A stretch of DNA of 45,408 bases from Thermodesulfovibrionales bacterium. GTDB lineage: Bacteria; Nitrospirota; Thermodesulfovibrionia; Thermodesulfovibrionales; UBA9159. Below the pieces are notes generated by a model that did no database searches, was not told the origin of the DNA, and saw nothing but the letters and a program-made list of their open reading frames with translations. Below are positions 1 through 45,408 of the stretch, piece by piece; the first letter of the stretch is position 1, and every line of letters begins with the position of its first letter. Both the position numbers and the translations under genes were made by a program. The DNA lies in contig DASRZP010000093.1 in the NCBI GenBank assembly GCA_035686305.1, positions 1-45,408 on the forward strand. Reading direction: 5' to 3'.

Positions 1-315
1 ATGAACCTAATGCAAGGAGGGTTTACTGTGCTGGAAGCCGCAAACGGGCAAGAAACACTTGAGAGCTTGCAGCTAAGAAAACCGGATATTTTGGTGATGG
101 AAATGCATGCTGGAGGGCTCAATGCGGTAAAAATACTTCAGTTTATGCGTACAAGAAAAAACTTGCAAGATGTACCAGCTATCATTCTTTCAGCGACTTT
201 TCTTCCTGAAGAAGTGAAGCAAATCATTGCTCTTGGCGCAAGCAATTGTCTTAATAGAACAACGACGACCCCCCTTGTACTTTGCAAAAAGATCAAAGAC
301 ATTTTGACAAGTTAG
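1..315 (+). CDS. Receiver-domain (response regulator) protein, 5' end cut by window edge
   Basis: The visible 104 residues match the CheY-like receiver fold from about alpha1/beta2 to the end: VLEAANGQETLESL, then PDILVMEM (beta3), PAIILSA (beta4) and a last helix KKIKDIL. The first strand and the acidic pocket of a receiver are missing, so the gene most likely begins left of the window and the Met at base 1 is internal. The residue where the phosphoacceptor Asp is expected is Glu (VMEM), and the conserved Lys after beta5 appears as Arg (LNRTT). This may therefore be a non-phosphorylated pseudo-receiver, or a degrading copy. It could be a single-domain regulator or the C-terminal receiver of a hybrid kinase. 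Its 3' end overlaps the convergent UPF0149-like remnant. Confidence 0.6.
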   Translation: MNLMQGGFTVLEAANGQETLESLQLRKPDILVMEMHAGGLNAVKILQFMRTRKNLQDVPAIILSATFLPEEVKQIIALGASNCLNRTTTTPLVLCKKIKDILTS

Positions 316-451
316 GGGCGGCCAAACAGCCGTAAAGAAGACCATAAACACCAAAGATATCGAGCTTCGCTCCAGCCCTTTTCAACAATGCGGCGAGATT
401 CTGATCGCTATAGTCTTCGTCACTGCCTTTGTGTGAAACATACCCGCTCAT
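293..451 (-). pseudogene. Truncated UPF0149 (YecA/YgfB-like) N-terminal remnant
   Basis: A 52-codon reading frame begins MSGYVSHKGSDEDYSDQ behind a Shine-Dalgarno-like GGAGGG...AAGGA. It continues with LAALLKRAGAKLD and YGLLYGCLAAPN, which resembles the start of UPF0149 proteins (a helix, then an HGLLCGLLAA-like motif). It stops after LSKCL, where full-length family members (about 150 residues or more) continue. Translation past the TGA gives nothing family-like. The break lies where the convergent receiver gene ends, so a deletion or rearrangement probably joined the two fragments. The family assignment rests on a short match; it could be an unrelated small protein. Confidence 0.35.
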
Positions 452-634
452 TTCCTTTTCCCTCCATAGATGCAATCCTTATCATGCCGGACGCCAATGA
501 TCAGCGTCTCTCCCCAGAACCTTGCCGGCGTAATACTTCTCCCCTTTTCTCTCAGGTTTCCTTCTTCCCTCGAACCGGCAAGTGAATATGCTCTAAGGAA
601 CTAAGGATGCAAGGAGCGATTGAGAAGGTGTAAC
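452..634. other. Intergenic region, no gene seen
   Basis: Between the UPF0149-like remnant and the YkgJ-type gene there is no convincing coding sequence, RNA or terminator. Short CTAAGGA-type words recur (near 591-606 and, inverted, near 639-646), but the inverted pair overlaps the end of the next gene and makes no clear hairpin with a U-tract. Confidence 0.4.
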
Positions 635-1402
635 CTATTCCTTAGTCTTTGTCTTCAGCGTCTCTTCCATCATCAGGATATATTTCACGAACTTGAATCC
701 GAAGAGCATGAGTTCCACATCATCGGTGCTGAGTTTCTCATGTAACGTTTCATCAACTTCAAAGTGGTCCAGGAATTTGCTGTTGAACACGAACCGGCGA
801 AATCTATCCGTGTCATAACAGGCCATATAAAACAACTCCTGTTTCTTCTCATCGAGCTCCTTCCCCGGCAGGTTCCGCATCAGGATGATGCTCTTCCAAC
901 TCCTGTTCAGCTCATCGTAACGGTCTACGCCCTGATCCTCTCTCCATCGCTCGACCGTCCATTCGTCAAGCTCTTCAAACCCCTTACAATGGGCTTCCCT
1001 GACGAAGAAAAAGAACTCCTCATCGACGATCTCGCCGTCAAGGGCCTTTTTCAGGGTACCCTGGCCGATAGGATAGTACCTGCAGTTCGCCGGCCTGTCT
1101 TCATAGATGGAACATCCCTCGGACGTAACAAAGTGGCAACTCCTCGCACCGTCGTCCTTCATCCTGAGGAAAAGAAAGGGGAATGACGACTTTTCCTCGG
1201 TCCTGGTATAGGTATATCTTTCGAGGAATTCCTCGGATGTAATACCGAGCCTCCTCTTCAGGGCAATGATATCATAGGGCGTGAGCATGATATCGATGTT
1301 GCTGCAACACTTCGTGAAACAGGAAATCCCCTTGTGACACGTAAACCTGAACCTGCTCTTTGGGGTGAGCTGGACGTGATCGACAGCGGACATATTCAGC
1401 AT
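635..1402 (-). CDS. YkgJ-family cysteine-cluster protein
   Basis: A 255-residue soluble protein. Near the N-terminus the cluster FTCHKGISCFTKCC is followed by LTPYDIIALKRRLGI, and later come GCSIYEDRPANCRYYP and a further Cys. This pattern of spaced Cys residues defines the YkgJ family, a putative zinc- or iron-chelating domain of unknown precise function. An AGGAGG lies 5 bases before the first ATG, which supports this start. It is the last gene of the minus-strand series, downstream of hppA, but the strong terminator at 1625-1653 separates them, so it may have its own promoter. Family call is firm; function is not known. Confidence 0.85.
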   Translation of the reverse strand: MLNMSAVDHVQLTPKSRFRFTCHKGISCFTKCCSNIDIMLTPYDIIALKRRLGITSEEFLERYTYTRTEEKSSFPFLFLRMKDDGARSCHFVTSEGCSIYEDRPANCRYYPIGQGTLKKALDGEIVDEEFFFFVREAHCKGFEELDEWTVERWREDQGVDRYDELNRSWKSIILMRNLPGKELDEKKQELFYMACYDTDRFRRFVFNSKFLDHFEVDETLHEKLSTDDVELMLFGFKFVKYILMMEETLKTKTKE

Positions 1403-1624
1403 AAGGGCCTCCTGAATTCTTGATCTTTTATTATAGACGGCGGGTTCCGGAAAAAGCTATTTCGACCGTTCTCGAAGCCATTATCAGTTCATCACTGAAT
1501 GAAGGGATCGAGAGAAGATCGTCGGGAACCTCCCAAAAGCCCTCAGTGGTATTCAGGCGCTCATTGACTGGGTCAGCTTCCTTCGCGCAGGGATGATGAG
1601 CGCAGTATCTCTCCTGAGACAAGA

Positions 1625-1653
1625 AAGGGCCGGCCCCTTCGGGGTCGGCCCTT
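1625..1653 (-). terminator. Intrinsic terminator after hppA
   Basis: A 12-bp hairpin (arms AAGGGCCGGCCC and GGGTCGGCCCTT, one G-T pair, 5-base loop CTTCG). On the minus strand it is followed by TCTTGTCTC, a modest T-rich tail. It lies 30 bases beyond the hppA stop codon, in the right place to end that transcript. Confidence 0.75.
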
Positions 1654-1682
1654 GGCTCCGGTACAATAGCTCAGCCCGCTTT

Positions 1683-3755
1683 TTACAACAGGGGAACGAT
1701 GAGCAGGGCAACAATATTGATGACCTTGATCATCGGGTTGATGGCCGGTCCTGCTGTGTCCTTGTAAGGATCGCCGACTGTATCACCGGTGACAGAGGCC
1801 TTGTGTCCATCGCTTCCCTTCTTATGAACTTTCCCTGTGTCATCGGTAACGCCCTCTTCAAAGGATTTCTTGGCATTGTCCCAGGCGCCGCCGCCGCTTG
1901 TCATGGCGATGGCCTGGAAGAGTCCGGTCAGGATACTTCCGATAAGTACGCCTCCAAGTGCCTCTCTTCCAAGCAGAAAACCTACAATAACAGGAACAAC
2001 AACTGGGATGAGCGCAGGGACCATCATCTGCTTGATAGCGCCTTTTGTGACAATATCAACACACTTGCCATATTCCGGCTTTGCCTTATATTCCATAATT
2101 CCGGGGATCTCCCTGAACTGTCTTCTGACTTCATCAACGATGCTGCCTGCTGCTTTTCCAACAGCCTCCATCAGGAGTGAGCCGTAATAATAAGGAAGCA
2201 GACCGCCGATAAAGAGACCTGCCAGAACCATCGGGTTTGAGAGATCAAAATAAAGCTGTGTGCTGAATGACCTTGAATACTCCGCAAAAAGAACCAGAGC
2301 TGCAAGGCCTGCTGAACCGATTGCATAACCCTTTGTAACAGCCTTTGTTGTGTTTCCGACTGCATCGAGAGGATCTGTTATGTTACGAATCGCTTCAGGT
2401 AGTCCTGCCATTTCTGCGATACCGCCTGCATTGTCAGTAATCGGTCCATATGAGTCAATCGCAACAACGATGCCTGTCATCGAAAGCATGGAAACTGCGG
2501 ACAATGCGATAGCAAAAAGACCGCCTGCTGCGTCACCTGCAAATCCGCCACCCAATGAATAGGCTCCGAGGATTGAGGCAACAATAACTATCACAGGAGC
2601 GGCGGTTGACTTCATGCTGACAGCGAGGCCTGCGATCACGTTTGTGCCGTGGCCTGTCAGACTGGCCTTTGCAATGTGTTTCACCGGGGGATACTGTGAA
2701 GCGGTGAAATATTCAGTTATGACCACGATCAGTCCGGTCAATGCAAGGCCGATAATTGCCATAAGGAAGACGTTCATCTGTGTAAATGAAGGGTGAGAGG
2801 CCATTGAAGCCGCATCTACGCCTTCAAGAAATCTACCTGTCACAAAATAAAACACTATTGCGGCGAGAACTCCGGCAACGGAAAGCCCCTTATAGAGGGC
2901 GCCCATAATGTACTGGCTCTTGCCGAGCTTTACAGCAAAGGTTCCGATAATGGAAGCGATGATCGATATTCCGCCGAGGAGCATCGGGAATTCCACCCAT
3001 GGGCTTTCAGCGCCAAAAACCGTCTTAGCGAGGAGCATTGCTGCAACGAGCGTGACCGTGTATGTTTCATAAAGGTCAGCTGCCATGCCTGCACAGTCGC
3101 CGACATTGTCGCCAACGTTGTCTGCTATAACTGCGGGGTTCCTCGGGTCGTCTTCCGGTATGCCCGCCTCGACTTTTCCGACGAGGTCCGCTCCGACGTC
3201 TGCTGCCTTTGTATAGATACCGCCTGCGATACGGGCGAACACACTCATGAGTGAGCATCCGAACCCGAGACCTACGAGCGCATGGAATGCCATCTCAGGG
3301 GCTGCCTGTCTTGCTATTGTGTAAAAGCCGGCAAGTCCTATAATTCCGAGACCAACGACCATGACTCCGGTCACCGAGCCGCCCTTGAACGCAAGGCTGA
3401 GTGCAGCCTGGAGCCCTTTGTGGGCAGCCTGTGTTGTACGTACGTTTGCGCGGACTGTAACCCACATGCCTACAAAACCTGCAAGCGCTGAACCCAGTGT
3501 TCCAATAAGAAAACCAGCAGCTGTCCAGATACCAAGTCCGGCAACGGCAATCAAAATAATCAGGGCAACAAGCACAATTGCAACAGTTTTATATTCACGT
3601 GCAAGAAATGCATATGCTCCCTCTTTAACCGCATTCGAGATCTCCTGCATCTTCGCGCTCCCCGCATCCTGCTTCGATACCCACATTGCAGTCATCACAG
3701 CGTATATCACGCCTAACAATCCGCAACCTAAGGCGAAAAGTATTGTTAAACTCAT
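1683..3755 (-). CDS. hppA: Membrane-bound proton-pumping pyrophosphatase, K+-independent type
   Basis: A 690-residue polytopic membrane protein with the signatures of ion-pumping pyrophosphatases: [11 protein letters not shown], the acidic substrate loop [19 protein letters not shown], and the C-terminal [18 protein letters not shown]. It hydrolyses PPi to two phosphates and pumps H+ (or Na+) outward. The K+-dependence position reads GNTTKA, with Lys at residue 471; in this family Lys marks potassium-independent proton pumps and Ala marks K+-dependent ones. GGAGGAG lies 6 bases before the ATG. It follows qmoC at the end of the sulfate-activation series, where removing the PPi made by Sat pulls APS formation forward and recovers some of the ATP cost as ion gradient. 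The pathway role is inference from context and is well supported in other sulfate reducers. Confidence 0.95.
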
Positions 3756-3904
3756 GTATTCTCCTCCTTCGATAAGATGTTGTTCGAATTAGTTATAAGT
3801 CAGACTGAATGATCCTGGATTTCGACGAACGCTGTCTTCACCTCCCTTGTTTGGACTAAAGATTATTAATGTATTCCCACCGAGGCTTGCCAACAAAATG
3901 TCCC

Positions 3905-5044
3905 TTATTCCCTTGCTGCCTGTTTTGCAAAGACCATTGCCGTCGCCCGGTAGAACATATGGGCCATCTTCGAAAAGGGCGCGTAGGCGAAGAGGAAGAA
4001 GATGAAAACGAGATGGGTGACATAGATGGGATAAGCCAGGGCCGCGATATCGGCAAGCCTCAAGAGCTCGGAGAGTATGCCTGTTGCCATGATTGCAGTC
4101 ACAACCACAATGAAGAGCCAGTCAAAATAGCTGCCTGCCCCCGCCTTTTCAGCATTCTTCAGACGGTTGCTGATGACAAGGGACATCCCGATGAGGAGGG
4201 CAAGGGCACTTGCGTTTCCAAGAATCTTCATAGGATCATAGAGCGGATATGGCGATTCGCCGAAGTGGAAGAGCGACGAAGCCTGTATACCAAGGATTTC
4301 ATATCCATAGAGATACGCAATCGCCCAGGTCGTTGTTATCGCAAGTCCCACGAAGGCGTAGAATACGAGAAGGTGTGACGTTGATCTTGCCTGTGTTACA
4401 TTACACTTCTTGAACCTCTTGTGAGTAAGGATCTCAATAATCGTATCCTTGATGTGGGCTGTCAGGTTGCCTCTTAGCGTCACGCCGTTGCTCATCGCCG
4501 CCCAATACTTCCTGATTCCTGCGATAAAGCTCAGCACGGCAAAGACTGCTGCCGCGATGAATACCGTGTCGATGAGGGGAACAGGGATGAGCTTTGCATA
4601 AACGATCTCCCCTTCAGGGAGTCCCGAGAGGTATCCCCTGGCGCCGATAATCCCGAGAAAAATGAGCACCGGCAGTGCAAAGAGGAGGATCAGGTATTTT
4701 GAGTCGGCAACCATGTTCGCAAGAGCAGAGGGTGAAGAATACGTCTTGATCGTCATCTTCCTGATCGCGCCGAGCACCTCGCCCGGTTTAGCGCCCCGAG
4801 GGCAATATGCAGTACAGTCACTGCACTGATGGCATAGCCAGACATCGGGGTTGCTCAGAAGCTTGTCCTTCTGCCCCCACTGGGCAAGGACCATCTCCTT
4901 CCTCGGGAATGGCTTGTTGTCGGGAGTCACATTACATACCACAGAACATGTGGCACACTGGAAACACTTCTTGAGTGACTCTCCTCCGTTGTTGATGATC
5001 TCTTTAACAAAACTTAAATCCGGGCTTATCACCTGTTCCGCCAT
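3905..5044 (-). CDS. qmoC: Quinone-interacting membrane-bound oxidoreductase subunit QmoC
   Basis: A 379-residue fusion of an HdrC-like ferredoxin part and an HdrE/NarI-like cytochrome b membrane part. Two cysteine sets near the N-terminus, CFQCATCSVVC and CHQCSDCTAYCPRGAKP, bind [4Fe-4S] clusters. From about residue 110 onward there are five or six hydrophobic segments with spaced His residues (for example HLLVFYAFVG and HLVFIFFLFAY) suited to heme b. It anchors QmoAB to the membrane and takes electrons from menaquinol for APS reduction. The start has AGGAGG 7 bases upstream. It is the third gene of qmoABC, 98 bases after qmoB and 149 bases before hppA. Confidence 0.93.
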   Translation of the reverse strand: MAEQVISPDLSFVKEIINNGGESLKKCFQCATCSVVCNVTPDNKPFPRKEMVLAQWGQKDKLLSNPDVWLCHQCSDCTAYCPRGAKPGEVLGAIRKMTIKTYSSPSALANMVADSKYLILLFALPVLIFLGIIGARGYLSGLPEGEIVYAKLIPVPLIDTVFIAAAVFAVLSFIAGIRKYWAAMSNGVTLRGNLTAHIKDTIIEILTHKRFKKCNVTQARSTSHLLVFYAFVGLAITTTWAIAYLYGYEILGIQASSLFHFGESPYPLYDPMKILGNASALALLIGMSLVISNRLKNAEKAGAGSYFDWLFIVVVTAIMATGILSELLRLADIAALAYPIYVTHLVFIFFLFAYAPFSKMAHMFYRATAMVFAKQAARE

Positions 5045-5142
5045 GAATGAACCTCCTCTTTCAGATAGAGGCTGAAGTGAGGGTTACGAACCTATCCTTC
5101 TGCGTTCTTCAGCCTTTTTTCAGCTCAATCCTAACCTTTATC

Positions 5143-7377
5143 CTAAAATCCCTTAAACGGATTTGGGCCTATCTCCTTAACCTTCTCGACAAACTCGTTG
5201 ATCATCTCAGGCAGCCTGTCATACTCCGAGATCGCCACCTGCATCATCTGGACCCTCTCGGACTCGAGCTGCAGCCTGTTCAGAGTCTCTCCGATCTTGC
5301 TGAACCGGTAATTGGCGAGCTCGCTGCCCTTCACGAAGTGACACTGGTAGTTCTCTCCGTACTTGCAGCCGAGGAGAAGCACGCCGTCGATGCCTTTCGA
5401 AAGGGCATCGGCGACCCAGACGAGATTCATGCCGCCGAGACATCTCAGCGAGACAAACCTTACGCTTGGATCGATCCTCTTCCGATTGATCGCCGCCGTG
5501 TCCAGCGCAGGGTATGCATCGTTCTCGCAGACGAGGGCGATGATCCTGAACTCATCCTCCTCGGACTCAACAGACTTGATCATCGAGCCGACAATATCGA
5601 CACTGTAATCCTTGAAGGCGACGATCCTTTCTGGACATGCACCCATGCAGGTTCCGCAGCGCCTGCACCGGTTGATCTTGTAATAGGGTATCCCCTTCTC
5701 GTCTTCGTCAATTGCGCCGAAGGGGCATTCCTCGGTGCATCTCTTACAGGCAGTACACCTGATGAGCATCGGATCAGGGAAGGTGATGTCCCAGGCCCTT
5801 GGATGGACTGCGACACCCCTCGATACATGGTCAAGGCACTGTATCGCCTTAAAGGCCGCCCCTGCACCATCCTCCTGGGCCTCTGCCATGTTCATCGGCT
5901 GTCTCACACCGCCGGCAGCATAGATGCCGGTCCTCCTCGTCTCGTACTGGAAACAGATAAAATTCGAGTCCGCAAAACCGCAGGCGCCTTCAAGGGGCGG
6001 TATCTCAGGGCCCTGACGGTAGCCGAGGTTCAGAATAAATTCCGGCTTCGGCGTCGACTCGAGGTAAGCCTTTTTCGCCTCATCGCCCTTTGCAGCCGCC
6101 TGGGTTATTCCGTCAAGATATTCCTGGGGGGCCTTCGTCGTAGGCACCATGCCTGTTGCGAGCACGACGAGGTCAGCCTCGATCTTCACCTTCTCACCGA
6201 GCAAGGAATTTTCGGTCTCTACAAAGAGATTCCCCTTTCCTCCGTCTGTTACACCCGTCACGTCCGCCTTTGTCAGCATGACGCCGGGATCGTTCTGGGC
6301 CTCTTTATAATAGGCCTCAAGTCTTCCGGGGGTTCTGATATCGATATAAAATATCATCGCCAGGGCATCAGGGTTCTGCCTTACGTATTTCGCCTGTTTC
6401 AGGGATGTTGCGCAACACATGGCAGAGCAGTAGGGAAGATGGTTCGGGTTCCTGCTCCCCGCGCACTGAATGAAGGCGACCTTCTTCGCTTCTTTTCCGT
6501 CGGAGGGCCTGACGATCCTGCCGCCGTTCTTCCGGGCAATCTCCTCGAACTCAATATTGGTAACGACATCCTTGAACTTTCCGTATCCGAGATAGTCAAG
6601 TTTCGTCGCGTCATAGGGCTGCCAGCCCGAGGCCATAACGATCGCCCCGATCTTCATCGTTTCAGAACCGTCCTTTGACGCAATAGTCACATCGTAGAGA
6701 CCCGGCTGGCCGTCGGTCTTCTCCACGTATGCAGATTTATATACCTTGATATCAGGGTGGCTCTCTACCTCCCTAATGGTCTTCTCGATGTCAGTGTCAA
6801 CGATGAGGGGCTCCTGGAAGAAGTCGCCTGTAGGGATCTTCTTGTAAAGCCTGTTCGCAAAGCCCCCAAGCTGCGCCTCCTTTTCTACGAGCACAACCTT
6901 CTCGCCGGCCCTGGCCGCCTCAAGGGCCGCAGTCATTCCCGTGATGCCTCCGCCGATGACGAGGAGGGTCTCGGTAAGATCGGCGAGGATATTGGGTTCC
7001 GGCAGATCACCTTTCTGGGTCTTTATGATCCCCATGGTGAGGTAATCAGCGGCAACAGCCTGGGTCTCATCATTGTTCGGCTCCAGCGTCCATGCAACAA
7101 ATTCCCTGATATTCACACGCTCTGTTATCGTTCCTGGGAAATCGAACTCCTCAAACTTCACGCGGGGAGAACAGGCTGCGATAACGATGGTGTTCACACC
7201 TTCCTTCTCCATGTCCTCCGTAATCATTCCCACGCCATCGGGACTGCAGAGGATATCATGGGTCTTGCAGAGAGGGATCTTCATGTCCTTTATCGCAACA
7301 TTCGAGAGCTTATCTATATTGACGGCTTCACCAATACCGCAGCCCTTGCAGATATATACGCCATACTTTTTGTCCAT
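5143..7377 (-). CDS. qmoB: Quinone-interacting oxidoreductase subunit QmoB (HdrA-like with MvhD-like C-terminus)
   Basis: A 744-residue soluble iron-sulfur flavoprotein. It starts with a short Cys motif (YICKGCGIGEA), then an HdrA-type FAD-binding fold (VIGGGITGMTAALEAARAGE). Two ferredoxin motifs follow in the last third (CTACKRCTEECPFGAI and CRRCGTCMGACPERI). The last ~140 residues resemble the MvhD/HdrF-type delta subunit, with conserved Cys in CENDAYP, RCLGGMN and GCKYGENYQCHF. It shuttles electrons between QmoC and QmoA/AprBA; flavin bifurcation or confurcation has been proposed for this family. Its ATG follows the qmoA stop by 2 bases, and its GGAGGAGG ribosome site is written by the last Arg codons of qmoA, suggesting translational coupling. 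Confidence 0.95.
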   Translation of the reverse strand: MDKKYGVYICKGCGIGEAVNIDKLSNVAIKDMKIPLCKTHDILCSPDGVGMITEDMEKEGVNTIVIAACSPRVKFEEFDFPGTITERVNIREFVAWTLEPNNDETQAVAADYLTMGIIKTQKGDLPEPNILADLTETLLVIGGGITGMTAALEAARAGEKVVLVEKEAQLGGFANRLYKKIPTGDFFQEPLIVDTDIEKTIREVESHPDIKVYKSAYVEKTDGQPGLYDVTIASKDGSETMKIGAIVMASGWQPYDATKLDYLGYGKFKDVVTNIEFEEIARKNGGRIVRPSDGKEAKKVAFIQCAGSRNPNHLPYCSAMCCATSLKQAKYVRQNPDALAMIFYIDIRTPGRLEAYYKEAQNDPGVMLTKADVTGVTDGGKGNLFVETENSLLGEKVKIEADLVVLATGMVPTTKAPQEYLDGITQAAAKGDEAKKAYLESTPKPEFILNLGYRQGPEIPPLEGACGFADSNFICFQYETRRTGIYAAGGVRQPMNMAEAQEDGAGAAFKAIQCLDHVSRGVAVHPRAWDITFPDPMLIRCTACKRCTEECPFGAIDEDEKGIPYYKINRCRRCGTCMGACPERIVAFKDYSVDIVGSMIKSVESEEDEFRIIALVCENDAYPALDTAAINRKRIDPSVRFVSLRCLGGMNLVWVADALSKGIDGVLLLGCKYGENYQCHFVKGSELANYRFSKIGETLNRLQLESERVQMMQVAISEYDRLPEMINEFVEKVKEIGPNPFKGF

Positions 7378-7379
7378 CC

Positions 7380-8636
7380 CTACCTCCTCCTCAAGCTCTG
7401 GATGCTCTTCATAACAACACCCGTTGCATCCTGTGCTGACCGTGCAACATCAACAGGGCTCTTCAGTGTTCCCACCGCATAGACCCCCTTCTTTGCCGAT
7501 GTGTCCACAAACCCTTCCGGTGTATAGGAGAGATCCTTTATCGTCTTCGCTTCCCTTGTGCTCGGGGCCATTCCTGTTGCAAGGACTACCATGTCAAAGG
7601 TCGCCTTGATCTTGCCTTCGCCGAAGATGTCTTCGGCCTCGACAATGACGTCCTTTGTTACGGGGTCTTCGGTGATGCCTGCAACCTTCCCCTTCGTGAA
7701 GGTGACATTCGGATCGTCCTTCACCTTCCAGTAGAATCTCTGCTCATAGAGACCGGGGGTTCTGATGTCGATATAGAATATCCGGGCCTTTGAATCGGGA
7801 TACTGCTCCCTCACATAGAGGGTCTGCTTTAGCGAGGCCAGGCAGCAGATATAGGAACAGTAGGGGAGGTGATTCTCATCCCGTGATCCTGCACACTGGA
7901 CAAAGGCTATGTTCTTAACCTCTTTTCCGTCAGAAGGCCGGAGGATCTTCCCCTTTGTGGGACCGTTCGGCGCTGCGAGCCTCTCCATCATCATATTGGT
8001 TATCACGTTCTGGACCTTGCCGAATCCGAGGATATCCATCTTCGTCGCGTCATAGGGGTTCCAGCCCATGGCCATGACGATAGCACCGACCTTCAGGTTC
8101 ACCGTCTCCGGCTTCATGGCAAGGTCGATAGCGTCGTATTTACAGGCATCGAAACATGCCTTTTTGCAGTCACCGGCGCATGCCGTATCATCGATCACAT
8201 AGCGAAAGGGGAAGGCCTGATCAAAAGGCAGATATGCTGCCTTTGTCTTGTCCATGCCGAAGTTGAATGCGTTCTCCCGGAAGGAAGGGCATGCCTGGGC
8301 GCATGCATCGCACCCGACGCACCGCTCATTCACATAGCGCGGATGTATCTTGAGGGTCACATCGAAATTCCCCTCTTCACCCTTGACGTCAACGACCTCG
8401 GCGAGGGTATAGACCTTTACCTGCGAGCTGTTCTTTATCCTCTTGAACTGTATCTCGAGTCCACAGTTTGGGGGGCAGAGTTTCCAGAAATACTTGTTGA
8501 GCTGTGCCACCCTGCCGCCGAGGTACGGATTTTTTTCTACGATGACTACGTCACAGCCCGCCTCAGCCGACTCAACAGCCGCTGTAAGCCCGCTGAAACC
8601 TCCTCCAACCACGAGAACCGTTTTATTCTCTGCCAT
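7380..8636 (-). CDS. qmoA: Quinone-interacting oxidoreductase subunit QmoA (HdrA-like flavoprotein)
   Basis: A 418-residue HdrA-like protein with an N-terminal Rossmann motif (VLVVGGGFSGLTAAVESAE) for FAD and a ferredoxin motif CVGCDACAQACPSF. An added Cys cluster reads CAGDCKKACFDACKYDAI. A second dinucleotide-binding region runs to the C-terminus, including YAVGTLKSPVDVARS. It is shorter than QmoB and lacks the MvhD-like tail, as in known QmoA. AAGGAGG precedes the ATG. It heads qmoABC; a strong hairpin at 8775-8798 separates it from aprA, so qmo may have reduced read-through from apr or its own promoter. Confidence 0.94.
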   Translation of the reverse strand: MAENKTVLVVGGGFSGLTAAVESAEAGCDVVIVEKNPYLGGRVAQLNKYFWKLCPPNCGLEIQFKRIKNSSQVKVYTLAEVVDVKGEEGNFDVTLKIHPRYVNERCVGCDACAQACPSFRENAFNFGMDKTKAAYLPFDQAFPFRYVIDDTACAGDCKKACFDACKYDAIDLAMKPETVNLKVGAIVMAMGWNPYDATKMDILGFGKVQNVITNMMMERLAAPNGPTKGKILRPSDGKEVKNIAFVQCAGSRDENHLPYCSYICCLASLKQTLYVREQYPDSKARIFYIDIRTPGLYEQRFYWKVKDDPNVTFTKGKVAGITEDPVTKDVIVEAEDIFGEGKIKATFDMVVLATGMAPSTREAKTIKDLSYTPEGFVDTSAKKGVYAVGTLKSPVDVARSAQDATGVVMKSIQSLRRR

Positions 8637-8774
8637 CTCTATCCTCCTTAAGGCAGTAAATCACGCTGTACGGAAAATGGAACAGGGAAAAGGGAAAACC
8701 GATCATGAATAAACTATGATTAAGCCTGAGCGTAGTATTTTCCATCTTCCATCTTGCATTTTCCGTGAAACAAT

Positions 8775-8798
8775 CGGGGAGGGCTGATGCCCTCCCCG
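8775..8798 (-). terminator. Perfect 10-bp hairpin between aprA and qmoA
   Basis: Arms CGGGGAGGGC and GCCCTCCCCG with a TGAT loop, 12 bases after the aprA stop. On the minus strand it is followed by GATTGTTTCAC, only weakly T-rich, so it may be a partial terminator or a 3' stabiliser of the apr transcript rather than a full stop. A separate 10-bp inverted pair, ACGGAAAATG near 8671 and CATTTTCCGT near 8757, lies closer to qmoA. Confidence 0.5.
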
Positions 8799-8809
8799 TG
8801 TGAGGTCGA

Positions 8810-10813
8810 CTACGATACCATCTGGACGTAGGGAACTTTCTTCAATTCCCACCCGTGAGTTTCTGCATTGTACTTCGAATTGGTGAAGCACTTCCAATCT
8901 TTATCATCGATCTTGTTGAAGTCGCCCCTGTAATAGTAGCCCGGGTACCTGGACTCCTGCCTGAAGAGGATGTGCCGTGCGTGAGCTTCAACCGAAAGGA
9001 TGCGGTGATAATTCTCATTGCACCTCAGCAGCTCATGGAGGTCCTTTGCCGCCATCTTGTTCGCGTCCTCTTTGAGCATCTCGAGCTTCTTGAGACCTTC
9101 TTCGAGCATGGTCTTTGAGGTCATGTACCAGGTTGACACCCCTCCGAAGTACTCGTCGGCGATCTTCTGGAGCCTCAACTGAAGGGCCTTCGGGCCGATG
9201 TAATTGGGGTTGATCGTAGGATCGGTTGAATAGGTTTTGTATTTCTCATATATCTCGAAGGGCAGATACATCTCGGCCGTGACTTCGTCAGCCGACTTCT
9301 TCGGTGTCGGCTTGTAGTCGGGATGGTCGAGGATGTATGCTAACGCAGCCTTTGCAGCTAGCCTGCCTTCTGCGTGAGAACCTGAGGAGAATTTGTGGCC
9401 CGATGCTCCGACAACGTCACCGGCCATGAAGAGACCGGGTACGGTGGACATCCTGTTATATCCCCAGCTGTAGTGTTCCGGAGTGCCGGGAATATCGCCG
9501 GGGCCGCTTACCCAGAACCCTGCGCAGCCTGCATGGGAACCGAGGAGATAGGGCTCTGTCGGCATGATCTCGGAAGGGACCTTATCAGGCTCGGTATTCG
9601 TTGCCGCCCATATGGACGCCTGTCCGATAGCCATATCGAGGAAGTCTTCCCAGGCCTCTGCCTCAAGGTGTTTCATCTTCTTGGCTCCTTCTTTGTCGCC
9701 AAGCTTCTCTTTGAAGGCCTTGCCCAATTCAGCCATAGCCTCGTGCGTCCTCATGATGATCGGACCCTTTCCGTCCTTCATGGCCCTCATCATGAGGTGG
9801 TTCCTGATAGCCGTTCCGAGACCCTTTGCATAGTCTCCATATCTTGCAACGGCATCATCGAAATATTCCTTGTCCGCGCAGTAATCGCTTCCATAGCTGT
9901 CAGTTGCCTTCGCCTTGAAAAAGAGGAACCATGCGCCGACAGGACCATAGCCGTCCTTAAACCTCGCAGGCACGAACCGGTTCTCCATCAAGGTCATCTC
10001 GGCGCCTGCCAGCATTCCGAAAGCATAACCTGAACCCGCGCTGAATACCGGGTACCAGGTCCTTCCCATACCCTCACCGACCGACCTCGGCCTAAAGACA
10101 TTAACGGCTCCGGCACATGCGTTGATGATAGCCTTCGCCTTAAAGATATAGGTCTTGTTCTCTCTGACGCTGAAGCCCGCCGCTCCTGCCACGTGCTTCC
10201 CGTCCACATCCATAAGAGGGCTGTGGATCAAGACCCTCTCGAAATGGTTCTGGGCCATTCCGGTCTTTTCCCTGTTGGTCTGGAGGGCCTTCTTTGCAGC
10301 CTCTGCAACAATGACCTTATAAGATTCACCGTTGATCATGATCTGCCATTTGCCGGACCTCACCGGCGTTCCGCCGTCCTTGAGCGATGCCTTGCCAGCA
10401 TCCCTTGCCTGGAAGCCGTCGAGGGAGAATCCGTCATCACCCTTCTTCCAGATCGGGAGTCCCCACTCTTCAAAGAGCTTGACGGAGTCATCAACGTGCC
10501 TGCCGAGGTCAAAGACAAGGTCTTCCCTGATGATGCCCATCAGGTCGTTTCTTACATACTTTACATAATCGGCGACTTTGTTCTCACCGACATAGGTATT
10601 GATAGCCGACAGACCCATGGCGACTGCACCGCTTCTGTCCGTTGCTGCCTTGTCGACAAGGACAACCTTCAGTCCCTTTTCGTTTGCCCACCGGCATGCT
10701 TCGAATGCAGCGCCGCAACCTGCCATACCGCCACCCATAATAAGGAGATCGGTCTCAACCTCGGTCACTTCAGGCTTCGCACAAAATGAAAATGTACAGG
10801 TTTCTTTTTCCAT
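8810..10813 (-). CDS. aprA: Adenylylsulfate (APS) reductase alpha subunit
   Basis: A 667-residue flavoprotein of the fumarate reductase/succinate dehydrogenase fold. The N-terminal FAD motif is LLIMGGGMAGCGAAFEA, and a later FAD-contact region reads GLFMAGDVVGASGHKFSSG. The SGPGDIPGTPEHYSWGYNRM stretch and a long C-terminal helical part are typical of AprA. It reduces APS to sulfite and AMP in the cytoplasm as a complex with AprB. GGAGGTG precedes the ATG, and aprB ends 13 bases upstream. The length and the aprB-aprA order fit the dissimilatory reductive type; direction (reduction, not oxidation) is inferred from qmoABC and hppA nearby. Confidence 0.96.
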   Translation of the reverse strand: MEKETCTFSFCAKPEVTEVETDLLIMGGGMAGCGAAFEACRWANEKGLKVVLVDKAATDRSGAVAMGLSAINTYVGENKVADYVKYVRNDLMGIIREDLVFDLGRHVDDSVKLFEEWGLPIWKKGDDGFSLDGFQARDAGKASLKDGGTPVRSGKWQIMINGESYKVIVAEAAKKALQTNREKTGMAQNHFERVLIHSPLMDVDGKHVAGAAGFSVRENKTYIFKAKAIINACAGAVNVFRPRSVGEGMGRTWYPVFSAGSGYAFGMLAGAEMTLMENRFVPARFKDGYGPVGAWFLFFKAKATDSYGSDYCADKEYFDDAVARYGDYAKGLGTAIRNHLMMRAMKDGKGPIIMRTHEAMAELGKAFKEKLGDKEGAKKMKHLEAEAWEDFLDMAIGQASIWAATNTEPDKVPSEIMPTEPYLLGSHAGCAGFWVSGPGDIPGTPEHYSWGYNRMSTVPGLFMAGDVVGASGHKFSSGSHAEGRLAAKAALAYILDHPDYKPTPKKSADEVTAEMYLPFEIYEKYKTYSTDPTINPNYIGPKALQLRLQKIADEYFGGVSTWYMTSKTMLEEGLKKLEMLKEDANKMAAKDLHELLRCNENYHRILSVEAHARHILFRQESRYPGYYYRGDFNKIDDKDWKCFTNSKYNAETHGWELKKVPYVQMVS

Positions 10814-10826
10814 GGATATTCACCTC

Positions 10827-11246
10827 CTATTCGTTTCTTGCCGGACCGGTAAAGAAGCCGGGCTTTTTCAGCGTCGCAAAATCAGGCGTCGGTTTTCCGG
10901 CATAGGGATCAACCGAACCTTCTGCCGTTGACCGGATGGGGAACTTGAACCTCTTGAGGATCCCGTTCCTGAATTTGATCGTCCACATGATGGAGTCAGT
11001 GCCTCTCAAAGGGATCGTGCTGGACCCGAGGGGAACAAAGTCCGAGTAACCCCTGACCTCGATCGCCTGCTGAGGGCAGATCTTCACGCAGTTAAAGCAC
11101 TCCCAGCACTGCTCGGGCTCCTGATTGTATGCCTTCATCTTCTCTCTGTTGAGGGCCATCAAATCATGGGGACAGATATACTGGCAGGCTGTCTTATCCT
11201 GAGCCTTGCATCCGTCACACTTCTCGGTGATCACAAAACTTGGCAT
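10827..11246 (-). CDS. aprB: Adenylylsulfate (APS) reductase beta subunit
   Basis: A 139-residue ferredoxin-like subunit. The first set of ligands is CDGCKAQDKTACQYICPHD, with the wide spacing usual for AprB; the second is CWECFNCVKICPQQAIEV. After the clusters comes a beta-rich tail (GYSDFVPLGSSTIPLRGTDS) that wraps AprA in known structures. It passes electrons from QmoABC to the FAD of AprA. AGGAGG lies 7 bases before the ATG. A 165-base gap with a hairpin separates it from sat upstream. Confidence 0.95.
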   Translation of the reverse strand: MPSFVITEKCDGCKAQDKTACQYICPHDLMALNREKMKAYNQEPEQCWECFNCVKICPQQAIEVRGYSDFVPLGSSTIPLRGTDSIMWTIKFRNGILKRFKFPIRSTAEGSVDPYAGKPTPDFATLKKPGFFTGPARNE

Positions 11247-11346
11247 GTCAAAACCTCCTTCGGATATAGTGTTGATAATTGGCTTTTTAACCTAAAGCCT
11301 CAGGGTCTTGCTGAACCTTCACCCCCTCTCGTCATAAAATGGGGCT

Positions 11347-11384
11347 GGGGATTGGCGATCAGGGATTTGCTTTCGGCAATCCCC
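11347..11384 (-). terminator. Inverted repeat between sat and aprB
   Basis: Arms GGGGATTG (11347-11354) and CAATCCCC (11377-11384) with a 22-base loop. On the minus strand the hairpin is followed after seven bases by TTTT. It could attenuate transcription between sat and aprBA, or be a short palindromic repeat of the kind scattered through genomes. No other copy is seen in this window. Confidence 0.3.
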
Positions 11385-11411
11385 AATCTCTCATCCCTAG
11401 TCCCCTTATTT

Positions 11412-12620
11412 TTATGCGCCTTCTGCATATTTGTGTGTCTTGATCTCGACCTTCTCGGTCAGGCCCTCATAGTATTTTCTGAGGATCGCCAGGACCTCAG
11501 GCCGGCTGAACTTATCGGAAACATCTTCGCCCTCTGAGAGCATCTTTCTCAGCTTCGTGCCGCTCAGGAGAAGCCTGTCTTCCTTGCCGTGGGGACAGGT
11601 CCTCATCGAGGCCATGCCGTCGCACTTGTGGCACCAGAACGTCCAATCGATCTTGAGGGGCTTTGTCTCGAGGGCGTCCTTCGGAATCTCATCAAAGATC
11701 TTCTGGGCATCAAAGGGCCCGTAGTACTCACCGACACCGGCATGGTCGCGGCCAACGATGAGATGGCTGCAGCCGTAGTTCTGCCTGAAGAGGGCGTGGA
11801 GAAGGGCCTCCCTCGGACCCGCGTATCTCATGTCGAGGGGATAGCCGCCGATAACGATGGTGTTCTTTACGAAGTATTTTTCCGTGAGCATATCGATTGC
11901 CTTCTGACGGACATCGGAAGGGATGTCTCCCGGCTTCAGTTTGCCGAGGAGCATATGAACAAAGACACCGTCGCAGGTCTCGATGGCGATTTTGCAGAGG
12001 TACTCGTGGGAGCGGTGCATCGGGTTCCTCGTCTGAAAGGCTGCAACGGTCTTCCAGCCTTTTTCGAGGAAGAGATGCCTCGACTGCGCTGGGGTCAGAT
12101 AGATCTCGGGATATTCCTTCGGAAATGTTGCCTCGCTGAGGACCTTGACAGGGCCGGCGAGGTTCGTCCCGGCCTGATCCATGACCATCTTCACACCAGG
12201 ATGCTCTACATCAGCGGTCTTGTAAATCTCTTTGCACTCATACTGCTTGTCGATCTTGTAGCTTTCCGTGACCTTCATAGTCGCCATGATCTCGCCGAAC
12301 TCCTCGGAGAAGAGGGCCACCTCGTCGCCCGGCTTTACGCTCTCGTCCGTCGAGACTGTTACCGGAATCGGCCAGAACGTGCCGTCGGCCATCTTATAAT
12401 CGCCACAGATGTCCTTCCAGTCTTCGTACCCCATGAAGCCTTCGATCGGTGTAAACCCGCCGATACCGATCATGATAAGGTCGCCGGTCTCGCGGGACGA
12501 TATCCTGATCTGCTTCAGGGATTTTGCCCTTTTCTTTTCTTCCTCCAGTTCCTTGCCGGTGAGCAGAAGCGGTTTCAGTTTCTTCTCTTTTCCATGCGGA
12601 TTAACCAGTGACATATCCAA
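11412..12620 (-). CDS. sat: Sulfate adenylyltransferase (ATP sulfurylase)
   Basis: A 402-residue homo-oligomeric-type ATP sulfurylase. It has the ATP-site motif [13 protein letters not shown], the loop [19 protein letters not shown] and the [12 protein letters not shown] motif. A Cys/His group near the C-terminus (WCHKCD...TCPHG) probably binds zinc, as in other bacterial Sat proteins. There is no APS-kinase domain. It activates sulfate with ATP, giving APS and PPi in the cytoplasm. Upstream (minus strand) is adk after a 291-base gap, downstream aprBA. The start is preceded by AGGAGG at suitable spacing. Confidence 0.96.
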
Positions 12621-12858
12621 TCCTCCTGTCTGTTATTGTTAGGCTTTCACGGGTAAAGCCAAACCGAAAACCCTTGCCTGATGCGCCCTTCATGGCTTCA
12701 TGATGCCTTGGTGAGAATCCTTTTCGCGGATCAACCACCTAAAGTTCCTCAAAAGAGCACTCTAAATTAATCAATGTGGGGATTTAAAGCAATTTTAAAA
12801 TTATAATTCGAAGATTAGTTTTCCTTATAAAATGGGGGGAGCACAGCAGGCGGGATTG

Positions 12859-12887
12859 GCAGGGGCGTACCGGCTGCACGCCCCTGC
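12859..12887. repeat. Perfect 10-bp palindrome in the adk-sat gap
   Basis: Arms GCAGGGGCGT and ACGCCCCTGC with a 9-base loop, 24 bases after the adk stop. There is no T-tract on either side, so it looks more like a REP-type palindromic element than a classic terminator. The rest of the gap (12621-12858) is AT-rich around 12765-12835 and contains TATAAT-like words on both strands, a likely place for the sat promoter, but no convincing -35 box is seen. Confidence 0.45.
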
Positions 12888-12911
12888 AAAGAGGTCGTAA
12901 AAAAACGCTAT

Positions 12912-13559
12912 CTATTTCAGGCCCAGAGAAGCACAGACGGCCTTGAAGATGTCGTCAATGCCTCCGGTGCCTTTGACGCTGCTCAGTATCCTCTTCCTGC
13001 CGTAGTAGTCGATGAGGGGAGCGGTCTGGGCATTGTATACTTCAAGCCTCTTCTTTATTGTCCCTTCCTTGTCGTCGTCCCTCTGGAAGAGTTCGCCCCC
13101 GCATTTGTCGCAGACGCCTTCCTTTTTAGGAGTATTGAAATAGACGTTGTACATCTGGCCGCAGGCCTTGCACGTCCTCCTGCCGGTGAGCCTCTTCATC
13201 AAGTCGTCTAAAGGCACGTCCACGCTCAGGGCAGCGCTCAGAGACATGTTCAGGCCGGCAAGCATCTTGTCCAGCGCCTCTGCCTGGGCTGTGTTCCTCG
13301 GGAAACCGTCAAGGATATAGCCCTTCTTGCAGTCATCCTTCTTCAACCTCTCCTCAACCATTCCGAGCACAACCCTGTCCGGTACCAGTTCACCCTTGTC
13401 CATATAGGATTTCGCCTCTTTCCCGAGAGGGGTCCCTGCTGCAACAGCGGCCCTCAAGAGATCGCCGGTGGAGATCTGAGGGACACCATATTTTTCGATA
13501 AGCTTCTTTGCCTGGGTGCCCTTTCCTGCCCCCGGCGCGCCAAGTAGTACGAGTCTCAT
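12912..13559 (-). CDS. adk: Adenylate kinase
   Basis: A 215-residue long-type adenylate kinase. It has the P-loop [31 protein letters not shown] for AMP binding and [12 protein letters not shown]. The LID domain carries four cysteines, CKACGQMYN...CDKCGGE, indicating a structural zinc. The start chosen is the ATG giving [10 protein letters not shown] because AAGGAGG lies just upstream; an in-frame ATG 45 bases earlier has no such support. It interconverts AMP plus ATP with 2 ADP. Its place beside sat and apr suits the AMP released by APS reduction. Confidence 0.96.
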
Positions 13560-13711
13560 AGTTCCTCCTTGTCTGTTATGATGAATGTAAAGGCACTCTT
13601 GCATCGGACTGACCTTCAGCCCTTCAAGAAAACATGGTTACTTTATGACAACAAACCGTCTTTTTTCAAGAATAAACCCGGCAGGAATCATTAATTCTTC
13701 TTATTTTCCTA

Positions 13712-14305
13712 TTAATGCGGCATGACGGATAGATAGTCTCTCAGCTTTTTGAGCGCCCTTCCCCTATGGCTCAGGCCATCCTTTTCGTCGGCTCCCATCT
13801 CTGCAAAGGTCCTCCCATGTCCTTCAGGATAGAAGACAGGGTCGTAACCAAAACCGTTAAAGCCTCTTTGATCCCTGCCTATCCTGCCCCCGACATTTCC
13901 CTCGAAGGTCTCAACAGGGCCTCCGGGAAAGGCCAGAGCTATACAACAGACAAACCGAGCTCCTCTTTCACTGTCGTCGACGTCATGGAGTTCTGCGAGC
14001 AGTTTGGCGATATTCTTCCGGTCATCCGCGCCCTCACCGGCATAGCGCGCGGACAGGACGCCCGGGGCGCCTCCCAGGGCATATACTTCAAGGCCGGAAT
14101 CGTCGGAAAGGGCGGGTTTTCCCGCGTAAGCTGCAACAGCAACAGCCTTTTTGATCGCATTCCCTTCAAAGGATCCAGCATCCTCCTCCACCTCGGGACA
14201 GTCCGGAAAATCATCAAGGGTGTAGAGGACTATCGGAATCCCCTCGAGTATCCTCCTGATCTCTTCTACCTTCTTTTTGTTTCTTGTGGCGATGACAAGT
14301 TCCAT
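13712..14305 (-). CDS. rdgB: XTP/dITP diphosphatase (RdgB/HAM1 family)
   Basis: A 197-residue HAM1-type nucleotide pyrophosphatase: IATRNKKKVEEIRRIL at the N-terminus, SFEGNAIKKA, SDDSGLEVYALGGAPGVLSA (metal and base binding), and GFNGFGYDPVFYPEG with SHRGRAL near the C-terminus. It hydrolyses non-canonical purine triphosphates (XTP, ITP, dITP) to monophosphates, keeping them out of DNA and RNA. The second of two in-frame ATGs is chosen because AAGGGGG abuts the first one but is 6 bases from the second. Same direction as adk, 152 bases downstream. Confidence 0.94.
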   Translation of the reverse strand: MELVIATRNKKKVEEIRRILEGIPIVLYTLDDFPDCPEVEEDAGSFEGNAIKKAVAVAAYAGKPALSDDSGLEVYALGGAPGVLSARYAGEGADDRKNIAKLLAELHDVDDSERGARFVCCIALAFPGGPVETFEGNVGGRIGRDQRGFNGFGYDPVFYPEGHGRTFAEMGADEKDGLSHRGRALKKLRDYLSVMPH

Positions 14306-14526
14306 GTCCATCCCCCTTGAGACTCCCGGTAATCTTCAGGAGTAAATGCGCCGATCCCCTTGGTACCCGGCCCCCTTGCACGATTGGGCCACTGGGCCTT
14401 GGTAATAATGAGGCCACAGGGTCTGCCTGTGACAAAAGTCATGGGTGTGAGGTAAAATATATTATGCTGGCCCAAAAAATAAAGCCAGTATTGAAAATAT
14501 CGTTATCCATCTGTTAGTATTTGTGG

Positions 14527-14961
14527 ATGTCTGATGAGTTAAAGAAGGCCAGCCTGCTGCTCAGGGTATTTGCAAAGGCTCTTGATTTCATCCTCATTGC
14601 TGCAGTGACTGAGTTGGTGCCGAGGGCCGGTTTCTACGCTGGACTGTCCTATCTCCTCATCAGCGACGGGCTCTTCGAAGGAAGAAGTGTCGGCAAGCGC
14701 CTCATGGGTCTAAGCGTCGTCTCGGCCTCGACTGAAGCCCCCTGCTCCATGAAGGACTCGATACTGAGGAACTCGCTGCTTGGTGCAGGCCTCGTGCTGT
14801 TTAGGATCCCTCTCATCGGCTGGGCATTCATCATACTGATTTCAGGCGTTGAGTTCCTCATACTCCTCGGGAGTAAGGAGGGAATGAGACTCGGAGATGA
14901 AATCGCCAAGACCTTGGTAGTCGAGGGGCTGCCGGCGCAGAGCGAAACAGCTAACCAGTAG
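14527..14961 (+). CDS. RDD-family membrane protein
   Basis: A 144-residue protein with three hydrophobic segments. The family features are Arg in [14 protein letters not shown] (R..A..D pattern) and [14 protein letters not shown] after the first hairpin. RDD proteins are small membrane proteins of poorly known role, some linked to transport. The ATG is chosen; an in-frame TTG two codons earlier is possible, and no clear ribosome site is seen. It lies 31 bases before mreB, so may be co-transcribed. A weak promoter candidate (TAAAAT at 14453-14458) lies upstream. Confidence 0.75.
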
Positions 14962-14992
14962 ACGAAATTCGGCGTGTTGTTCAGGAGGTGGA

Positions 14993-16024
14993 ATGCTTTT
15001 CCATAACATATTAGGGATGTTTTCGAGTGATCTTGCCATAGACCTCGGTACGGCAAATACCCTCGTCTTTGTCAAGAGTAAAGGGATCGTCTGTAACGAG
15101 CCTTCTGTTGTCGTTGTCAGGAAGGACAATAAGAAGACCGTAGCCGTCGGCGCAGATGCCAAGAAGATGCTGGGGAAAACGCCCGCGAATATCATGGCTA
15201 TCAGGCCGATGAAGGACGGCGTAATCGCAGACTTTGACGCCACAGGTGAGATGCTGAAATACTTCATCAAGAAGGTCCATAACCGGAAGAGTTTTCTCTC
15301 GCCAAGGGTCATCATCGGCGTGCCATCAGGAATTACCCAGGTCGAGCAGAGGGCTGTCAAGGATGCTGCTCAGGCGTCAGGGGCGAGAGAGGTGTACCTC
15401 ATCGAAGAGCCCATGGCCGCTGCCGTTGGCGTGGGCCTTCCTGTCGGCGAGCCTTCGGGGAACATGATCGTTGATGTCGGGGGAGGGACAACGGATATAG
15501 CGGTCATCTCCCTTGACGGCATCGTCTACAGCAAGGCGGTCAGGGTGGGCGGCGACAAGATGGATGAGTCCATCATCGCTTATATAAAGAGGAAGTACAA
15601 CCTTATGATCGGTGACAGGACCGCAGAGTTGATAAAAATAGAGGTTGGGTCGGCCTGTGTGGTCGATCCCTCCGATATTAAGACCATGGAGATAAAGGGA
15701 AGAGACCTTATATCAGGCATACCAAAAACGATCGTGATCAGCGAGACAGAGATCCGGGAGGCCCTTAATGAACCGGTCAGCGTGATTCTCGACACCATCA
15801 AGGTGACGCTCGAAAACACGCCACCCGAACTTGCTGCCGATATCGTGGACAAGGGCATCGTCCTTGCCGGGGGAGGGGCATTGCTGCGCGGCCTTGATAA
15901 GCTGATCAGGGAAGAGACGGGCCTGCCCGTTATCGTGGCCGATGATCCGCTTTCGGCAGTTGCGCGGGGAGTCGGCAAAATGCTCGATGAAATGGAACTC
16001 TTAAGGAAGATAGCCATAACCTGA
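14993..16024 (+). CDS. mreB: Rod shape-determining actin homologue MreB
   Basis: A 343-residue actin-like ATPase. Phosphate-1 motif [11 protein letters not shown], connect/phosphate-2 region [18 protein letters not shown], and the adenosine motif [15 protein letters not shown] are all present. The N-terminal [11 protein letters not shown] is a likely membrane-binding helix. MreB filaments steer the elongasome under the inner membrane. AGGAGG is 4 bases from the ATG. First gene of mreBCD-mrdA-rodA; its stop overlaps the mreC start by one base (TGATG). Confidence 0.97.
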
Positions 16025-16806
16025 TGTCTTTCAGACGTCTTCTCCCTCTTTTCCTGCTCATGATCCTGTCATTTACTCTCATGACATACCAGAGCAACAA
16101 AGGTGTTCTTACTCCCTTGGCCTTCCTCTCGATCCCCCTGAACTATGTGAACAGTGTCTTCGGTTCCCTGTCAACCTCTGTCAAAGAACCCTTCAGAAAC
16201 ATGACGCTGAAGGTTGAGGAGAACAGGAGACTGAGAGAAGAGGTCAACAGGCTCATCACGGATCAACAGAGATACCGTGACATCTACTTCGAAAACCAGA
16301 GACTGAGGGAATTGCTCTCCCTGAAGGAGAGAGAGAGGAGATACGTTGCGACAGCACATGTCGTTTCGAAGGGTTGGGACCGATGGGCCAACACCCTTAT
16401 CGTCGACAAGGGGAGGACCGACGGCGTAGAAAAGGATATGGCTGTGATAACTCCCCGTGGCCTTGTGGGGAAGGTCTCGAATGTGACCGACAGGTACGCT
16501 TCTGTCCTCCTCATAACCGATATCAATTTTTCTGCTGCCGTGAAGATTCAGGAGACGAGGAAAGACGCCATTTTCTCCGGAACGGGCTCCGGTTCGTGCA
16601 TACTGAAATACATTCCTCAGGAAGAGAAGCTCAACGGCAACGAGGTCGTTGTCACTTCGGGCTTTGATGACCTTTTCCCTCCCGAGGTTCCTGTTGGATT
16701 GGTATCATTGGCATCGGGGAAGAGCTCAGGCATTTTTCAGAAGATCAATGTTACGCCGTTCCAGGACCTGTCGAGATTGGATGAGGTGGTCGTGATAAGG
16801 AGATGA
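16024..16806 (+). CDS. mreC: Rod shape-determining protein MreC
   Basis: A 260-residue bitopic protein. There is an N-terminal membrane segment (LLPLFLLMILSFTLMTY), then a coiled coil at about residues 55-100 (EENRRLREEVNRL...ENQRLRELL), and then the two beta-barrel periplasmic part with VVSKGWDRWANTLIVDKG and GLVGKVSNVTDRYASVLL. It organises PBP2/RodA from the periplasm. It overlaps mreB by 1 base and mreD by 4 bases (ATGA), so translation is probably coupled. Confidence 0.95.
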   Translation: MSFRRLLPLFLLMILSFTLMTYQSNKGVLTPLAFLSIPLNYVNSVFGSLSTSVKEPFRNMTLKVEENRRLREEVNRLITDQQRYRDIYFENQRLRELLSLKERERRYVATAHVVSKGWDRWANTLIVDKGRTDGVEKDMAVITPRGLVGKVSNVTDRYASVLLITDINFSAAVKIQETRKDAIFSGTGSGSCILKYIPQEEKLNGNEVVVTSGFDDLFPPEVPVGLVSLASGKSSGIFQKINVTPFQDLSRLDEVVVIRR

Positions 16807-17255
16807 AGACCGTCTGTCTCATCTTTACGGTTCTCTTCTCCCTCCTCCTGCAGACGAAGGTCTCGTTCTTCGGGGTCGCCCCCATGTTGACCATCATCAT
16901 TGTTTATTATGGAGCCATGAGGAGCGGCACTCTGAAGGGAGTCCTTCTCGGTTCGCTCATCGGCATTGTCGAAGACAGCATTACAGGCGGCATCCTCGGG
17001 CCAAACCTCCTCGGCAAAGGGGTTGCGGGCTATCTTTCATCCCTCATCTCAGGCGGAATATTCAGGTGGACGCCGTTGCTGGGGATGCTGGCAGTCTTCA
17101 CCGTCACGCTTACGGACGGCCTCCTCGTCTTCCTTTCGAAGGCCCTCTATGAAAATCTTCCGGCTCCGCCGCTCAGGGCGGTCCTGTCGATTACGCTCCA
17201 AGCAGTCATGAACATGACGGCCGGGATCTTTATTAAACCAAGAAATGCAGAATAA
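16803..17255 (+). CDS. mreD: Rod shape-determining protein MreD
   Basis: A 150-residue polytopic membrane protein with about five hydrophobic segments, including MLTIIIVYYGAMRSG and LLGSLIGIVEDSITGGILGPNLLGKG, the latter typical of MreD. Member of the cell-elongation complex. Overlaps mreC by 4 bases and mrdA by 11 bases. Confidence 0.92.
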   Translation: MKTVCLIFTVLFSLLLQTKVSFFGVAPMLTIIIVYYGAMRSGTLKGVLLGSLIGIVEDSITGGILGPNLLGKGVAGYLSSLISGGIFRWTPLLGMLAVFTVTLTDGLLVFLSKALYENLPAPPLRAVLSITLQAVMNMTAGIFIKPRNAE

Positions 17256-19119
17256 CGAGAGATCATCGAAAAAGATCCTGACGGTGGGATATATCATCTC
17301 TGCCCTCTTCTTCATCTTTGTAATCAGGCTCTGGCAGCTCCAGATACTCCAGGGGGACGAATACCGGAGGCTCTCGGAAGAGAACAGGCTGCGCATCGTC
17401 AGGGTTCCGGCCCCCCGTGGGATCATCTACGACAGGAATGCCGTGCCCCTTGTGAAGAACTCTCCTTATTACTCGGTCTCGATAAACCCTCAGACCCTTG
17501 ACAGGATCGATATGAAGGCCCTCTCTGCGCTCCTGAAGATAGACGTCGGATCGCTATCCGACAGGATAAAGCATAGCCGGAGCCTTTATGAATCCATCAG
17601 GCTCAAGGAAGGGCTCTCTCCCAGGGACATCGCCTTCATTGAGGCGAGACGATCGGACTTCCCGGGCCTCTCAATCGATGTCGATGTAAGCAGGGATTAT
17701 CTATTCGGCAGCGTCGGCGCTCACCTCATCGGCTATCTCGGCAAACCGAACGAGTCCCAGTCAAGAGACCCGGAATTCAGGGACGTCCCTCCCGATGCCT
17801 TCATAGGACAATGGGGGATCGAAAGGCTCTATGACCGCGAATTGCGCGGCATAGCCGGCGAGAAGGTCATTGAGGTTGACGCCATGGGCAGGGAACTCAG
17901 GCTCATCCAGGAGAAACCCTCCGTACGGGGCGAGGATGTAAGGCTTGCAATGGACATTCATCTCCAAAAAGAGGGAGAGGAGGCCTTAGGTGAAAAGACC
18001 GGCGCCCTCGTTGCGCTCAAGGCCGACACCGGCGAGATACTCGCCCTGGCGAGCAAGCCCTCCTTTGACCCCAACATGTTTGCCAGGGGCATAACCCTGA
18101 AGCAATGGGAAGACCTCACGAAGAATGCCAAACAGCCTCTCCTGAACAGGGTGCTCCAGAGCCAGTACCCGCCGGGATCCACCTTTAAGATCGTCACGGC
18201 ATTGGCTGCACTGGAAGAAGGCGCTGTCCAACCAGACTCGAAAACCACATGCAAAGGCGGCATAGCCTATGGCCGGTGGCACTTCGGTTGCTGGCAGAAG
18301 AAAGGGCATGGGACCCTTTCCCTCCATCGTGCCCTCGTCGAATCCTGCGACGTCTACTTCTACGAGGCGGGGAGAAAACTCGGCATCGACAAGATCGCCT
18401 CCTATGCGAAGGAACTGGGACTCAACAGCGAAATCGGGCTGAACCTCGTTAAGGAGAGGCGCGGTCTCATCCCTGATACCAAGTGGAAGCAGGAGAAAAA
18501 GAAACAGCCCTGGTATCTCGGGGAGACATTCAACGCAGCTATCGGCCAGGGATATGTAGCTGTCACGCCTTTCCAGATGGCACAGCTCATGAGTGTCGTT
18601 TCGAACGGCGGATACTTCTATCGTCCGTCCATACTCTTTCTGAAGGACAATCCAGAGCCCGTGAAACATCTCAACATCAAGCCTGAAACCCTTGCCGCCA
18701 TCAATCATGCCCTTTTCGGGGTCGTCAATGAGCAGGGAGGAACAGGATGGGCGGCACGGTCCCAGTTGACTCATATCTGCGGCAAGACAGGCACGGCCCA
18801 GGTGGTAGGGCTCAAGAAAGATTCCCAGCACCTCCCTGAATTGCTCCGTGACCATGCGTGGTTCGTCTCCTTTGCGCCTTATGAGAAACCCGAGATCGCC
18901 CTTTCGGTCATGGTGGAACATGGCGGCCATGGAGGCGCAGCTGCCGCCCCTATCGCAAAACGTGCAATAGAGGCCTACCTGAAGAGCACTCAAGAGGCGG
19001 CATCCGGGAATCAGACCTCAGCGGCAACGACGATCAATGGACGCCGGCCTGCCGCAGTCGACCAGAAGCCGCCACAGGCCATGCCTGACCAGAAGGTGCA
19101 GAAGGAACCGACACAATGA
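17245..19119 (+). CDS. mrdA: Penicillin-binding protein 2 (peptidoglycan transpeptidase of elongation)
   Basis: A 624-residue class B PBP. It has one N-terminal membrane helix (ILTVGYIISALFFIFVIRLW), a dimerisation region from VPAPRGIIYDRN, and a C-terminal transpeptidase domain with the active-site Ser in PPGSTFKIVTA. The second motif SCD (VESCDVYFY) replaces strict SxN, and the KTG motif is CGKTGTAQVVG. The last ~45 residues are a low-complexity Ala/Gln/Pro tail. It cross-links new wall during elongation with RodA. The start lies within the mreD end, and its own end overlaps rodA by 4 bases. Confidence 0.95.
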   Translation: MQNNERSSKKILTVGYIISALFFIFVIRLWQLQILQGDEYRRLSEENRLRIVRVPAPRGIIYDRNAVPLVKNSPYYSVSINPQTLDRIDMKALSALLKIDVGSLSDRIKHSRSLYESIRLKEGLSPRDIAFIEARRSDFPGLSIDVDVSRDYLFGSVGAHLIGYLGKPNESQSRDPEFRDVPPDAFIGQWGIERLYDRELRGIAGEKVIEVDAMGRELRLIQEKPSVRGEDVRLAMDIHLQKEGEEALGEKTGALVALKADTGEILALASKPSFDPNMFARGITLKQWEDLTKNAKQPLLNRVLQSQYPPGSTFKIVTALAALEEGAVQPDSKTTCKGGIAYGRWHFGCWQKKGHGTLSLHRALVESCDVYFYEAGRKLGIDKIASYAKELGLNSEIGLNLVKERRGLIPDTKWKQEKKKQPWYLGETFNAAIGQGYVAVTPFQMAQLMSVVSNGGYFYRPSILFLKDNPEPVKHLNIKPETLAAINHALFGVVNEQGGTGWAARSQLTHICGKTGTAQVVGLKKDSQHLPELLRDHAWFVSFAPYEKPEIALSVMVEHGGHGGAAAAPIAKRAIEAYLKSTQEAASGNQTSAATTINGRRPAAVDQKPPQAMPDQKVQKEPTQ

Positions 19120-20234
19120 AGATCGATCGCCTCCTTCTCAAGAACTTCGACTGGGTGACCCTCGGTCTTATCACTGCCCTGTCTGTCATAGGGGTCATGA
19201 CGATATACAGCGCCACACGCTCTCCCCTTTCAGGAGAGATGCCTTCCTTTTACATCAAGCAGGTCTACTGGCTTGTCCTGAGCATCCTTGTCCTCATTGC
19301 TTTTGTGAGTTTTGATTACATATGGCTGAGCAGATTATCGCCCCTCTTTTACGGCATCGGCATTTCGCTGCTCGTGCTCGTCTTCTTTCTCGGAAGGACG
19401 GGGATGGGCGCCCAGCGGTGGCTTAACGCCGGCATATTCTCCTTTCAGCCCTCAGAGGTATTCAAGCTCATATATGTAATTGCCATCGCACGGCACCTGA
19501 GTGCCCTTCAGGAGAAGATAGGACTCTTGTCCCTTATCAAGATGTTCCTGCTCCTTGTGGCATTGCCTCTGATACTGATCATCAAACAGCCGGATCTCGG
19601 CACAGGGGTCATCCTCCTCTTCGTCTTTCTACTCGTCACCGCGGCAAAAGGGCTCCAAAAGAAGGTCATTGCTCTGCTCATCGTCCTCGGCCTTATCTCC
19701 GTCCCTTTCCTCGGGAACATCTTCTGGGAAGGGCTGAAGGACTACCAGAAGAACAGGCTTGTCGTCTTTCTTGAACCCGACGTTGATCCTTCAGGCGTCG
19801 GCTATCATATCAACCAGTCAAAGGTCGCAATAGGTTCAGGAAAGGTCTTCGGCAAGGGCTATCTCAGGGGAACACAGGGACCTTTCAGGTTCCTCCCTGA
19901 AAAGCATACGGACTTTGTGTTTGCCGTCTTTGCCGAGGAGTGGGGTTTTGCCGGAAGCGGCTTTCTCCTCTTCCTTTACCTCGCCTTTATCCTTCGGGGG
20001 CTCGATACCGCCAGGAAGGCGAAGGATGATTTCGGAAGGCTCCTGGCCATGGGCATCTCGCTCATGTTCGCGGTCTATTTCTTTGTGAATATCGGCATGA
20101 CCCTCGGCATCATGCCTGTCGTAGGAGTTCCCCTGCCCTTCATGAGTTACGGCGGCACTGCGCTCCTCACCAACTTCATTGCGGCAGGGGTGCTCATCAA
20201 CATACGGACCCGCCGCTTCGAACTCTTTTATTAG
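19116..20234 (+). CDS. rodA: Peptidoglycan glycosyltransferase RodA (SEDS family)
   Basis: A 372-residue SEDS protein with about ten membrane segments. Typical motifs are GRTGMGAQRWLNAG, FSFQPSEVFKLIYV, KQPDLGTGVILL, FGKGYLRGTQ and the C-terminal VGVPLPFMSYGGTALLTN. The Asp in the extracellular loop region (PDVDPSGVGYHINQS) is near the catalytic site in the family. It polymerises lipid II and works with PBP2. Last gene of the elongasome operon; the tRNA-Met promoter begins right after it. Confidence 0.95.
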   Translation: MKIDRLLLKNFDWVTLGLITALSVIGVMTIYSATRSPLSGEMPSFYIKQVYWLVLSILVLIAFVSFDYIWLSRLSPLFYGIGISLLVLVFFLGRTGMGAQRWLNAGIFSFQPSEVFKLIYVIAIARHLSALQEKIGLLSLIKMFLLLVALPLILIIKQPDLGTGVILLFVFLLVTAAKGLQKKVIALLIVLGLISVPFLGNIFWEGLKDYQKNRLVVFLEPDVDPSGVGYHINQSKVAIGSGKVFGKGYLRGTQGPFRFLPEKHTDFVFAVFAEEWGFAGSGFLLFLYLAFILRGLDTARKAKDDFGRLLAMGISLMFAVYFFVNIGMTLGIMPVVGVPLPFMSYGGTALLTNFIAAGVLINIRTRRFELFY

Positions 20235-20246
20235 GCAATCCTCTTT

Positions 20247-20255
20247 TGGTATAAT
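20247..20255 (+). promoter_or_regulatory. Extended -10 promoter for tRNA-Met
   Basis: TGGTATAAT is a perfect extended -10 element, 12 bases after the rodA stop and about 66 bases before the mature tRNA 5' end. The -35 region is poor, which extended -10 promoters tolerate. Confidence 0.55.
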
Positions 20256-20321
20256 TTAAATCCTGTTGGACAGTGTTTTCGTCTCTTTCAGGTCACAGAC
20301 CCCTCATGACGGACTTTCAGA

Positions 20322-20395
20322 GGCGGTGTAGCTCAGATGGTTAGAGCATGCGGCTCATATCCGCAGTGTCCGGGGTTCGATTCCCTGCACCGCCA
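20322..20395 (+). tRNA. tRNA-Met (elongator), anticodon CAT
   Basis: A full cloverleaf of 74 bases. The acceptor GGCGGTG pairs with CACCGCC, the D stem is GCTC/GAGC, the anticodon stem TGCGG/CCGCA holds loop CTCATAT with CAT at 20356-20358, and the T arm is CGGGG TTCGATT CCCTG. Discriminator A is at 20395 and CCA is not encoded. The paired acceptor first base and lack of the initiator three-G-C features argue against an initiator tRNA. CAT could also be an Ile2 tRNA (lysidine), but the body resembles elongator Met. Confidence 0.93.
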
Positions 20396-20412
20396 TTTTC
20401 CTCTCCCCTAAC

Positions 20413-20438
20413 CCCCTAATAGGGGCTTCCTTTTCTTT
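20413..20438 (+). terminator. Short terminator after tRNA-Met
   Basis: Stem CCCCT/AGGGG with loop AAT followed by CTTCCTTTTCTTT. The stem is only 5 bp, but the T-rich tail and the position 18 bases after the tRNA fit a terminator. Confidence 0.5.
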
Positions 20439-20510
20439 CATAAGGCTTTACTGCCAAGTAGGGCACAAAAACAGCATTTACCCTGATGCCTTATGAGTGT
20501 GCATTTCTTG

Positions 20511-20557
20511 TTGACTTTATTGAAGCCATTTATTACTATATCACCATAAGGTGATAT
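20511..20557 (+). promoter_or_regulatory. ars promoter with palindromic ArsR operator
   Basis: A -35 box TTGACT (20511-20516) is followed after 17 bases by -10 TACTAT (20534-20539). A perfect inverted repeat ATATCACC-ATAA-GGTGATAT (20538-20557) begins in the -10, spans the expected start of transcription and ends directly against the ATG of the regulator. The right half-site contains AAGGTG, the only Shine-Dalgarno-like sequence. Operator, transcription start and ribosome site are thus stacked, and the 5' leader is only about 12 bases. Autoregulation is inferred. Confidence 0.75.
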
Positions 20558-20893
20558 ATGGAACCCTTCATCCTTCAGTCAAAGGCTATCTCGGACCCCA
20601 CCCGTGTCAGGATGCTCAAACTGCTTGAGAGGGGCGAACTGTGTGTATGTGAGATTATGGAAGTCTTAGACCTTGTGCAATCCACAGCCTCTAAACATCT
20701 GAACATCCTAAAAATGGCGGGACTTGTGGAGAGCCGTAAGAACGGGACATGGTCATACTATCACCTTTCAGAGAAATCCCGTGAGCATAACAAGGATTTC
20801 CTCAAGTTCATTGCCCTGCATCTTAATGATGATGAAGTTATCACTCAGGACAGAAAGCTCCTCAATACCAAAAAGAAGAAGACCTGCAAATAA
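20558..20893 (+). CDS. arsR: ArsR/SmtB-family metalloregulatory repressor
   Basis: A 111-residue winged-helix protein. The motif [13 protein letters not shown] sits in the alpha3 position, where ArsR proteins carry the ELCVC arsenite-binding cysteines; then come [20 protein letters not shown] (recognition helix) and the wing [10 protein letters not shown]. It should repress its own operon until As(III) or Sb(III) binds. The ATG touches the operator palindrome. Next to an ACR3 pump, which supports arsenite rather than another metal. Confidence 0.9.
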
Positions 20894-20912
20894 TCAGGAG
20901 ATAGAAGACACC

Positions 20913-21992
20913 ATGACGGAAGGCATAGCAAAGAGACTTTCATTCCTTGATAGATTTCTTACCCTATGGATATTCCTTGCGATGGGTATTGGGGTGTCTA
21001 TGGGTTACTTTGTTCCTAGCATTGAGGCTTTCATCAACAAGTTTCAAGTAGGCACAACCAATATCCCGATTGCCATAGGGCTGATACTGATGATGTACCC
21101 ACCGCTTGCAAAGGTCAGGTATGAAGAGATGGGTGAGATTTTCAGAAACAAGAGAGTCCTTGTCCTATCGCTCATACAGAATTGGGTCATCGGTCCTATC
21201 CTGATGTTCCTTCTTGCCGCCATTTTCCTCAGAGGATATCCACCATATATGGCAGGACTAATCCTTATTGGTCTTGCGAGATGTATCGCTATGGTGATTG
21301 TGTGGAACGATCTTGCCTGTGGTGACAGGGAGTACGCTGCTGCATTGGTAGCCTTCAATTCTATTTTCCAAGTCCTGTTCTTCTCGGTATATGCCTATAT
21401 CTTCATGACAGTCCTGCCTCCTTTGGTTGGTCTGAGGGGTGAGGTCGTCAATGTGACTATCGGAGAAATCGCCAAGAGCGTATTCGTTTATCTTGGAGTT
21501 CCCTTTTTCGCAGGGATGCTAACACGGTTTAGCCTATTGAGGATAAAAGGGCAAGAATGGTATGAAAAAAAGTTTGTCCCGAAGATGAGCCCTATAACCT
21601 TGATAGCCCTTCTGTTCACCATAGTGGTGATGTTTACCCTCAAGGGAAACTACATCGTTCAGTTACCATTGGATGTCATCAGGATAGCGATACCCCTTGT
21701 TGTTTATTTTGTCCTGATGTTCCTTGTCTCTTTCTATCTTGGGAGAAGGTTTGGGGCAGGGTATGAGAAGACCACTACGCTTTCGTTCACAGCAGCAAGC
21801 AACAATTTTGAACTTGCCATAGCAGTTGCAATATCGGTATTCGGTATCAATTCAGGACAGGCATTCGCAGCGGTCATCGGACCCCTTGTTGAAGTTCCCG
21901 CCCTAATTGCATTAGTCAATGTTGCTCTTCTCTTTCAGAGAAAGTATTTCCCGAGTCAGTATTGTAAGGTCGTGGGGGTTAAATCACCTTAG
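20913..21992 (+). CDS. acr3: ACR3-family arsenite efflux permease
   Basis: A 359-residue protein with about ten membrane helices. Family motifs include [36 protein letters not shown] with the conserved Cys needed for arsenite transport in ACR3, and [21 protein letters not shown]. It exports As(III) using the proton motive force. The start at [14 protein letters not shown] is preferred because the same frame extends upstream only by overlapping arsR without family similarity. It begins 20 bases after arsR. Confidence 0.93.
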
Positions 21993-22015
21993 GGAAGAGC
22001 GTTGAGAGGGACAGC

Positions 22016-22732
22016 GTGAAGATAGCGGTTTTCGGTGACATACACGGCAATATTGAGGCACTGAAGGTAGCCTACGATAGTGTTATATCGGCAAAGGTTG
22101 ACAAGATATATCATCTCGGCGACCTGGGTGGGTACGCTCCGTTTGTCAATGAAGTTGTTGATTTCATCATCGAGCATGGCATAGAAGGTGTTCAGGGCAA
22201 CTATGACTTGAACGTTGCCTATGACAACGAACACTGTGGTTGTAAGTATGAGGACCCGATTCAGGCTGACATGGCAGATAAGTCCTTTGAATGGACAAAA
22301 CGACACGCTACCCAGAAATCAAAAGATTTCATGAAAAGCCTTCCCGAATCAATATCATTTACGTCAGGGGGAAAGAAGGTCGTGTTGTTCCACGCCACTC
22401 CCCATAAGAACAATCTGTATTGGTATGAGGAACGACCTGAGAAGTTCTTCCTTGAAATGTTTGTGAAAACGAAGGCTGATGTGATGATATATGGTCATAC
22501 CCACAAGCCCTATCGAAAAGATATCGGGGCAAAAGTTTTCATCAATGCGGGAAGCGTAGGGAAGCCAAAAGACGGAGACCCACGGACATGTGTAACGTTG
22601 GTTGATATTACCGATAATGAAGTTAGACATGAGTTTCTTAGGGTGCCTTACGATGTAGGGAGGATGGTTTCCTCTATCCTTTTAAGTGGATTACCCGCTG
22701 CTTTAGCCGATAAACTCAAGGAAGGCCACTAA
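22016..22732 (+). CDS. Calcineurin-like metallophosphoesterase in the ars unit
   Basis: A 238-residue cytoplasmic phosphoesterase of the YfcE/MJ0936 type: GDIHGNIEAL (GDxHG), HLGDLGGYAP (GDxxG), QGNYDLNV in place of the usual GNHD, late His motif LFHATPH, and YGHTHKPYR. A GTG start 24 bases after acr3 has a GAGAGG upstream, so it is very likely part of the arsR-acr3 transcript. The substrate is unknown. Such enzymes recur in some arsenic operons, but a role in arsenic handling is inference. Tyr in the GNYD motif changes a usual metal-ligand neighbour. Confidence 0.85.
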   Translation: MKIAVFGDIHGNIEALKVAYDSVISAKVDKIYHLGDLGGYAPFVNEVVDFIIEHGIEGVQGNYDLNVAYDNEHCGCKYEDPIQADMADKSFEWTKRHATQKSKDFMKSLPESISFTSGGKKVVLFHATPHKNNLYWYEERPEKFFLEMFVKTKADVMIYGHTHKPYRKDIGAKVFINAGSVGKPKDGDPRTCVTLVDITDNEVRHEFLRVPYDVGRMVSSILLSGLPAALADKLKEGH

Positions 22733-23043
22733 TGTTGCCTTAAGAAGTTGTCTTACGTCCGTCCCTGAGAGAATGACTCAACAGCCTTGCGGACAATAAA
22801 AAAATACGAGGTACGAACCGAAGCATAATCACACCAGGGAGATACTGTTTGTCTTCCCCACGCTATCCTTCGAAATAACTCATTGTGTAAGAGTCTGGAC
22901 TTCATCATTCTGACAGTCTCAGAACAGTCTCAGAACAAGTTTCATTTCTTCCTGGAGGCGACGCGAGTTGATGTGTGATATCAGTATCGATGCTCTGCCA
23001 AGTCGTGCAAATCAAGTAACGACCGCACTTGATATCTACTGTT
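22733..23043. other. Intergenic region with a short tandem repeat
   Basis: A convergent gap between the ars unit and the secreted protein gene. It holds a tandem copy of CAGTCTCAGAA (22914-22924 and 22925-22935). No gene, RNA or clear hairpin terminator is evident, although A7 at about 22799-22805 is present. Confidence 0.5.
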
Positions 23044-26000
23044 CTATTGGATTTCAAGATTCCCAACAGTAACAGTTCCAGCGCTTATAGTCACGGTCCC
23101 TGAAATCGATGTGTACCCAATATTATCAGTATATGAAGGGTCGTAACCACCTTCAATCGTTACCATAACATCACGGGTGAAGTTGACGATTTCGGAGAAA
23201 TATCCTGTGCAAGCCTGAATGGTATCTCCGCTAACAACGGTATCATAAGCAGCGTCGATGGAAGAAAAGTACGAAAGCGGTGATACGCCAAAGATTCTTA
23301 TGGGTTGGTTTGCGAACACGTCGACGGTAGCTGTAGCGTTCTTGCCGCTATATATGCCTGTAACCGTGTGTGAACCGGTAACGGTCGCGGTGCAGCTAGC
23401 GCCCGTGCATGAGCCGTCCGGCGTAATCGAGAAGGTTGTTGAAGCGGTCACGTCACCGAGGCTGTTGTCGTACTGGTCAAAAGCCGTGGCAGTAAAGCTC
23501 TGGCCGATTCCTGCCGTGGTCGTTGCCGATGCAGGACTGACCGTGATATGGTCAAAGGGTCCGGCATCTATCGCCAGCGTCGCCGTGGCAGTCTTTCCAC
23601 CGTAAGTTCCGGTTACTGTATGCGAACCTGCAACGATCGATGCACAGGCGGTTGCTGTGCATGAGCCGTCCGGCGTAATCGAGAAGGTTGTTGAAGCGGT
23701 CACGTCACCGAGGCTGTTGTCGTATTGGTCAAAGCTCGTCGCCTTATAACTCTGGCTGCCCCCTGCCGTGATCGTTGTCAATGAGGGACTGATCGTGATA
23801 TGGTCAACAGTACCGGTGCTCGCTGTAAACACAACATCGACCCAGTAATTCATTCCACTGTATCCCTGGGTTGGCTGGTTGGGAAAACTGCTGGTTGTAC
23901 CATAGTGATACACGGCGTTGTAGCCGTCTGTCCCGTCCTGCAGTGCCCGGAGGGGTGGATTGTAATAGCTGGAGGTGGATAAGTACCCGCTGTCAACCGC
24001 ATAATGTCCAACATTGGTATGGTAAGAGGCAATGTACGTAGTATTCTCATTGATGGCGACAGGGGTCGGCAGGGCAACCTGCTGCCAGCCTGAGGCTGTC
24101 TCATTGGTGAAGGTGACGCTCGCAAGGAGTGTCCCCATGCTCGTCCAGAGATTGCCGATGTGGGTGCCGGTATTCGTCGCTCCCTTGTAGAAACGCAGTC
24201 CCGTGATGTAGCCGTTCACATCACTGCGGAATTTAAGTCCCACTTCTATGGCATTGGTGTCCGTTGATATAACGGATGGCACCGTTGTGTTACTCCAGAG
24301 GGTGAAGGTGTCGAAGACCTGAAGGGTGAAGGTCTGGGTGTCGGTCCCCAGGCTGTTTGCAGCCTGAACCGTAACAGTATACTGACCGGCTGAGCCTGAG
24401 GGTGGGATCCCCTGTATGAGTCCTCCAACCGGGTTAATAGTCAACCACGAGGGAGCCTGGATCAGGCTGTAGGTTGGAACAGGAATCGCACGGGCATTTA
24501 CATTATACGTATAGGGCAATCCGACATGGGCGAATATAGTCGGGGTAGAGTATATCTGGGGAGACGTTTGAGCACAGTAGGCAGGCAGGAACGCACTGAG
24601 GGACGTGAACCACGGGACAGCCATCTTGTTATAGCCGGACTGGATCGGATGAAGACCGTCCCAAAGGTCTCCGGGATAGGTAAGGGCATCCTCCTCGTCG
24701 ACCATGATGATTTTATCGCCATTGGCTATGCGGGTTTGAGCCATTGCCTGCACGGCGTCGTTATAAACATGTGTAGGCCCGGTAAGAGGATCCTCACCCC
24801 CTTCCCGTATGATCCGGGCGAGAAGAACCGTTATGTTCTTGTCAAAGGCAAAGATTTTATCGAGTATGCCTGAAATATAACTTACACTTTGACAGTCGTT
24901 TGCGACGTCATTGGTGCCGATATGGAGTAAAACCACTTCAGGTGGATTTGCCGCCAACCAGCTTGATATATACTGAATCACCTGGCCAACTCCGGCAGGA
25001 CATCCGGCTGTCCATCCGGGGTGGCCCTCGTTATCGGCATCAAAGAGCGGAGTCAGCAGGTTGCCGAACTGCATGCTGCCGACGAAATCAACATCGTAAT
25101 TCGAGCCTGCCAAATCTAAATAGAGCGTCTGGCGATATGATGCCATATGGTCATAGTCTGTAGATACGACCAGACCATTACAACATCCTTCGGTTATCGA
25201 ATCACCGACAGGCATGATCCGTATGGACCGTGAGCAGGTTTCACAATAGGGCCTTGCCAGGTAGTAATGTGAACTGACCTCGTTCTGTGTCAGGACCCGG
25301 TTATAGACCGCGACCTCATCAATGCTCCCTGTGAAGTGATATCCACTTGATCCGCTCTGGTTTAACCAGCCTATATTGAGAGGTACCGGCGAAGAAAAAC
25401 CGCCAGGGGTAGTAATGCCTGAGGATGTGGCATCCAACTGGCCGTCCACATAGAGACTCATGGAGCCATTTACTCCGTCCCTCACTGCTACGATGTGGCG
25501 CCACTTGCCGGTGTTCAGCAGTTTGCCGCCCTGTACATAGCCGCCAGCATTAAACTCATCCTGCACATTGAAGGCCGCGGTGCCGCCGTTCATGCATGCC
25601 ACCCACAGGCTGAGGCTGCCTGTCGGCGTGTCATCCCTTCCCAGAAGGACCTGTTTCCCCGAACAGGTATTTGTCGCGTCGGTCTTCATCCACAGCTCGA
25701 TGGAAAAACTGTCGGCAGGACCAAAATCAAATGAACTGTCATTCGCCGCATTCACGTTCGTGCTTTGGGTAAACTGCTGGGCGCCGTTGACGACACCGGT
25801 TATGACCGTTGGACAGGTTGTGCAGGTCGCCGTGCTTGAGCCTGCTGAGTCGGCATAAGAAGACCCCTCTGTCTCGTCAAACTTCCAGTAGTGGATCATG
25901 TTTGAAGGGCACGACAGGGTTACCGCAGCGCCGGCATCCTCCGTTATGCTGAAGAGCATTGATAACAGCAACATCAGTCCCAGGGCGAGCTGTTGTCTGA

Positions 26001-26058
26001 AAAATGTTCCTTGACGGATTCGAACTTTGCTACGGAAAAACCAGATTATTCTTTGCAA
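23044..26058 (-). CDS. Large secreted LamG / SGNH-hydrolase / DUF4082 / Ig-like protein
   Basis: A 1004-residue exported modular protein. It has an N-terminal signal peptide (LALGLMLLLSMLFS...AGA), a LamG concanavalin-like domain at about 50-265 (SIELWMKTDATN...HIVAVRDG...LYVDGQLDA), and an SGNH/GDSL esterase domain at about 280-495 with GDSITEG, GTNDVAND and DGLHPIQSG. A putative Ig/cadherin-like stretch runs at about 505-590, DUF4082 at about 595-755 (GLRFYKGATNTGTHIG), and two Ig-like repeats of 84 residues cover about 757-925. The C-terminus ends within what looks like the first turns of a beta-helix (TISAGTVTVGNLEIQ). A carbohydrate-ester or polysaccharide substrate is plausible but unproven. 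The start is a TTG with GAGG upstream; a later start is possible. Confidence 0.8.
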   Translation of the reverse strand: MQRIIWFFRSKVRIRQGTFFRQQLALGLMLLLSMLFSITEDAGAAVTLSCPSNMIHYWKFDETEGSSYADSAGSSTATCTTCPTVITGVVNGAQQFTQSTNVNAANDSSFDFGPADSFSIELWMKTDATNTCSGKQVLLGRDDTPTGSLSLWVACMNGGTAAFNVQDEFNAGGYVQGGKLLNTGKWRHIVAVRDGVNGSMSLYVDGQLDATSSGITTPGGFSSPVPLNIGWLNQSGSSGYHFTGSIDEVAVYNRVLTQNEVSSHYYLARPYCETCSRSIRIMPVGDSITEGCCNGLVVSTDYDHMASYRQTLYLDLAGSNYDVDFVGSMQFGNLLTPLFDADNEGHPGWTAGCPAGVGQVIQYISSWLAANPPEVVLLHIGTNDVANDCQSVSYISGILDKIFAFDKNITVLLARIIREGGEDPLTGPTHVYNDAVQAMAQTRIANGDKIIMVDEEDALTYPGDLWDGLHPIQSGYNKMAVPWFTSLSAFLPAYCAQTSPQIYSTPTIFAHVGLPYTYNVNARAIPVPTYSLIQAPSWLTINPVGGLIQGIPPSGSAGQYTVTVQAANSLGTDTQTFTLQVFDTFTLWSNTTVPSVISTDTNAIEVGLKFRSDVNGYITGLRFYKGATNTGTHIGNLWTSMGTLLASVTFTNETASGWQQVALPTPVAINENTTYIASYHTNVGHYAVDSGYLSTSSYYNPPLRALQDGTDGYNAVYHYGTTSSFPNQPTQGYSGMNYWVDVVFTASTGTVDHITISPSLTTITAGGSQSYKATSFDQYDNSLGDVTASTTFSITPDGSCTATACASIVAGSHTVTGTYGGKTATATLAIDAGPFDHITVSPASATTTAGIGQSFTATAFDQYDNSLGDVTASTTFSITPDGSCTGASCTATVTGSHTVTGIYSGKNATATVDVFANQPIRIFGVSPLSYFSSIDAAYDTVVSGDTIQACTGYFSEIVNFTRDVMVTIEGGYDPSYTDNIGYTSISGTVTISAGTVTVGNLEIQ
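23405..23472 (-). repeat. 68-bp perfect direct repeat, copy 1
   Basis: Identical to 23657-23724, offset 252 bases (84 codons). It encodes the shared core of the two Ig-like repeats (residues FDQ...TPDGSC). Perfect DNA identity in an otherwise diverged protein repeat suggests recent duplication or gene conversion. Confidence 0.9.
23657..23724 (-). repeat. 68-bp perfect direct repeat, copy 2
   Basis: Second copy of the repeat at 23405-23472 within the same gene; the flanking bases diverge at once on both sides. Confidence 0.9.
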
Positions 26059-26270
26059 TGCGCAGCAACCTCACTGATTTGTTGTAACAAACTGCCTGAC
26101 GAAATCTCAATGACATTAAACGGCTCACAGTAAAAGCAAGAACAATGCCAATTTCTGTTTTGCAATTGGTCCGAATGAAAGGCGTATATGCGCATACGCA
26201 GTGGTCGGTGTACTCCGCGGTCCAACTGTTTCGGACATTGTCCGTCAGGTCAAGTAGTGGCAACTACAAC

Positions 26271-28400
26271 TCATGAGCCGCTCTGCAATGCCTTCTGATA
26301 GAACTTGCCGACATACTCTTTCACCATTCTTCTCGCACTGAACCGATAGCCCGTCGTCTTGATCGCTTCTTTCATCACCTTGACCCATTCAACGGGTGTG
26401 CCATCATCTCTGACCCTATAGTAAAGCGGCACAACCTTCTGCTCCAGGAGCGTGTAAAGTTCATCGGCGTCTGCAGCGTCCCTGTCCTCGTCTCCGTGGT
26501 CCCTCGATCCAAAGGCCCAGCCGTTGGCACCGCTGTATCCCTCGATCCACCAGCCGTCAAGGATGCTCAGGTGAGGGACACCGTTGATCGAGGCCTTCAT
26601 GCCGCTTGTCCCACAAGCCTCCAGAGGCGGCAAGGGGGTGTTGAGCCATGCGTCAACGCCGTGAGTCAAATACTGAGCGAGCTGCTCGTCATAGTCCTCG
26701 ACAAAGGCGATCCTGCCCGCCAGCTGACGATCCGCAGCAAAGGAGAAGACGCTCTGGAGGAGCCTCTTGCCAGGATCGTCGGCGGCGTGGGCTTTGCCGG
26801 CGAATACAATCTGGACAGGCCTCCAGCGATCCAGAAGAAGCGGCTTCAGCCGGTTCAGGTCATGAAAAATAAGGTTGGCCCGCTTGTATGTGGCGAATCG
26901 CCTGGCAAACCCAAGAGTAAGGGCCGTGGGGTCAAGCAGAACCCCCCCTGCGACAATATTCTTCGGATCCACGGTATTCTCAGCCCAGCGGTGGCGAACC
27001 CTGTCCCTGATGGCGTTGATCAGCTTCATCTTGCGCCAGACATGAAGTTCCCAGAGCTGGCGGTCGGGTATCTCGTCTATGAGTTGCCACATCACAGGAT
27101 CGTCATGGTTCTGGAGCCACTCGGGATCGAGATACCGACTAAAGAGCTCCTCCACCTTTGGATCCACCCAAGTAGGGACGTGAATCCCGTTCGTCACGAC
27201 TTCGATGGGTACTTCCTGAGGTTGAACCCCGGGCCAGAGCGGCTGCCACATATGGCGAGCAACCTCCTGGTGCCTCTGGCTCACGGCGTTACGATAGGAG
27301 GACATCCGGAGTGCAAAGGCGGTCATGTTGAATCCCTGGCCGGGCGAACCGGGATGCGTGCCCAGCGTCATGAAGGCGTCGCGGTCGAGGCCGAGGCCGG
27401 GATAGTATCCGCCGAAGTATCTGTCCATGAGATGAAAGGGGAAGACATCGTGGCCGGCTGCCACGGGGGTGTGGGTTGTAAAAACTGTTGTCCCTTTCAC
27501 CTCGCGCGAAGCTTCGTCATAACTCATGCCCCTCTGAACACGCTCCCGAATGCGCTCCAGGATTGCAAATGCCGGGTGTCCCTCGTTGAGATGGAGCACG
27601 GAGTGTTCTATTCCCAAGGCGCTAAGCGCCTCGCTGCCCCCGATGCCGAGTACAATCTCCTGCCTGAGCCGCTGCTCCAGGTCCCCAGCGTAGAGGTGGG
27701 ACGATATCAAACGGTTCCAGGGGTCATTCTGTTCGATGTCAGTGTCGAGCAGGAAAAGGGTGACCCGTCCGACCTCAACCTTCCAGATCGAGACATGCAC
27801 CGGCGGGTCCATGACGGGCACCTTAACAAGGAACTGCCGTCCCTGTGGGTCGAGGACCCGCTCTATCGGTGCGGCTTCGCGCTCAAGGGGCTCGTCCACG
27901 CTTTCTTGCCAGCCGTCGGACCTCACCCGTTGGCGAAGATAACCTTCCGGATACATGAAGCCTACCCCCACGATGGGCACGCCGAGGTCGCTACATTCCT
28001 TCAAATGGTCTCCCGCGAGAAAGCCGAGACCACCCGCGTAAAAAGGCAGGGAGTGATGCAAGCCGTATTCGGCTGAGAAATAGGCGATCGGCGTGCACTC
28101 CTGTCCTTCCGTCGCTTCAGTGAACCAGCAGACCCTGGAACGGGTCTCCTTGTGGAATCGGGCGAGAATGACGTCGTAGTGGTGGAGATACTTCGGGTCT
28201 TCTGCGGCCGCCTCAAGCACCGCGCTGGGTAGTTCCTTCAGCATCTTGACAGGGTTGTGGCGGCTCTCCTTCCAGCCTTGCCGATCCAGCATCTTGAACA
28301 GCATCCTCGCAGGGTGGTGCCAGCTCCACCAGAGGTTATAGGCCAGCTCAGCGAGTCCGGAGATGCGCTCAGGGAGATTTATGCCTTTGAGATCGCTCAT
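26271..28400 (-). CDS. glgP: Alpha-glucan (glycogen/maltodextrin) phosphorylase
   Basis: A 709-residue protein of the short alpha-glucan phosphorylase type (GT35) lacking the long regulatory N-terminus of animal enzymes. It begins with LAELAYNLWWSWHHPARMLF. Conserved parts include YFSAEYGLHHSLPFYAGGLG, LHLNEGHPAFAILE, FTTHTPVAAGHDVFP and, near residue 605, EACGTSGMKASINGVPHLS, where the Lys holds pyridoxal phosphate. It releases glucose-1-phosphate from storage glucans. It starts 23 bases after the selenoprotein gene, so co-transcription is likely, though no functional link is obvious. Confidence 0.93.
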   Translation of the reverse strand: MSDLKGINLPERISGLAELAYNLWWSWHHPARMLFKMLDRQGWKESRHNPVKMLKELPSAVLEAAAEDPKYLHHYDVILARFHKETRSRVCWFTEATEGQECTPIAYFSAEYGLHHSLPFYAGGLGFLAGDHLKECSDLGVPIVGVGFMYPEGYLRQRVRSDGWQESVDEPLEREAAPIERVLDPQGRQFLVKVPVMDPPVHVSIWKVEVGRVTLFLLDTDIEQNDPWNRLISSHLYAGDLEQRLRQEIVLGIGGSEALSALGIEHSVLHLNEGHPAFAILERIRERVQRGMSYDEASREVKGTTVFTTHTPVAAGHDVFPFHLMDRYFGGYYPGLGLDRDAFMTLGTHPGSPGQGFNMTAFALRMSSYRNAVSQRHQEVARHMWQPLWPGVQPQEVPIEVVTNGIHVPTWVDPKVEELFSRYLDPEWLQNHDDPVMWQLIDEIPDRQLWELHVWRKMKLINAIRDRVRHRWAENTVDPKNIVAGGVLLDPTALTLGFARRFATYKRANLIFHDLNRLKPLLLDRWRPVQIVFAGKAHAADDPGKRLLQSVFSFAADRQLAGRIAFVEDYDEQLAQYLTHGVDAWLNTPLPPLEACGTSGMKASINGVPHLSILDGWWIEGYSGANGWAFGSRDHGDEDRDAADADELYTLLEQKVVPLYYRVRDDGTPVEWVKVMKEAIKTTGYRFSARRMVKEYVGKFYQKALQSGS

Positions 28401-28423
28401 GAGTGCCTCTGCATTATCTTAGC

Positions 28424-30163
28424 TCAGCGGGACACAATCTTGCTTACCGGACTACTCCCCGGGAATGGCGCAAAGTAGTGGGAGTGTTGCCCCTTTCCCC
28501 CTGCGATGACGATCTGCAAATATTCAGGGGTGAGGGTGATCGGAACAAGGGTATCAGGGGTGACTACGTTAAATTTTTCTCTAAAGGCTGCCTGATTAGG
28601 GCACCCCTTTGCCCAGGAAGAAAAGGGAATGCGGGCCTTTTCCCAGATGGCCTTCCTGATCTGGTCTTTGGTCCAGCCAGCCTTTGCATAGATCTCCGCA
28701 TGCTCAGGACCCAGCCCTATGATGTGAGATTGTTCCATCTGGCTTGTCCAGCACGGGCCGCCAATGCTCAGAAGTGGAGAGACCGCATGGCTGAACCAGT
28801 TTGAAAGCTCCTCAGGGGTTGAACTCCACAAATCCACCACATTTGTGGGGGGCCAGATGCCCATCACGGTTACCACACTGTCATCCTTCTTAAAGCCCTT
28901 GTCAACATGGTACGGACGCCAACCCTTGGGAAGAGCGTCCTCATTCTCCCCAAATATCCAGGCAACAAAATCCGCGGGTGAGCCGAGAGTGGTCTTCTTC
29001 GGCGACGGAGGTTTTGAGCCGCCCACAACGGCTGCAATCAAATCAATGGCATAACCGATGGACGCATTGGCATGGTGCATTCTGCTGGCAGCCCCCTGAC
29101 TGTAGGCGAGGCCGATCTCTTTCACAATCGGTCCGTTCACGATCACCAGTGCCCCGATGGAGCCTGTGGATGTCGCTGAGCCACGCCAGTTTGCCTCAGG
29201 TGAAATGAGCGCCTCCATGGCCGCGATGAGCACAGGCATATATTCAGGCTTGCATCCGGCCATTACTGCATGGGCCGCTACCAACTCAACGGTAAGGGAG
29301 CCCATTCTCGGTGGAACCTGACCCAGAACCTGATCAGGTCTACGGCTGGTTCCCTTAAGCATCTCTGACACTTTCTCCGGGGTAGGCGCCATGATAGGCA
29401 GACCAAGGGACCACCCTCTTTCAAAAAACAGAGTATTGATGTCCTCATGCATACCTTTGAACATAAGTGTCTCAGCCGGATATGTAAGTTTCTTGGGCGG
29501 CATTTCTGCCACGGGTTTCCACTTTATTGCGGCATCAAGGATAGCCGGAAAAACATCTTTGGCCTTTTGCGTGATCTCCTCGATCGGAATTCCCCCCATC
29601 GGATGGGGCACAACGACAAAGCTCATATCAGCCGCGCCTTGACTCATTGCGGTATCCTTGGACAGACCGACAAACTCAGATGTGGCGATGGAAACAGTGG
29701 GAATGCCCATCCTTTCCAGATTCAGCTGGTCAACTACCAGCCACGAGGTGCAGGAGCCTCAATCGGCCTGGCCGGCAATTACAAGATCGGGTCTAAATGC
29801 AGCTATGCGCTGTGCAAGCTGCCTGCTCTTTTCCGGATTCTGGCTGATGATCTTAACTTCCGGGGCCTCTTGCCAGGCCTTAATAATCTTGATGTTCTTC
29901 ACATTTTCTATGAGGAGAGCCGCGACTTGGTTCAGGAAATTATCCCCGTTCTGTTTTCCATTCCATTGGAGCACCACCGTCTTTCCTTCAAGGCTGACCG
30001 GATGAGGATTGACCTTCATCGGTTCAATGTTAACGACACCCTCAGGGTTGATGAGCTTCACTTCATCGCCTCCCTCCCGGGATGATGTGATGGCAGGCAA
30101 GAACAAGAGAGCAACTGAGAAAAAGAGTATCCCAAAGCCTATGAGGTTCCTTCTTTTCATCAT
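28424..30163 (-). CDS. Exported UGSC-family selenoprotein (in-frame UGA = Sec135)
   Basis: Read with one in-frame TGA (29761-29759) as selenocysteine, the two frames 30163-29762 and 29758-28424 join into one 579-residue protein. Sequence around it is GQAD-U-GSCTSWLVVDQLNLER, matching the family motif [C/U]GSCTS, where many relatives have Cys. Both sides of the TGA fit the family: SLEGKTVVLQWNGKQNGDNFL before and MGIPTVSIATSEF after. A SECIS-like hairpin lies 17 bases past the UGA. The N-terminus MMKRRNLIGFGILFFSVALLFL is a signal peptide or anchor, so the redox site is probably outside the inner membrane. The C-terminal ~370 residues (for example GWSLGLPIMAPTPEKVSEML) are a second domain of unknown role. 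AGGAGGG precedes the ATG. The family reaction is unknown to me; a thiol/selenol redox role is inferred. Confidence 0.85.
29725..29741 (-). promoter_or_regulatory. Bacterial SECIS-like hairpin
   Basis: GCTGGT-AGTTG-ACCAGC: 6 perfect pairs, extendable by two G-U pairs (29723-29743), with a 5-base loop having G at position 2. The loop lies 23 bases after the UGA. Small apical loop, G in the first two loop bases and this spacing all fit the bacterial SECIS consensus read by SelB. Confidence 0.75.
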
Positions 30164-30190
30164 GACATCCCTCCTTTGCGGTTAAGGCAG

Positions 30191-30682
30191 TCATTTCTCG
30201 ACAGGGTATCCGGCCTTCATCCATCCCCTGATGGATGGATCAACCAGAACCTTCACGTTGCTAAATCTCATCTCTCTTAACCGTTCTGCCAGTTCGGAAG
30301 CGTCAGCCTCGCCAGGGCCGCAATCACAATAGGTTACTATCATTTTGTTCCGGGGGAACCGTCTGACGTTTTCTTCCGTTAGTCTCGCACTCCAGGGAAA
30401 GGAGATGGCTCCCTTAATGTGCCCCTTGTCATAGACGGCCTTGGGCTGTGCGTCGAGAATCACAATATCGGCCCCCCTGTCCATCTCCTCCTTCAGTTCG
30501 TCTATCGTAATGCGCGGAATATCTTTATGTGCTGAGCCGTCCTGGCAGGATATGCACGTGTCCCTCCCCGGCGCTTCACCTTGGAGTCCTTCATCGTAAG
30601 GAAGAAGGAACGTCGGTTCTTGCCACGCGAGCATCATAAAGGCAAAGAGAACAACGAGGTTTCTTACGTCACAATGCTCCAC
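30191..30682 (-). CDS. Exported rhodanese-domain protein
   Basis: A 163-residue protein. The N-terminal hydrophobic stretch NLVVLFAFMMLAW is a probable signal peptide or anchor. After a short linker with DTCISCQDG comes a single rhodanese domain: ITIDELKEEMDRGADIVILDAQP, YDKGHIKGAISFPW, and the active-site loop TYCDCGPGEADASELA with the catalytic Cys at the YCDC position. It would transfer or bind sulfane sulfur or act on a thiol outside the cytoplasm. GTG start is uncertain (no good ribosome site). The UGSC selenoprotein begins 27 bases downstream, so the two are probably one transcript. Confidence 0.85.
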   Translation of the reverse strand: MEHCDVRNLVVLFAFMMLAWQEPTFLLPYDEGLQGEAPGRDTCISCQDGSAHKDIPRITIDELKEEMDRGADIVILDAQPKAVYDKGHIKGAISFPWSARLTEENVRRFPRNKMIVTYCDCGPGEADASELAERLREMRFSNVKVLVDPSIRGWMKAGYPVEK

Positions 30683-30698
30683 TGTAGGCAGCCCCTTT

Positions 30699-30866
30699 TT
30701 ACTTAAATGATATCAAATTTCCGGCTGTAGCGAAGTGGCACTCGGAGACTTGCAAAATCCACAATTCCACAGCTCTCACCTGACCTTTTATTCCCGTTGA
30801 AACGCCTTTTCCTCCCACCTCAAAGCAGACGCTATTGTGCAGGCCGCTGGTACCGACGATGTTCAT
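30699..30866 (-). pseudogene. Possible carbamoyltransferase N-terminal remnant after the NRPS
   Basis: A 55-codon frame begins MNIVGTSGLHNSVCF directly behind a very good ribosome site (AGGAGGG, 4 bases) and overlaps the last codons of the NRPS by 35 bases, as a translationally coupled next gene would. The first ~15 residues resemble the N-terminus of NodU/CmcH-type carbamoyltransferases found in biosynthetic clusters; the rest matches nothing I recognise. The likely reading is a gene cut off after its first codons by deletion. The similarity is short, so it may be a chance frame. Confidence 0.3.
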
Positions 30867-33800
30867 TTTCCCTCCTGCCATCACGGTCTTCAAGCAATGT
30901 GTTCACTTCGTCTTCTGAGAGTTCAGCCACCTTCAGCAAAAGTTTTGCCCGTTTTTCCAATTGTTCGGGTTTGCCCGTGCTGCACAGTGCCCCAGCCAGA
31001 CCTTCCACCGTTGGCCACTCAAACATGTAGCGCAGCGGGAAGTCTTTGTCAAAGGCGAGTCTCATACGGGATATGACCCGAGTCGCCTGCAGGGAATTCC
31101 CACCCAGCTCGAAAAAGTTATCATGGACCCCTACGTGTCTGAGTTTGAGGACCTCGCTCCATATTCCTGCAAGTATTTTCTCGATGGGAGTACGGGGAAG
31201 GACATGTGCAGTCTCAATATCGGGCCGCCCTGAGTCAGGCGGCGGTAGTGCCTTGCGGTCTATCTTTCCGTTTGGCGTCAGAGGCAGAGCATCGAGCAGC
31301 ATGAAGGAGGATGGTATCATGAAGGCGGGCAATTTTTCTGTCAGAGATTGTACAAGGGACTTCCTTAAGGCAGTGGTCATTTGCTCCTTCAGTGGGTTGT
31401 TGGCATAGGATTCCAGAGATTTCGGGCGTGAAGTCTCCTGCGGGAATGAAACAGGCGGGACGCGTCCAATCGTGGTATCCGCCGGATCGCGATACCGGAA
31501 GAGAGCATCAAAATATGCCGGCCCGCCGGCGTCCGACCATGTAATGTCCACGGCATAAGACAGATCATCACCAAGCTTCCAGAAGGCTTCAGGATGCACG
31601 GCCTCTGCCAGCATCTGCTCAACCATTTCTCTCAGTTCGCGGGCGGTACGCAGTGCTTTGTGCTCAACAAGATCGACGGCAGCAAAGGTTTCCGGAAAGG
31701 TCCGGGCGTTCGGTACACATGTCACACGCACTGCCTTTGGCATATTTTCCCGCAAATACCGGGACAAGACAGTGAGCGTCAAATTATTATTTTTCCAGTC
31801 GAGGCATCGCTGCTCTGTCGGCAGAGGCTCTTTGCCATCAATATGAAGGATACTGTCATAACGGAACCGTATTAATTCATTTTGGTGGAGGCCGCGTTTC
31901 AGCAGAGCGTCTACATGGCTGATCCTCGGAAAATAAGAGCGCAAAGAGTGAAAAAACCGAGGGTCAATGAGCAACTCTTTTTCGTGAAGTATGTCTCTGT
32001 TGACACGCTGATACAGTTCGTCGGCAGATACATTGTCCTGCGCACCCGACAAGGTGACGGAAACATGAAACGCTTCGAGGAGCGCCAGATTGCGTACGTC
32101 TCCTATAAAAATAAACCCGCCGGGCTCAACAACCTCAATCGTGCCACGGATAACTGTAACGAGATACTCTACACTGGGAAAATACTGTATGACACCATTG
32201 ATGATTACTGCATCGAAACGTTGTTTGCCTACGACCCTCAGATTGTCGGCGCTGCCATGGAACAGCCTGACACGGGAACGATGATCGCCGAGGAGGTCCA
32301 GATGACGCTGTACGTAATTGAGCGCAGGCTGCGAGAAATCCATGCCCCAGTAAAGGGAGCAAAGAGGCGCCACGCGGAACAGGATGCGGCCCAGGCCGCA
32401 TCCGATTTCCAGTACACGGGAGGGCTTCAGTGAAATGATTCGCTCTGCAGCACCATTGACCCATTCCCGTGTCTCAACCTCTTCAACGGGTTTTCCGGTG
32501 TAACTGCTGTTGACGCCGGCAGTGTTGGTAGCGGGATCTTTGACGTCAGGGGAATCGAGAAAGGTGCCATCATAGATTGTTTGCCATTGTTCGACCCGTT
32601 CACGTTGCATTTCCGGTGTGTGCTTCTTAATCTGCTCAAAGCCCGGGCCGGCAACGAGGTACGCTACCAATCGCTTGTCACCGGGGTTATCTTCCCGGAT
32701 AATTACGACTGCCTCACGAACTGCCGGATGTTGCAAAAGAGTTGCTTCGATCTCCCCCAGCTCAATTCGAAATCCACGAAGTTTCACCTGATGGTCGATA
32801 CGGCCCAAATACTCTATGTCGCCATCGGGCATCCAACGGCCTAAATCGCCTGTTTTGTATAGTCGGCTTCCGGGTTCGTCACTAAAGGGGTTTGGAATGA
32901 ACTTCTCCGCAGTAAGCTCAGGGCGGTTCAGATAGCCACGGGACAATCCGGCGCCGCCTATATAGAGCTCGCCGGGTGTCCCTGCAGGCGCCGGCTGTTG
33001 ATGGCGATCGAGTATGTAAACCTGGAGGTCGGGAAGGGGAAGGCCGATGAAGCTGCCTTTCTTATTTACATCGGCTACTGTCAGGGGGCGATAGGTAGCA
33101 TGAACTGTGGTTTCGGTGATTCCGTACATGTTGACAAGCCGGGGATGTTGATCCCCATGGCCTTGAAACCATGGCCTCAAGCCTTGAAGTTCAAGGGCCT
33201 CGCCCCCGAGTATGATGAAGCGCAAGGAAAGGTCATTGCCCTCTCTGCCCGCGGAAAGTTCATCTGAGCGCATCAGTTGGTAGAAGGCGGAAGGAGTCTG
33301 ATTGAGAACGGTTACACGCCCTTTGCAGAGCAACTCACGGAACTCTTCAGGCGAACGGCTTATGAGATAGGGGACTATTACAAGAGTCCCGCCGTACAGA
33401 AGCGCACCAAATATCTCCCAGACAGAAAAATCAAAGGCATAAGAGTGGAATAATGTCCACACATCATGCTCGTTAAAGCGAAAGAGGTATTCGGTTGCAG
33501 TAAACAAGCGAGCTATGTTACCATGGCTTACCATAACCCCTTTGGGTGTACCTGTGGAGCCTGAGGTATACATTACGTACGCAAGATTTCCGGATGTTAC
33601 ACCGGCAGCAGGATTCTTCGCGATCTCTTTCGATGTGGTCTCCCGGAGAATGTCCAGACACAGCATATGCGCATTACAAACGGGAAGTGTACGAAGCAGG
33701 CGCTCCTGTAACAGCAGCACGGGTACTTGTGAATCTCCGATCATAAAGCTGAGACGTTCTTTGGGATAGGCGGGGTCCAGAGGCACATATGCTCCGCCTG

Positions 33801-34155
33801 CCTTAAGGATGCCAAGGATGCCGATGATCATCTCCAGGGAACGCTCCACATAGATGCCTACGAGCACCTCGGGGCCGATTCCCTGCTTTATCAGGTAATG
33901 GGCCAGCTGATTCGCCCTGCGGTTCAGCTCCCGGTACGTAAGCTTCTGTTCCTCAAAGGCCACTGCAACAGCATCCGGGCTCCTTTCCACCTGCTCCTCA
34001 AAGAGCTCATGAATGCATTTGTCGGCTCGGTGCTCTCTACCGGTATTGCTCCACATAGGGTTATTACAGGGAGAGGGCCCAGAGTCATCACTGTGAGACT
34101 GGGCAGAACATGTCATGGATCCGAACTTCTCATTACTCAGCCCGTTTTTACGCAT
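30832..34155 (-). CDS. Single-module NRPS: adenylation domain interrupted by a methyltransferase, plus carrier domain (A-MT-T)
   Basis: A 1107-residue protein. The adenylation core (about 40-480) has YTSGSTGTPKGVM (A3), NMYGITETTVHATY (A5), YKTGDLGRW (A7) and GRIDHQVKLRGFRIELGEIE (A8). A methyltransferase of ~400 residues (about 500-905, SAM motif VLEIGCGLG near 582) is inserted between A8 and A9. A9 (LPAFMIPSSF) and A10 (NGKIDRKAL) follow, then a carrier domain with phosphopantetheine Ser1021 in GGNSLQ. There is no condensation or thioesterase domain. Specificity residues read from the pocket, D-F-W-N-(I)-G-M-V-H-K, match the published threonine code. Product: probably an (N-)alkylated Thr held on the carrier, but acceptor and product are unknown. 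It overlaps the CmoA-like gene by 19 bases. Confidence 0.9.
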   Translation of the reverse strand: MRKNGLSNEKFGSMTCSAQSHSDDSGPSPCNNPMWSNTGREHRADKCIHELFEEQVERSPDAVAVAFEEQKLTYRELNRRANQLAHYLIKQGIGPEVLVGIYVERSLEMIIGILGILKAGGAYVPLDPAYPKERLSFMIGDSQVPVLLLQERLLRTLPVCNAHMLCLDILRETTSKEIAKNPAAGVTSGNLAYVMYTSGSTGTPKGVMVSHGNIARLFTATEYLFRFNEHDVWTLFHSYAFDFSVWEIFGALLYGGTLVIVPYLISRSPEEFRELLCKGRVTVLNQTPSAFYQLMRSDELSAGREGNDLSLRFIILGGEALELQGLRPWFQGHGDQHPRLVNMYGITETTVHATYRPLTVADVNKKGSFIGLPLPDLQVYILDRHQQPAPAGTPGELYIGGAGLSRGYLNRPELTAEKFIPNPFSDEPGSRLYKTGDLGRWMPDGDIEYLGRIDHQVKLRGFRIELGEIEATLLQHPAVREAVVIIREDNPGDKRLVAYLVAGPGFEQIKKHTPEMQRERVEQWQTIYDGTFLDSPDVKDPATNTAGVNSSYTGKPVEEVETREWVNGAAERIISLKPSRVLEIGCGLGRILFRVAPLCSLYWGMDFSQPALNYVQRHLDLLGDHRSRVRLFHGSADNLRVVGKQRFDAVIINGVIQYFPSVEYLVTVIRGTIEVVEPGGFIFIGDVRNLALLEAFHVSVTLSGAQDNVSADELYQRVNRDILHEKELLIDPRFFHSLRSYFPRISHVDALLKRGLHQNELIRFRYDSILHIDGKEPLPTEQRCLDWKNNNLTLTVLSRYLRENMPKAVRVTCVPNARTFPETFAAVDLVEHKALRTARELREMVEQMLAEAVHPEAFWKLGDDLSYAVDITWSDAGGPAYFDALFRYRDPADTTIGRVPPVSFPQETSRPKSLESYANNPLKEQMTTALRKSLVQSLTEKLPAFMIPSSFMLLDALPLTPNGKIDRKALPPPDSGRPDIETAHVLPRTPIEKILAGIWSEVLKLRHVGVHDNFFELGGNSLQATRVISRMRLAFDKDFPLRYMFEWPTVEGLAGALCSTGKPEQLEKRAKLLLKVAELSEDEVNTLLEDRDGRRENEHRRYQRPAQ

Positions 34156-34877
34156 AACACACCAATAAAATTAAACCACTGGAAAAAAGGCTCTGATACT
34201 GCAAATCCGTTGCGGTTGAGCAATGCCAGGTTCTGCTGGATGCTGTACGGTATGAGCACGTCTTTCAGAGCGCCTTCCTTGCGGATGATCTCCTGTTCGG
34301 AATAGCCGTTTCTCCGCTTATAATCGTGGTACGAATCAATAAACAAATCGTTCAGGATTTCTTCCTCAAGAACGATCTTTTCAGTCAATAGCAGGGCGCC
34401 GCCAGCGACCAGGCCCTTGTAAATCCATTGTATGACCTTCTCTCTTTGCGGCGGAGGGATGAACTGCAGTGTCCAGCACAGAGTAATGACACTGGCTTTT
34501 TCGAGGGAAAGAGTTGTGAGGTCCCCGCTCAAATCGCCGTAACGCAATTCTATCCGGTTGCTCAGACCACTGTCCCTGACCTTGCGTTCGGCTTTTTTAA
34601 TCAAGGGAAGAGAACTGTCATAACCAATAAAGCGCGCTGCTCCGTCAAACTCCCTGCAAAGGTTGATAATCGTTGTGGCAGTAGAGCAGCCGAGATCGTA
34701 AACATATGTCTCCGGCTTCCAGAACCTCTTGGCGAGTTTGACGACAATGCGTTGCTGCTCCTCATAAAAGGGGATGCTCCGTTGCAGCATGTCGTCGAAT
34801 ACCTCGGCGACTTCTTCGTCGAATTCAAATTTTCGGGATGCTGAGCCGGATGATTGAAAAATAGTATCTCTCTTCAC
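34137..34877 (-). CDS. CmoA-like SAM-binding protein
   Basis: A 246-residue class I methyltransferase-fold protein, colinear with E. coli CmoA (carboxy-SAM synthase, ~247 residues): RDTIF start, FDEEVAEVFDDMLQRSIPFY, SAM motif VYDLGCSTATT, WTLQFIPPPQREKVIQWIYKGL and SYHDYKRRNGYSEQEI. CmoA converts SAM plus prephenate to carboxy-SAM for tRNA cmo5U modification. By my recalled E. coli sequence, the Arg (R199) that holds the carboxylate aligns with Glu201 here (IIRKEGAL). No cmoB is next to it; instead it overlaps an NRPS carrying a methyltransferase domain. It may therefore be a CmoA paralogue working in the NRPS pathway. GTG start with AGAGG 7 bases upstream. Confidence 0.8.
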   Translation of the reverse strand: MKRDTIFQSSGSASRKFEFDEEVAEVFDDMLQRSIPFYEEQQRIVVKLAKRFWKPETYVYDLGCSTATTIINLCREFDGAARFIGYDSSLPLIKKAERKVRDSGLSNRIELRYGDLSGDLTTLSLEKASVITLCWTLQFIPPPQREKVIQWIYKGLVAGGALLLTEKIVLEEEILNDLFIDSYHDYKRRNGYSEQEIIRKEGALKDVLIPYSIQQNLALLNRNGFAVSEPFFQWFNFIGVLCVKTG

Positions 34878-35263
34878 AGTCTAACCTCTTTCACCACTTA
34901 CTTAAGATTCACATAAATCGGCGGTTATGTCAATTCCCGACGTGTCTTCTCAACAAGCGGAAAGAGGAGGGAGAGAAACCGAACAGATAAGGGTAAGGAG
35001 TCCGGAGACGGACGATGAGAACCGTCCTGGACCTTTTAATGACATTCTTTCGGAACGGTCATTCACCGATTCGCCTTGGCCGCACCGGCACTTATCACGT
35101 TTTATGGCTTCCCTGTGACATCGGGAGTCTATTTTCCCTTTGCCTTTCGTGACTTTTGTTTCACCACTCTGGTAAACTTTCTGTGCGCTGCGGCTGCTCC
35201 TGTAAAGCATAAGAATGATCTTTTCAAGAAATCACGATTCGGTATGACATTGTGAAGGAGAGA
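34878..35263. other. Divergent intergenic region between CmoA-like gene and folC
   Basis: About 385 bases that must hold the divergent promoters of the NRPS series (minus) and folC-lptD (plus). No strong -35/-10 pair, RNA gene or coding frame with recognisable content is seen. Confidence 0.4.
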
Positions 35264-36649
35264 ATGAACTACGATAACGCCATTCGTTATCTCTATGCCC
35301 TTCAAAAGCACGGCATCAAACTGGGGCTCGATAATACAGTAAGGCTCCTTTCGCTCCTGGGCAATCCTCACTCCTCTTTCCGATCAATCCATGTCGCGGG
35401 CACGAATGGAAAGGGATCAACTTCGGCAATGATCGCCTCGGTATTACGAGAAGCTGGTTTCAGGGTGGGGCTCTTCACATCCCCGCATATCGTGAGCTTC
35501 ACGGAGAGGATACGGGTCGACGGCGTCGAGATCAGGGAACAGGAAGTTGTGGGGCTTACGGAAGAGATACGAGATGTCATAGCGCATAGTCAACAGTCAG
35601 ATCGGTCCCCTTCCATAGACCCTTCCCTTGGGGAGGGAGGAGGTGATTTTTTACCCACCTTTTTCGAATTCGTTACATCGATGGCCTTTCTTTACTTCAT
35701 GAGGAAGGGAGTGGAATGGGCAGTTGTGGAGACGGGCATGGGTGGAAGACTGGATGCAACGAACATCCTTACCCCCCGTGTCTCCGTGATAACGCATATC
35801 AGTTATGACCACCGGGAATTTCTTGGCGAGACCTTGAGAGAGATAGCAGGGGAGAAGGCGGGGATTATAAAGAGCGGGGTTCCCGTTGTCTCCTCTGCGC
35901 AGGAGCCTGACGCTTTGGAGATCATTATGGAAAAGGCCTTTGAGAAGGGTTCTGCTCTCCTTCTCCCCGGGAGAGACTTTTTCTTCCGTCTCGAGGCGAG
36001 TGATATGGAGGGGATTACCTTTCACTATAAGGGCTCGAAAACCTATGATCGTTTATATGTTCCCCTCTGCGGAATGCATCAGGCTAAAAACGCATCTGTA
36101 GCGCTTCAGGCAATAGAAGTCCTTATGAACGAAGTGCCCATCTCTCCACAATCGGTCAGGGACGGTCTTGCCAAGACCACGTGGCAGGGACGATTGGAAC
36201 TGATCAGGAAGGGAGAGGGCGGGTATGACCTGCTCATTGACGGCGCCCACAACGCCGCTGCATCGCGCGCCCTCGCTGATTCTTTGACACGGTTCTTTGT
36301 CCCTTCCTATGGCAGGATAATCCTGATACTCGGCATCATGGCAGACAAGGACATTCCAGGAATCATGGGGCCCATTTTGCCGATCGCTTCCGAGATTATC
36401 TTTGCGGCTCCTGACTATGCCAGGGCAGCTTCCCCTGAGGAACTCTCCGGACATGCAAGAATGCTCGGCTTTAGGTCAACGGCTGCGCCTTCGGTGAAAG
36501 AGGCGATGCAGGAGGCGATCAGGAAGACAGAAACCCTTCCCGAACCCGGCCGGCGCGATCTCATAGTGATTACCGGTTCATTCTATACGATCGGAGAGGC
36601 AAAGATGGCTCTCGGCCACCGGGGCGTTCTTGCGAGTTTGAGGGAATGA
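35264..36649 (+). CDS. folC: Bifunctional folylpolyglutamate / dihydrofolate synthase
   Basis: A 461-residue Mur-ligase-like protein with the P-loop HVAGTNGKGSTSAMIASVL, GLFTSPHIVSFTERIRVDG, the VETGMGGRLDATNIL motif, HREFLGETLREIAGEKAGII, and the C-terminal LLIDGAHNAAASRAL. It adds glutamate to folates and, in most bacteria, also makes dihydrofolate. ATG 35264 is preferred: an AAGGAG lies between it and the in-frame GTG 12 bases earlier. About 15-20 extra residues (HSQQSDRSPSIDPSLGEGGG) sit between the TEEIRDVI helix and the LPTFFEFVT motif, and look like an in-frame palindromic insertion. The end overlaps lptD by 4 bases. Confidence 0.93.
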   Translation: MNYDNAIRYLYALQKHGIKLGLDNTVRLLSLLGNPHSSFRSIHVAGTNGKGSTSAMIASVLREAGFRVGLFTSPHIVSFTERIRVDGVEIREQEVVGLTEEIRDVIAHSQQSDRSPSIDPSLGEGGGDFLPTFFEFVTSMAFLYFMRKGVEWAVVETGMGGRLDATNILTPRVSVITHISYDHREFLGETLREIAGEKAGIIKSGVPVVSSAQEPDALEIIMEKAFEKGSALLLPGRDFFFRLEASDMEGITFHYKGSKTYDRLYVPLCGMHQAKNASVALQAIEVLMNEVPISPQSVRDGLAKTTWQGRLELIRKGEGGYDLLIDGAHNAAASRALADSLTRFFVPSYGRIILILGIMADKDIPGIMGPILPIASEIIFAAPDYARAASPEELSGHARMLGFRSTAAPSVKEAMQEAIRKTETLPEPGRRDLIVITGSFYTIGEAKMALGHRGVLASLRE

Positions 36650-38670
36650 GAATCCCCCGCCAAGGGGTGGAGGGACTTGGGGAAAAGGTAGTTATCTTCT
36701 CCTCCTTTCTCGTCGCTCTCTGGTCTCTGCTCTTTTTTGTTGCCACCTGCCTCGCAGAGGAAGCGACGTCCATACAGTCGGATTCCCTTGAGTTCGAAGA
36801 AAAGACCTCTACCTACACGATAAAGGGTCACGCTAAAATTATCAAAGGCTTAGCAACCCTGGAAGCTGAGGAGATCAGATACAACGAAAAGACCGGTGAA
36901 ACGACTGCAGAGGGCAATGTCGTCTATGGCGACCAGCATGTCAGAATAAAGGCAGAGCGGGCCGAACTGAACCTCGAATCAAAAACGGGCACCCTCTATG
37001 ATGCAGAGATCTTTTCGAAAAAGGAGAATTCCCATGTCAGAGGAGTCGAGATAGAGAAGACCGGGGACAAGGAGTACCGCTTGAAGACGGCTTCATTTAC
37101 TACGTGTGATGCTCCGATACCTGCATGGTGCTTTAAGGGAAGGGATGTTGATCTTATCGTCGGTGACCAGATCCATGCCAAGGATGTTGTGTTCACCATA
37201 AAGGATCAACCGGCGTTCTACTCGCCCTATTTCACCGCGCCCGTCGGCAATGAGAGGAAGACAGGCCTCCTTTTGCCGACCTTCGGAGTCATAAAGGGAA
37301 AGGGCTTCCATTACGAACAGCCTCTTTACCTCGTCCTCGCGGAAAACAGGGACGCCACGTTCCTCCTCGATACATACAGCAATAGAGGCGTTGGAGAAGG
37401 GGTCGAATACCGCTTCATCGAGACCGATAACTCAAAGGGAAATTTCTGGATCTATCATATTCGGGACAGTAAGTTTGCGGATAACTTCTGGGACTTCCGG
37501 GGAGTTTACGAAAACCGTGACAGCGGCAGGGACATAGGCGGCTTCCTGAACCTGAATTACATGAATTCAAGGAATTTCTATAGTGACTATAATCCCTATA
37601 TCGTCACAAAGAAGGGCCTCGTGGATACCGTCACATACTTCAATCAGACTACCGGAAGATTCCTCGAATCCACCGGAGAGGCATCACTGAAGCTCGACAA
37701 TTCCAGGATATATCTCACGCCCCAGTATCTTGTCGACCTGAAGAGCGGGCTCGACGAATCCACGATTCTCCAGAAGCTCCCCGAAGTCGGTTTCTTTGCA
37801 GAACCCAGGAGGATAGGCCCCCTCGTCTTTTCGCTCAACTCCTCCTTTTCCAACTTCTGGAGAGACCAGGGTACGAGCGGCCTGAGATTCGATCTCTTCC
37901 CCAGGGTCTCATATTCCTTCGGAAGAGAGATCACGATCATGCAGACCCTCGGATTGCGGGAGACGGCGTACTCTCTTTCAAGGAACGCCGGAACTGACGA
38001 CACTCCTCACCGCGAAAACCTTGACTACACCCTTACGGCCAATGCCCGACTTATCAAGCAGTATCCGTCCTTTCTCCACATCCTCGAGCCTTCCGTCGGT
38101 TTCGCCTATATCTCGCCTGCCGGTTCGAATCTGCCGGTCTTTGATTCTACCGAACTCTATTCAAAGACTGCGACCTTTGCCCTCTCGCTCTACAACAGAT
38201 TCCTGGACAAGAATGGCGAATTCCTGACGGTGAGGGCTGTTCAGGGTCTTGATTTTTACAAGGATGACAACCGTTGGATCCCTCTCGAGGTTGATGCGGT
38301 GCTCAAGAGACCTATGCCCATCAAGAGTTCGGTGACGTATGATGTGGATAAGGGAAGGTTAGTGAACGCCATCTCCGACGTCGGGATTAAGATACTTGAT
38401 CAGATATCACTCTCCCTGGGCGAAAGGTACGAGAGAACGCAAGACATATTATTTTACACCTTTGGACTCAGTACTGCTCTCTCAAAAAAGATCACGGCTG
38501 AGGGGAGTTTTTGGTACGATGCAAAACATGGAGGGCTGCAGGATATCGTAACAAAAGTGAAGTACCGGGAACAGTGCTGGAGCATGACGTTCGTTGTTAC
38601 GAAACGGCAGAGTGATTATAGCTTCACCGTTCTTTTTGACCTTCTCGGAATCGGCAGCCTGAAATTGTAA
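36646..38670 (+). CDS. lptD: LPS-assembly outer membrane protein LptD
   Basis: A 674-residue outer membrane protein. It has a signal peptide (VVIFSSFLVALWSLLFFVATCLA), then an OstA/LptA-like beta-jellyroll (ATSIQSDSLEFEEKTSTYTIKG...EAEEIRYNEKTGETTAEGNVVYG), and then the beta-barrel LptD domain with FYSPYFTAPVGNERKTGLLLPTFG split across two strands. It inserts LPS in the outer leaflet together with LptE. It shares ATGA with the folC stop. The first ~14 residues before the signal peptide (RIPRQGVEGLGEK) are unusual and may come from a repeat. It is shorter than E. coli LptD, as in many non-enteric bacteria. Confidence 0.9.
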   Translation: MRIPRQGVEGLGEKVVIFSSFLVALWSLLFFVATCLAEEATSIQSDSLEFEEKTSTYTIKGHAKIIKGLATLEAEEIRYNEKTGETTAEGNVVYGDQHVRIKAERAELNLESKTGTLYDAEIFSKKENSHVRGVEIEKTGDKEYRLKTASFTTCDAPIPAWCFKGRDVDLIVGDQIHAKDVVFTIKDQPAFYSPYFTAPVGNERKTGLLLPTFGVIKGKGFHYEQPLYLVLAENRDATFLLDTYSNRGVGEGVEYRFIETDNSKGNFWIYHIRDSKFADNFWDFRGVYENRDSGRDIGGFLNLNYMNSRNFYSDYNPYIVTKKGLVDTVTYFNQTTGRFLESTGEASLKLDNSRIYLTPQYLVDLKSGLDESTILQKLPEVGFFAEPRRIGPLVFSLNSSFSNFWRDQGTSGLRFDLFPRVSYSFGREITIMQTLGLRETAYSLSRNAGTDDTPHRENLDYTLTANARLIKQYPSFLHILEPSVGFAYISPAGSNLPVFDSTELYSKTATFALSLYNRFLDKNGEFLTVRAVQGLDFYKDDNRWIPLEVDAVLKRPMPIKSSVTYDVDKGRLVNAISDVGIKILDQISLSLGERYERTQDILFYTFGLSTALSKKITAEGSFWYDAKHGGLQDIVTKVKYREQCWSMTFVVTKRQSDYSFTVLFDLLGIGSLKL

Positions 38671-38734
38671 TACGGGGTCCTTGGCAGGTCATCGCAACTT
38701 CTTCAGGGGAGACATCGAGAGCCGGAAAGGGCCG

Positions 38735-39301
38735 TCAAGGGGCCTCCTTCGCTTCGAGCTTTTTGATGATCCCTTCTGTCAGTCTCACAGCCTCTGATAT
38801 TGAGGTCTGATCGGTCTCTATGAGAAGTTCCGGATTGAACGGTTCCTCATAGGGAGCCGATACCCCGGGTACGGGCGCTCCTGCTCCGCTCTTTGCATAA
38901 ATGTCCCTCGGCGCCCCGTGGGATTCGGCCCGCTTTCTCTCCCGGCTGACGCAGAGATCGAGAGGACACTTCAGGTATATTTCACCATATCTCCCTATCA
39001 GTCTTCTCGCAAGCTCCCTCCATCGCTTCAGGTTCCCCGTTGCGTCTATGATCACGCTATGACCGTGTTTCACAAGGGCGTAAGCCGTGTATACGAGACA
39101 GCGGTAAACGAGGTCCCTTTCTCCTTCCGAATACGTGGGTTCGGGAGTAACGATCTTCCTCAGCTCGTCCATGCGCAGTATGATGAAATGAGGATGGATC
39201 TCCTTTATCCCTTCGGCCAGGGTACTCTTCCCGCTTCCCGGAAGACCTGTTATCCATAATGCGATAGGGCTCATGCCTGACGACATCTTATCACAGCTCA
39301 C
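38735..39301 (-). CDS. cysC: Adenylylsulfate (APS) kinase-like protein
   Basis: A 188-residue P-loop kinase: ALWITGLPGSGKSTLAEGI, then RMDELRKIV, DATGNLKRWRELARR, YLKCPLDLCVSR and the CysC-like lid region PGVSAPYEEPFNPELLIETD. APS kinase makes PAPS. The DGDNVRHGL and FISPYRADR motifs of classic CysC are altered (LRMDELRK, DATGNLKRW), so this is a divergent member whose substrate may differ. The GTG start is uncertain; an ATG 27 bases later (MSPIALW) is equally possible. It is convergent with lptD and divergent from the ROK kinase, so not in the sat-apr series. Confidence 0.75.
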   Translation of the reverse strand: MSCDKMSSGMSPIALWITGLPGSGKSTLAEGIKEIHPHFIILRMDELRKIVTPEPTYSEGERDLVYRCLVYTAYALVKHGHSVIIDATGNLKRWRELARRLIGRYGEIYLKCPLDLCVSRERKRAESHGAPRDIYAKSGAGAPVPGVSAPYEEPFNPELLIETDQTSISEAVRLTEGIIKKLEAKEAP

Positions 39302-39399
39302 CGGAGAATGTCATAAGACCTCTGTCTTGCAGGAATTCCGCTTATTCTTGACGTCCTCTCTTTGTGATCGCCTCTCATTCCTTGAGAGTGTCCAAAGTG

Positions 39400-39408
39400 T
39401 GCTATAAT
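39400..39408 (+). promoter_or_regulatory. Extended -10 promoter for the ROK kinase-lepA-lepB operon
   Basis: TGCTATAAT is a perfect extended -10, 35 bases before the ATG. TTGAGA (39382-39387) is a -35 candidate at a short 15-base spacing and lies in a CTCTCA-TTCCT-TGAGAG inverted repeat (39372-39388) that could be an operator. Confidence 0.55.
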
Positions 39409-39443
39409 GATACATCTTCGTTGATTCATCCTCAGGAAATGCG

Positions 39444-40370
39444 ATGATAAAACACCATGCCATAGGAATTGACCTCGGAGGCACCAATCTGAGGGTAGGC
39501 CTCGTATCAGAGGGGGGCAGCATCGTGGAAAAAATTAAGGTGCCTTCCCTCGAAGGGATTGAGGAGCCTCTCCTCCATGCGATCTCCGAAGTATTCACCG
39601 ACGATGTTGCGGCAATAGGCATCGGTGTGGCGGGGCTCATAAACAGGGAAAGGACTGCCGTTGATGTCTCTCCCAATCTCCCCTCGATTGAGGGGGTGAA
39701 GATCGTCGATGAGGTGCGTTCGAAATTCGGCGTACCCGTTGTTATCGAAAATGACGCGAACGTCGCTGCCGTCGGTGAAAAGTGGACAGGCGCCGGACGG
39801 GACTTTAAGAATTTCGTCCTCCTCACCCTGGGGACCGGCATTGGAGGAGGAGTCATTCACGACGGGATGCTCATGGACGTTTCCGCCGAGTTGGGACATA
39901 TGAGCATCATCGCAAACGGGGTGAAATGCTCATGCGGGAACTACGGGTGTCTGGAATCGTACGCCTCTGCAAGGGCAATTCTCGGCTATGCCGTCACCGC
40001 ACTCGAACACGCCTCGCAAAGCATCCTCAAGGAACTCTATCAGGGCAATATCTATAAACTGACTCCCGAGGATATTTACAAGGCAGCACTTGAGGGTGAC
40101 AACCTTTCACGGGATGTTCTGCGGGAAGCCGGGAAATACCTTGGCGTCGGGATCTCGAACTGCATAAACATCTTCAGCCCTGAAGCGGTCATTCTTGGGG
40201 GAGGACTCATCGGGGCCTGGAATATCTATATCAAAGAGGCGATCAGAGAGGCATCCAAAAGGACCTTCAAGAAGCTCTTTGACAGCATCCAGATCATCCC
40301 TTCTTCCCTCGGCGATAATGCCGGGATTATGGGAGCTGCATACCTTGCCCTTCACAGCGGAGATGAATAA
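39444..40370 (+). CDS. ROK-family sugar kinase (glucokinase-like)
   Basis: A 308-residue ROK protein: ATP motif IGIDLGGTNLRVGLV, sugar-site ENDANVAAVGEKW, LGTGIGGGVIHDG, ELGHMSII and the zinc motif CSCGNYGCLESYAS, then GGGLIGAW near the end. There is no DNA-binding N-terminus, so it is a kinase, most likely glucokinase, not a ROK repressor. First gene of a run with lepA and lepB. AGGAA lies before the ATG. Glucose is inferred as substrate; N-acylated hexosamines are possible. Confidence 0.9.
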   Translation: MIKHHAIGIDLGGTNLRVGLVSEGGSIVEKIKVPSLEGIEEPLLHAISEVFTDDVAAIGIGVAGLINRERTAVDVSPNLPSIEGVKIVDEVRSKFGVPVVIENDANVAAVGEKWTGAGRDFKNFVLLTLGTGIGGGVIHDGMLMDVSAELGHMSIIANGVKCSCGNYGCLESYASARAILGYAVTALEHASQSILKELYQGNIYKLTPEDIYKAALEGDNLSRDVLREAGKYLGVGISNCINIFSPEAVILGGGLIGAWNIYIKEAIREASKRTFKKLFDSIQIIPSSLGDNAGIMGAAYLALHSGDE

Positions 40371-40424
40371 TGAACCTCATCTATTCCCGTCGGCGTTCAT
40401 CCCTCGTCCCTTCCTCCTAGCGCT

Positions 40425-42212
40425 ATGCCTGAACATATAAGGAACTTTTCGATAATCGCACATATCGACCATGGGAAGTCGACCCTTGCGGACCGGCTGC
40501 TGGAATATACTGGCGCCTTGACCTCGAGGGAGATGATGGCCCAGGTCCTTGACTCGATGGATCTCGAAAGGGAACGGGGCATCACGATCAAGGCCCATGC
40601 AGTGCGGCTTCATTACGCGGCCGACGACGGAGAGGAATACGTATTGAACCTCATCGATACGCCAGGCCATGTGGACTTCTCCTACGAGGTTTCAAGGAGT
40701 CTCGCCTCCTGCGAAGGGGCTTTGCTCATTGTCGATGCGACGCAGGGCGTCGAGGCCCAGACCGTTGCGAATACCTACCTCGCCACAGAGCACAATCTCG
40801 AGATAATTCCGGTCATCAACAAGATAGACCTTCCTGCATCCGAGCCTGACCGGGTCAAGGAGCAGATAGAAGAGGTCCTGGGCATAGAAAGTTCAGACGC
40901 TATCCTTGCAAGTGCGAAGGAAGGCTTAGGCACAAAAGAGATCCTCGAGGCGATCGTCAGAAAGGTCCCTCCTCCTTCAGGGAATCCCGACAATCCTCTG
41001 AAGGCACTCATCTTTGATTCATGGTTTGACAATTATCAGGGCGTCATTGTTCTCGTCAGGCTCTTTGAAGGAAGAGCACGGCCGGGTATGAAGATACGGC
41101 TCATGATGACGGGGAAGGACTTTGAGGTCTCGCACGTTGGGGTCTTCACCCCGAAGATGGTGCCCGTTGAAGAGATTTCTGCGGGGGAGGTTGGATACAT
41201 CATCGCCGGGATCAAGAGCGTGAACGAGACACAGATTGGAGACACCATAACCGACGCCAGTCATCCCGCCACCGAACCCTGTCCCGGCTATCGGGAGATA
41301 AAACCTATGGTCTTCAGCGGACTCTATCCGACGGAGACCCATCAGTATGAAGGATTGAAAGACGCCCTCGAAAAGCTGAGGCTCAATGACTCTTCCTTCT
41401 CCTATGAACCCGAGACATCGTCGGCCCTGGGCTTCGGGTTCAGGTGTGGATTCCTCGGTCTCCTCCATATGGAAATCATCAAGGAGAGACTTGAGCGTGA
41501 ATTCGGTCTTTCACTCATCAGCACCGCGCCGACCGTCATCTACAGGGTGACTGGCGTGAAGGGGAATGTCGTCTTCGTAGATAATCCGACCTTGCTGCCA
41601 GAAAAGTTCCTCAGCATAGAGGAACCCTTCGTCGCGATAACCATATTTGTGCCGCAACCCTATATCGGTCCTATCCTTGAACTCTGCCAGGAAAAGCGCG
41701 GTACCCAGAAGGAGTTCACCTTTATCGGCAAGGAGAGGATCATGGTCGTCTATGAGGTTCCCCTCAACGAAATTCTCTGGGACTTCTATGACAGGCTGAA
41801 ATCCATCTCCAAGGGCTATGCCTCGATGGACTACGACTTTGTTGGATTCAGGGCATCCGATCTCATCCGCCTTGACATCCTCCTGAACGGAGAGCCCGTG
41901 GATGCCCTTTCCTTGATCGTCCATAGGGACAAGGCATATTATAAGGGCAGGCAGATAGCAGAAAAGTTGAGAGAAGTCATTCCGAGGCAGCTCTACGAGG
42001 TTGTGATACAGGCGGCGATAGGGAGCAAGATCATCGCGAGGGAAAGCGTCAAGGCCCTGAGAAAGGATGTCCTCGCAAAGTGCTATGGCGGTGATATCAC
42101 GAGGAAAAGGAAGCTCCTCGAAAAGCAGAAGGAAGGAAAGAAGCGCATGAAACAGGTGGGGCGGATAGAGGTCCCCCAGGAGGCCTTCCTCTCCGTACTG
42201 AAGGTAAAGTGA
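40425..42212 (+). CDS. lepA: Elongation factor 4 (back-translocating GTPase LepA)
   Basis: A 595-residue translational GTPase: G1 [16 protein letters not shown], switch [13 protein letters not shown]3 [13 protein letters not shown]4 NKIDLP. The LepA-specific C-terminal domain ends in [21 protein letters not shown]. Full family length. It acts on stalled or ratcheted ribosomes. 54 bases after the ROK kinase and 32 bases before lepB; the lepA-lepB pairing is conserved in many bacteria. No clear ribosome site is seen at the ATG. Confidence 0.97.
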
Positions 42213-42244
42213 CGACGAGACACGCTAAGGAGGAATAAGAAAGA

Positions 42245-42859
42245 GTGAAAAGAGACAAGAAAGCGATTCTCTGGGAATACACAAAGGCCATTGTAACGGC
42301 CCTTCTCCTCGCCCTCTTCATCAGGGCATACTTCATCCAGGCGTTTAAGATCCCCTCAGGCTCCATGATCCCCACGCTCCTGATAGGAGACCATATCCTC
42401 GTCAATAAATTCATCTATGGGACACCTATCCCCTTTTCGGACAAGAGGGTCCTTGTCTTCAGGAAGCCGGAAAGAGGTGATATAATAGTGTTTAAATATC
42501 CGGAAGACCCGAGCAGGGATTTCATCAAACGGGTGATTGCCGTCGAGGGAGATATGATCGAATCGAGGAATAAGATCATCTATGTAAACGGAAAACCGGC
42601 GAGCGAGCCTTTTATCCAACATACCGACGATTCCGTCAGACCCGGGGGCATTGAGCCGAGAGACAATTTCGGTCCCCTTATCGTGCCCAAAAACAAATTC
42701 TTTATGATGGGAGACAACCGTGACCAGAGTTATGACAGCAGATATTGGGGATACGTTGATATGAAAGAGATCCGCGGAAAGGCACTCATCATCTACTGGT
42801 CCTGGGACAGCAAGAAGACCTTTCCGAGATTCGAAAGGATTGGGAGGCTGGTGCGATGA
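42245..42859 (+). CDS. lepB: Signal peptidase I
   Basis: A 204-residue S26 peptidase. One N-terminal membrane segment (AIVTALLLALFIRAYFI), the catalytic Ser in PSGSMIPTLLIGD, the general-base Lys in FIKRVIAVEGD, and the box GDNRDQSYDSRYWG. It removes signal peptides at the outer face of the inner membrane. GTG start with AAGGAGG 11 bases upstream, a rather long spacing. Overlaps the next gene by 4 bases (ATGA). Confidence 0.96.
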   Translation: MKRDKKAILWEYTKAIVTALLLALFIRAYFIQAFKIPSGSMIPTLLIGDHILVNKFIYGTPIPFSDKRVLVFRKPERGDIIVFKYPEDPSRDFIKRVIAVEGDMIESRNKIIYVNGKPASEPFIQHTDDSVRPGGIEPRDNFGPLIVPKNKFFMMGDNRDQSYDSRYWGYVDMKEIRGKALIIYWSWDSKKTFPRFERIGRLVR

Positions 42860-43203
42860 AAGTGCTTCGAAATCAACAGGGATTCATAAAAGCTCTCCTG
42901 ACCATGGCGTTCATGGCGGCGACCGTTTATGTGGGAATCCAGTTCGGAAGACCTTACTACCAGTATGAAACCTTCAAGACCGAGGCAAAAGAGATTGCAA
43001 GGATCGAGCTCGGTGATGTCGAGAAGACACGGGCCAAGATCTACGAGTCTGCACAGAGTTTCAACATACCCGTTAAGGAAAAGGACATCCTCGTCACGAA
43101 GAAAGCGAACCTCGTCCAGGTTAAGACCGCATGGTCTGCTGAAGTCGACATCTTTGGACTCTATCAGAGGACACTGCACTTTACTCTCGACATAGAGGCA
43201 TAA
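42856..43203 (+). CDS. DUF4845-type small membrane protein
   Basis: A 115-residue protein with one N-terminal membrane helix (FIKALLTMAFMAATVYVGI) and a periplasmic domain (PYYQYETFKTEAKEIARI...FGLYQRTLHFTLDIEA). DUF4845 proteins commonly follow lepB, as here with an ATGA overlap. Function unknown; a type IV pilin-like N-terminal layout (QQGFIKAL) is noticeable, but the processing motif is not convincing. Confidence 0.75.
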   Translation: MKVLRNQQGFIKALLTMAFMAATVYVGIQFGRPYYQYETFKTEAKEIARIELGDVEKTRAKIYESAQSFNIPVKEKDILVTKKANLVQVKTAWSAEVDIFGLYQRTLHFTLDIEA

Positions 43204-43205
43204 CG

Positions 43206-43859
43206 TTGTTTACCGGTCTCATTTCAGAGATGGGGGATGTCATATCGCTGATGCGGAAGCGGTCAGGTGCATCTCTTACGGTAAAGGCTGTAACCTTGCA
43301 GCAGGATGCCGTCATAGGCGACAGTATCTCCATAAGCGGAGCATGTCTCACGGTAACAAACCGTCGGGGCGATCTCCTCACCTTCGATCTTTCCGAAGAG
43401 ACACTGAGGTCCACGAATCTCGGAGAGCTCAAGGGAGGAGATAAGGTCAATCTTGAACCATCGCTGAGGGCCGACGGAAAATTGGGCGGTCACTTTGTTA
43501 CGGGTCATGTAGACGCCGTGGGAAAGGTCCTCTCGAAGACTGTTGTCGGCGACACGCTCAAGATTGTTATCGGTGCGCCTTCGGACGTAACGGGACTTCT
43601 CGTCGGTAAGGGATCGGTGGCGGTCGACGGAATAAGCCTTACTGTCGTCGACGTTTCCGAAGATACCTTTAGTATCGTCATTATCCCTCACACGGCAGCT
43701 GTCACGACCATCGGCTTGAAAGGCATAGGAGAGACGGTAAACCTTGAAGCCGATATCATCGGCAAATACGTTGCACGGTTTCTTGCCGGAGGCAGGACAA
43801 AGGCGACAGGGGGAGACGATAAGCTTATGCAGTCTCTGACGAAGGCAGGGTATATCTAA
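43206..43859 (+). CDS. ribE: Riboflavin synthase (alpha chain)
   Basis: A 217-residue protein with the two lumazine-binding repeats of riboflavin synthase. It starts MFTGLISEMGDV, then SGACLTVTNR, GHFVTGHVDAVG in repeat 1/2, VDGISLTVVDVSEDTFSIVIIPHTA. It dismutates two lumazine molecules to riboflavin. The conserved MFTGL places the start at a TTG with GAGG 7 bases upstream; this is a genuine rare start. It begins 2 bases after the DUF4845 gene. No FMN riboswitch is visible upstream. Confidence 0.95.
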   Translation: MFTGLISEMGDVISLMRKRSGASLTVKAVTLQQDAVIGDSISISGACLTVTNRRGDLLTFDLSEETLRSTNLGELKGGDKVNLEPSLRADGKLGGHFVTGHVDAVGKVLSKTVVGDTLKIVIGAPSDVTGLLVGKGSVAVDGISLTVVDVSEDTFSIVIIPHTAAVTTIGLKGIGETVNLEADIIGKYVARFLAGGRTKATGGDDKLMQSLTKAGYI

Positions 43860-43915
43860 TCAAGGGACCGCATAGGAAGAGTTACTAAGGAGACCATAAG
43901 TATAGTAGCACTGTC

Positions 43916-43975
43916 TGTCACTCCGGCTTGTCCGGAGTCGTTCTTCAGAAAGATTCCCGACAAGGGGGAATGACA
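43916..43975. repeat. REP/MITE-like imperfect palindrome
   Basis: Terminal arms of 24 bases beginning TGTCACTCC and ending GGAATGACA pair at about 19 of 24 positions around a 12-base loop. Each arm contains its own small palindrome (ACTCCGG-CTTGT-CCGGAGT; ATTCCC...GGGAAT). This is the layout of a twin-hairpin REP element, lying between ribE and ribBA. Confidence 0.6.
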
Positions 43976-44016
43976 CATTACGAATGAGCTTATGGGTGAG
44001 TTAAGGAGGTAGGGCT

Positions 44017-45228
44017 TTGCAGAAATATACGTTCAACACGATTGATGAGGCTATCAAGGATATAGCGAGGGGCAAGATGGTCATCCTCGTCGACGATGAG
44101 GACAGGGAGAATGAAGGTGATCTCTGCATGGCTGCAGAGAAGGTGACGCCGGCAGCCATCAACTTCATGGCAAAGCACGGCAGGGGCTTGATCTGCCTCT
44201 CGCTCACCCCTCAGCGCGTGGAAGAGCTGAACTTGCCGATGATGACCGATGCAAACACGTCCCAGTTCGGCACGGCCTTTACCGTCTCGATAGAAGCGAA
44301 GAAGGGAGTTACTACAGGGATCTCTGCCGCTGACAGGGCAACAACGATACTGACGGCTATCGACCCGAAAATGACCGCTGAAGACCTTGCAAGGCCCGGC
44401 CATGTCTTTCCTCTCCGCGCAAAGCCGGGCGGAGTCTTGCAGAGGGCCGGCCAGACCGAGGGATCTGTCGATCTCTCAAGACTTGCAGGTCTCTATCCCG
44501 CCGGTGTAATCTGCGAGATCATGAGCGATGACGGTACCATGGCGAGGGTGCCCGAGCTCATGGAGTTTGCTGCAAGACATCACCTGAAGATCGTGACGGT
44601 GAAGGACCTTATTCACTTCAGGATACGGACTGACCGGTTCATCAAGAGGGTCTCTGATGTGAAACTTCCTACCGACCACGGAGAGTTCAGGGCTGTCGCC
44701 TATACGAATGACATGGATTCGAATGTCCATATCGCTCTCGTGAAGGGAGAGATAAAGCCTGAGGATCCGGTATTGGTGAGGGTCCACTCGGAATGCCTCA
44801 CCGGCGATGTCTTCGGATCGAAGAGATGCGATTGCGGGGAACAACTCCACAGGGCAATGGCGATGATCCATAAGGCCGGGAAGGGCGTTATCCTTTATAT
44901 GAGGCAGGAGGGCAGGGGCATAGGCCTGGCGAACAAGCTGAGGGCCTATGAACTCCAGGACAAGGGACTCGATACTGTCGAGGCAAACCTGAAGCTCGGG
45001 TTCAAACCCGACCTGAGGGATTACGGTATCGGCGCCCAGATCCTTGTGGACCTCGGCGTCAGGAAGATGCGCCTCATGACCAACAACCCCAAGAAAATCG
45101 TCGGCCTTGAAGGATACGGTCTCAAGGTCGTCGAGAGGATGGCGATCGAGACGAGCCCTCACGAGAAGAATATCATCTACCTCAAGACAAAGAAGAAAAA
45201 ACTCGGCCACATGCTCGAGAACGTCTAG
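44017..45228 (+). CDS. ribBA: Bifunctional DHBP synthase / GTP cyclohydrolase II
   Basis: A 403-residue fusion. Residues 1-200 are Rib[45 protein letters not shown] and [12 protein letters not shown]. Residues about 205-403 are Rib[22 protein letters not shown] with three zinc Cys, [13 protein letters not shown] and [14 protein letters not shown]. It makes the two precursors of riboflavin, from ribulose-5-phosphate and GTP. The start is TTG with AAGGAGG 7 bases upstream. It follows ribE after a 157-base gap holding a repeat; ribH may lie just beyond the window. Confidence 0.96.
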
Positions 45229-45408
45229 ACTTGTTTGAAGTGGGACAGGATATTTTGTATCTCCTTTCGTCATTGTCTCGAAAATGACGTCCTCATCTTT
45301 AAGAGCCTTTATTTCTTGTGTCGATGTATATTCAGCAAGATATATATAACCGGCAAGAAAGTATAAATTGTCTCTCGTGCTCTATGGCAACAATCCTTAG
45401 TCCTTATA
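45229..45408. other. Right-edge intergenic sequence
   Basis: No coding sequence is seen. A 7-bp hairpin CGTCATT (45268-45274)/AATGACG (45283-45289) lies about 40 bases after ribBA but lacks a T-tract. Confidence 0.35.

Follow-up and report, generated by a model that had tools for sequence, protein, structure and literature searches.

Selenoproteins with a UGSC motif were treated as a major family in the 2008 GOS survey, with 255 selenocysteine (Sec) and 21 cysteine (Cys) members, and a UGSC/Unknown_1 fusion was also named there (PMC2398784). The same survey, in the passages concerned, guessed at a thioredoxin-like (Trx-like) fold and suggested a role as thiol/selenol oxidoreductase (PMC2398784). 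A 2026 inventory entered the family as NF041046, with the motif UGSC (PMC13188914), and no function of UGSC is stated in those passages of either paper.

The gene described here is a further member of these already described selenoproteins, the fusion form included. It lies in a stretch of 45,408 nucleotides, analysed at its full length and called ‘the window’ below, from a Thermodesulfovibrionales bacterium (GCA_035686305.1, contig DASRZP010000093.1), the source genome of which comprises 3.23 Mb in 147 contigs and is 97.7% complete. We regard it as highly probable that the locus is a full-length UGSC selenoprotein gene, with a product predicted to be exported, in which UGA135 is read as Sec and for which a role as a selenol enzyme forms part of the best explanation. 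New here are the synonymous-site evidence, the clade of (predicted) exported Sec forms and the genes around them, and the relation to GrdB: UGSC, an abundant aquatic selenoprotein family, is now placed beside glycine reductase GrdB by profile comparison.

Gene structure and family membership

On the minus strand, an open reading frame begins with ATG at 30163 and runs for 134 codons to a TGA (29761-29759), past which the register is unchanged down to a second TGA (28426-28424), the true stop. The initial annotation, made from the letters of the sequence, had described two frames in the same register parted by one TGA, and its coordinates and frame proved exact. Joined, the translation has 579 residues, with the first TGA as residue 135 in the context AGQAD-U-GSCTSWLVVDQ; this single in-frame TGA coincides with the U of the U-G-S-C-T-S motif. 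Stop-to-stop gene calling would cut such a selenoprotein gene in two. The features of the locus are as follows (basis in brackets).

28424..30163, minus strand: UGSC/Unknown_1 selenoprotein gene, product predicted to be exported, 579 aa, U135 (frames, family models, homologues of the same architecture)
30170..30176, minus strand: Shine-Dalgarno-like AAGGAGG upstream of the ATG at 30163 (sequence inspection)
30080..30163, minus strand: predicted signal peptide, about residues 1-28 (sequence; model helix 2-25; signal peptides or lipoboxes of homologues)
29531..30055, minus strand: UGSC domain (PF24696), alpha/beta, GrdB-like (Pfam, profile comparison, model)
29759..29761, minus strand: in-frame TGA, selenocysteine 135 (homologous codon TGA in 35 genes)
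29725..29741, minus strand: SECIS hairpin GCUGGU-AGUUG-ACCAGC, six Watson-Crick pairs (loop 23 nt past the UGA; comparative codon test)
28427..29494, minus strand: C-terminal domain, probably ‘Unknown_1’ of the 2008 survey (no Pfam family, no convincing solved fold)
30191..30682, minus strand: rhodanese-like protein with a YCDCGPGE active-site loop (PF00581; 27 nt upstream of the selenoprotein gene)

The Pfam model PF24696 (UGSC) covers residues 37-211, crossing the TGA, and scores 130.6 bits with the joined protein (cut-off 25) as against only 28.9 and 50.2 bits with the separate halves, in keeping with the earlier claim that family sequence runs straight through the TGA. With the joined protein, the NCBIfam model NF041046 (UGSC family (seleno)protein) reaches 130.2 bits (cut-off 125). 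Where the family motif is [UC]GSC, the TGA codon of the window aligns with the Cys of Cys homologues, so that the placement of the TGA on the [C/U] of a GSCTS motif, also proposed initially, holds for U135. The protein is thus like the described family in passing both curated cut-offs, in carrying Sec on the U of the motif and in belonging to a set with Sec and Cys versions, but it differs by its predicted export and by a further domain of 350 residues, which is likely the Unknown_1 domain as named in the relevant passage of PMC2398784. The genome itself yielded a single UGSC gene. No relative was found in the viral contigs searched, and a PHROGs search and a sequence search of solved structures returned nothing relevant.

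Selenocysteine machinery

Absence of selABCD and tRNA-Sec had been named as grounds for rejecting a selenoprotein; the genome contains its own tRNA-Sec (70.6 bits; anticodon TCA according to ARAGORN), selB (378.8 bits), selA (609.1 bits, sharing a contig with selB) and selD (360.2 bits). The selD gene itself has one in-frame TGA, with the active site RTCGUAAKIG. Other genes of the window, as well as the selenoprotein gene itself and the upstream rhodanese gene, use TGA as their stop.

Homologues with TGA at the same codon

The window protein was aligned with three relatives, and a scan of GTDB genomes with this alignment yielded 71 loci. The homologous codon is TGA in 35 genes, spanning at least five phyla, and Cys in about 50 genes. 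Among 86 UGSC domains placed in a tree, the window protein falls in a clade of 31 members (30 Sec and one Cys; support 100/99) that takes in most of the Sec forms; its members come from Nitrospirota, Thermodesulfobacteriota, other deltaproteobacteria, Chloroflexota, Bacillota and one Burkholderiales bin; nearest to it in the tree are L035 (a Nitrospiraceae bin) and L036 (a Syntrophaceae bin). The sole Cys member of the clade, the lipoprotein L044 (TGC), retains a SECIS-like hairpin, as is expected of a recent change from Sec to Cys. The distribution within the phylum is sporadic, with three of 396 genomes positive at the threshold used, a lower bound given that the GTDB scan found more copies in one of them. 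One Nitrospiraceae bin (AlinenLipids_bin-2809) has seven or more UGSC genes in which the Sec codon is TGA; its contigs CAIJNL010000014, 18, 35, 36, 37 and 46 hold loci L035, L037, L041, L042, L043 and L048.

The hairpin and its codons

Just past the UGA, the transcript can form a stem of GCUGGU (29741-29736) and ACCAGC (29730-29725) around the loop AGUUG (29735-29731), which has G at position 2 and lies 23 nt from the UGA. A bacterial SECIS was taken to be a hairpin with an early G in its loop, 16-37 nt past the UGA and under constraint, and the hairpin of the window has all of these properties. Most TGA genes likewise have the loop 23-24 nt downstream of the UGA. The hairpin is the minimum-energy fold of its stretch, with an energy that is ordinary relative to shuffles (z -0.72), and the mean folding energy of the stretch, being similar in TGA and Cys genes, is uninformative. 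A stem of six or more Watson-Crick pairs that satisfies loose bacterial SECIS criteria is found after 1.7% of window positions and, among TGA triplets, after about 2%. With the geometry fixed exactly (a 5-base loop with G as its second base, distance 23-24), the count is 10 of 90,696 positions. Taken alone, the hairpin is weak, suggestive evidence, a coincidence of about 1 in 50: the initial annotation described its geometry correctly but gave it more weight than that chance, per TGA, allows.

The stem is invariant in the main group, which makes covariation there uninformative, and codon use was tested in its place. In the 28 genes with the peptide L-V-x-D-Q, L is written as CTG, D as GAC and Q as CAG, each in 28 of 28 cases, where 10.3, 15.4 and 22.6 are expected from the same genes. 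A single codon is used throughout in only three of 60 conserved degenerate columns, namely those of CTG, GAC and CAG, which lie on both sides of the stem; the mean share of the commonest codon over the 60 columns is 0.57. As the 28 genes are related, the nominal probability is not to be taken literally, and the other columns of the same genes serve as the control. It is this codon-level test that tells a genuine SECIS from a hairpin that arose by chance.

In more distant paralogues, a hairpin of this kind is built from unrelated sequence. Those with another peptide (KATRDV) have AGCUACG-CGUGA-CGUAGCU in L043, L044 and L079, and GUCGUGG-AGUGU-CCACGAC is found in the cytosolic forms L024 (Acidovorax plasmid p2-T1) and L103 (a Myxococcales bin). 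The cytosolic UGSC fusion L024 of Acidovorax sp. T1 (NZ_CP021650.1, 7923-9620) has its in-frame TGA at 8211, together with a good hairpin; the only annotation given here in the record is a 96-aa hypothetical protein, with nothing beyond, so the selenoprotein was missed.

How the UGA is read

The recoding of UGA135 as Sec is strongly supported by these comparisons; it can be regarded as settled because the TGA and the stem are conserved in homologues, rather than on account of the hairpin alone. A lone in-frame stop in a contig assembled from a metagenome would a priori also fit a decaying gene with a nonsense mutation, or an error of sequencing or assembly, with the downstream frame untranslated, and the closest relative, L034 (Nitrospiraceae UBA9159; 84% identity), cannot confirm the codon: its sequence has NN at two places (5829-6193), one of which replaces 78 bases including the Sec codon and leaves it unreadable. 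The same TGA is present at the homologous codon of 35 genes in independent assemblies, however, which disposes of the read error that the initial annotation had listed as a possible refutation. Decay is further contradicted by the single-codon conservation of the stem, by a downstream frame of 445 residues that is otherwise intact and keeps its conserved residues, and by the complete Sec machinery. The comparative evidence already refutes both decay and error, which we consider extremely improbable. Hardly more credible is translation of the UGA as an ordinary amino acid, under another genetic code or by near-cognate read-through. Read-through alone would give an identical frame, but genes of the window, including this gene and the rhodanese gene, stop at TGA, the genome has tRNA-Sec and SelA/B/D, cytosolic relatives have Cys at the position, and the hairpin is under synonymous constraint. 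The first proposal, a UGSC selenoprotein read through its UGA, therefore stands, on the family model, the machinery, the 35 TGA genes and the synonymous-site selection in the stem.

In the proposed mechanism of Sec insertion, SelB with Sec-tRNA would recognise the hairpin just past UGA135, leading to the insertion of selenocysteine, and the terminal TGA, without such a hairpin, would end translation. The resulting Sec-x-x-Cys site would sit at the start of a helix within the GrdB-like alpha/beta domain and, given the signal peptide, is predicted to act in the periplasm or at the membrane surface.

Predicted export

The first 25 residues of the window protein form a hydrophobic helix (by sequence, and as helix 2-25 in the AlphaFold2 model). 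By a simple hydrophobicity rule, the N-terminus is hydrophobic in 29 of 35 Sec genes versus 2 of 51 Cys genes. In several Sec genes a lipobox takes the place of an ordinary signal peptide, and most members of the clade have one or the other; the clade is hence predicted to be exported, by differing types of signal. The protein had been called exported from the outset: the signal-like N-terminal helix and the signal peptides and lipoboxes of homologues agree with this, and export itself stays a prediction. L024 and L103 are cytosolic Sec forms, and Sec is thus not strictly tied to export.

Structure and remote relatives

The AlphaFold2 model of the window protein (pLDDT 89.9, pTM 0.88) was computed from an alignment with one plasmid-record row left out. 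The UGSC domain alternates strands and helices in the order beta-alpha-beta-alpha-beta, with Sec after the third strand: U135 directly follows strand 127-133 and starts helix 136-151. The best solved matches of the domain are generic Rossmann/flavodoxin-like folds (Z 9-10), which is the predicted fold, and no thioredoxin fold around UxxC is among the matches listed.

By hhalign, the UGSC domain matches the C-terminal Sec domain of GrdB with 93-95% probability, Sec on Sec, where the N-terminal half of GrdB, used as a control, reaches 1%; the two Sec domains are remote homologues. The UGSC domain shares with GrdB (PF07355, TIGR01917) and PrdB the series U-G-x-C-T, helix, G-I-P and (P)HP-x-G. It differs in that TIGR01917 gives just 12.9 bits with the window protein (cut-off 602.2), a weak match that fits the profile relation, and in that PF07355 is unmatched at E<=1; the window protein also has no GrdB N-terminal half and is predicted to be exported. 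A statement of the UGSC-GrdB relation was not found in the literature searched. Apart from these, the GRDB-like frame of L107 (G400:C8) contains an in-frame TGA within a UPVC motif and apparently encodes another selenoprotein of the GrdB superfamily.

Modelled alone, the C-terminal domain reaches pLDDT 91.4. It has no invariant Cys and no match to a Pfam family. Kinship of this domain with GrdE or GrdB is unsupported by profile comparison, and its weak Gly_reductase matches fall in the same alpha/beta superfamily. Foldseek points to cyclic amide hydrolases (E 4e-4, but TM 0.22) and, lower in its list, to class I fumarases; the best VIA-align Z is only 5.4, so no fold was assigned.

The Sporomusa and Vibrio plasmid counterparts of the full-length fusion (L025, 7743-9467; L026, 7758-9443) have GDMGTS in place of [UC]GSC; the fold persists there without the Sec/Cys pair, and aconitase X genes adjoin.

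Genomic neighbourhood

The rhodanese gene, 27 nt upstream of the UGSC gene and with an exported-looking product, is likely in the same operon, and a rhodanese homologue is found near (predicted) exported UGSC genes in many loci, the window included. Its best NCBIfam match is NF041203 (rhodanese-related (seleno)protein), with a score of 58.9 bits, which is under the cut-off of 115; where that family has CxU, the window rhodanese has CxC, with Cys rather than Sec, and it is predicted to be exported.

At loci of the exported form, a second exported protein consists of the C-terminal domain alone (13 loci); a separate copy of this Unknown_1 domain was searched for in the genome itself and not found. 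Other recurrent neighbours are a MauE/DoxX membrane protein by a short U-G-H-C lipoprotein, and cytochrome c554. A TAT-exported DUF6282 protein recurs beside exported Sec forms, and DUF6282 is also found beside the split, cytosolic Cys forms of haloarchaea. The cytosolic Cys forms stand in neighbourhoods of organic-acid and CoA catabolism, with CoA transferases, acyl-CoA synthetases/dehydrogenases, PEP mutase-type enzymes, aconitase X and TRAP transporters; the names of the clusters around these Cys forms were given partly by inspection.

Possible function

Functional proposals for the protein draw on remote homology and neighbourhood. The selenol could serve an enzyme as its nucleophile in catalysis or as its redox group. 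The substrate to be activated or reduced would be small and probably of the carboxylate type, the C-terminal domain would help to bind it, and the CxC rhodanese would be the partner for redox chemistry or sulfur transfer; to this proposal as a whole we would give somewhat less than an even chance. Comparably plausible, and likewise short of probable, is a simple periplasmic thiol/selenol oxidoreductase, that is, a thioredoxin-like electron or disulfide carrier rather than a GrdB-like substrate-activating enzyme. Such a carrier would suit the UxxC motif, the CxC rhodanese, the MauE/DoxX membrane protein and cytochrome c genes of several exported loci, and the Trx-like fold guessed in 2008 in the passage of PMC2398784 cited above. 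It sits poorly with the predicted Rossmann/flavodoxin-like fold, in which beta and alpha elements alternate, with the profile relation to GrdB, with a large C-terminal domain that has no invariant Cys, and with relatives (Sporomusa, Vibrio) that have neither Sec nor Cys at the site.

Under the GrdB-like reading, and more tentatively still, the exported UGSC clade may represent a so far undescribed periplasmic selenium-dependent system. Its parts would be a GrdB-like selenoenzyme fused to the Unknown_1 domain, an exported lone-domain protein and the exported rhodanese with its CxC, joined in some genomes by a short UGHC selenolipoprotein and a MauE-type membrane protein; it would activate or reduce a substrate outside the cytoplasm, and the window would hold a reduced version (selenoenzyme and rhodanese). 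The conserved neighbourhood of the exported forms and the relation to GrdB make UGSC function directly testable.

Other observations

Short UGSC-family lipoproteins of about 210-225 aa with the motif UGHC occur at L039 (1948), L079 (9775), L091 (9320), L094 (1069) and L044 (2643), and several of them adjoin the MauE/DoxX membrane protein and a rhodanese.

Elsewhere in the window, the minus strand at 3905-12620 carries sat, aprA and qmo genes (sulfate adenylyltransferase, adenylyl-sulfate reductase alpha, QmoC and two HdrA-like proteins), so that the organism has genes of dissimilatory sulfur metabolism. Positions 30832-34155 (minus strand) encode a protein like a nonribosomal peptide synthetase, with one module and a methyltransferase domain inside it, and upstream of this gene lies one for a CmoA-like methyltransferase (34137-34877).

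Follow-up and report, generated by a model that had tools for sequence, protein, structure and literature searches.

Introduction

Only three kinds of use have been described for carboxy-SAM (Cx-SAM): on tRNA, in a few RiPP-type products and on phage DNA. The CmoA/CmoB pair serves the cmo5U modification of the tRNA wobble position. In E. coli CmoA, the carboxylate of Cx-SAM is held by Arg199, which was described as the key feature of the family (PMC3663124). In the transferase CmoB, Gly197 is conserved in 816 of 818 proteins, and a bulkier side chain at this site would interfere with Cx-SAM (PMC4482062). CmoA paralogues with new partners are represented by TglE/F and MccS (PMC10491745) and by the phage CmoA/CmoX pair (PMC12783734). 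In the synthesis of 3-thiaglutamate (TglE/TglF) and of microcin C in Bacillus amyloliquefaciens (MccS), a CmoA homologue was recruited to natural-product formation; the tgl system carboxymethylates an amino acid held on a ribosomal peptide as the carrier, using the CmoB-like TglF. In Synechococcus phage S-B43, CmoA works with a recruited methyltransferase that is not a CmoB, namely CmoX of the C5-MTase family, which acts on the cytosine C5 of DNA to give 5-carboxymethylcytosine. A different line of comparison is provided by interrupted adenylation (A) domains such as the A-MT-A of TioS (PDB 5wmm), where a methyltransferase (MT) domain inserted after motif A8 performs N-methylation.

Here we analyse a stretch of 45,408 nucleotides from a Thermodesulfovibrionales bacterium (hereafter the window), in which the gene for a CmoA homologue lies directly upstream of a gene for a nonribosomal peptide synthetase (NRPS) with an embedded MT, both on the minus strand. 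This pair shares with CmoA/CmoB the synthase family, Cx-SAM as the presumed donor and a Gly at the position of CmoB Gly197, but it lacks CmoB, the putative transferase being the MT of the NRPS; moreover, its synthase has Arg199 replaced and a basic residue at position 203, and its gene is accessory, being absent from most relatives. As in the tgl system, the amino acid to be carboxymethylated would be held on a carrier, although here the carrier is the thiolation (T) domain of an NRPS and the transferase an interrupted-A MT. With the phage pair the window shares a recruited transferase and a synthase combining Glu199 with a basic residue 203, whereas its MT is unlike CmoX in family and presumed acceptor. 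We suggest, at slightly better than an even chance, that the two genes work together as a small biosynthetic unit, in which Cx-SAM is produced so that the embedded MT can carboxymethylate an aminoacyl-S-carrier.

Organisation of the locus

The CmoA-family protein, a putative Cx-SAM synthase of 246 aa, is encoded at positions 34137–34877 (minus strand) from a GTG start preceded by its own Shine-Dalgarno sequence (AAAGAGG). The free-standing NRPS of 1107 aa, with the domain order A-MT-T, occupies positions 30832–34155 of the same strand. A CmoA homologue beside an NRPS with an embedded MT had been reported in the preliminary description, and this identification is confirmed by the TIGR00740 match, the domain matches and the gene order. 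The 19-base overlap reported there is less certain. It exists only if the NRPS starts at ATG 34155, where no Shine-Dalgarno site can be seen; with the following in-frame ATG, at 34116 and behind GAGAAG, the gap to the upstream gene would be 20 nt. Whichever start is used, the two genes are tightly coupled. Promoter and terminator scans gave signals no more numerous than in shuffled sequences.

The adenylation core (aa 52–409; 32929–34002, minus strand) matches Pfam AMP-binding with 319 bits and has the A3, A5, A7 and A8 motifs intact. The MT, of the N-methyltransferase type, is inserted after A8 and occupies, together with the following A-domain linker, about aa 526–935 (31351–32580, minus strand; Methyltransf_12, 50.8 bits). 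C-terminal to it stand A10 (LTPNGKIDRKAL) and then the T domain (aa 995–1057; 30985–31173, minus strand; PP-binding, 51.2 bits) with the phosphopantetheine serine in GGNS. Thus, the MT lies between A8 and A10 of an intact A domain followed by a carrier, which is the arrangement of an interrupted-A module; neither a C nor a TE domain was found in the 1107 aa. The embedded MT resembles TioS (5wmm, AMA4) both in sequence (E 3.7e-43) and in fold (E 1.6e-26), the latter judged on a structure model built from five sequences (pLDDT 79.8). It therefore shares insertion point, class and fold with TioS-type modules, from which the window differs by its cognate cmoA, by four replacements of near-invariant MT residues (Gly654, Arg590, Val548 and Thr562) and by the missing C domain. 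The pocket code of the A domain, D-F-W-S-I-L-M-V-H-K, appears to be threonine-like as read by motif anchoring rather than by a trained predictor.

Further along the same strand (28424–30163), the window encodes a UGSC-family selenoprotein with an in-frame TGA at 29759–29761, which is followed by GSC and by an open frame of about 444 more codons.

Genome context of the pair

The source genome (3.23 Mb in 147 contigs, 97.66% complete) encodes a single CmoA, the one in the window. No CmoB (PF08003) was found in this genome, while the E. coli control was positive, and neither a NanM-like transferase nor a cytosine-C5 MTase of the CmoX type was detected there. The preliminary description had asked whether a separate cmoA and cmoB exist elsewhere in the genome, and a sole cmoA accompanied by cmoB and cmo5U tRNA would have spoken against its proposal; the sole cmoA is found here with no cmoB beside or apart from it. 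Within the order, CmoA occurs in 2 of 176 genomes, and the six other family members searched all lack it. Because 174 of the 176 genomes do without it, the gene is accessory, and it is therefore unlikely to have a housekeeping tRNA role. The source genome encodes a prephenate dehydratase, which implies that prephenate, the co-substrate of CmoA, is made and available.

Besides the MT of the window, no embedded NRPS MT was detected in the source genome, where the other matches cover the A10/T region only. This genome (G000) has other NRPS genes, among them stand-alone A-T proteins, and beside one of them lies a gene for an Sfp-type phosphopantetheinyl transferase. NRPS genes, stand-alone A-T ones included, are broken at the ends of contigs C33, C34, C38 and C105, and C33 and C34 end in the identical start sequence of an A domain, which is probably an assembly repeat.

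Could the two genes be neighbours by chance, an accessory cmoA having moved beside an NRPS fragment so that the pair belongs to no shared pathway, or to a decaying one? The lack of C and TE domains, the presence of other NRPS pieces on contig ends and the fact that the locus is conserved in no relative searched would fit such a history. However, the two reading frames are intact and no catalytic motif is missing, the genes lie on the same strand with a 19-base overlap or a 20-nt gap, and cmoA has its own Shine-Dalgarno site. Free-standing modules are, moreover, normal in this genome, given its other stand-alone A-T proteins. Since the sole CmoA of a 3.23-Mb genome abuts the sole NRPS with a detected embedded MT, adjacency by chance is improbable.

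Comparative genomics does not add to this argument. In the neighbourhoods inspected among 395 genomes of the phylum and 176 of the order, no second CmoA-NRPS pair was found; the same holds for the neighbourhoods inspected in plasmids, phages and viral contigs and for a peptide-pattern search of 84,980 genomes, which reaches close relatives only. The survey of CmoA-NRPS neighbourhoods proposed in the preliminary description thus turned out negative, and the pairing has no comparative support from it. CmoAs of Bacillota plasmids were considered as possible NRPS-linked cases and rejected, their neighbours being DNA cytosine MTases.

The putative carboxy-SAM synthase

The CmoA homologue scores 229.8 bits against the TIGR00740 equivalog (cut-off 193.3) and falls below the stricter cut-off of PRK15451 (173.1 vs 285). 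Its identity to E. coli CmoA is about 37% in a structure-based alignment. The best PDB matches, in sequence and in fold alike, are the CmoA structures of E. coli and Haemophilus influenzae (4gek/4iwn/1im8), the fold comparison being made with an AF2 model (pLDDT 87.8). Equivalents of the SAM-site residues Tyr39, Asp62, Gly64, Ser66, Asp89, Asp117 and Glu164 are all retained, while Asn90 is replaced by Ser and Asn132 by Cys, at positions that are both variable across the panel.

Class I MT-fold proteins of another kind, the azetidine-2-carboxylate synthases AzeJ and VioH, also occur in NRPS pathways (PMC11794875), and an enzyme of this type could feed the A domain from upstream. Their motifs are FY, PFNxxGN and RxxYYxxC (PMC11794875); PFNxxGN and RxxYYxxC are absent from the 246-aa protein, for which this identity was rejected. 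With CmoA as by far the closest match and an A-domain code that seems not to be proline-like, such a role has a negligible probability.

A more serious question is posed by Arg199. In the window protein, the aligned residue is Glu201 (codon 34275–34277, minus strand), a replacement that the preliminary description does not mention, and the surroundings are also altered (KEGALKDV instead of KREALENV). We initially read this as evidence against Cx-SAM. That reading was dropped after comparison of 114 CmoA-family proteins (loci L009–L175), a panel in which many members are similar viral proteins. Two combinations only occur in it: Arg199 with Glu203 (102 proteins), and a residue other than Arg at 199 with Lys or Arg at 203 (12 proteins). 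Hence every one of the 12 proteins lacking Arg199, but not one of the 102 that have it, is basic at 203. The window protein belongs to the 12, having Lys205 (codon 34263–34265, minus strand) at E. coli position 203. Another of the 12 is the S-B43 phage CmoA (L168), with Glu199 and Arg203, whose Cx-SAM synthesis was proven biochemically and reported to exceed that of E. coli CmoA (PMC12783734). As the charge has moved to 203 just as in this proven synthase, the loss of Arg199 is no argument against Cx-SAM synthesis. In the AF2 model, Glu201 lies within the helix 194–204 and Lys205 just after it, so that the two are one helix turn apart.

In the phylogenetic tree, the 12 proteins without Arg199 are found in two places, 11 of them together and the window protein alone, as a sister of L017 (support 99/97) inside the Arg199 clade. 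The window CmoA thus gained the 199/203 swap independently of the group that includes the S-B43 protein, which makes two origins of the 203-basic state in total. An independent swap fits selection for a carboxylate-binding base better than decay. Judging from these sequence comparisons, Glu201 probably makes the protein less typical of CmoA but not less able to work as a Cx-SAM synthase.

It may still be supposed that the homologue has lost Cx-SAM synthesis and acts as a separate methyltransferase, or as some other SAM-dependent enzyme, on the same carrier-bound amino acid. The replacement of a residue central to Cx-SAM binding (PMC3663124) and the changes around it would agree with this, although the same 199/203 combination in a proven synthase (PMC12783734), the score above the equivalog cut-off and the retained SAM-site residues do not. 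In addition, the cofactor of known CmoA lies under a closed lid (PMC3663124), which is ill-suited to a bulky carrier-bound acceptor. We consider this reading unlikely, and regard the window protein as quite probably a Cx-SAM synthase. The comparison also has a practical side: the structural criterion of 2013 (Arg199) would dismiss CmoA homologues that lack this residue, whereas a charge at either 199 or 203 offers an annotation rule by which they are not to be discarded as non-synthases.

The cofactor site of the embedded methyltransferase

The reference set for the MT (METHYLTRANSFERASE) consisted of 21 other NRPS MT domains, taken from Cyanobacteriota, Pseudomonadota, Bacillota, Actinomycetota and the phylum of the window itself. 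The MT departs from them at sites where they vary hardly or not at all. Gly654, in NGVIQYF (codon 32194–32196, minus strand), stands for a Ser present in 21/21 of the comparators; Arg590, directly after the GxGxG of MT motif I (32386–32388, minus strand), for Leu or Met in 21/21; Val548, in GVNSSYTG (32512–32514, minus strand), for Trp in 20/21; and Thr562 for Met in 21/21. Thus, the usual cofactor residues of NRPS N-MTs (the Trp of GWNSSY, the Leu/Met after GxGxG and the Ser of NSV) are not kept, while NxVxQYF retains its Gln and Tyr.

When the MT family was aligned with the CmoB profile (hhalign, probability 94.8), the alignment was ungapped through the motif and Gly654 paired with CmoB Gly197. 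These replacements suggest a cofactor region that is enlarged (Gly654) and newly basic (Arg590). Contact of a basic residue with the carboxymethyl group is described for Arg350 of CmoX (PMC12783734), and a small N-MT coupled to CmoA was engineered for Cx-SAM through added space or a Lys/Arg, the Lys/Arg replacements raising its selectivity for this donor (PMC7496830). The triad of CmoB has no obvious counterparts in the window MT: at the Tyr200 position it has Gln, like all the NRPS MTs of the comparison. With regard to the CmoB residues Lys91/Arg315, Arg590 is a candidate contact for the carboxymethyl group by its position only. In other class I MTs, GxGxG is often followed by an Arg, which can contact the alpha-carboxylate of SAM itself, and Arg590 may do the same. 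The atypical residues could also stem from drift, or from an altered acceptor instead of an altered donor.

An alternative is an ordinary SAM-using N-methyltransferase accompanied by a CmoA homologue that makes Cx-SAM for an unlinked acceptor or for a later tailoring enzyme. The fold, most of the motifs and the conserved Gln/Tyr of NxVxQYF are canonical for NRPS N-MTs, as this alternative would have it. Yet the genome lacks the known types of Cx-SAM transferase, the NRPS next to cmoA is the only one found with an embedded MT, and the cofactor site deviates in the way that a larger, acidic donor would lead one to expect. We therefore rate the alternative as rather unlikely, though slightly more plausible than the loss of Cx-SAM synthesis discussed above.

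Proposed pathway

In the carboxymethylation pathway that we propose, the CmoA homologue would convert SAM and prephenate into Cx-SAM, and the A domain would adenylate an amino acid, perhaps threonine-like according to its code, and load it onto its own carrier domain. The embedded MT would then move the carboxymethyl of Cx-SAM, instead of a methyl, onto the tethered amino acid. The alpha-nitrogen is the likeliest acceptor, since the MT is one of the N-methylating class. This would yield an N-carboxymethyl-aminoacyl-S-carrier, which, as the NRPS contains neither a C nor a TE domain, would be passed in trans to another NRPS. Stated in full, that is, as a natural NRPS carboxymethylation module in which a charge-relocated, dedicated Cx-SAM synthase feeds an interrupted-A MT that carboxymethylates the carrier-bound amino acid, the proposal has a little less than an even chance in our judgement.

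Supply of Cx-SAM to the MT, with carboxymethylation as the outcome, had been put forward in the preliminary description. This idea is strengthened by the absence of CmoB and of other known Cx-SAM users, by the charge swap resembling that of S-B43 and by the altered cofactor region of the MT; its support is partial, given that no second CmoA-NRPS pair was found in the neighbourhoods inspected and that the overlap is uncertain. In the literature searched, we found no precedent for Cx-SAM with NRPSs or for N-carboxymethyl with NRPSs. If the proposal is true, an NRPS MT natively taking Cx-SAM would represent a new donor for assembly-line chemistry, and the N-carboxymethyl amino acid a type of building block unreported for NRPSs in that literature. 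The module could then guide the engineering of peptides whose side arms are acidic, metal-binding or open to further ligation.

Other CmoA loci

Several other CmoA loci deserve mention in their own right. Most CmoAs of the 203-basic type adjoin cytosine-C5 MTases in phages and plasmids. Two loci of the same phylum, L017 (9656–11457) and L018 (5011–10259), have CmoA homologues of the Arg199 type inside glycan clusters with a NeuB-type synthase (Pfam, L017), a polysaccharide protein bearing the PFTS motif and a putative sugar O-methyltransferase resembling NanM. No CmoB was recognised within these stretches, and their composition suggests that a surface sugar is carboxymethylated, which would be a further use of Cx-SAM not yet on record.

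On plasmid pT136b of Rhizobium sp. T136 (L078, 11959–13481), cmoA is followed, about 11 bases on, by a gene of the isoprenylcysteine carboxylmethyltransferase family, whose product is possibly a further Cx-SAM partner; close homologues of this CmoA are found on other Rhizobium and Ensifer plasmids. On a plasmid of Burkholderia stagnalis (L173, 11066–16926), a CmoA homologue of the 203-basic type lies between a DUF692 protein and a large methyltransferase/radical SAM gene, near isocyanide synthases, and this locus looks like a natural-product cluster using Cx-SAM.
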